A stretch of 35,622 bases of DNA from Actinomycetota bacterium. GTDB lineage: Bacteria > Actinomycetota > Humimicrobiia > Humimicrobiales > Humimicrobiaceae. A model generated the notes under the pieces. The model made no database searches. It saw only the letters and a list, made by a program, of their open reading frames with translations, and was not told the origin of the DNA. Position numbers and translations under genes: made by a program. The DNA lies in contig SOKC01000123.1 in the NCBI GenBank assembly GCA_004376325.1, forward strand, positions 1 through 35,622, read 5' to 3'. This document shows, one piece after another, positions 1 to 35,622 of the stretch (positions are counted from its first letter, which is position 1; each line of letters starts with the position of its first letter).

Positions 1-725
1 CGATTATCATTGTCTCCCATGATCTGGGTACTATTTCTGATTTATGCAGTAAGGTTGTATTTTTAAAAGATGGAGAAATAAAAGATATAGGCAAACCTTT
101 GGTTGTTGTTGCAAAATACAGGGCTTATATTGAGGAGTTGGATAAGAAGAGGATCATTGAACAGCAGAGAGCTGAGAGGAAAAAAATATTTAAGACGGTA
201 ATAGAAGGTAATAGAAAAGTAATTGACGGAGAAGAGATAAGCAAGCTATCAAATTTAAGTGTAAGTGGGGAGACTCTTAATAGGTTTGGAAGCGGGGATG
301 CAGAGATTCAAAATATTAAGCTCCTGGATGACAAAGATAGAGAAATAGACTTCTGCAAGTATGGGGATGATGTAAAGATAATATATGAGGTGTTATTTAA
401 AAAAGAAGTTGAAGAACCTATTTTTGGAATGAGAATTACAGATTTTAAAGGTAATATTGTTTATGGTACCAATACCAGATTAAATAATATTAAGACTGGC
501 ACGTTTAAAAAAGGTGACTTGATAAAAGTAATTTTTAACCAGAAGATAAATTTAATCGGAGGAGCATATTCGGTATCTCCTGCTGTTGGTTATAACGATA
601 ATAAAACCTACTGTGACTGGATTAATGATATGCTTACTTTAAATGTAATACATAATAATAAAGCTGAAGGAATATCAGATTTAAATCCTGAAATAATCAT
701 TAAAAAAACTGATTCTAGAAAATAA
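1..725 (+). CDS. wzt: ABC O-polysaccharide exporter ATP-binding subunit, 3' part (Wzt-like)
   Basis: The ORF track starts this frame at TTG 99, but the frame is open back to base 3 and reads IIIVSHDLGTISDLCSKVVF before that point. This is the end of an ABC ATPase: the H-loop histidine is in VSHD, followed by the usual LKDGEI strand. The gene is therefore 5'-truncated by the window edge, with about 240 residues visible. After the ATPase (to about residue 50) and a charged helix comes a domain of about 150 residues ending DLNPEIIIKKTD. Its length and position match the beta-sandwich C-terminal domain of Wzt proteins, which in known systems recognises the non-reducing end of the O-polysaccharide before export. 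The role would be ATP-driven export of an undecaprenyl-linked chain together with a Wzm permease outside the window. The C-terminal domain is assigned by architecture and context, not by a search. Confidence 0.85.
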   Translation, partial: IIIVSHDLGTISDLCSKVVFLKDGEIKDIGKPLVVVAKYRAYIEELDKKRIIEQQRAERKKIFKTVIEGNRKVIDGEEISKLSNLSVSGETLNRFGSGDAEIQNIKLLDDKDREIDFCKYGDDVKIIYEVLFKKEVEEPIFGMRITDFKGNIVYGTNTRLNNIKTGTFKKGDLIKVIFNQKINLIGGAYSVSPAVGYNDNKTYCDWINDMLTLNVIHNNKAEGISDLNPEIIIKKTDSRK

Positions 726-736
726 TTTTTTTTATA

Positions 737-745
737 TGATATAAT
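737..745 (+). promoter_or_regulatory. Putative extended -10 promoter for hicBA
   Basis: TGATATAAT is a perfect extended -10 (TGnTATAAT), lying 42 bases before the hicB ATG in the 62-base gap after wzt. No clear -35 is needed for this class. The hicB start has no obvious Shine-Dalgarno; the only purine run, AAGGAA, is about 30 bases upstream. Confidence 0.45.
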
Positions 746-787
746 TGAAAAGGAATATTAGTTTAATAATATTATATATAATAAGTT

Positions 788-1012
788 ATGAAAAAATATA
801 AATTTTCTATAGTAATTGAAAAGAATTCAGAAGGATATTTCGCTTTCTGTCCAGAGCTTCAGGGGTGCTATACGCAAGGCAATACTTATGAGGAAGTACT
901 TGAAAATATTGAAGATGCTATAAAACTCCACATAGAAGATAGGATAGAATGTGGGGAAGGGATACCTCAGTCTGAGTCTGTAAGTTTAACCTCTCTTGAA
1001 GTAGCAGTATGA
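788..1012 (+). CDS. hicB: HicB-family antitoxin (short form)
   Basis: A 74-residue protein with the HicB partial RNase H fold pattern: an N-terminal strand (YKFSIVIEKNSEGYFAFCPEL), the QGCYTQGNTYEEVLENIEDAIKLHIED core and the typical C-terminal end SLEVAV. It would bind and neutralise the HicA mRNA interferase encoded by the next gene. This is the short form, lacking the C-terminal helix-turn-helix or ribbon-helix-helix domain that longer HicB proteins use to repress their own promoter. The gene overlaps hicA by four bases (ATGA), typical of translational coupling. The antitoxin-first order is common for this family although it is the reverse of E. coli hicAB. Confidence 0.88.
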   Translation: MKKYKFSIVIEKNSEGYFAFCPELQGCYTQGNTYEEVLENIEDAIKLHIEDRIECGEGIPQSESVSLTSLEVAV

Positions 1013-1239
1013 GTGGGAAGTTACCAAGAGTTACTGCTTCCGATGTAATAAAAGTATTAGAAAAGATTGGATTTTCTCTTGTTAGGCAGAGCGGTAGTCA
1101 TAAAGTTTATAGAAATAAAAGTGGTGAGAGAGCTACTATACCTTATCATGCTGGGAAGATTTTGCATCCTAAAACATTAATAAGTATTTTAAGAGATGTA
1201 GATTTGACAGTAGATAAATTCAAAGGGTTAATGAAATAG
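1009..1239 (+). CDS. hicA: HicA-family toxin (mRNA interferase)
   Basis: A 76-residue protein of the YcfA/HicA family. It has the dsRBD-like layout: a first helix ending in KIGFSLVRQSGSHKVY, where His31 in GSHK is the expected catalytic residue, then a strand (RATIPYHAGKILHPKTL) and the closing helix ISILRDVDLTVDKF. HicA toxins cleave mRNA and are held inactive by HicB. Start and reading frame are fixed by the ATGA overlap with hicB. The pair sits between two polysaccharide operons and ends only 22 bases from the convergent HAD gene. It looks intact, with no frameshift and with the catalytic His present. Confidence 0.9.
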   Translation: MSGKLPRVTASDVIKVLEKIGFSLVRQSGSHKVYRNKSGERATIPYHAGKILHPKTLISILRDVDLTVDKFKGLMK

Positions 1240-1261
1240 GTTAAGAAAGATTAAAATAATA

Positions 1262-1900
1262 CTATCTCCACGTTAAAAGTTTAAAATTCGAATTATTTTT
1301 TCTGAATCTTTTATTATTCACAATATATGCATTACCGAAAAGGCCTAACAAGTGTCTATCAGATTTATTGTCCGCAAAACAATATGATTCCTCCCAATTG
1401 ACATCTTCCTTTTTATATTCATCCAAAAGCATTTTGATTTTATTTTCACCATAACAGTCTTCACCGCAAATAGTGATTTTTCCATTTTTGAAATTGGTTT
1501 TTGTACAGATTAATTTTGAAAATCCTAATTTGTCTTTTATTTTTTTCAGGTAAAAATCAGGTGAAGCACTTAGAAGTACAAGTTCAAATCCATTTTCTTT
1601 TAACTTAGATATCTCTTTTTTGGCGTCTTTAAAAACTAGTCTCAGCAGATATTCTGAAAAACCATCAGCTATTTTTTCTGGGTCTTTTATCTTTGATGAA
1701 TCTATAACCAGATTAAGGAATTTTTCTTTATACTTCTTTTGGGAGTAAATTTTTAGGAAAAATTTTATTGTTTCCAGGTTCAATCGGAAAAGATCAGGTA
1801 TATTTTTCCAGGAGAAATTGAAATATCTTAGGAAAAATAAGACCATTGAATCTCTTTTTATCAATGTTCCATCAAAGTCAAATATTGCTATTAACTCCAT
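1262..1900 (-). CDS. HAD-IB family phosphatase (putative polyprenyl-phospho-pentose phosphatase)
   Basis: A 212-residue HAD hydrolase with all four motifs: DFDGTL (Asp8 and Asp10), SAS at 111-113, Lys154 in GENKIKML, and FADNKSD (Asp177 and Asp181). The cap sequence and length fit subclass IB, which includes phosphoserine-phosphatase-like enzymes. It is the last gene of the minus operon and its start overlaps the 3' end of the UbiA gene by 10 bases. Pairing a HAD-IB enzyme with a decaprenyl-phosphate phosphoribosyltransferase-like UbiA suggests that it removes the 5-phosphate from polyprenyl-phospho-phosphoribose; the substrate is inferred from this pairing only. A generic phosphatase role is the alternative. 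Confidence 0.85.
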   Translation of the reverse strand: MELIAIFDFDGTLIKRDSMVLFFLRYFNFSWKNIPDLFRLNLETIKFFLKIYSQKKYKEKFLNLVIDSSKIKDPEKIADGFSEYLLRLVFKDAKKEISKLKENGFELVLLSASPDFYLKKIKDKLGFSKLICTKTNFKNGKITICGEDCYGENKIKMLLDEYKKEDVNWEESYCFADNKSDRHLLGLFGNAYIVNNKRFRKNNSNFKLLTWR

Positions 1901-2946
1901 ATTTTTAATAAAAATTCAAGGTATGGATTTAATATTTTTGCTAAAACCAGCACTATTATGGTTAATATAGTAAAAAAATAAAATTCTTTATGTTTTAGTA
2001 ATTTTTCAGGTTCTTTTGCTGGACTATCCTTTTTTAATGTTAATTTAAAATACCAGATAAATGAAGCAATAAACACTGGAACAGCCAAAATAACACTGAT
2101 AGAGTATTTGATGCATATAATTGCCAGGGAAAAGGATACCAGTGATATATATCCTATAATAGATACAATCAGATTTTCCTCTGTATAATATTTAAATGAC
2201 TTTCTATATTTTGCTGCTTTTTGAGGATCATTTATAAATCTATATTCGGCCAGTCTCTTACATGCCATCAGGAAGGCACCAAAGGCCCAGAAGGATACTA
2301 TGAAACTAACAGGTGGGAAAAAGACCATTTGCATAGCATACCATCCAATGACGAATCTAATTGGGTTATTAATTGATTCAGAAATAACATCAAGGTAAGG
2401 TAATTCTTTAGTCCTGAATGGTCTGACATTGTAAAAGAAACCCATTACAATTAAACTTATAATTGCAAAGAACACTTCTATAGGTAGATAAACAAAACTT
2501 ATTACTGCTGTTATTAAAACTAATAAAAGTGATCCAAAGAGAACCTTTTTCTTTGAAATTTTACCTGATGGGATAGGACGTTTTTTCTTAACTGGATGAT
2601 GCTTGTCAAATTCAGAATCTATTAATTCATTTATTCCGTAATTGGCTGAGGAAGCCAGGCATGTGCAAAGAAGGGCTATTAATATTAATTTGATGTTTTC
2701 ATAGGTAATGGAAGCATTAAAAAAAATGTAGGCAGTAAAGCTTCCAACTAACATAAATATATTCTTAAACCAGTGGCTGGGTCTGAAAACTCCAATATAG
2801 TATAATATTTTATTCTTGTATGTCAGTTTATAATTAGTAGTTGTCATACTAATAATATTAAGTATTAATGTTTTTAATAATATAAAGGTTTTTTTTAAAA
2901 ATATAAACAAAAAAATAATAATAAGTATTGAAAAAATCGGTTCCAA
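1891..2946 (-). CDS. UbiA-family prenyltransferase (DPPR synthase-like)
   Basis: A polytopic protein of about eight or nine membrane segments. The first Asp-rich motif is NELIDSEFD (residues 106-114, matching NDxxDxxxD), followed by HHPVKKKRPIPSG, and a second polar loop DVISESINNPIRFVIGWYAM follows. FRPSHWFKNIFMLVG resembles the start of decaprenyl-phosphate phosphoribosyltransferases (Rv3806c family), which transfer 5-phosphoribose from PRPP to polyprenyl phosphate. The tracked start is TTG at 2946, 11 bases after the upstream gene, and adds a hydrophobic N-terminal segment. An internal ATG (Met34, base 2847) just before TTNYKLTYKNK is the other candidate; neither has a clear Shine-Dalgarno. 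Menaquinone- or haem-type UbiA functions are less likely given the glycan context. Confidence 0.85.
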   Translation of the reverse strand: MEPIFSILIIIFLFIFLKKTFILLKTLILNIISMTTTNYKLTYKNKILYYIGVFRPSHWFKNIFMLVGSFTAYIFFNASITYENIKLILIALLCTCLASSANYGINELIDSEFDKHHPVKKKRPIPSGKISKKKVLFGSLLLVLITAVISFVYLPIEVFFAIISLIVMGFFYNVRPFRTKELPYLDVISESINNPIRFVIGWYAMQMVFFPPVSFIVSFWAFGAFLMACKRLAEYRFINDPQKAAKYRKSFKYYTEENLIVSIIGYISLVSFSLAIICIKYSISVILAVPVFIASFIWYFKLTLKKDSPAKEPEKLLKHKEFYFFTILTIIVLVLAKILNPYLEFLLKIWS

Positions 2947-2957
2947 AACATATTTTT

Positions 2958-4112
2958 TTATAAGATAATTTCATTATATATATTCAGAGTTTTTCTGGCA
3001 GTTTTTTCCCAGCTAAATTTTTGAGCCTGCTTAAGTGACTTCTCTTTTAACTTTTTTTTTATCTTCTCATTTTTAAGGATATATGATATTTGCTTTGATA
3101 TCTCCCTATAATCTTCAGATGGAACCAGTATTCCTGCATTGCCTACAACTTCCTTAAGTGATGATGAATCAGAAGCTATTACTGGAAGTCCACAAGACAT
3201 GGCTTCAAGTGGTGGAAGACCAAAGCCTTCAAAGAAGGAAGGATAGACAAAGATTTCTGCCTGATTATATATCTGGACAAGATCTTTATCTGAAACTCTT
3301 CCAATAAAAAGTATATCGTCTTTATAAGGACTTAGTTCCCTTTCCCTGTAGGTAGCCTCACTTTTCCAACCTGTTCTTCCAACAATTACTAATCTGTAGT
3401 TAAAGTCGTTGTTATTATGCTTTATATAGTTAAATGCTTTTATTAAAGTAGGGTAATTTTTCCTTGGTTCTATAGTACCTGCCGATAGAATATATTTTTT
3501 ATCTATTCCATATTTTTTAAGCACCTTTTTATCTTTTTCCTGGTTTGCAAGTTTTTTGAACTGACTGTCCGATGCCAGGTAGACTACTTTCACCTTAGCA
3601 GGATCTATTTTAAAAAATTTTATAATATCATCTTTAGTGCTTTTTGAATCAGCAATAATTATTTTTGCTAATCTGGCATTTCTTTTAACTTCTTTAGTAT
3701 ATTTTTTAATAAACCAGTCAAAATTAAACTGGGGAAATCTTATAAAAGCCAGGTCATGTATGGTTAAAATTATGATTTTATTTAAAGTAGGCGGAATAAG
3801 GTAATCCGGGCAGTGAAGCAAATCTGCTTTAAAACCCATAAGCTCAATGGGCGGAAATCTTAGCCTGTTCCATAAGTTTAATTTCTTTTGAGTGGTTTTA
3901 TACAATTTGAATTCAATTTTATTATCTGTGCAGGTTGATTTAATTCTATTTATTATTTCTAGATATTTGTCTGTTACGTATCTTCCAGTTAAAATGTATG
4001 TATTTTTTTTATCAATTTTTAGAAGATTTCTTACCAGGTTTGTTATATATCTGCCTGCACCTATATCCTGGCCGTGATTTAAAACAGTAGATATATCAAT
4101 TCCAATTCTCAT
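2958..4112 (-). CDS. GT4 family glycosyltransferase
   Basis: A 384-residue GT-B retaining glycosyltransferase. The N-terminal Rossmann half carries the glycine-rich acceptor loop (DIGAGRYITNL). The C-terminal half has the GT4 nucleotide-sugar signature YPSFFEGFGLPPLEAMSCGLPVIAS, with Glu295 and Glu303 forming the E-x7-E motif, preceded by AGTIEPRKNY. Length is normal for the family. It would act at the cytoplasmic face, adding a sugar to a growing lipid-linked chain; donor and acceptor cannot be read from the sequence. It is the second gene of the minus operon, 11 bases after the 788-residue enzyme and 11 bases before the UbiA gene. Confidence 0.9.
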   Translation of the reverse strand: MRIGIDISTVLNHGQDIGAGRYITNLVRNLLKIDKKNTYILTGRYVTDKYLEIINRIKSTCTDNKIEFKLYKTTQKKLNLWNRLRFPPIELMGFKADLLHCPDYLIPPTLNKIIILTIHDLAFIRFPQFNFDWFIKKYTKEVKRNARLAKIIIADSKSTKDDIIKFFKIDPAKVKVVYLASDSQFKKLANQEKDKKVLKKYGIDKKYILSAGTIEPRKNYPTLIKAFNYIKHNNNDFNYRLVIVGRTGWKSEATYRERELSPYKDDILFIGRVSDKDLVQIYNQAEIFVYPSFFEGFGLPPLEAMSCGLPVIASDSSSLKEVVGNAGILVPSEDYREISKQISYILKNEKIKKKLKEKSLKQAQKFSWEKTARKTLNIYNEIIL

Positions 4113-4123
4113 CTTTTTAAATT

Positions 4124-6490
4124 TTAAGTTATTTTATTAATGAACCGGTGAACTGATATAGGTTCATATTCAAATTTACCATGGAGTATTTCTTTAAATA
4201 TGCTGCTTTCAATGATAAATTTTGTATTCCCAAGGTTGGTAAGATAATTTACCATTTCTTCGTATCTCTCATTTCCAAGAAGTGCATGTAATCTTCTGTA
4301 TGAATGCAGCAAATTTGAAATGGAATAGACAGGTTCATTTTTAATAAAATCAAAATAGTTTCTTTCACCCCAGCTGAATTTAAGAATATCTGTATCAAAG
4401 ACCTGTCTTGAAAATTGTATATCTTTTCTTTTTCTTTTTAGGTATCTAATGCTTTTTTTAAAATCGCCCGTTATTTTTTTTGCTATGGGCTTTAAATTTT
4501 TATCTTTTAAATTTTGCTTTTGAATATTTAGTTCAATATCCATTATTCTTTTCAGATTATGTGATTCAGCATTCTTATAAATTGTTTTAAGTAAATTTAG
4601 CTTTTGATAATAATATTTCTGGGTAAAGGCAGAAGCGTCATCTCTGAAGCAAAAGGCGTATTTGTGATAGCAGATTGCAGTAGGACATGATCTAAATTTG
4701 TAACCCTGCTGGTTTGCTCTGTAACAGAAGTCAACATCTTCATAAAATAAAAAGAAAGTTGGGTCAATTTTTCCAACTTTATTTTCAGAAAAGATATCCT
4801 TTTTTAAGAATGCAGATGTAAATGAAACCCCAAAAATATCCTCAGGTCTATTATACTGGTCTAAATCTAATTGGCCTATTCCATGATATCCAATATAATA
4901 ACTGATGTCTAAATAAATTCCTGTGCTTTCCAGAAAATCCCGCAGGTAGTATAGTTTAATTTTTGGAGCAAGACCTATATAAAGGCTATCAAGTTTATTA
5001 ATCTCTCCCACCAGCATTTCAACAGCATCATGATTGTAGGTAATATCAAAATTTGATATTAAAACATATTCACAGTCAGTATGTTTAATTGCTTGATTCA
5101 AGGCTTCACCCAGGCCTAAGTTTCTTTCGGATAATATTACCTTTATATACCTGTACTCTTTTTTAATAGAGTCTAAAACATTATTGGTGGAATTATTGTC
5201 AAAAATTATAATTTCAATGTTTTTATGAGACTGATTTTTAATTGAGTCAAGACATTCTTTAAGACAGGAGTAGGAAGAATTATAGTTAACTATGATAACA
5301 GCTACCCTCTTACTTTTAGCAGGTTTGATTTTATCTTTATATTTTTTTACTAATACATCTGAATCTTTGAGTCCCAGTATGTTTTTTATTACTTTATCGT
5401 ATTTTTTTACGATGTTTTCCCATGAAAATTTCTTCGCGTATTCTATACCGTTTTTACCCATTTCCAGTCTTAATTTTGAATCACTGATTAGAATATCTAA
5501 TTTTTCTGTGAATTCTTGAGTATTATCTACAACGAATCCTGTTTTCCCGTCCACTGATACCTCTGGATGTGCGCCGATTCTGTAGCAAATTGTAGGCTTG
5601 TTAAAGCTCTGGGCTTCAGCAATAGGTAAGTCAAACCCTTCCCAATGGGAACATGTTGCATAAATATTACACGACTTGTATATTAGTGGCATAAGTTCCT
5701 CAGGTGCATTGCTGATGGCCAATATTCCCTGGTTCTTAAGCAGTTCTTCATCATTTTTTGAGCCATATCCAACAGCCAGAAGTTTAATGTTTTTGTATTT
5801 TTTAGATAAAGTTTGATAAATATTTGCCAGCTCAGCCAGTCCTTTGTAAGGTTGATTGGTAAGATTTAATCTTCCAACATATAGTATTATGATGTCTTCA
5901 GGGCCAGCCCCAATTTTTTTTCTAAAGTTATCAATATCCTCTGTGGATAAAACTCTTTGCTGGTAGTGGTCACAGCCGTTATAAATATAAGTGGCTTTTC
6001 CTCTTATTTTTTTTGGCAGACGGTTTAATAAATATTTAGATACTGCTACTATCTTGTTTGCTTTCTTAAAATAAGAAAGATTCTGGCTTATTTCCATATA
6101 TTTAAATCTAATCCTTCTTTTTAGAGGCAATCCACCTACAGATATTATTCCATGGTCCACAACTAAAACTGGCTTGTTTAATTTGGGTATTAAGCTGTAG
6201 AATGGAAATGACTGTATTATAAATAAGTCTACATTTCTACTGTTAAGATAAGGAACCAGTTTTCTTATCCTTCTTTCATAAATTATGGGATTATCTGCAG
6301 GTTTAAAGTAGTGAAGTTTTTCTATTCCGTATGATTTTCTATTAGTAAAGGTTTCATCAAAATAATTGCAATACACTTTACAATTATATCCTGATTTTGC
6401 CAGGCCATCTGCAAGTCTGTCTACAACTAAATCAACTCCATGACCTTTAATCATTCTATCAGTTATAAAAGCCAGATTTATTTTTCTCAT
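4124..6490 (-). CDS. Double glycosyltransferase, GT4 then GT2
   Basis: A 788-residue two-enzyme protein. Residues 1-370 are a GT4 module (LYVGRLNL; SHWEGFDLPIAEAQSF with Glu284 and Glu292). Residues 395-640 are a GT-A fold GT2 module: VAVIIVNYNSS, IIIFDNNSTNN, SNFDIT in place of the usual D-x-D, and LFYEDVDFCYRA at 582-591, as in rhamnosyltransferase-like GT2s. The last 150 residues are charged and have no motif I recognise. It could add two successive sugars to a lipid-linked chain. It heads the minus operon and is transcribed divergently from the 837-residue GT2-GT4 protein, whose module order is the opposite. Confidence 0.88.
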   Translation of the reverse strand: MRKINLAFITDRMIKGHGVDLVVDRLADGLAKSGYNCKVYCNYFDETFTNRKSYGIEKLHYFKPADNPIIYERRIRKLVPYLNSRNVDLFIIQSFPFYSLIPKLNKPVLVVDHGIISVGGLPLKRRIRFKYMEISQNLSYFKKANKIVAVSKYLLNRLPKKIRGKATYIYNGCDHYQQRVLSTEDIDNFRKKIGAGPEDIIILYVGRLNLTNQPYKGLAELANIYQTLSKKYKNIKLLAVGYGSKNDEELLKNQGILAISNAPEELMPLIYKSCNIYATCSHWEGFDLPIAEAQSFNKPTICYRIGAHPEVSVDGKTGFVVDNTQEFTEKLDILISDSKLRLEMGKNGIEYAKKFSWENIVKKYDKVIKNILGLKDSDVLVKKYKDKIKPAKSKRVAVIIVNYNSSYSCLKECLDSIKNQSHKNIEIIIFDNNSTNNVLDSIKKEYRYIKVILSERNLGLGEALNQAIKHTDCEYVLISNFDITYNHDAVEMLVGEINKLDSLYIGLAPKIKLYYLRDFLESTGIYLDISYYIGYHGIGQLDLDQYNRPEDIFGVSFTSAFLKKDIFSENKVGKIDPTFFLFYEDVDFCYRANQQGYKFRSCPTAICYHKYAFCFRDDASAFTQKYYYQKLNLLKTIYKNAESHNLKRIMDIELNIQKQNLKDKNLKPIAKKITGDFKKSIRYLKRKRKDIQFSRQVFDTDILKFSWGERNYFDFIKNEPVYSISNLLHSYRRLHALLGNERYEEMVNYLTNLGNTKFIIESSIFKEILHGKFEYEPISVHRFINKIT

Positions 6491-6531
6491 ATTTTTTAAA
6501 ATTTTTAGTTTTTTACATTTTATACTAGATG

Positions 6532-6559
6532 TTGTTTAAAATAAATTGTTTGTTATAAT
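6532..6559 (+). promoter_or_regulatory. Sigma70-type promoter for the plus glycosyltransferase operon
   Basis: TTGTTT, a 16-base spacer, then TATAAT preceded by TGT, so it is also an extended -10 (TGTTATAAT, 6551-6559). It lies in the 124-base gap between the two divergent double glycosyltransferase genes and is followed by AGGAG at 6601-6605, nine bases before the ATG at 6615. Bases 6549-6563 are identical to the minus-strand promoter core at 18412-18426. Confidence 0.6.
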
Positions 6560-6614
6560 TTATCCTAATTTATTCAAAAAACTTGAGCTTAATCGGTTTT
6601 AGGAGATTAATTTT

Positions 6615-9128
6615 ATGAGAGATATTCTTACATATCCTCAGATTTCAATTTCAATTATAAATTTAAATGGGAAAGATTATCTTGGGCAGTGCCTTGACAG
6701 CATAAAAAAACTGGATTATCCCGAAGATAAATTGGAAACAATTGTCATTGATAACGGTTCAAGTGATGATTCTGTAAATTTCATTAAATCAAATTATCCA
6801 CTGGTAAAATTAATCAGTAATGATAAAAATATGGGTTTTGCCTTTGCAAATAATCAGGCAGCAAAAGAAGCAAATAGTGAGTATATAGCCTTTTTAAACA
6901 ATGATACAAGAGTTGATAAGAACTGGCTTATAGAACTTCTAAGACCTATATATAAGAATAAAGAAGTTGTAGCTTCTGGCTCAAAGGTCCTTTCTATTGA
7001 CGGAAAAAATATCGATTTTGTTGGAGGAATGATAAATTTTGAAGGAAAGGGCTTTCAAATAGATTATGGAATTCCTGTAGAAAAAGGCAATTATAGCCAG
7101 TACAGGTATCTTCCTTTTGTAAATGGCGGGGCTATGCTTGTAGACAGGAAGATATTTTTAGGTGCTGGAGGGTTTGATGAAGACTTTTTTGCCTATTATG
7201 AGGATGTAGATTTTGGCTGGAGGTTATGGGTGCTGGGATATAAAGTTGTTTTTGCACCTGAATCTGTTGTCTACCATCACCACCACGGAACTTCTAAAAT
7301 CTTCAGTGAGGATAAGCTAAGATTTTTAAAAGAAAGAAATTCTCTGTATTCTATTTTTAAAAATTATGATGATGAAAACTTATCAAAAATACTAGCTGCT
7401 TCTCTGGCAAGTGTTTTTAACAGAGTTTTTGTAGATTTGAAATTTGATTATAAGAGTTATTATGACTTGAGTACTGAAAGATCCAAGGATGCTGAAACTG
7501 GTGACCAGAAAATTTCAAAAGAGCCTCTCAGCTCCTTAATGGCAGCCAGAAATTTTTTTGATGATCTGCCAAAACTTATAGAAAAAAGAGAGAGGATTCA
7601 AAGCAGGAGGAAAAGAGACGATAAGGCGTTATTCACCTATTTTAAAGGACAGTTTCTTGCAGTTTCACCGGATAGGCAATACCAGAAAAATCAGATAGAT
7701 ATGTTAAAATCGCTTGGAATCTATAAAGTATTTGAAAAAGAAATAAAAAGGACACTGCTTATAATTTCAAGTGAGGTTATATCTAAAGAGATGGCAGGTC
7801 CTGCAATCAGGGTGTGGAACTTCGCAAAAGTTTTAGCCGAGCATATGAATGTAATACTGGCTGCTCCGAATAAGGTTAGTCTGCAGGAACAGGAATTTAA
7901 AATAATCCAGTTTAGAAATGATGCAGAATTAAAGGAAATTATAAAGGATGTTGATATTATATTAACCGGTGGAATGACATTTTCTAAATACGGCAGTATA
8001 AAAAAATCAGGTAAATATTTAATTATTGATATTTATGATCCTTATAACCTCGCAACCCTGGCTGAATATGAGGATGAACCCATTAAGAAAAGGTTGGAAA
8101 TCCATAAATCAATTTATTATATTTTTAATGAGCAATTGCACTATGGAGATTTTTTCATCTGTGCTTCTGAAAGGCAGAGGGATTTCTGGCTGGGAATGCT
8201 GGCAGCGCTAAACAGAGTAAATCCTTATTCTTATAATGAGGATCCAACTTTAAAGAAAATGATAGATGTGGTGCCATTTGGGCTTCCTACTAATAAACCC
8301 ATTCATACCAGGGAGGTATTAAAAGGCCAGATTGATGGAATTGGAAAGGATGATTTTGTAATTATATGGGGTGGTGGAATTTATAACTGGTTTGATCCTT
8401 TGACCCTTATAAAATCTATGGCTAGAATTGCTGAAATAAGGGATGATATTAAACTGTTCTTTATGGGTGTGAAACATCCCAATCCACAGGTAAGAGAGCT
8501 AAGACTGGTAAATGATACTATTGATCTGGCAAAAAAATTAAATATTTTTGGTAAAAATGTCTTTTTTAATTATGGGTGGGTTGAATATAATGAGAGGCAA
8601 AATTACCTTTTGGAATCGGATGTAGGGATAATTACCCATCCTTTACATATTGAAACAAGATTTTCATACAGAACCAGGATATTGGATTATCTCTGGGCGA
8701 GTCTTCCTATAATTTCAACTGAAGGTGATTATTTAAGTGAGATGGTGGAGAAAGAAGGATTGGGTATTACTGTAAGAGATGGTAATGTTGATGATATTGT
8801 GAATGCCATAACTAAGCTTGCTGATGATAAAGAATTTTATAATGAATGTTTAAATAATTTAAGGGATATTTCAAGAGAATTTACATGGGAGAAAGTGTGC
8901 AGGCCTGTTATATCTTTTTGTAGAGATCCAATTCCAACTTCTTACAGGAAAAGAGAAGGATTTGAAAATATCTTTGATGATAAGGGTCAAAATTCATTAA
9001 AAAAAAATAACACCCACTCGAATAAAAAAGGATTTTCCTACTTAGTGAAAAGATTTTTACACCACTTATTTAAAAGTGGTCCCAGGCTGACTTCAAGATT
9101 TATATCCAACTATTTTAAGGGCAGATAA
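6615..9128 (+). CDS. Double glycosyltransferase, GT2 then GT4-like
   Basis: An 837-residue two-module enzyme. Residues 8-300 are GT2: SISIINLNGKDYLGQCLDSI, VIDNGSSDDS, LNNDTRVD with Asp97 as the metal-binding residue, and YYEDVDFGWRLW at 194-205. Residues 380-775 are a GT-B enzyme (LIISSEVISKEMAGPAIRVWNFAKVLAEH; DVVPFGLPTNKP; ETRFSYRTRILDYLWASLPIISTEGDYL) of the GT4-like type seen fused to GT2 modules in O-antigen and cell-wall loci. A basic tail ends in KGR. ATG 6615 is chosen because AGGAG lies nine bases upstream. First gene of the plus operon. The sugars are unknown. Confidence 0.88.
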   Translation: MRDILTYPQISISIINLNGKDYLGQCLDSIKKLDYPEDKLETIVIDNGSSDDSVNFIKSNYPLVKLISNDKNMGFAFANNQAAKEANSEYIAFLNNDTRVDKNWLIELLRPIYKNKEVVASGSKVLSIDGKNIDFVGGMINFEGKGFQIDYGIPVEKGNYSQYRYLPFVNGGAMLVDRKIFLGAGGFDEDFFAYYEDVDFGWRLWVLGYKVVFAPESVVYHHHHGTSKIFSEDKLRFLKERNSLYSIFKNYDDENLSKILAASLASVFNRVFVDLKFDYKSYYDLSTERSKDAETGDQKISKEPLSSLMAARNFFDDLPKLIEKRERIQSRRKRDDKALFTYFKGQFLAVSPDRQYQKNQIDMLKSLGIYKVFEKEIKRTLLIISSEVISKEMAGPAIRVWNFAKVLAEHMNVILAAPNKVSLQEQEFKIIQFRNDAELKEIIKDVDIILTGGMTFSKYGSIKKSGKYLIIDIYDPYNLATLAEYEDEPIKKRLEIHKSIYYIFNEQLHYGDFFICASERQRDFWLGMLAALNRVNPYSYNEDPTLKKMIDVVPFGLPTNKPIHTREVLKGQIDGIGKDDFVIIWGGGIYNWFDPLTLIKSMARIAEIRDDIKLFFMGVKHPNPQVRELRLVNDTIDLAKKLNIFGKNVFFNYGWVEYNERQNYLLESDVGIITHPLHIETRFSYRTRILDYLWASLPIISTEGDYLSEMVEKEGLGITVRDGNVDDIVNAITKLADDKEFYNECLNNLRDISREFTWEKVCRPVISFCRDPIPTSYRKREGFENIFDDKGQNSLKKNNTHSNKKGFSYLVKRFLHHLFKSGPRLTSRFISNYFKGR

Positions 9129-9158
9129 ACAGGAAAGAGAAAAATTCTTAAAATAAGT

Positions 9159-10235
9159 ATGAATTTAGAAAGTCAAAATAAGAAATCAAAAAAAAGGTGG
9201 CTTATACTTAGAATCATAAATATTGTAGTTGTGGTGGGCCTTGGGGTATTTCTTGTTTACTATTTGTTAAATCAGATTGATATAGAAGATATTAAAAGTG
9301 CTTTTATTAATATTTATACACCTTCTCTTATAATTGGTTTAATTCTTATATTCTCAATTGATTTTTTTAGAGCCTATAGGGCAAAAATTTTAATAGGGTC
9401 TGGCAGAATCAGAATGGTTGATATGTTTTTGGTTTCCCTTATACGAAATGGCTTTAACATGGTTCTGCCTGCAAGGACAGGAGAACTATCCTATATTTAT
9501 GTTCTTAAAAGAAAATTTAAATTTCCTGTAGAGATTGGTATTTCAACGCTGATGATTGCACTTGTTTTTGATTTGATCATTGTTTTTTCAATGATTGTCA
9601 TTTCTATAATTATTGTGGGTATAAATAAATATGCTGTTTCTTCTACCAGTGTTATTTTAATTGCTGTAGCACTTCTTATTTCCTCTTTGCTGGTCTTATT
9701 TTATCTGTCAAAATTTGTAGGACTTTTTATTAAAATATTTGATAGAATTTTGTCAAAATATAGAGTAAGTAAAAGTAAAGTTATTCAAAATATATATAAA
9801 AAATTAGTTGAGACCAATAAAAATATTGAATTAATTAAAAAAAGGGGAATATACTGGAAAGTATATTTAATCTCAGTACCTTCTCGAATTTTAAAATATG
9901 CAGCTTATTATTTTTTGATTCATGCAGTACTTAAGCCTATGGGCTTTGGTTTTAATGATCTTTCCTACTGGGTTATTATACTGGCTACAGCAGCGGCAGA
10001 AATATCTGCTGTTCTGCCTACCCATTCCCTTGCGGGCCTGGGTACCTATCAAGGGGTATTTGCTCTTGCATTTATAATGTTAGGTTTTGGTAAAGAGATA
10101 TCTATTATAGTTGGGTTTAGCTACCATATTATAAATTTGATTTTTACTATAGCATGGTGCCTTATAGCAATGGTTATATTAAGCTTACCTGTCTATAGAA
10201 TAAAGGAACAAAAATATCAGGAAAGTGGAAAGTAA
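9159..10235 (+). CDS. LPG_synthase_TM/UPF0104 family membrane protein (flippase-like)
   Basis: A 358-residue polytopic protein with about eight to nine membrane segments. It has the family's conserved loops: LIRNGFNMVLPARTGELSYIYVLKR and, near the C-terminus, AAEISAVLPTHSLAGLGTYQGVF. The family (COG0392) covers the flippase domain of MprF and the C-terminal part of archaeal AglD, and its stand-alone members are often next to polyprenol-sugar glycosyltransferases. The likely role is movement of a lipid-linked sugar across the membrane, which is inferred. It is second in the plus operon, 30 bases after the double glycosyltransferase. It groups by motif with the copy at 25990, not with those at 11091 and 29149. 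Confidence 0.8.
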   Translation: MNLESQNKKSKKRWLILRIINIVVVVGLGVFLVYYLLNQIDIEDIKSAFINIYTPSLIIGLILIFSIDFFRAYRAKILIGSGRIRMVDMFLVSLIRNGFNMVLPARTGELSYIYVLKRKFKFPVEIGISTLMIALVFDLIIVFSMIVISIIIVGINKYAVSSTSVILIAVALLISSLLVLFYLSKFVGLFIKIFDRILSKYRVSKSKVIQNIYKKLVETNKNIELIKKRGIYWKVYLISVPSRILKYAAYYFLIHAVLKPMGFGFNDLSYWVIILATAAAEISAVLPTHSLAGLGTYQGVFALAFIMLGFGKEISIIVGFSYHIINLIFTIAWCLIAMVILSLPVYRIKEQKYQESGK

Positions 10236-10241
10236 GATTTT

Positions 10242-11087
10242 ATGAAAATATTAATCACCGGAAGCAAGGGGCAGTTGGGCATTGAACTGATAGATATCGC
10301 TCCCCAGGAGCATAAGATTTTCGGGTATGATCTTGATATGGATATTACTGACAGGTTTGCTATTGAAAGCAGGTTTTCGAAAGTTAAGCCTGACCTGGTT
10401 ATTCATTGTGCTGCCTTTACCGATGTGGATGGATGTGAAGGCTTTAGGGACAAAGCTTTTTTGGTAAATAGCACAGGTACGGAAAATTTAGCAAAAGTTG
10501 CAAGAAAATATGACTGCGAATTTGTTTATATAAGCACAGATTATGTTTTTAATGGAAAGAAAGATATGCCTTATGTTGAGGAAGATATACCAGATCCTGT
10601 AAGCATATATGGAAAATCAAAGCTTGCTGGAGAGGAGGCAGTAACTAATATACTTGAAAAATTTTATATTTTAAGAACAACCGGGATTTACAGCAGGTAC
10701 GGCAAAAATTTTGTAGAAACAATAATAAGAGCTTCAAAAAATTGCAGAGAGCTTGAAGTAGTAGATGACCAGGTATGTACGCCAACCTATAGCCTGGATG
10801 TTGCTGAATGCATATATAAACTTATAGAAACTGGAATGTACGGCATCTATCATGCCACCAATGATGGACAATGTTCATGGTACCAGTTTACAAAAGAAAT
10901 CTTTAAAATCCTGGGTAAAAGGGTGACTGTAATTCCTGTTAAAAGTGGTAGATTGGGAGGAAGAGCTTCGAGGCCTTCTTATTCAGTGCTTGCTAACTTA
11001 AAACTTGAAAAAAATAAAATATATTTCATGAGACACTGGAAAGAGGCTTTAAAAGGTTTTTTAGAGAGTTGCAGGATAAATGGATAA
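10242..11087 (+). CDS. rfbD: dTDP-4-dehydrorhamnose reductase
   Basis: A 281-residue extended SDR. It has the NAD(P)-binding GSKGQLG (7-13), the RmlD signature HCAAFTDVDGCE (55-66), STDYVFNG (98-105), the catalytic YGKSK with Tyr123 and Lys127, and a late RASRPSYSVL segment, as in RfbD/RmlD. It reduces dTDP-4-dehydro-L-rhamnose to dTDP-L-rhamnose, the donor for rhamnosyltransferases such as the GT2 modules here. It is slightly shorter than many RmlD proteins but complete. ATG 10242 has GGAAAG nine bases upstream and lies six bases after the preceding stop. RfbA, RfbB and RfbC are not in the window. It is separated by only three bases from the next membrane protein gene. Confidence 0.92.
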   Translation: MKILITGSKGQLGIELIDIAPQEHKIFGYDLDMDITDRFAIESRFSKVKPDLVIHCAAFTDVDGCEGFRDKAFLVNSTGTENLAKVARKYDCEFVYISTDYVFNGKKDMPYVEEDIPDPVSIYGKSKLAGEEAVTNILEKFYILRTTGIYSRYGKNFVETIIRASKNCRELEVVDDQVCTPTYSLDVAECIYKLIETGMYGIYHATNDGQCSWYQFTKEIFKILGKRVTVIPVKSGRLGGRASRPSYSVLANLKLEKNKIYFMRHWKEALKGFLESCRING

Positions 11088-11090
11088 ACA

Positions 11091-12059
11091 ATGAATAAAA
11101 AAATAGGAAATATTATAAGAATTGTAGTAAGTCTTTCCCTTCTTTCATTTTTAATTTACAGGAATAAAGATAACTTTGAAAGCATTATAGATAAATTAAA
11201 GGATCTTAATGTAACTTTTTTGGTTATAGCTGTGCTTCTCTATACTTTAGCTTTAGCCTGTATACCATTGAGGTGGGGAATACTGCTTAAAGCTCATAAT
11301 TATTATATTTCAGGTAGTTTCCTGCTGCAGTCTGCATTTATTGGCTTTTTTTATAATAATCTGCTTCCAACGAGTATAGGCGGAGATTTTTATCGTGTAT
11401 ATGATCTTTATAAAAATAAGAATGTACCCATCAATGAAAACATTTCTGCTGTGGTTATGGAAAGAGTCATTGGCAACATAACCGGTATAACTTATTTTAT
11501 ATTTTCTTTTGCTTTTGGTATATTTGGATATCTAACCAGGGGGACTAAAATAGGGCTGGCAATTTCGCTTTTTGTTATTTTATTTTTTTTTACCCTGCTT
11601 TTCAGGCCAAGGCTGTTTAAAATACATGTCCTGCTTGCAAGATATAGAATCTTTTCTAAAATAAGGCCTAAGCTAAAGTCTTTTCACCAAATTCTTGTAA
11701 GTTACAGGTATAAGATTAAACACCTGTCTATAAGTTTTTTTTATAGTTTACTGCTGCAATTAATCTTTATGACCAGTCATTATTTTGTTTCACTGTCCCT
11801 GGGACTTGACCTTAAATTTTATATGTTCATTTTTGCAGTGCCTTTTGCTTCTTTAGCTGCGAGTATTCCTATTTCTATTGGTGGTATTGGAATAAGAGAG
11901 AATGCAATTGTTTTTGCAGTGATGAGTTTTGGTGTGGTGGAAAGTCAGGCAACTCTATTTTCTTTTATTATTTTATTTATTATTTTATTTAATGGACTGC
12001 TTGGAGGGATTGTATATTTATTTAAAAATATTTTTTACAGATCCAGAGGTATAATTTAA
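11091..12059 (+). CDS. LPG_synthase_TM/UPF0104 family membrane protein (flippase-like)
   Basis: A 322-residue polytopic protein with the other variant of the family motifs: GFFYNNLLPTSIGGDFYRVYDLYK in the first half, VVMERVIGN, and AASIPISIGGIGIRENAIVFAVMSFGV near the C-terminus. These match the gene at 29149 closely (GFFFNNFLPTSIGGDVFRTYDAAK; MVPISIGGIGIRENTLVF), so the two are paralogues of one subfamily. The proposed role is transbilayer movement of lipid-linked sugar or phospholipid, by family resemblance only. It is translated three bases after rfbD, with GGA six bases before the ATG. Confidence 0.8.
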   Translation: MNKKIGNIIRIVVSLSLLSFLIYRNKDNFESIIDKLKDLNVTFLVIAVLLYTLALACIPLRWGILLKAHNYYISGSFLLQSAFIGFFYNNLLPTSIGGDFYRVYDLYKNKNVPINENISAVVMERVIGNITGITYFIFSFAFGIFGYLTRGTKIGLAISLFVILFFFTLLFRPRLFKIHVLLARYRIFSKIRPKLKSFHQILVSYRYKIKHLSISFFYSLLLQLIFMTSHYFVSLSLGLDLKFYMFIFAVPFASLAASIPISIGGIGIRENAIVFAVMSFGVVESQATLFSFIILFIILFNGLLGGIVYLFKNIFYRSRGII

Positions 12060-12065
12060 TTGTTT

Positions 12066-12070
12066 GGAAG
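12066..12070 (+). promoter_or_regulatory. Shine-Dalgarno deciding the SGNH hydrolase start
   Basis: GGAAG sits eight bases before ATG 12079. The ORF track start, TTG 12064, overlaps this site, so ATG 12079 is the better start and gives a protein beginning MKKNRGKILSTIILF, a normal signal-peptide N-terminus. Confidence 0.6.
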
Positions 12071-12078
12071 TTATAACC

Positions 12079-12954
12079 ATGAAGAAAAATAGAGGAAAAA
12101 TTCTTTCTACTATAATATTATTTATTATTATTGTTTTACCTGTAATTACTGCTAATTCCTGCAATTCTTCTATAGAATCAGAAAAACAATTAAAGGAAGA
12201 GGAATCACAATATCCCACATCAAATAATTACCAGGGCCTTAGGACAGAAACAAAGAATATAAATTTAGAGGAATTGGTTGATAACTACCCCAGGATAGTT
12301 TGTTTTGGAGATTCAGTTACCTTTGGATGGAATGTAGATTATAAGGATTCTTATCCTAATATATTGGAAAAACTATTACAGAAGGATTATCCAAAGGTAA
12401 AGGTTATTAACAGTGGTATTGGCGGAGACACAGTAATAGATGCTTATAATCGATTAGAAAGTGATGTTATTAGTTTTGAACCTCATTTAGTTATAATTAA
12501 TCTTGGACTAAATGATGGCTGGATCCAGGAGGTGGTTGAAGATGGAAACGGTGGTGAAGTTGAAGAGCCTTCAGATAATGAAAATAAAGAGATAGGTTTA
12601 AACACCAATGTTGATCTTGAAACTTTTAAGAAATATTATTGCGACATCATAGAGATAATAGAGTTAGCAGATATTAAAATCATTTTAATGGGAATAAACC
12701 CGGTTCTCGGTGATCCTTCTCTTGTAAATGATAATATCGCAGGAGGGCAGATAGAAATTTATAAAATGTATAATGAGCAAGTTAGAGAAATAGGTTTAGA
12801 TAGTAATCTGGTCTATTTAGATTTATGGAGTATCTTTAACCAGGATTATAAAGCTCATGATTATTTGCAGAATGATGGCATTCATCCTGATGAGAATGGG
12901 TTAGAACTAATAGCAAAAAGTATATATGATGCTTTAAAAATATGTGATTTTTAA
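12079..12954 (+). CDS. Secreted or lipid-anchored SGNH/GDSL hydrolase
   Basis: A 291-residue protein. It starts with a signal peptide (MKKNRGKILSTIILFIIIVLPVITANSC); the Cys could be a lipidation site, but Ala at -3 makes a weak lipobox. Then come the SGNH blocks: CFGDSVTFGW (nucleophile Ser), INSGIGGDTVIDAYNRL (Gly), INLGLNDGW (Asn) and NDGIHPDENG (Asp and His). An acidic insertion of about 30 residues (EDGNGGEVEEPSDNENKE) follows block III and is not typical of the family. Such enzymes deacylate or transfer acyl groups on sugars and lipids. Outside the cytoplasm it could edit acetylation of the exported glycan. It is the last gene of the tight plus operon; a possible new promoter precedes the next gene. 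Confidence 0.82.
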   Translation: MKKNRGKILSTIILFIIIVLPVITANSCNSSIESEKQLKEEESQYPTSNNYQGLRTETKNINLEELVDNYPRIVCFGDSVTFGWNVDYKDSYPNILEKLLQKDYPKVKVINSGIGGDTVIDAYNRLESDVISFEPHLVIINLGLNDGWIQEVVEDGNGGEVEEPSDNENKEIGLNTNVDLETFKKYYCDIIEIIELADIKIILMGINPVLGDPSLVNDNIAGGQIEIYKMYNEQVREIGLDSNLVYLDLWSIFNQDYKAHDYLQNDGIHPDENGLELIAKSIYDALKICDF

Positions 12955-13025
12955 TAAATAGTTAAAGTTAAGTTTAGAAGAAAATATAATTTATTTTGTT
13001 TTAATTATAAAAATTTTTATGGTGA

Positions 13026-13055
13026 TTGTATTAATTTTGAATTAAAATCTATAAT
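13026..13055 (+). promoter_or_regulatory. Putative sigma70 promoter
   Basis: TTGTAT, an 18-base spacer, then TATAAT, in the 138-base gap before the polytopic glycosyltransferase at 13093. It would give a separate start for the 13093-15148 gene pair. The region is very AT-rich, so chance matches are possible. Confidence 0.4.
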
Positions 13056-13092
13056 ATTTAGAATATAAGGTAACACAAAAGACGAGAATGCT

Positions 13093-14412
13093 ATGAGGGT
13101 TAAATCATTTTTTAGAAGTATTGGTAAAGTAATAGTAACCAAAGAAATTTTTGAGAATAAAAACTTATTAAGACTTCTTTATAAATATTTTCTTGTTGGT
13201 ATGCTTATTAGATTAATTCTTCTGCCATTTTTTTTCCAAAGAGATTTGTTATCAACTTATCAAAGAGCAGCACAGACTGTTTTTGGAGGTAATTTAGGTT
13301 CTGACTTTCAGCAGTTTATAATCAATTCTATTCATTCAATTTATTTATTTATAATAAAATCTATTTTACCAATAGTTGGTGAATATTCTGAAATACTACT
13401 TCAAACTGATACCTGGTCTTCCTGGGTTAATTTTATTAGTAGTGAAAATGTCTTCATAGTTATATCTCTATTTAAGGTACTATACCTTATATTTGATATT
13501 TTATGCATGTTCCTGGTTATGCGGCTTTTATTTGACGATGAACCGGAAAAGAAGCTAAAAGTTTTCAAACTTTGGGTTTTAAATCCTTTTGTGATATTCA
13601 TACTTTATATATTCGCAAGGCATGATATTATAGGGATTTTTTTAACTCTTGTTGCTCTACTTCTGGCAAAGTATAAAAGGAAGTACTGGGCAATTTTTGT
13701 TCTGGCTCTTGCTGTAGCGGCCAGGTTTTTCCCTATGATGATTCTTCCTATTTTAATTTTTTACCTGGCAGATAAGAAGAAAGATTATATTATTTTATTT
13801 TCAGCGGGTATCTCAGGTCTTATTGCAGTTGAGATATTCTCATACTTTTATTTTGGAAGAAGTGTAATATTTTCGCTTATTAATACACAACACTTTAATT
13901 ACATACTTTCTTCTAAATTAGAACTGGTAATTCATGATAGAATATTTATATTTATTGCAGTGTATATAATAATTATTCTAAGCTATTTGCATATCAGGAA
14001 AAAAACATTTGATATATTTTTAAATTATTGTGCCATTATTTACTTGATGTATGTAAGTATATGCTATTTTCATCCTCAATATCTTTTGTGGGTTGTGCCT
14101 TTCTTGATTTTAATTTTTGTTAGAAAAAAAGTACTTTACAGGTATCACTGGGTTCAATTTGCTTTACTTATGGTTATATTAATATATTGGGGAGATCTTG
14201 TAACAAAATTTGTTCTAGCCCCAATAGACCCAAAATACTTTATTTATTTAACAGGTCCTATACCAATTATAAATAGATTTTATAGTCCTTCCAAGTTTGT
14301 AAATATATTTAGAAGTGTTTTTACTGGAGTATCATTATGGATGATATATTTAATATACAAGGAGAATAAAAATATTTCGTTAGAAAACTCTATAAATAAT
14401 AATAAAAAATAG
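13093..14412 (+). CDS. Polytopic glycosyltransferase, GT87/PIG-M-like
   Basis: A 439-residue protein with about ten to twelve hydrophobic segments. Features typical of GT-C enzymes are visible: an N-terminal cytoplasmic segment and first helix (LVGMLIRLILLPFFF), a large first outer loop, LWVLNPFVIFILYIFARHDIIGIFLTLVALLL (the NP...RHD region corresponds to the NP..G-Q-D motif of GT87/PIG-M proteins), and LALAVAARFFPMMILPILIFYLADKKK. Such enzymes use polyprenyl-phosphate sugars at the outer face of the membrane. Donor and acceptor are unknown. The gene follows a 138-base gap with a candidate promoter and is followed by an unknown membrane protein 16 bases downstream. Confidence 0.7.
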   Translation: MRVKSFFRSIGKVIVTKEIFENKNLLRLLYKYFLVGMLIRLILLPFFFQRDLLSTYQRAAQTVFGGNLGSDFQQFIINSIHSIYLFIIKSILPIVGEYSEILLQTDTWSSWVNFISSENVFIVISLFKVLYLIFDILCMFLVMRLLFDDEPEKKLKVFKLWVLNPFVIFILYIFARHDIIGIFLTLVALLLAKYKRKYWAIFVLALAVAARFFPMMILPILIFYLADKKKDYIILFSAGISGLIAVEIFSYFYFGRSVIFSLINTQHFNYILSSKLELVIHDRIFIFIAVYIIIILSYLHIRKKTFDIFLNYCAIIYLMYVSICYFHPQYLLWVVPFLILIFVRKKVLYRYHWVQFALLMVILIYWGDLVTKFVLAPIDPKYFIYLTGPIPIINRFYSPSKFVNIFRSVFTGVSLWMIYLIYKENKNISLENSINNNKK

Positions 14413-14428
14413 CTTAGAAAAAAGTAAT

Positions 14429-15148
14429 ATGAATATAAGTATTAAAGTTTTAAAACTAATCCTATTTAGTCTATTGATATTTCTAATTTTAGTAATTGGT
14501 ACTGGGTGCAACGGAATATTTTTTATTCCAGGGGCTAGTTATGGATATTACATATGGGAGGATAGTGAAGATAATATTCATATTGCCTGGAGCATAGATA
14601 GAAAAGAATCAGTTTTTAGTGGGTGGATTGCTACAGATGGTAAAATTAATGAATATAATTTATTGGGGTGGGAGGAAAATGATAGTATAAAATTATCTGA
14701 AGATTCTAGCAGGATTGAATTTAATGCTTCACTTGACGAAAATGATTATTCGGATGAAATTATTCTTGTTATAGATAATTATAGCTATTTAGAGTTTGAT
14801 CTAAGAATAAATGATGGATATGATCTTTCCAGAATTAATATTGGAGAATTTATAAATAGTCCTAAAGATAATATTTTTAGGATAGAAAAAGGTTACTTTA
14901 ACCAATTAAATAAAAAACCGTGGTATCAGAAACATCCATTATCCGGACTGTTTTATAAGCTTTCAGCCAACATCATTTTCAGCTTAGTCTATATATTCAT
15001 ATTAGGAGTAATAATTATTGAAATACTTAGAGTAACTGTGATAAGAAGAAGTAGCAGATACTGGTGGTATATTGTTATTTCATATTGTGTTTTGATTTTG
15101 ATAGATTCAGGAGTATATTTGTTTTTAACAAAATTAAGTTTTATTTGA
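14429..15148 (+). CDS. Unrecognised membrane or lipoprotein-like protein
   Basis: A 239-residue protein I do not recognise. It begins with a signal-type helix followed by a Cys (KLILFSLLIFLILVIGTGC), an imperfect lipobox. A polar domain of about 125 residues rich in Asp, Glu, Tyr and Trp follows, with predicted beta-strand character (YGYYIWEDSEDNIHIAWSI, SVFSGWIATDGKI, SRIEFNASLDENDYSDEIILVI). Two C-terminal membrane helices (IIFSLVYIFILGVIIIEIL and WWYIVISYCVLILIDSGVYLFL) end the protein. The middle domain should face the outside. The layout could suit a glycan-binding partner of the polytopic enzyme upstream, but no function can be assigned. The gene ends 51 bases from the convergent sulfatase gene. 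Confidence 0.6.
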   Translation: MNISIKVLKLILFSLLIFLILVIGTGCNGIFFIPGASYGYYIWEDSEDNIHIAWSIDRKESVFSGWIATDGKINEYNLLGWEENDSIKLSEDSSRIEFNASLDENDYSDEIILVIDNYSYLEFDLRINDGYDLSRINIGEFINSPKDNIFRIEKGYFNQLNKKPWYQKHPLSGLFYKLSANIIFSLVYIFILGVIIIEILRVTVIRRSSRYWWYIVISYCVLILIDSGVYLFLTKLSFI

Positions 15149-15199
15149 ACAAATTCACAAAGATAATATTAACAACATCATCTCTTGCTTGAATTAGCT

Positions 15200-16774
15200 T
15201 TATTGTTGTTGATTATAATTTTTTATTTCTGTTACATCAAAAAAGTTATAAGGCTGCCAGTATGGTGAATAATAACATTTATCTTCCAGTAATTCATAAT
15301 CTCCATCAAAATAAATATTAAAAATTAATCTAAAAGTATTAACAGGAGTTATAGAATCATATAAAAGATTGCTACCATTTTGTGGTAAGTAGTATGCATT
15401 TAATATGAATGTACTTTCTCTAAGCATTTCAGCAGTTGGGTAAAGCCATCCAATATTAGCAGGATCTTCCCTATCGCCATGAGGGTCGCCAAGTGTTAAC
15501 CGTGCACCATGATCTCCCTGAAGTACTATAATTGGAGGGACTTCTGATTTTGATAAAATTTCTTCAATAAGAATTTTAAGCTTACTATTTACAAAAATTA
15601 ACTGATTCAAGTATTTTTCCTTATCCCAATATGCGGCTAATTTATATTCAGCTTCAGGAATAAGTTCACCATTAGCACCAAAGAAAAATGGAGGATGAGG
15701 AGTCATTATGTGTGCGAAAATATATTTTGGTCCCTCTATTTGGTGTACTTTGGCAAGATTTGAGAAAGAATATAGCACCTTTTGTATGCCAGAATCAACA
15801 ATAATATATTTCTCAAATGGTTTTAACATGGTTGTTTGAATTAGTAATATATTAAATTCATTAAACCTATTAACTCGAATGCTTATATCTGCATTTCTGT
15901 TTCTATCTGTGGGACCCCAGCCTGAACTATCAAAGTGGACAAACTGATATCCTTTTGAATGTAAAAATTTCCAAACATTACTATTTGTAATCATCTGGTA
16001 AGGTATTGTCCTATCATCAGATTCTAATCCTACCTTATCACTTAGATAATTAATATATTCCATATTAAGTGATGATGCTAAGGATGAGGTAGTCCATGGA
16101 TAATTACACCGGCTTTTAGAAGCTACATAGAAACCTTTTTCAGTTAAAAAATTGATAAATTCATGATTATCATAATCATAAAATTCTTCCAGAGAACTTT
16201 CCCCAGCGTAACCATCAAGAATTATATAATAGATATCTGGTAATTCAGTCAGGCTTTCGGATATAACAGCTTCTCCATCTTGTAATACTATACTGCTGTC
16301 TTCTTGTATATCTCTTGTTTTAAACTTATAGAATCCAATATTTACCAGAGAAAATAAAACCAGGACAACAGCTATCACGTTTAAAATATTACTAAAGTTA
16401 CGTAAATTTTTTTTTGTCCTTATAGTAAAATAAGTACCTAAAATAAATAATATAAGCCAGACAACCAGTAAGTATCTATGCCCGCCAATTACAAAATTAC
16501 CTATTTTAAAACCCTTTATTTGCTCATAAATACGACCGTAAGAAAAAAATAAAAATAAAAATATAGATACAATGATTCCTGCTTTTCTACTATCTTTTTT
16601 AAGGATTAACCATAACAAACCTACAGCAATGATAGTGAAACCTAATATAATAGCTATTGGTATTAAAATTTCAGATAATGAGACTATTGAAAGTTTTCCA
16701 ATATTATAAGAGTAAAGAAATAAAATAGGAAATATAGCAAATAAAAATGGATGAATAATAAATGTTTTTTTCAT
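15200..16774 (-). CDS. Membrane-anchored sulfatase/alkaline-phosphatase superfamily transferase (LTA synthase-like)
   Basis: A 524-residue protein. Five or so N-terminal membrane segments (to about residue 160) are followed by an extracytoplasmic alkaline-phosphatase-fold domain. Metal and catalytic motifs are visible: PDIYYIILDGYAG (metal Asp), NYPWTTSSLASSLN (candidate nucleophile Thr), FAHIMTPHPPFFFG, and VVLQGDHGARL (metal Asp-His). The layout is that of lipoteichoic-acid-synthase and phosphoethanolamine-transferase proteins, which move phospho-alcohol groups from phospholipids onto glycans or lipids. A true sulfatase is less likely since there is no C-x-P-x-R. It is the last gene of the minus set, six bases after the methyltransferase gene. 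Confidence 0.78.
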   Translation of the reverse strand: MKKTFIIHPFLFAIFPILFLYSYNIGKLSIVSLSEILIPIAIILGFTIIAVGLLWLILKKDSRKAGIIVSIFLFLFFSYGRIYEQIKGFKIGNFVIGGHRYLLVVWLILFILGTYFTIRTKKNLRNFSNILNVIAVVLVLFSLVNIGFYKFKTRDIQEDSSIVLQDGEAVISESLTELPDIYYIILDGYAGESSLEEFYDYDNHEFINFLTEKGFYVASKSRCNYPWTTSSLASSLNMEYINYLSDKVGLESDDRTIPYQMITNSNVWKFLHSKGYQFVHFDSSGWGPTDRNRNADISIRVNRFNEFNILLIQTTMLKPFEKYIIVDSGIQKVLYSFSNLAKVHQIEGPKYIFAHIMTPHPPFFFGANGELIPEAEYKLAAYWDKEKYLNQLIFVNSKLKILIEEILSKSEVPPIIVLQGDHGARLTLGDPHGDREDPANIGWLYPTAEMLRESTFILNAYYLPQNGSNLLYDSITPVNTFRLIFNIYFDGDYELLEDKCYYSPYWQPYNFFDVTEIKNYNQQQ

Positions 16775-16780
16775 AATATT

Positions 16781-18172
16781 TTAATTCTCTTTCTTCTTCA
16801 TTAAATACATGGTTCTTTTAGAATCCTTAATATTCTCAGCATTTTTTATAGTAAAATATTTTTTAAATTCAATCTCAAAGTTTTGCTGTGTATAATCAGG
16901 AAAAATATCTTCTCTTGTTGACAGGAGTCTTTGAACCTGAGAGTCGTCTTTGGGGACAAATTCAATGATGAGTGATTTACAGATTGAATTGAAGAAATTT
17001 GCGATTTTACCAATTGGAAGGTTATTAGAAATGGCTAAATGATGAATTAAAGCAAGAGCGAAAGCTGTGTCTGTTGGTCCACGTTCAATAAGAGACATTC
17101 TCTCCTGATTTTCCCAGCCAATAGCAGGACTTGGGTTAGTTAAGTCAAGCAGTAATGGGATAATATTAGTTTCACCCTTTTTAACGCTTCTGAGGTAATT
17201 TTTTTCAACTGCAGCAGGATCGATGTCAAAAGAGATTGTATGTATTCTCCTGTTGCTGGCAATACGACTAAACAAACCATCATTTGCACCGAGATCCCAA
17301 ACAGTTTCTGGATTAATCATATCCAAAAATTTAGCTACAATCTCCTTTTTATGATCAATTGCTGCTGGAGAATAGTTAGTATCTTCATAATAATCAGCCC
17401 ATTCAGTTCCTTTAGCTTTCCAATACATTTTACGGGTAGCAGATTCTAAGCTGTCTATAAGACCCATGAAAGACAGGCGGCTTATTTTATGTCCACCTAT
17501 TTTTACTGCTTTGTCAGCATAGTGTTTTTGGCTTTTGGCGTGAAGATGAATATGAGAAAGCAGTGAAGCCTTAAAACTGGTACTTGATGGAAGAAGAGAA
17601 CTTGCCAGATCTAAGGGTATTCCATCTATAAAAATTCTAAATAATTGATTTAGTCGAATATCTTTATAGCTCATTAGTGCCAGGGGTGCAAGAAAATGCT
17701 GACATACCTGTCTGTATGCAATCCAGGATTGTCCTGGATGATATTTCTCGAAAGAAAGTGTATCAATAAAGGTTGGCCTGCCTTTTCTGAATTGTATATT
17801 ATAAGCGCTACAATCTTTTAAAGTCATTTCAAAGTCCATTGCTATTTTCTGGATCTTAAAAGTGGCTAGTGCTGCATCCTTTAGTTGACTGAAGCACCAT
17901 TCATAAGGATATGATATAAATGGTATGGGCTCAGGTTTTATTATTTTATATGCTTTATCAGGTTCTAAACCATCAATATCAATTTCTTTATGAGGAATAA
18001 GCAAATTTGTATCCACAAGAGTCTTATAAAGACCGGATTCCATAAGATGGTCATAATTTTCTTTATATATGGTATTTATCTGACGGTAAATCGAACCATC
18101 TTTATAAAAAAGAAATCCGCACGGATCCCTAAATGAGCTTGGTTCATTAACACTAGTTTTTATCTTGTCCAT
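16781..18172 (-). CDS. SAM-dependent methyltransferase with kinase-like N-terminal region
   Basis: The tracked ORF starts at 18241, inside the upstream gene. ATG 18172 is chosen because AGGAG lies eight bases before it, giving 463 residues (MDKIKTSVNEPSS). The C-terminal half is a class I methyltransferase: TVWDLGANDGLFSRIAS is motif I (about residues 291-307) and IHTISFDIDPAAVEKN is motif II. The N-terminal half contains MTLKDCSAYNIQF...RPTFIDTLSF; Asp120, Asn125 and Asp137 are spaced like the catalytic D-x4-N and metal Asp of APH/Bud32-type kinases. No glycine loop or ATP-binding Lys is obvious. It could phosphorylate and methylate a sugar, or only methylate. The start overlaps the 78-residue gene by 20 bases and the sulfatase follows six bases later. 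Confidence 0.78.
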   Translation of the reverse strand: MDKIKTSVNEPSSFRDPCGFLFYKDGSIYRQINTIYKENYDHLMESGLYKTLVDTNLLIPHKEIDIDGLEPDKAYKIIKPEPIPFISYPYEWCFSQLKDAALATFKIQKIAMDFEMTLKDCSAYNIQFRKGRPTFIDTLSFEKYHPGQSWIAYRQVCQHFLAPLALMSYKDIRLNQLFRIFIDGIPLDLASSLLPSSTSFKASLLSHIHLHAKSQKHYADKAVKIGGHKISRLSFMGLIDSLESATRKMYWKAKGTEWADYYEDTNYSPAAIDHKKEIVAKFLDMINPETVWDLGANDGLFSRIASNRRIHTISFDIDPAAVEKNYLRSVKKGETNIIPLLLDLTNPSPAIGWENQERMSLIERGPTDTAFALALIHHLAISNNLPIGKIANFFNSICKSLIIEFVPKDDSQVQRLLSTREDIFPDYTQQNFEIEFKKYFTIKNAENIKDSKRTMYLMKKKEN

Positions 18173-18389
18173 CTTCTTTACTCCTGGAAGGTAATCTCTT
18201 AAAGAAACCATAAATCCTGCGCCAGAATATCTTAATTCCAAATGCTCCTCCTACTGCAATAGCTATGATTATCTGAATCATATAACTACCGGTTCCGGCA
18301 TCAAGGTATGCGTAAAGCATGTTAGGAGTTATAAGATAAAAAAAGGTTATGAAACCAAGAGCAGTTAAAAAGGTTTTAAAATATTTCAT
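18153..18389 (-). CDS. Small YLDAGTGS-motif membrane protein
   Basis: A 78-residue protein. A signal-like helix (FLTALGFITFFYLITPNMLYA) is followed by YLDAGTGSYMIQ, then a second helix (IIIAIAVGGAFGIKIFW) and a basic tail (RRIYGFFKRLPSRSKEDG). Small proteins with a YLDPGTGS-type loop followed by a membrane helix occur beside methyltransferase and sulfatase genes in surface-polysaccharide loci, so this is a real gene and not a shadow. Function is unknown; the signal and helix arrangement suggests a small inner-membrane or periplasmic partner of the sulfatase or methyltransferase. GGAG lies five bases before the ATG and an extended -10 lies 26 bases upstream, so this gene heads the three-gene operon. 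Confidence 0.75.
   Translation of the reverse strand: MKYFKTFLTALGFITFFYLITPNMLYAYLDAGTGSYMIQIIIAIAVGGAFGIKIFWRRIYGFFKRLPSRSKEDGQDKN
18181..18185 (-). promoter_or_regulatory. Shine-Dalgarno deciding the methyltransferase start
   Basis: AGGAG on the minus strand, eight bases before ATG 18172 and inside the end of the 78-residue gene. It argues for ATG 18172 over the longer tracked start at 18241. Confidence 0.65.
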
Positions 18390-18415
18390 AGAAACTCCAT
18401 TTCTTGAATAAATAA

Positions 18416-18424
18416 ATTATAACA
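18416..18424 (-). promoter_or_regulatory. Extended -10 promoter of the YLDAGTGS-methyltransferase-sulfatase operon
   Basis: On the minus strand this reads TGTTATAAT, a perfect extended -10, 26 bases before the ATG at 18389, with no good -35. The surrounding 15 bases (18412-18426) are identical to the plus promoter core at 6549-6563. Confidence 0.55.
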
Positions 18425-18516
18425 AATAAGTGCATGAAAGCCCTTTTACTTAATTTGTTTTATGTATTTTCACTGTATTGTCGCTTTAGTAATATAATAG
18501 TATAAATAATAAAAGA

Positions 18517-18546
18517 CTACTCTAAATAATTAATTTAACAGAGTAG
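18517..18546. repeat. Short inverted repeat CTACTCT...AGAGTAG
   Basis: Perfect 7-base arms separated by 16 AT-rich bases, followed by ATTTTATT. The loop is long and there is no pure T-tract, so it is a poor terminator; an operator or a scar is possible. Confidence 0.3.
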
Positions 18547-18659
18547 ATTTTATTAGGCATATATTATAGCAAAAATATTTTTATATTAAATTAGTTTTTT
18601 GCTTAATAAAATTCGTTTTTATATAATAGGTTAAATATTTTTTAAAGTAAATGAAGTAA

Positions 18660-18797
18660 ATGAGGAAGTTTATTCTAAAAAATAAAATAAAAATATTAGC
18701 AACTTTTTCCTTTATAATTCCTTTTATTGTTTATCTACTAACCTTAATATTATGTTATATTGGTTTTCAATTAGCAACCTCAAAAAAATATATTTGA
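18660..18797 (+). pseudogene. Truncated N-terminus of a DUF2723-like membrane protein
   Basis: A 45-codon frame not in the ORF track: MRKFILKNKIKILATFSFII then PFIVYLLTL, ending at TGA 18797. Its first 30 or so residues match the start of the DUF2723 protein encoded at 24675 (NFILKYSILILAFLSFLIPFIIYLLTL), and both genes share the 15-base string tatctactaacctta. After this point the fragment diverges (ILCYIGFQLATSKKYI) and lacks the GGD loop needed for function. I read it as a remnant of a paralogue cut by recombination. A functional one-helix peptide is possible but less likely. Confidence 0.55.
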
Positions 18798-18870
18798 TTT
18801 AGATATTCTATGTGTGAGAAAATGATGGAGATAACCCTATAACCAAAAAATTTAGAAATTAACATTATAA

Positions 18871-21066
18871 ATGATTAATAAATTTGCTAAAACACTTCCA
18901 ATCATAATATTAATAATTATCATTATAATAGGGTTAGCATTAGTTATCATTTCATATTTACCTTTTGAATTAGTTAAAACAGAAATAGACATTTTTACTC
19001 AAGATGGAACTTCTGATTTTTTTACAGCAGGACTCTTATTAAAATCAAGATTTGTTGGAATTGCAATAATCATTATATGTTGGATATTTAGCACTGTTAT
19101 AAAAGAGAGCCAACAATTATTTTCTAGCACCATAAGTTCATGCCCTTCTTTCTTCAAAGAGATTGGACATAACTTTCGGAAAATAATAAAAAAAGAAAAT
19201 AAAACACACCTTTATACTTTTGTCATAATAATGACTGTAGCAATTGCAATAAGATTGTATTTCTTATTACAGCCAATACGTTATATTGAAGCTTCTACTT
19301 TTATATATTATGCCCAAAAGCCTTTATTCATTGGACTTTCAGACTATTCCTATCCTAATAATCACCTTTTCCACACTTTTTTGGTTCATATTGCTTATCT
19401 TTTTTTTGGCAGCTCATTATGGGCAGTGCGTTTACCTGCACTAATTTTTGGAATACTTATAATCCCAATGACCTATATAGTTGCACGTATGTTTTATAAT
19501 AAATACGTAGCACTTCTCTCAACTGGTATCGTAGCTTCATCATCGATACTAATTGAATATTCATCTAATGCTACTGGCTATACTACAATAATTTTCTTTT
19601 CCATAGCAATTACTGCTCTTGCAAAATATCTAATAAACAATAAAAATTCATTTGCATGGTTGCTTTTTGCTATATTGTCTATACTTGGATTTTATACAAA
19701 ACCAATTATGCTATATTCATTTGGAATTGTTATTATTTGGCTTCTAGCATCAATTATATTTAGAGACACAAAATTGACTCATATCTACCTATTTAAAAAT
19801 TTGATTATTTCCTTAATTATCACATTCATTTCAACATTTATATTATATTTACCTGTTCTATTAGGGTCTCTCATAAAGCAAACTACTATTAACAAAAATA
19901 TAAAGTTATCATGGTCAGATTTTATTACAGTATTTCCATCATCAATGCATCAGATTTGGAGTCAATGGAATAGAGATATTCCAATTGTAATAAGTATACT
20001 TCTTATAATAGGTTTTTTTACCTCATTAATTTTTCATAAAAAAATTACAAACTATAAAATTCCAATCATTCTGGCAGCATTTACCTGGCTTACCTTCTTA
20101 CTTTTAATACAAAGAGCTATACTTCCTGAACATGGATGGCTATTTTTATTACCTCTTTTTATAGTGGTATCATCTGCAGGAATAATCTTCCTACTGGGGT
20201 TAGTTTTTTCTAAGATGAGAAATTACAAGTCTTTAGTATTCTCTATTATCGCTCTCATTTTATCAATAGGTCTTGGTTTCACAGTTTTTTTCTCCCAATC
20301 AATCTTTTATTCTAATGAAAAAGAAACACTTAGAGATGCAGAAGAAATTACCATCATGCTAAAATATCATCTTAAATCTGGTGATAGAATTGTGGCCAGT
20401 CCTCCCTCTGACTTACCATTAGTGTATTATTTTAATAAACACAATATTTCAACTGATTACTTATTATATACTGATTTCTATTCAAGCACTCGCGTATTTA
20501 TAATAGAGAATAAGTCAATTAAACAAACAATAAATGATGTCTTAAAATATCATAATTTATCACTTACAGGCTTTAGTAAGCCAGAGCTATTCAGTGAATT
20601 TGCATCTGCTTATATTTACAAAACAAATAACTTAAAATTTGAAAGTAAACTCATCCTTGATTTTAGAGAATATAGTAATGGTGAATTTCAAAATTCAAAA
20701 TTATCTTCGGACAAAAAAGAAATAATAATTGAAGAGGGTGAAAATAAACTTAAAATATGCAAAATACCGATTACAATCAATAGTGGTACTGATTATCTTA
20801 TTAGTTTTAAAATAAAGAAAACTGAAAATTTAGACAATGTTATATATTTTGACCTTTTTGGTGAATATTACGATAGGCCTGAGCAGGAATTTAATTTAAA
20901 ACCTGAGAAAATTAGTGAAGATTATACACAAATAGTTGAAGTTTTAAATTCTAATAAAGTCCCCCCTAATATTGATATTTATTTTAGAATATTTACTTAT
21001 TCTACTGGAGAAGCGATAATCAAAGATCTAGAAATCTATGATATTACAACCTGTACACAACCATAA
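18871..21066 (+). CDS. Polytopic GT39/PMT-like glycosyltransferase with C-terminal sandwich domain
   Basis: A 731-residue GT-C enzyme. Two N-terminal helices and a cytoplasmic loop lead to the catalytic region: LQPIRYIEASTFIYYAQKP in the first outer loop, then SDYSYPNNHLFHTFLVHIAYLFFGSSLWAVRLPALIFGILIIPMTYIVARMFY, the usual PMT_2 pattern (N-H...S..G..RLPA...G). About ten further helices follow to residue 490. The last 110 residues (DFREYSNGEFQNSKLSSDKKEIIIEEG to the end) look like a carbohydrate-binding beta-sandwich. It would transfer a sugar from polyprenyl phosphate outside the membrane. A stop lies immediately before the ATG and no Shine-Dalgarno is seen. Its 3' end overlaps the convergent gene by 23 bases. 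Confidence 0.78.
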   Translation: MINKFAKTLPIIILIIIIIIGLALVIISYLPFELVKTEIDIFTQDGTSDFFTAGLLLKSRFVGIAIIIICWIFSTVIKESQQLFSSTISSCPSFFKEIGHNFRKIIKKENKTHLYTFVIIMTVAIAIRLYFLLQPIRYIEASTFIYYAQKPLFIGLSDYSYPNNHLFHTFLVHIAYLFFGSSLWAVRLPALIFGILIIPMTYIVARMFYNKYVALLSTGIVASSSILIEYSSNATGYTTIIFFSIAITALAKYLINNKNSFAWLLFAILSILGFYTKPIMLYSFGIVIIWLLASIIFRDTKLTHIYLFKNLIISLIITFISTFILYLPVLLGSLIKQTTINKNIKLSWSDFITVFPSSMHQIWSQWNRDIPIVISILLIIGFFTSLIFHKKITNYKIPIILAAFTWLTFLLLIQRAILPEHGWLFLLPLFIVVSSAGIIFLLGLVFSKMRNYKSLVFSIIALILSIGLGFTVFFSQSIFYSNEKETLRDAEEITIMLKYHLKSGDRIVASPPSDLPLVYYFNKHNISTDYLLYTDFYSSTRVFIIENKSIKQTINDVLKYHNLSLTGFSKPELFSEFASAYIYKTNNLKFESKLILDFREYSNGEFQNSKLSSDKKEIIIEEGENKLKICKIPITINSGTDYLISFKIKKTENLDNVIYFDLFGEYYDRPEQEFNLKPEKISEDYTQIVEVLNSNKVPPNIDIYFRIFTYSTGEAIIKDLEIYDITTCTQP

Positions 21067-22624
21067 TTTTTGTTCCACCAATTTTTATTGAAAAATATTC
21101 ATCTTCATATGGATATTCATCTTTGTGCCACCTGTAATTACTTATAAAATATTTTGCCTCATCTAAACTATCCCTTTTCACATAAACCAATCTTTTTCTA
21201 TCATCAGAAGGTAAAATAAGAGAATTGTACCATCCACAAGCATTGGCAACATAAATTTTTATAACCTTGTCTTTATCATTTTTTAAAATATATTCTAAAG
21301 CCTGCCTGTATGATAATCCCCAATAGTCTAATTCAAAGCTATTTTTTACCTCCTTCATATTCTTACCAGCTAATATATTAAAATATACATTCTGATGGGG
21401 ATGATACCTTATCATAAATTGAGCTGTATGAATTAAGCTAGATGCTATAATAAGAATAAAAATTATATTTATAACCCTATAACTTAACCCTTTAAATTTT
21501 ATCTTAATAGATTTAGATAAATATATCAGACCTTCCAAAGAAAGTATTACAATAGGAGGGTAGATAAAAAGCATATGTCGCCATGCATCATGTACCACCG
21601 ACTTTAATATAATTATAGATGCCAGTGGCAAAAAGAACCATAGTATAAATATAAGATCATCTCTCCTATTAATATAACACTGTTTCGGATTTTTAAACAA
21701 TAGCTTTATTACAGAAAAGCACCCAATAAGAAATAAAGCAGTATATAATAACGGAGTGGTGACAAGTATCCATATGGGAATATAGTGCCAGGGTACTCTT
21801 AAACTACTTATATAATCTCCTAAGTATAGCATAGATCCAATCCATGGATAACGACTCATCTCTTTAAAGGCTTCTATAAAATGATAAACTGGATTCTCCC
21901 ATAAAGTAGGCCAGAAAAGTATAGTAAAAGAAATCAGCAAAGCCATATATAACAGGAAACTTCCAATAATCTTCTTATTTTTTATCTTAATTGGCTTAAT
22001 TATTAATAAATCAGCAAAAAGAAAAATAACGGTAAACAAAGGAACAATAATTCCTAAAATTCGTATATCAATAAGTAAGGCACAGATTAATGCATGAATA
22101 GCTGCTCTGGGTAAGGTTTTTCTATTTAAATAACTAACCAATGTGTATATACTTATTATAAACATGGACAAAAAAGGAAGATCTTTTGGGTTATAAAATG
22201 AATGAGCAAATATTCGAGGGCTTAAAATCAAAAACAAACTACCTAAAAGACCAATTTTCCAACTGTTAAACCTATATTTACATAATCTATAGAAAAAAAA
22301 TACACTTGTATAAAACAATAGAAAAGTAACTAAATGTCTCATTAAATATATATATCTTGAATCTGTCAGATGTAAAATTTTTTCTATCACAGTCAATAAC
22401 ATTGTAAAAAATGGTCCATGATATTTATTCTTAATATTGAGTAACTCTTGATCTCCTTCCATAACATATCTTATTACTGTCACTCCATAGTCTCTTTGAG
22501 CCTGATCATCCCACGTCATGCCAAAATCTTTAAAGATAAATATACCAATAAGCAGAAAAACCATAAAAAATAAGCATACTAGAATTTTATATTTTTCTTC
22601 AATTAAAATCTTAATTTTAACCAT
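21044..22624 (-). CDS. Polytopic GT39-like glycosyltransferase
   Basis: A 526-residue GT-C-like protein with about ten membrane segments. The first outer loop contains FGMTWDDQAQRDYGVTVIRYV with an acidic pair (WDD), where GT39 enzymes place the catalytic Asp. KYHGPFFTMLLTVIEKIL, LMRHLVTFLLFYTSVFFFYRL and SPRIFAHSFYNPKDLPFLSMFIISIYTLV follow the GT39 order of helices. The C-terminal 100 residues form a soluble domain (YHPHQNVYFNILAGKN, LDYWGLSYRQALEYI). Length and the H-x-H...YFN segment resemble a bacterial family often annotated as glycosyltransferase family 39. Donor unknown. GAGAGG lies five bases before the ATG, and a 161-base gap separates it from the DUF2723 gene upstream on the same strand. 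Confidence 0.75.
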   Translation of the reverse strand: MVKIKILIEEKYKILVCLFFMVFLLIGIFIFKDFGMTWDDQAQRDYGVTVIRYVMEGDQELLNIKNKYHGPFFTMLLTVIEKILHLTDSRYIYLMRHLVTFLLFYTSVFFFYRLCKYRFNSWKIGLLGSLFLILSPRIFAHSFYNPKDLPFLSMFIISIYTLVSYLNRKTLPRAAIHALICALLIDIRILGIIVPLFTVIFLFADLLIIKPIKIKNKKIIGSFLLYMALLISFTILFWPTLWENPVYHFIEAFKEMSRYPWIGSMLYLGDYISSLRVPWHYIPIWILVTTPLLYTALFLIGCFSVIKLLFKNPKQCYINRRDDLIFILWFFLPLASIIILKSVVHDAWRHMLFIYPPIVILSLEGLIYLSKSIKIKFKGLSYRVINIIFILIIASSLIHTAQFMIRYHPHQNVYFNILAGKNMKEVKNSFELDYWGLSYRQALEYILKNDKDKVIKIYVANACGWYNSLILPSDDRKRLVYVKRDSLDEAKYFISNYRWHKDEYPYEDEYFSIKIGGTKIMVVYRL

Positions 22625-22785
22625 TCTAACCTCTCATAAATTTTTTACGGGTGAACTTCTACATAAAAATTTGCATGTATCTTTGGCTATCCTCACTATA
22701 GAATCGCTAAAATTTGCCTAATGGACAGGGACTTCTTTTACTCTAAGTAATATTTATATTTCACTTATCAACAAACTCTATTGTT

Positions 22786-24675
22786 CTATCCTTTTATTTC
22801 TATTTCAATATCATCAGAGTTAATATATACGTCATGTGCAGTAATCCTAAACTTCACTTGAGATTTCCCAGGCCTGGTTCCTCTCAATTTTAAAATTAAA
22901 TTAATTTCATCTTCTGCCTCTACCACATATGAACCGCTTACCCACATATACATGCCTCTACTTATGCCAGGATCCTGATTAATATATCCCTCAGGTTCAA
23001 CCTCTACAAGCTCAATATTATCAGGGAGTTCAAGCTCAAGTGAAGAAATCTTTACTCTTTTTTTATTTTTATTTTTTATTATATATTCGACAGTAAATTT
23101 TTCACCAAATTTTTTACTATATTCATCAATTACATATTCAATTTTAATACTTACCTTTGGACTTACTACTTTATATAGTTCCAAAAATTCTTTATACCTG
23201 GGCCAATAATACTGTTTACCTATGCGCTCTGTGTTAAATTGTAATTTAAGAAAATTTTTATTTCCAACAAAATATACAGGAACATCCTTCTCAAGACTTT
23301 CAACCATATCCCCAACTGAATATTTAGGGTTGTTATGATAAATAAACTCTATTTCCTTATCCCCATATTCATATTCGTTCACAAACATACCAACATTGCT
23401 TGAGAATGCAAGTACATACATAATCGAATTTTCTTCCATGTTATCAATAGCCTTGTCCCAGAATTTATAAACATCTCCAGGTTCAGAACGGTCAACTCTA
23501 TTATAATTAGCATATATTAGTGAAAAAGGTTGGAAGACAAAAAATAAAAATATAATTGATAACGAAAAATATTTTAAAATGTTATCTATTTTTAATATTT
23601 TCTTATTAGATAATAACTTTTCAAATACAAATTTAATTGAACCAACTATAAGTAAAAATCCAAATGAAATGTAAATAGACATAATTAGCATTATATTTAG
23701 TACATAATTAGGGACTGCCCAGCCTATGTATTGAGTTATTATAGCAAGGTTAAAGATTATTAATAAAAGTGAGGAAATAGCAAATTTTTTATTTTTCTTA
23801 ATTAAATAGACAAATCCTATGATTGATAAAATTATTAATAGAATGCCATAATTCTTATAAATAATCTCTAAATAGTCCTTAAAAACTTCAAAAGCTGTTG
23901 AAATAGGCCTATCCCCAAAACTGCCACCATGAATTTTTCCCGATGTTGTTCTTCCAGTAACATAGTAAATGAATGTCTTAAAACTAGTTACACTTCCATA
24001 TCCCTGAAGCGATCTTATTGGAAGATAAATATATGATAAAAGTGGTAAAATAAAACATAATAGACTGATTGGGATTACTTTAAGGTTTCTAAAAATTCTT
24101 GGGTTTATAATAATTATATATATAAGAAATGCTGGCATTATAAAAAACGCAATAGGATGATTTGTTAAACTTAAACCCAAACAAAAGAAAAAAAAGTATA
24201 GATGTTTTCTTTCTCTACTTCCATTATATAGCAGTGCTGAGAAAACCACCAAGGCTATAAAAAAACTATTTAACGTATCAAACTCCAACCTATTGGCTAC
24301 GCTCCAAAATGGATACACAAAAGCAAATGTAAAAGAACTTATTAAGCTTATTAACTCATTTTTTACAAGCTTATTTATTGATAAAAATAAAAATAAAATT
24401 GTAAGTGCCCCAAATATTGCTGAAAATAAATTAAGTCTATAAGCTAAATCACCAACTGGTAAATATGTGATTAGTTTGCCAAGTAGCGAAAAAGTTGGAT
24501 ACCCGGTTGGAACAAAGATTTGCATCTTGGGTATTTGAAGTGCATACCAGCTTGTATCCCCTCCAACCAATTTACGCTCTAAGGTTAGTAGATAAATAAT
24601 AAAGGGTATTAAAAATGACAAAAACGCTAATATTAATATACTATATTTTAAAATAAAATTTTTTAATTTTATCAC
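22786..24675 (-). CDS. DUF2723 (TMEM260-like) membrane protein with C-terminal beta domain
   Basis: A 629-residue polytopic protein. The N-terminal outer loop has GGDTSWYALQIPK (Asp40), then PTGYPTFSLLGKLITYLPVGDLAYRLNLFSAIFGAL, the DUF2723 hallmark (G-x-P-x-x-L-L-G-K...P-G-x-x-A-Y-R-x-N-L-x-S-A). About ten helices follow to residue 390. The region 400-510 is soluble, and residues 520-629 form a beta-rich domain (VSIKIEYVIDEYSKKFGEKFTVEYIIKNKNKK) like extracellular Ig-type repeats. DUF2723 includes the protein O-mannosyltransferase TMEM260, so a GT-C function using polyprenyl-P-sugar is likely. The start is GTG 24675, 50 bases after an extended -10. A truncated relative lies at 18660. Confidence 0.78.
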   Translation of the reverse strand: MIKLKNFILKYSILILAFLSFLIPFIIYLLTLERKLVGGDTSWYALQIPKMQIFVPTGYPTFSLLGKLITYLPVGDLAYRLNLFSAIFGALTILFLFLSINKLVKNELISLISSFTFAFVYPFWSVANRLEFDTLNSFFIALVVFSALLYNGSRERKHLYFFFFCLGLSLTNHPIAFFIMPAFLIYIIIINPRIFRNLKVIPISLLCFILPLLSYIYLPIRSLQGYGSVTSFKTFIYYVTGRTTSGKIHGGSFGDRPISTAFEVFKDYLEIIYKNYGILLIILSIIGFVYLIKKNKKFAISSLLLIIFNLAIITQYIGWAVPNYVLNIMLIMSIYISFGFLLIVGSIKFVFEKLLSNKKILKIDNILKYFSLSIIFLFFVFQPFSLIYANYNRVDRSEPGDVYKFWDKAIDNMEENSIMYVLAFSSNVGMFVNEYEYGDKEIEFIYHNNPKYSVGDMVESLEKDVPVYFVGNKNFLKLQFNTERIGKQYYWPRYKEFLELYKVVSPKVSIKIEYVIDEYSKKFGEKFTVEYIIKNKNKKRVKISSLELELPDNIELVEVEPEGYINQDPGISRGMYMWVSGSYVVEAEDEINLILKLRGTRPGKSQVKFRITAHDVYINSDDIEIEIKG

Positions 24676-24725
24676 TACTTAAAAAGTAAAACTAATATAT
24701 TATGTCTGTTATACTTGATTTAGTC

Positions 24726-24734
24726 ATTATATCA
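24726..24734 (-). promoter_or_regulatory. Extended -10 promoter for the DUF2723 gene
   Basis: On the minus strand this reads TGATATAAT, 50 bases before the GTG at 24675. No good -35 is visible, and the inverted repeat at 24744-24778 lies just upstream of the -10. Confidence 0.5.
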
Positions 24735-24743
24735 CAAAGGTTT

Positions 24744-24778
24744 ATAGAACTACGTAAAATTTTTTACAATAGTTCTAT
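24744..24778. repeat. 9-base inverted repeat in a divergent promoter region
   Basis: ATAGAACTA (24744-24752) pairs perfectly with TAGTTCTAT (24770-24778), and the loop holds a second short palindrome GTAAAA..TTTTAC (54-59 with 62-67). It sits between the divergent genes at 24675 and 24927, overlaps the -35 area of the minus promoter and lies upstream of the plus promoter, so it is placed like an operator and not like a terminator. A mobile-element scar is the alternative. Confidence 0.5.
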
Positions 24779-24844
24779 CTTACAAATAATATTAAAATAA
24801 GAATCATTACTAATTACATGCATATTATTTATAATATTTAGATA

Positions 24845-24873
24845 TTGAAATAGTGATAGACAGATAATATAAT
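24845..24873 (+). promoter_or_regulatory. Sigma70 promoter of the GT2-DUF2304-flippase operon
   Basis: TTGAAA, a 17-base spacer, then TATAAT: a near-consensus promoter 53 bases before the TTG start at 24927. AAGGA (24914-24918) is correctly spaced (8 bases) for that TTG start. The in-phase ATG at 24921 is followed at once by a stop. Confidence 0.6.
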
Positions 24874-24926
24874 GTTTTTAATTTATACCAATAAGATAGC
24901 AAATTATATTAACAAGGATAATGTAA

Positions 24927-25613
24927 TTGGAAAATAAAGTTAATATATATGTAGTTGTACCAGCTTACAACGAAGAAAACACCATCTCTGATGTTATTAC
25001 AAATCTAAAAAATAACAATTACAAAAATATAATTGTTATAGATGATGGGTCTACAGATTCTACTTATAAAATTGCAAAAGAAAACAAAACTATTGTAATA
25101 AAGCATCCAATTAATTTAGGTGCAGGTGCAGCTGTAAAGACTGGGACTGATTATGCATTGTCAATAGGTGCAGATATTATAATTATTTTTGATGCAGATG
25201 GTCAACATATGGCAAAAGACATAAATAATTTAATAAAACCTATTATAAATAAAGAAGTAGATGTTACACTAGGCTCAAGATTTTTGGATAAAAAAAGCAA
25301 TGTTCCTCTACTAAAAAAAATAATCTTAAAAGGTGGTGTAGTATTGGTATTTCTAATGTATGGAATTTTGCTAACTGATGCACATAATGGTCTTAAAGCC
25401 TTGAGTAGAAAGGCAGCTGAAAGAATAATTATCAATGCAAGAGGTTGGGAATATTGTTCTGAAATAATAGAAGAAATAAAAATAAAAAAAATAAAATACA
25501 AAGAAATTCCTGTAACCATAAAATACTCATCATATTCAATTAAAAAAGGCCAAAAAATCTATAATAGCTTAAACATTTTTCTGAAAATGATAAAAAAATG
25601 GCTCATAGAATAA
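24927..25613 (+). CDS. GT2 polyprenyl-phosphate mannose/glucose synthase (DPM1-like)
   Basis: A 228-residue GT2 of the dolichyl-phosphate mannose synthase type: YVVVPAYNEENTI, IIVIDDGSTDSTY (38-46), HPINLGAGAAVKTG, IIIFDADGQH with the D-x-D at 89-91, and VTLGSRFLDKK. NGLKALSRKAAERI...GWEYCSEIIEEI is the usual acceptor region. It has no C-terminal membrane helices. It would move a hexose from a nucleotide sugar to polyprenyl phosphate at the inner face, supplying the GT39 and DUF2723 enzymes nearby. The TTG start is supported by AAGGA eight bases upstream. It is the first of three tight genes, followed by DUF2304 and a flippase-like protein. Confidence 0.88.
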   Translation: MENKVNIYVVVPAYNEENTISDVITNLKNNNYKNIIVIDDGSTDSTYKIAKENKTIVIKHPINLGAGAAVKTGTDYALSIGADIIIIFDADGQHMAKDINNLIKPIINKEVDVTLGSRFLDKKSNVPLLKKIILKGGVVLVFLMYGILLTDAHNGLKALSRKAAERIIINARGWEYCSEIIEEIKIKKIKYKEIPVTIKYSSYSIKKGQKIYNSLNIFLKMIKKWLIE

Positions 25614-25617
25614 AAAT

Positions 25618-25623
25618 AGGAGG
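25618..25623 (+). promoter_or_regulatory. Strong Shine-Dalgarno of the DUF2304 gene
   Basis: AGGAGG, six bases before ATG 25630. It is the strongest ribosome-binding site noticed in the window and supports the start of this small membrane protein. Confidence 0.7.
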
Positions 25624-25629
25624 ATAAAA

Positions 25630-25977
25630 ATGATAAAACCGATCCAAGTTATTGCTATTGTATTCGGCATTTTTGCTTTAATTAAAGTAATTCTGAAAAT
25701 GAAAAATAGAAAATTATCACTGAATGAGTTCATATTTTGGTGTTCTATATGGGTGGTTCTTATAGTTTTATCAATCTTTCCACAAATTAGTGGAAATATT
25801 GCAGATTTTTTTGGTTTCACCAGAGGAATTGATTTTTTCATTGTATCAAGTATCTTATTAATATTTTACCTAATATTTAGAATATATATTAAATTAGAAG
25901 AATTAGACGATAAGATTACAAAATTGGCAAGAAGTATCGCAATTAAAGAAATAGCCAATAATATAAATAAAACTTAA
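25630..25977 (+). CDS. DUF2304 small membrane protein
   Basis: A 115-residue protein with three membrane helices (IQVIAIVFGIFALIKVIL; FIFWCSIWVVLIVLSIFP; IDFFIVSSILLIFYLIFRIYI) and a charged C-terminal coiled segment (KLEELDDKITKLARSIAIKEI). The LSLNEFIFWCSIWVVL...P segment is characteristic of DUF2304, a family found next to DPM1-like GT2 genes. A role as membrane anchor or partner of the soluble GT2 is plausible because that enzyme lacks its own helices; this is inference. It has AGGAGG six bases before the ATG and lies 16 bases after the GT2 stop. Confidence 0.85.
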   Translation: MIKPIQVIAIVFGIFALIKVILKMKNRKLSLNEFIFWCSIWVVLIVLSIFPQISGNIADFFGFTRGIDFFIVSSILLIFYLIFRIYIKLEELDDKITKLARSIAIKEIANNINKT

Positions 25978-25989
25978 AAAGTAAAAAAA

Positions 25990-27024
25990 TTGCCAGCACT
26001 AACTAAGAATAAAAAACTTATAATCAGACTTTTAATAAGCATTACAATTACCGTTTTCTTCATTTATTTTATTGTCAAAAATTTAAATATAAATGATTTT
26101 AAAAACCTTATTAACAACATAAATATCTACTTTATATTAATTGCTTTAAGTATACACACAATATGTTACCTTGTAAGAAGTTTAAGAATTTTAGTTTTAC
26201 TTAAAATCAAATTTTCTGAATTTAATAATATTTTCTTTACAGTCTCAAGACATTATATTTTAAATAAAATCCTTCCTGTAAGAATAGGAGAATTATCTCT
26301 TGTATACTTTCTTAAAAATGAACAAGAAATATCTTATACTAAAGGTTTGGGAGCATTACTTTACTTAAGAATTTTAGATTTACTAGCTGTGCCCTTATTT
26401 TTTATTGTAGCTTTTTCAATCAACTTTTCATCCTTTTCTAACTCAAATAACATAATTATATTACTTATCTTCTTAATTCTCTTTATAATGCTATTTTTTG
26501 TTTTTATTTTCTTAGGTAAGATTTTAAACTTAATTTTAAAATTTCTAAAATTATTACCAAAAAAAATAAAGTGGCTTGAAAAAAATATTTATTTTAAATT
26601 TTTAGAAAAATATAAAAATTTAGCTGATGAAATCAACAAATTTATTAAACTCAAAACAAATATAAAAGTAATTATTCTAACAATATTAAATAGATTATTA
26701 AACTCCCTGGTAGCATACACTATCTTTTTTGGATTTGGAATAAGTATAGGATTTATTAATTTTATAATAGGCTCTACCCTATCCATACTAACCGAAGCAT
26801 TACCAGTTAGTGGAATTGGTAGTTTTGGCACTTTTGAAGCTGGTTGGACACTAGGATTTGTATTAATCGGTTATAACCAGAAGCTTTCATTATTAACAGG
26901 ATTTGGAGTAAACATAATATTTTTTATTTTTACCATATTCCTATTAATTATTAGCTTCTTCTTATCTAAATATAGGGAAATTATTACAAGAAAGTTTCTA
27001 AAATTGGTCAAAGGTAATAGTTGA
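25990..27024 (+). CDS. LPG_synthase_TM/UPF0104 family membrane protein (flippase-like)
   Basis: A 344-residue polytopic protein. The conserved loops SRHYILNKILPVRIGELSLVYFLK and LTEALPVSGIGSFGTFEAGWTLGF place it in the same subfamily as the 9159 gene, and in a different one from 11091 and 29149. It starts at TTG 25990 with no clear Shine-Dalgarno, 12 bases after DUF2304, so translation may be coupled. As the third gene of a GT2 - DUF2304 - UPF0104 set it could flip the polyprenyl-phospho-sugar made by the GT2; this is an inference from order and family. Its last bases (TTGA) overlap the longest form of the next ORF. The gene is very AT-rich (two sampled 60-base lines have 9 and 12 G/C). Confidence 0.8.
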   Translation: MPALTKNKKLIIRLLISITITVFFIYFIVKNLNINDFKNLINNINIYFILIALSIHTICYLVRSLRILVLLKIKFSEFNNIFFTVSRHYILNKILPVRIGELSLVYFLKNEQEISYTKGLGALLYLRILDLLAVPLFFIVAFSINFSSFSNSNNIIILLIFLILFIMLFFVFIFLGKILNLILKFLKLLPKKIKWLEKNIYFKFLEKYKNLADEINKFIKLKTNIKVIILTILNRLLNSLVAYTIFFGFGISIGFINFIIGSTLSILTEALPVSGIGSFGTFEAGWTLGFVLIGYNQKLSLLTGFGVNIIFFIFTIFLLIISFFLSKYREIITRKFLKLVKGNS

Positions 27025-27057
27025 TTATAGATGATGGTAGTTCAGATAACACAGGTA
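27011..27057 (+). pseudogene. GT2 active-site relic at a recombination junction
   Basis: Upstream of the DUF11-like gene, in frame with it, lies IIDDGSSDNTG, which is the GT2 nucleotide-binding signature. One base upstream in another frame the codons read KVIV, so deleting a single g would give KVIVIIDDGSSDNTG. The string tatagatgatgg also occurs in the full GT2 gene at about 25038. A chance match of this quality is unlikely. It looks like a leftover of a GT2 gene lost at this junction. Confidence 0.45.
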
Positions 27058-28889
27058 TGAGTGGTATTAGTAAATTTTTAAAATATAATAAAAGATGGAT
27101 TTATCTTGCAGTTATAATTGTTATTATAGCTGCTGCAGCATCATATTCTACATATTATTATTTTAAGGTTTACCTGACAAGGCCAAATTTTGATGATGAG
27201 TCATTTAATTTTATATCCAGTGATTCAAACGAATATGTAAAACCCGGGGAACAAATAACATATATAATAAATTATAAGAATACGGGAAACAGGGATGTAG
27301 ATAATCTGGAAATAGAGTCAAAGGTACCAGAACATGCAGTTTTTATATCATCAAACCATGATGAAATTTTAGAAAATACCAGTGGAGCATTAACTTTTAA
27401 AGTTGGTGATGTTGAAAAGGATAGAAAGGGTACAATAGCTTTTACAGTTGAAGTAAACAAACCACTGGATGATGGTACTTTGATTGTATTTGATGGAGCG
27501 AAATTTAATTATAAGATTGGCCAGGATACTTTTAATAGAGAGGTCAGTGAAGATTTAAGTAATAAAGTTGAAAGCAGTCCCGATCTAAATAACTTTGATT
27601 TAGAAGCTGTTGATATAAATGGCGGAGTATTAAGATTAGGTGACATAATACAATATAAACTGGTAGTGGAAAATACTGGCGATATGAACGCTGCTAATGT
27701 AGAAATCAAAAGTAATTTATCAAAAAATGTAACTATAGTTGAAAGTTCTATTACTGATTCAGGTGAGTATAAGAGTAGTAGTGTCTTATGGAATATTGAT
27801 AATTTAGAAATAAATAAACCTAAAACTTTTTCATTTAAAGTCATAGTAAATGATGATTTAACTTCTGAAGAACTTATTACTAATAGTAGTGCCTTAAAAT
27901 ATGGGTCTGATGTTGTCATTGAAAAATCAGTAGAAGAAAAACTGAGCCTTTTTACTGATTTAACTACGTCAGAGGCATTTTTATATGATGTAAATGGTGG
28001 GCATCTTTGGGCTGGTGAGACCATAAATGCAAAAATTGTCATTAGAAATACTGGTGAAAAAGCAGAAGAAAGTTATCGGCTTATTTGTCCTACACCAGGG
28101 GGAGCAACTTATATCAGCAGGTCAGGTACTGCTGAAGGAATTAGCTGGAGTGATGATATAAGAGGACTGATTTGGGACTTAAAGAATCTGGGAGTGGGGG
28201 AAGAAAAAGAAATAATTTTTAATATGAAGGTAAATGAAAGTTTGGTTAATTCAGGTGGGGTAATAACTACCGATTTTAAGATTGAAAGCAGTAGTGGAGA
28301 AATAGAAATACCGTCCAAAAGTATAAATGTTAGAGGGCGTGTTAATATGACTATCGTAGCGATGGGTGATTCTTTAATAACCAAGTCTAATTGGGTGCAA
28401 ACGTTTGATGAACTTCTGGAAGCTAATTATCCATATGCAGATTATAATACGATTGCAAGTGCAAAGGGTGGTGAAATGGCTCGTAACGGTTATGCAAGAT
28501 TTGACAGCACAGTTGCAGTTCATAATCCACAAATAATCATAATAGCTTATGGGACTAATGATGCTGGCGTTGGACTTTGGAATTTCAGAGACAATCTGGA
28601 AGGTATTGTGATTAAGTCAAAGAATTTAGGTGCGAGAGTGTTTATAAATCTTATTGGTCCTATTGACTGGCCGGGGAAAGAAGATTATCCTAAATATAAT
28701 GATGAGATTAGACAAATTGCTGCCAGAAATGGTGCTGTTGTTATAGATGTATTGACTCCTCTTTCACAAAACCCAGGGGGATATTTTGTTGATAGAATGC
28801 ATTACAGTTCCGCTGGTGCTTCAGTTGTAGCACATACAGTATTTAGTTATGTCTCTCAATATCTGGGTGATATTGGTCAGAGGCTGTAA
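27058..28889 (+). CDS. Membrane-anchored DUF11-like repeat protein with C-terminal SGNH hydrolase
   Basis: About 610 residues from ATG 27058 (MSGISKF). The tracked TTG start at 27021 would add a GT2-like peptide; it does have AAAGG six bases upstream, so the start is not certain. One N-terminal helix (WIYLAVIIVIIAAAASYSTYYYF) anchors the protein. Three repeats of about 120 residues follow, each opening with a DUF11-like phrase (VKPGEQITYIINYKNTGN; LRLGDIIQYKLVVENTGD; LWAGETINAKIVIRNTGE). The last 180 residues are an SGNH hydrolase: AMGDSLI, NTIASAKGGEM, IIAYGTNDAG and DRMHYSSAG. It probably acts outside, with the repeats as a stalk, on acylated glycan or peptidoglycan. Flanked by the relic GT2 and by a small membrane peptide. 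Confidence 0.82.
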
Positions 28890-28937
28890 TATTTTAAATG
28901 TTTGTTTTTTTATTATAAACATAGATAAGGTCAGAAT

Positions 28938-29099
28938 ATGATGTGGAAGATATGGATAATTAAATTTTTATATTATTTATTTTTTGGAATTATCTTTTTA
29001 ATAGCTGTTTTTATTTTCTTAGAAATAATGGATATTGGTTTTTATAAAGAATATTTTGGTGATTTTATTTATAATATGATTGATAAGTTAAATTTTTAA
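28938..29099 (+). CDS. 53-residue single-helix membrane peptide
   Basis: A short frame missing from the ORF track: MMWKIWIIKFLYYLFFGIIF, then a hydrophobic stretch to FIFLEIMD and a C-terminal amphipathic part ending IDKLNF, stop TAA at 29097-29099. AAGG at 28927-28930 is seven bases before the first ATG. It follows the SGNH protein by 48 bases and ends 49 bases before the convergent flippase-like gene. One membrane helix and a short acidic tail are all that can be seen; I do not recognise a family. Confidence 0.5.
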   Translation: MMWKIWIIKFLYYLFFGIIFLIAVFIFLEIMDIGFYKEYFGDFIYNMIDKLNF

Positions 29100-29148
29100 A
29101 TCTCTGGTTTTTTTCTTGAATATTCATTAGGGTAAGGATTCTTATATA

Positions 29149-30192
29149 TCATGATTTACTGTTAGATAGTTTTTTAGTGGTTGAATGTTTTATATAATTA
29201 GGCCTTACACTATACGTGATACCCCCAATTATTCCAATAAATATTAACATTAAAAATATTAACAGGGCGCATATGGCAGCTTGCTCACTACCTACTCCCA
29301 TTGCTGTTATAATAAAGACCAGAGTATTTTCTCTAATTCCTATTCCTCCAATTGAAATAGGGACCATAGCAATGATAGTCACCACTGGAACTATAAATAT
29401 AAAGGCGGTTAAATTCAAATTAATTCCTAAAGATTTCGCAGCGAGGAAATAATTTAATATAACTGCGAATTGGAGTAAAAAACTATATATCAATACCCTG
29501 ACAAGAACCCATTTAAATTTTTTAAAACTTAAAAAAGTAAAATAAATATTGGCTAATTTTTCTTTTACTTTCTTTAAAAATTTTATTTTATTTATTAGTT
29601 TATTTAACCGGAGTATGGAAGGATTTAGTATAAGAAATGCAATGATAATACATATTATAAAGAATATTATTACTGGAATTATAAAAGACCGATTTCCAAT
29701 TGCTGTAAATCCTAAAAATAGTGCTATGATAGCATAAGTTGAAGCACTTATAATACCTGAAAATCTTTCTACTATAATTATTGAGGCGGATGTCTCAATC
29801 GGTATATTAGCTTTTTTAGCTGCATCATAAGTTCTAAAAACATCTCCGCCTATACTTGTAGGTAGAAAATTATTAAAGAAAAAACCTATGAGAACTGTGA
29901 GAGTTAAGGTAGTGGTACCAAGTTTTACTTTTTGAGTTCCAAGTAAGGTGTTCCATCTGACAGCAGTAATCCATATGCCAAAAATATGTGTGGACAGAGA
30001 AAGTATTAGCAAAGGCTTATTTACAGATTTTATAATTTCAAGGGCACTTCTTATATCCTTAAACTGTGTTTTTACAAGAAAAACAATTAATGAAACACTA
30101 ATTATTATTCTAACCAGCAGGAGTATTAGTTTTTTATTTTCTCTGTAGAAGGATATAATTCTGTTTTTCATTTTTTTATTTATTATTCTCAA
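29149..30192 (-). CDS. LPG_synthase_TM/UPF0104 family membrane protein (flippase-like)
   Basis: A 347-residue polytopic protein with eight to nine helices. GFFFNNFLPTSIGGDVFRTYDAAKKANIPIETSASIIIVERFSG and MVPISIGGIGIRENTLVFIITAMGVGSEQA match the 11091 protein nearly segment for segment, so both belong to one subfamily. It is the last gene of the six-gene minus operon and begins with a TTG directly after the stop of the acyltransferase gene. An ATG at 30171 (MKNRIISF) is an alternative start without a clear Shine-Dalgarno. Proposed role: transbilayer movement of a lipid-linked glycan precursor, by family resemblance only. Confidence 0.8.
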   Translation of the reverse strand: MRIINKKMKNRIISFYRENKKLILLLVRIIISVSLIVFLVKTQFKDIRSALEIIKSVNKPLLILSLSTHIFGIWITAVRWNTLLGTQKVKLGTTTLTLTVLIGFFFNNFLPTSIGGDVFRTYDAAKKANIPIETSASIIIVERFSGIISASTYAIIALFLGFTAIGNRSFIIPVIIFFIICIIIAFLILNPSILRLNKLINKIKFLKKVKEKLANIYFTFLSFKKFKWVLVRVLIYSFLLQFAVILNYFLAAKSLGINLNLTAFIFIVPVVTIIAMVPISIGGIGIRENTLVFIITAMGVGSEQAAICALLIFLMLIFIGIIGGITYSVRPNYIKHSTTKKLSNSKS

Positions 30193-30936
30193 CTATTTTC
30201 TAGACCTTGCAACCCTGGCAGGAATTCCTGCTGCTATTGAGTGTGGAGGTATATCTTTAGATACCACCGATCCAGCTCCAATAATAGTTTCTTTCCCAAT
30301 GGTAGTATTATCAAATATTTTAGCACCTGCTCCAATCCAGCAGTTTTTTTCAATTTTTATACCATGTGAAGGTTTATTCTGTTCAGATATGGGAATGTCT
30401 GTTCTGGAATAATCATGCCCGCCTCCAATAATATAGACATAAGCAGCAATTAATGTATTCTCACCAACTGTCACTTTACTTCCAGAAAATATTTCACTAT
30501 TAAATCCTATATTTACATTTTTTTCGAGAATAATATCACCATTTTTACAGCTTAATATGCTATTTCTACCAATAAAAACTTGTTCTTTTATGTATATACC
30601 TTTATTATCCAGTCCTTTAGCATCCAGCACACAGTAGTCATCAATTACCACATCGCTTTCGATTGTTATCTTATAAGGATGTCTTAAGGTTATGGCTCTG
30701 CCGAAGATAACTCCTTTTCCAACTTTTTTAAGCAACAGAGGGTAGAAAAGATTTCTAAATAAAATACCTATTGCTCCTGGCATGTTTTGAAAAAGCATTG
30801 TTATTATCTCGTATTTCATTAAGCTGAGCATTCCTTTCTTACCCACAAATAAATCCATATACTTAGAAATTGTAGACTGATTTTTTGCAAAAAGATGCTT
30901 TTGTATTTTATCCTCATATCTCTCTATTTTAATCAT
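30193..30936 (-). CDS. Left-handed beta-helix (hexapeptide) acyltransferase
   Basis: A 247-residue protein. After about 75 residues of helix comes a run of hexapeptide turns (VIFGRAITLRHP, IESDVVIDDYCVLDA, IYIKEQVFIGRNS, IILEKNVNIGFNS, VTVGENTLIAAYVYIIGGGHDY) and the typical end IGAGAKIFDNTTIGKETIIGAGSVVSKDIPPHSIAAGIPARV. The His in GGGHDY is the expected catalytic residue of the LbH acetyltransferase (NodL/CysE-like) group. It would acylate a sugar of the surface glycan, the opposite of what the SGNH enzymes may do. GGAG abuts the ATG with no spacer, an unusual start region. It lies 52 bases after the SDR gene in the minus operon. Confidence 0.85.
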   Translation of the reverse strand: MIKIERYEDKIQKHLFAKNQSTISKYMDLFVGKKGMLSLMKYEIITMLFQNMPGAIGILFRNLFYPLLLKKVGKGVIFGRAITLRHPYKITIESDVVIDDYCVLDAKGLDNKGIYIKEQVFIGRNSILSCKNGDIILEKNVNIGFNSEIFSGSKVTVGENTLIAAYVYIIGGGHDYSRTDIPISEQNKPSHGIKIEKNCWIGAGAKIFDNTTIGKETIIGAGSVVSKDIPPHSIAAGIPARVARSRK

Positions 30937-30988
30937 CTCCTTTTTTATATCCTGTATTATTAAATGTTGTGATTAAGGTATTTTAATA

Positions 30989-31969
30989 TTATATATATCC
31001 ATTATCTATATACCATTTTGCGGTGAGATGTATACCTGTTTTTAAGTCAAATTCAGGCTTGTAACCTAAAACTCTTTTAGCTTTAGAAATATCAAAAGCT
31101 CTATTCTTTTTAAAAAAGGCAATTCTTCTGCGATATAAGGGAGGCTTCTTCCCGAAGGGTTTATAAATATATTCTATTATGGCAGATAAAATTTCTACAG
31201 GTATTAATGGTAAATGGATCTTTGGTAACTTAACATCAAATTCGTCTGCGATAATTTGAAATAATTCATTTAAAGTTGTATATCTTTCACCTCCTATAAT
31301 AAATACTTCTCCTATTGCCTCTTTTTTTTCTGATGCAAGGATGAAGCCTGAAACTAAATCTTTAATATATACCATATGATAAAGGGCATTGCCGCTGCCG
31401 ATCATATATAATTTTTTATGAGCTATCATTCTGAACATTTTAAGCAACCTTAAATCTCCAGGCCCATATATAGCACAGGGCCTGACAACAGAAGCGGGAA
31501 GTTTTTTATCTCTTACATATCTTAGCACCTCTTTTTCCGCTGCACACTTCGATTCTTGATAAACATCTCCCGGGCTATAGGGTGCTGTTTCATCGGCAGG
31601 TGGATTTTTAACCGAACTTACTACTCCAATAGTACTGCAGTACACAAATCTTGAAACTTCATACTTTAAGCAGGCGTTAATTATATTTCTTGTGCCTTTG
31701 AAATTTACATCCCAGTAGGCTTTTGCAGGAAGGTTTGCCTCTCTGTATGCTGCAGCAATATTGAATACCTTATCAGTGCCTTTGACAGCCCTGAATACAC
31801 TATCCTTGTCAGTGATATCTCCAATTATTACTTCGGCTCCAAGTTTTTTTAGATTATCAATTTTACTTGTAGGTCTTGCTAACACTCTAACATTTATATT
31901 CCGATCTAATAATTTTTTTACTAAATGCCCACCAGTAAATCCACTACCTCCAGTAACAAGAGCTTTCAT
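30989..31969 (-). CDS. NAD-dependent epimerase/dehydratase-like SDR
   Basis: A 326-residue extended SDR. GGSGFTGGHL (7-16) binds NAD(P), FNIAAAYREANLP and YCSTIGVVSSVKNPPADETAPYSPGD are typical of the dihydroflavonol-reductase and HpnA-like group, and YQESKCAAEKEV carries the catalytic Tyr and Lys. It resembles the sugar or isoprenoid-linked reductases found in glycan and hopanoid loci; the substrate is unknown. Length is normal. GGAG lies seven bases before the ATG. It follows the radical SAM gene by 15 bases, so it is probably co-transcribed with it and with the acyltransferase. Confidence 0.82.
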   Translation of the reverse strand: MKALVTGGSGFTGGHLVKKLLDRNINVRVLARPTSKIDNLKKLGAEVIIGDITDKDSVFRAVKGTDKVFNIAAAYREANLPAKAYWDVNFKGTRNIINACLKYEVSRFVYCSTIGVVSSVKNPPADETAPYSPGDVYQESKCAAEKEVLRYVRDKKLPASVVRPCAIYGPGDLRLLKMFRMIAHKKLYMIGSGNALYHMVYIKDLVSGFILASEKKEAIGEVFIIGGERYTTLNELFQIIADEFDVKLPKIHLPLIPVEILSAIIEYIYKPFGKKPPLYRRRIAFFKKNRAFDISKAKRVLGYKPEFDLKTGIHLTAKWYIDNGYI

Positions 31970-31984
31970 AATGATTCTCCATCG

Positions 31985-32986
31985 TTATTTTCTTAAATTA
32001 TCTTTCAAAAATATCCCTAAGTATTCTCTTGGGATTCCTATAAATGTTCTCCTCCTGATTCTATCACAATCTTTACATGGTATAATTTTATTCATTTTGC
32101 TAGTTTTAAATTTTTTTCTTATATCTTTTATTGTTTTATGATTGAAAATTTCCTTTATTGAATTTTTATTTAGATCTCCAAGTAAAATTTTTCCTAAGAA
32201 ATCCTGTGGGCATAAATAGACTTTTCCATTATAAAAAATAGTAAGTGAATACCAGGGAAATGTGCATGAAATTGTCCTTTTATTTTCTTCGTAATTTTTC
32301 CCCAGTTCTTTTAGTTTTAGAAAACCTCCCCAGTTATGGGGATGTCTTGTGACCAACTTATCTAATGGAAGATTACTGAATCTTTTTAAAAATTTCTTTT
32401 TTTGTTCCATAATTTCTTCCAGGGATAATTTATCGTCAAATTCCATAACTTGAATAATAGTGAAAGGTTTCTTTGATTTTAATTCTTTTTTTATTCTTAA
32501 GAAGTCAATTATATTATTTAAGCTTTTTTCATAACTTGCCCCAATTCTATTTTTCTCATAGGTCTTTTTGGTGTACCCATCAAAAGAAAATGAAATCAGA
32601 TCCAGACCTGATAATATTATTTTCTTGCTAAGTTCTGGATTAAGCAGTGTAGCGTTAGTATGGATTCTTGTCTTGATACCCCTGCTTTTGGCATAAGAAA
32701 TTATTGGTATAAGTTTTGGATGTAAGAGTGGCTCGCCTCTATGGAAAAGGTTAATATCATAAACATTACCTGCTGCTTCATTTATTATTTTTTTATATAA
32801 ATCAAAATCCATATCCCCCTTTAAGCTGGGAGGAATATCTTTATTTACACAGAGCCTGCATTTTAAATTACATCTGCTGGTAATTTCTACCCATAATCTT
32901 ACAGGCATGTAATTACAATTACTTTTTTTTAAGATATAATTTAAGTAGATTCTGGCAAGATTAAAGAAGTGACTTATTTTCTTCAT
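31985..32986 (-). CDS. Radical SAM protein with C-terminal SPASM-type domain
   Basis: A 333-residue protein. The radical SAM cluster motif is SRCNLKCRLC, with Cys39, Cys43 and Cys46 (C-x3-C-x2-C). NLFHRGEPLLHP corresponds to the GGEP-like SAM-binding loop, though with RGEP. The C-terminal half has CTFPWYSLTIFYNGKVYLCPQDF and IIPCKDCDR, the cysteine layout of a SPASM/twitch auxiliary-cluster domain. Such enzymes catalyse radical chemistry on peptides or sugars. No precursor peptide gene is visible nearby, so a sugar or lipid target is more likely here; this is inference. It is third in the minus operon, 14 bases after the GT2, with no clear Shine-Dalgarno. Confidence 0.83.
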   Translation of the reverse strand: MKKISHFFNLARIYLNYILKKSNCNYMPVRLWVEITSRCNLKCRLCVNKDIPPSLKGDMDFDLYKKIINEAAGNVYDINLFHRGEPLLHPKLIPIISYAKSRGIKTRIHTNATLLNPELSKKIILSGLDLISFSFDGYTKKTYEKNRIGASYEKSLNNIIDFLRIKKELKSKKPFTIIQVMEFDDKLSLEEIMEQKKKFLKRFSNLPLDKLVTRHPHNWGGFLKLKELGKNYEENKRTISCTFPWYSLTIFYNGKVYLCPQDFLGKILLGDLNKNSIKEIFNHKTIKDIRKKFKTSKMNKIIPCKDCDRIRRRTFIGIPREYLGIFLKDNLRK

Positions 32987-33000
32987 TTTACTTTTATTTT

Positions 33001-34008
33001 TTATGAGATTATATCTTTAATTACATAGGTTGGCTTCTCTTGAGCTTCGTGATAAATCCGCATGGTAATTTCTGCTAGCAGCCCCATAGTGATAAGCTGG
33101 ATACCTATAAAAATCATAAAGATTGAAAGTATAAAAAGCGGTCTATCAGCCAATCCTTGATTAAAAAATATTCTCATAATAATTAAGTAGGCAGTTATTA
33201 TAAAACCAACTGTACCGGAAAAGAGTCCAACCAGTCCAAATATCTGTATGGGTCTTTGTGAATAGCTTAAAAGAAATTTTATAGTGATTATATCAAGGAT
33301 AACCCTTATAGTTCTTGAAATTCCATATTTTGATTTGCCAAATTTTCTGCTGTGATGTGTTACCGGGATCTCAGCCACTTTTACTCCCATCCAGCTGGCT
33401 ACTGCTGGAATGTATCTGTGCATCTCTCCGTAAAGTTCTATATTTTTTACCACTTCTCTCTTGTAAGCCTTAAGTGTACAGCCATAGTCATGAAGATAAA
33501 CTCCAGTTAATTTTGATATAATTTTATTTGCAATAACTGAAGGAAATCTCCTGGTAATGGCTTTATCTTTTCTATTTTTTCTCCACCCACTTACTATATC
33601 GTAACCTTCATTTAATTTATTTAACATTACTGGAATATCCTGAGGATCATTCTGCAGGTCAGCATCAAGAGTAATAATTGCATCTCCTTTGGAATAATTA
33701 AACCCGGCACTTATTGCAGCAGTCTGGCCAAAATTTCTTCTAAATCTTATAATTTTGTAAGAGCTGTTTTTTTTGTGAATTTCCAGTAATTTATTATATG
33801 TCCCGTCAACACTCCCATCGTCAATAAAAATTACCTCATAATCTATGCCTAATTTTAAAAGTGATTTGTCTAATTCTTTATAGAGACGATCAACACTTTC
33901 CCTCTCGTTATATATTGGAATAACAATGGATAAATCTATTTTTTCTTTAGAATTATTATTAATGGTATTAGTATTATCAATTGAATTTGTTTTAATTCTA
34001 TTAGTCAT
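33001..34008 (-). CDS. GT2 with two C-terminal helices (GtrB/ArnC-like polyprenyl-phosphate glycosyltransferase)
   Basis: A 335-residue GT2. A short polar N-terminus (to about residue 24) precedes LSIVIPIYNERESVDRLY, VIFIDDGSVDGTY and LDADLQNDPQDIP (D-x-D at 115-117), with HHSRKFGKSKYG as the acceptor-loop signature of GtrB, ArnC and DpmS-type enzymes. Two C-terminal helices (IQIFGLVGLFSGTVGFIITAYLII; PLFILSIFMIFIGIQLITMGLLAEITMRIYHE) anchor it. It makes a polyprenyl-phosphate hexose or amino-sugar for outside glycosyltransferases. GGAAG lies eight bases before the ATG, and the gene overlaps the epimerase gene by eight bases, so translation is probably coupled. Confidence 0.9.
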   Translation of the reverse strand: MTNRIKTNSIDNTNTINNNSKEKIDLSIVIPIYNERESVDRLYKELDKSLLKLGIDYEVIFIDDGSVDGTYNKLLEIHKKNSSYKIIRFRRNFGQTAAISAGFNYSKGDAIITLDADLQNDPQDIPVMLNKLNEGYDIVSGWRKNRKDKAITRRFPSVIANKIISKLTGVYLHDYGCTLKAYKREVVKNIELYGEMHRYIPAVASWMGVKVAEIPVTHHSRKFGKSKYGISRTIRVILDIITIKFLLSYSQRPIQIFGLVGLFSGTVGFIITAYLIIMRIFFNQGLADRPLFILSIFMIFIGIQLITMGLLAEITMRIYHEAQEKPTYVIKDIIS

Positions 34009-34969
34009 AAAATGAGCTTCCTTCTTCCTTTTTTTTATACCATTTTATAAAGTTTTCGATACCTTCCTCTATAGAGGTCTCAGGTTGATATTTTAACATT
34101 TTTTTAGCTTTTCTAATATCAGCATAAGTTGTAAACACATCCCCGGGTTGAGCATCTGCATATTTTATAACAGCTTTGCGGTTAATTGCTTTTTCTATTA
34201 AGTTTATCAGTTTTAATAAATTAATTGGTTTTGAGTTGCCTAAATTTATAATTTCATATCCATTGATCTTATCGAGGCTGCTAATAATACCAGAGATTAT
34301 GTCATCAATATAGGTATAATCCCGTGATGAGGTTCCATTGCCATATACTTCTATAGGTTTTTCCTCTAATATGTGTCTGGTAAATTTATGAATAGCCATT
34401 TCAGGTCTCTGGCGTGGGCCATAAACGGTGAATAACCTGAAGCAAAGAATAGAGATATCGTATAGATGATGGTAGGTGTAACAAATAAGCTCACCTGATT
34501 TTTTGGTTGCAGCATAAGGAGATATTGGATTATCTACATTATCATCTTCTGAAAATGGGACTTTTTTGTTGTCACCATATACTGAAGACGAAGAGGCGAA
34601 AATGAATTTTTTTATGCCATAATCTTTGCAGGCTTCTAAAAGATTAATGGTTCCTTGAACATTTACTGCTTCATAAAGCAAAGCATTGCTTAACGAGGGT
34701 CTTACACCTGCTCTTGCAGCCAGGTGAATTATTATGTTTATCTTTTGAGCTGAGAATATCTCATTTATCTTTTCCTTATTTAATATGTCTAACCTGTATA
34801 AGGTGAAATTTTTGTTATCTATAATATTTTTTAGGTTGTTTTCCTTTATTTTTGGGTTATAGTAATTATTAAAATTGTCTATGCAGATTATTTTGTGATT
34901 CAGATCTATTAATTTTTCACAGAGATGGGAGCCTATAAATCCAGCTCCACCAGTAATAAGTATATACAT
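34001..34969 (-). CDS. NAD-dependent nucleotide-sugar epimerase (UDP-GlcA 4-epimerase-like)
   Basis: A 322-residue extended SDR: GGAGFIGSHL (7-16), IDNFNNYYNPKIKENNL, HLAARAGVRPSL, FASSSSVYGDNKKVPF, the catalytic SPYAATKKSGE and RLFTVYGPRQRPEMAI. This combination, particularly the AARAGVR and GPRQRPEMA loops, is that of UDP-glucuronate 4-epimerase-like proteins rather than GalE. It would supply a nucleotide sugar such as UDP-galacturonate to the locus. It heads the six-gene minus operon; a TATAAT at 35028-35033 on the minus strand is a possible promoter. No Shine-Dalgarno is evident before the ATG. Confidence 0.87.
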   Translation of the reverse strand: MYILITGGAGFIGSHLCEKLIDLNHKIICIDNFNNYYNPKIKENNLKNIIDNKNFTLYRLDILNKEKINEIFSAQKINIIIHLAARAGVRPSLSNALLYEAVNVQGTINLLEACKDYGIKKFIFASSSSVYGDNKKVPFSEDDNVDNPISPYAATKKSGELICYTYHHLYDISILCFRLFTVYGPRQRPEMAIHKFTRHILEEKPIEVYGNGTSSRDYTYIDDIISGIISSLDKINGYEIINLGNSKPINLLKLINLIEKAINRKAVIKYADAQPGDVFTTYADIRKAKKMLKYQPETSIEEGIENFIKWYKKKEEGSSFYD

Positions 34970-35027
34970 GTTAATGTTTTTAAAAAGCTTTTAAATTATT
35001 CTGTAATGGTAATAAAATTATTAACTA

Positions 35028-35033
35028 ATTATA
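35028..35033 (-). promoter_or_regulatory. Possible -10 for the epimerase operon
   Basis: TATAAT on the minus strand, about 59 bases before the ATG at 34969, in a 203-base AT-rich gap that holds nothing else recognisable. There is no convincing -35. Confidence 0.3.
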
Positions 35034-35172
35034 CACAAAAAAAAATTTTAGCAATATTGAATTTTTTAAGTTTTGCTAGTTGAGCTTGGTGTTTAAAAAT
35101 AATATATTAAAATTCTTGTTCCTAATAGACACAAGGCATCTATAGAGAGATAATTCCATTTTTTTTATGTTT

Positions 35173-35622
35173 TTATTTATAAAAATCAATTTTACTAAAA
35201 TAAACTGCTAAGTTTCGATTATCATTATTTATCCCAAGTTGTATAGGGCTTATTAAATATTTAAATTTAAATTTTAAAATATTATATTCCTCTATTAATA
35301 ATTCTTTGGGGATAGTAAGGGTATATTTTTTTTGCTCAGGGCTATCTAAAGTAAATTTTCCTATATTATTACCATTTAAAAAAATTTCTACTGTCTGGTC
35401 TATTTCGGGAGTGTATAATGACATCATGGTTATATCAAGATTATAATTTGTCTGATCTTCAAAGTTTAAGAAGAGCAAAGACTCTTTCTGGTTGGCCCAT
35501 GTTCCAAGTTCATCTATAAAAGACCAGCCATAATTTAAATAATTAGAATTATTTAATTCATTAAATAAAAAGGTAAATTTATTATCATCAAGATCAACTT
35601 TTATTATCTCTTCTGATGTTGG
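35173..35622 (-). CDS. C-terminal part of a membrane glycosyltransferase-like protein (DUF7024-like sandwich), 5' partial
   Basis: The tracked ORF starts at a TTG at 35478, but the frame is open to the right edge and reads PTSEEIIKVDLDDNKF, then YLNYGWSFIDELGTWANQKES, into LLFLNFEDQTNYNLDITMMSL. So 149 residues of a longer protein are visible. The pattern G-W-S-x3-E-x-G-T-W followed by a beta-sandwich with VEIFLNGNNIGKFTL and IPKELLIEEYNILKFKFKYLISP is that of the C-terminal domain fused to several bacterial membrane glycosyltransferases (DUF7024-like). The N-terminal membrane part would lie outside the window. The family name is from pattern recognition only. Confidence 0.6.
   Translation of the reverse strand, partial: PTSEEIIKVDLDDNKFTFLFNELNNSNYLNYGWSFIDELGTWANQKESLLFLNFEDQTNYNLDITMMSLYTPEIDQTVEIFLNGNNIGKFTLDSPEQKKYTLTIPKELLIEEYNILKFKFKYLISPIQLGINNDNRNLAVYFSKIDFYK

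Follow-up and report, generated by a model that had tools for sequence, protein, structure and literature searches.

The locus described here encodes what appears to be a three-part module of the NoeA-NoeB type, and we see about an even chance that its role is to add and handle a phosphate-containing and possibly methylated group on a glycan or lipid destined for the cell surface. The module lies in a 35,622-nucleotide stretch of contig SOKC01000123.1 from an Actinomycetota bacterium (hereafter the window) and consists of a small membrane protein (S), a NoeA-family protein and a NoeB-like transferase (Table 1). In the mechanism that we propose, the N-terminal kinase domain of NoeA would phosphorylate a membrane-associated substrate in the cytosol, and its C-terminal domain would methylate. 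S, with its YLD(P/A)GTGS motif facing outward and its basic tail in the cytosol, would tie NoeA both to the membrane and to NoeB, which would then transfer or remodel the phospho-group on the outer face via T228. We infer the order of these steps from gene linkage, gene fusions, folds and conserved residues, which are themselves observed or modelled directly. The literature found reports no enzymatic activity for any member of the family.

Table 1. Features of the window that bear on the S-NoeA-NoeB module
Feature	Position	Strand	Remark
S	18153..18389	-	78-aa membrane protein
NoeA-family protein	16781..18172	-	463 aa
NoeB-like EptA/LtaS-type transferase	15200..16774	-	524 aa
S/noeA reading-frame overlap	18153..18172	-	20 nt
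Possible extended -10 TGTTATAAT	18416..18424	-	upstream of S; weak, near chance
Wzt C-terminal domain	99-725		Wzt_C PF14524, E 2.4e-34

The sequence-only reading had placed three open reading frames here and had taken them as a single operon encoding parts of one system, all of which was borne out. The reading frames of S and noeA overlap, noeA and noeB are spaced by 6 nt (16775-16780), and both S. meliloti and genomes related to the host repeat the S-NoeA-NoeB order, well above chance; the three genes are one operon, and membership of one system is supported. The overlap suggests translational coupling, and overlaps or near-zero gaps between S and noeA were found in most homologous loci of an 80-locus survey. 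The extended -10 element that had been cited for the operon is present, as is a second match upstream of S (TGCTATAAT, 18563-18571), but the window contains 11 instances of the pattern where 6.0 would be expected, and a promoter scan of this AT-rich window was no richer than scans of shuffles, which leaves the promoter detail weak and near chance level.

The host assembly (1.33 Mb, 95% complete) was searched for LpxC and Omp85, and because neither was found, the organism is probably a single-membrane bacterium (monoderm). Although nothing points to symbiosis in this organism, its S-noeA-noeB genes correspond to part of a known nodulation operon. In one genome of the same genus (G001) a glycosyltransferase island adjoins the trio as it does in the window, and in another (G006) the trio sits in a different context on a 13.7-kb contig. 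Other features of the window include four LPG_synthase_TM (PF03706) proteins (9159-10235, 11091-12059, 25990-27024 and 29149-30192), whose genes sit among glycosyltransferases, sugar epimerases and a radical SAM-SPASM gene in an unusual, dense envelope-glycan island. The gene at 27021-28889 encodes a GDSL esterase that has DUF11 repeats and is probably exposed at the surface, and a HicB-like antitoxin gene (788-1012) overlaps a 76-aa ORF, possibly HicA, within 788-1239.

Judged by sequence comparison, the middle protein is a NoeA homologue and a member of the NoeA-NoeB family, an identity that the sequence-only reading had missed. A tblastn search of plasmids aligned it to S. meliloti NoeA with 34.4% identity over 97% of the query (E 2e-64) and found closer relatives in Singulisphaera, Gemmatirosa and a deltaproteobacterium. 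Homologous loci (80 in genome_contigs) came from many phyla and one archaeon, and covered both monoderms and diderms; a scan of viral_contigs found no relatives. None of the three window proteins matched a Pfam or NCBIfam family above cut-off, and phmmer found no match to them in the PDB. A divergent NoeA-like ORF of 539 aa (G071:C25:148010-149140), which aligned as two separate segments, comes from a genome without an S match and is possibly a decayed or diverged copy.

Rhizobia that nodulate alfalfa also carry the module. In S. meliloti and Rhizobium the gene order is nodL, an ORF of 82-84 aa, noeA and noeB. The S. meliloti small ORF (82 aa) reads PAHAYLDPGTGSMLVQ and is homologous to S, so that the window trio matches, gene by gene, the tail of the nodL-(82 aa ORF)-noeA-noeB operon (pSymA, nod box n5). 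The two loci share the order S-noeA-noeB, a NoeA homologous over its full length (34%) and a NoeB whose catalytic residues align, whereas the NoeB proteins are only about 20% identical, the window host is likely a monoderm, and the NodL neighbour and the legume context belong to S. meliloti alone (no NodL was found beside the trio within the window). Both noeA and noeB were reportedly described in 1995 as host-range nodulation genes. Their function in S. meliloti is known only genetically (PMC4053727, PMC9048898): the phenotype is one of host-range nodulation, read as Nod-factor modification (PMC9048898), and noeA is naturally truncated in the nodulation-poor strain M162 (PMC4053727). These genetics fit a secreted or surface target, without identifying which. 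In 2022, the NoeA/Lani_1194 family was called a family of kinase-methyltransferases with conserved neighbours (PMC9758233). Lani_1194 of Legionella belongs to the same family as the window NoeA, likewise has a kinase followed by a methyltransferase, and has among its neighbours the alkaline-phosphatase-fold Lani_1195/NoeB, as in the window; the text on Lani_1194 in that paper has no small membrane protein, S-NoeB fusions, or phosphonate and Glyphos_transf contexts (PMC9758233).

The third protein had been read as a membrane sulfatase or LTA-synthase-type enzyme, and its predicted fold and conserved residues agree with the latter type. Like EptA, MCR-1 and LtaS, NoeB has five N-terminal transmembrane helices and an alkaline-phosphatase-superfamily domain, together with a Thr nucleophile and D/H metal ligands, and the top PDB folds for its model (pLDDT 90.1) were EptA, MCR-1, EptC, PbgA and LtaS. 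Identity to EptA, MCR-1 and LtaS is about 10-14%, however, and the S partner is a feature of NoeB. The putative nucleophile T228 is Thr in 65 and Ser in 8 of 74 homologues, and D187 (72/74), H355 (72/74), H360 (70/74) and D421 (70/74) are similarly conserved. S. meliloti NoeB keeps equivalents of D187, T228, H355, H360, D421 and H422, which we take to be the metal ligands and Thr nucleophile of the EptA/LtaS group. The Pfam Sulfatase family (PF00884) was detected in 27 of 38 NoeB homologues, with the window NoeB itself below the cut-off. Taken together, fold and residues predict that NoeB is an EptA/MCR/LtaS-type membrane transferase. The formylglycine motif C/S-x-P/A-x-R of type I sulfatases had no match in the window NoeB.

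NoeB lies directly downstream of NoeA in 47 of the 69 loci with room for it. Among the 18 genomes with NoeA and S but no adjacent NoeB, 13 hold a strong NoeB homologue elsewhere and NoeB was not detected in five; most of the unlinked copies have no S alongside. S-NoeB pairs occur without an adjacent NoeA in five loci (L133, L162, L163, L164 and L165), and an S-NoeB fusion lies directly behind a YidC-Glyphos_transf protein in two others (L132 and L166). The parts encoded by these two genes form a single ORF of 1377 aa in L167 (4461-8594, genome G296), with YidC-like, CDP-glycerol-type phosphotransferase, S and sulfatase-superfamily segments. In L164 (5523-12044, genome G202) homologues of S and NoeB follow a phosphonate operon comprising a PEP mutase/cytidylyltransferase and a phosphonopyruvate decarboxylase (both above NCBIfam cut-offs), an Fe-ADH and a Glyphos_transf protein. 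These arrangements suggest that in S-NoeB lineages a cytosolic phosphate- or phosphonate-adding enzyme may take the place of NoeA: a CDP-glycerol-type phosphotransferase would act in front, once with a phosphonate pathway. It is mainly because such enzymes appear to replace NoeA before S and NoeB that we propose the mechanism above, an argument limited to about four lineages, and they suggest as the common principle a cytosolic phosphate adder, S and an outer-face phosphotransferase.

A lipid-centred version of these events is possible, although we think it rather unlikely. NoeA would phosphorylate and methylate a polyprenol or phospholipid head group, S would flip or present it, and NoeB would use the lipid as donor. 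EptA/LtaS-type enzymes draw the group that they transfer from phospholipids, monoderm and diderm bacteria as well as an archaeon carry the module, which has no ties to a glycan locus, and the window holds a UbiA-family gene besides the LPG_synthase_TM proteins. Against this stand the S-NoeB lineages with Glyphos_transf or LicD, which are usual for glycan polymers. The S. meliloti nodulation phenotype, in its reading as Nod-factor modification (PMC9048898), also points away from a lipid head group. Because the module's immediate neighbours are heterogeneous, they indicate no substrate; the enrichment among them was limited to topoisomerase I, probably a matter of synteny within one lineage, and a few glycosyltransferases.

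For the cytosolic step that we propose, the relevant claim of the sequence-only reading was that a kinase-like domain precedes the methyltransferase, and this was largely right. The kinase-like domain covers about residues 13-230 and the class I SAM methyltransferase domain about residues 250-460 (DLGANDG at 293-299, HH at 377-378). The kinase-type D120-x4-N125 and D137 that had been pointed out are present and, like R30, do not vary in any of 94 homologues, some with identity as low as about 30%; D293, G295, N297 and G299 of methyltransferase motif I (DxGxNxG) are likewise found in all 94, and S. meliloti NoeA keeps the conserved catalytic residues. In the AlphaFold model (pLDDT 90.5), DSSP assigned two strands, helices, two strands, a hinge, a long helix and the D120-N125 loop, followed by two strands, D137, more helices and then the methyltransferase fold. 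This predicted order fits, at high pLDDT, that of a kinase fold, from N-lobe sheet, hinge and helix E through the catalytic loop to beta7-beta8 and the DFG-type Asp, in agreement with published models (PMC9758233). A fold search of the PDB was less telling, since the methyltransferase half dominated it: methyltransferases came out on top, WbdD being matched across about 225 columns that most likely belong to its methyltransferase part, and the best 50 matches listed contained no kinase-only chain. The kinase assignment is thus supported by residues, by secondary-structure order and by the published analysis of Lani_1194/NoeA, in which R38 of Lani_1194 was assigned to the kinase Lys position (PMC9758233). 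Compared by profile with sets of APH and UbiB kinases, the domain showed no significant similarity. Pseudokinases usually lose some catalytic residues of the D/N/D/Lys-position type, and the invariance of D120, N125, D137 and R30 across the 94 homologues weakens the suggestion, made at the outset, that this domain is a pseudokinase. We consider it improbable that it serves as a pseudokinase or allosteric scaffold with only the methyltransferase active, even though the glycine-rich loop is absent, Arg replaces the usual Lys and no ion-pair Glu is identifiable (PMC9758233).

In the window S, a signal-peptide-like segment ending LYA precedes YLDAGTGSYMIQ, whose motif is predicted to face outward; a single strong transmembrane helix comes next, and the tail is basic and aromatic. 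The family consensus is similar: the hydrophobic N-terminal segment ends A-x-A, the motif after it reads Y-[LI]-D-P-G-[TS]-G-S-Y-x-x-Q, and the transmembrane helix leads into a basic tail. Because several Anaerolineales S proteins start MHFTPLPYLDPGSGS, without the first helix, mature S probably spans the membrane once and exposes its motif on the outside. S adjoins NoeA in 78 of the 78 genome_contigs loci where its position is visible (the other two of the 80 begin at a contig edge that cuts the position off). In 54 further S loci, 48 copies lie beside NoeA and the other six adjoin a NoeB homologue or are joined to one in a fusion, which leaves no copy without either partner. Across 297 genomes of the window's phylum, 34 have S and 30 of these also have a strong NoeA match; in the remaining four (G050, G238, G287 and G296) S lies inside a long NoeB-like ORF, G238 being assigned by an ORF length equal to that of G296. 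A literature search for the motif YLDPGTGS returned nothing, and the published text found on noeA/noeB makes no mention of the small ORF of the S. meliloti operon. S is the most constant part of the module and is absent from the published descriptions found.

The near-invariance of S35 and T/S33 in the motif and the constant presence of an enzyme partner could also mean that S is itself the substrate, its tail being modified by NoeA or its exposed GTGS by NoeB as a membrane-anchored acceptor. This seems very improbable to us: NoeA is predicted to be cytosolic, whereas the motif should be exposed outside, and conservation of the tail is poor except at its aromatics, with no invariant Ser/Thr. 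We keep S as the link between NoeA and NoeB and, as a tentative extension on which we would not rely, suggest that it may be the defining subunit of an unrecognised class of surface phosphotransferase systems. S would then be a small membrane hub, common to monoderms, diderms and archaea, that couples interchangeable cytosolic adders (the NoeA kinase-methyltransferase, CDP-glycerol-type transferases or phosphonate pathways) to an outer EptA/LtaS-type enzyme, and the rhizobial nodL-noeA-noeB operon would have in it a fourth gene that has been overlooked.

The sequence-only reading had suggested possible O-chain capping, with NoeA as a WbdD-like terminator whose methyl phosphate caps the chain and is read for export by the C-terminal domain of Wzt. 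Kinase and methyltransferase do share one chain, as in WbdD of E. coli O9a, and there is precedent in two unrelated methyltransferase-kinase terminators, WbdD and K. pneumoniae O7 ORF6 (PMC3482155, PMC11231755). The Wzt C-terminal domain at the left edge of the window is also real, but the gene is incomplete, its ATPase part having been lost at the contig end, and the fragment lies about 15 kb from the trio. WbdD, moreover, has its methyltransferase at the N terminus, a coiled-coil ruler and a cap read by Wzt (PMC3482155, PMC11231755) on an ABC-exported O-PS, whereas the domain order of NoeA is the reverse, and the protein ends within the methyltransferase sheet at residue 463, with no coiled-coil ruler and no WbdD-type C-terminal coiled coil and membrane helix found. 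No similarity between NoeA and WbdD was found beyond the methyltransferase fold. With Wzt_C as the marker of export linkage, only 1 of 80 homologous loci contained it, NoeA and Wzt_C showed no association across 61 genomes (Fisher p 0.47), and in G006 the trio contig lacks Wzt_C, the genome's matches being on other contigs. Capping linked to Wzt was rejected on these counts and, given also a host without detected LpxC and Omp85 and a family that occurs in an archaeon and in monoderms, mostly outside polysaccharide loci, we regard a WbdD-like role as extremely improbable.

The preferred reading is a phosphotransfer module, and the part of it worth following up is the constant small partner S with its fusions. 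In the literature found, the function of noeA and noeB has stayed at the level of hypothesis since the 1995 report. If S, NoeA and NoeB are one phosphotransfer system, the S. meliloti operon would offer a simple laboratory test of a module that reaches across bacteria of many phyla and an archaeon, and S would serve as a marker for finding further such modules.
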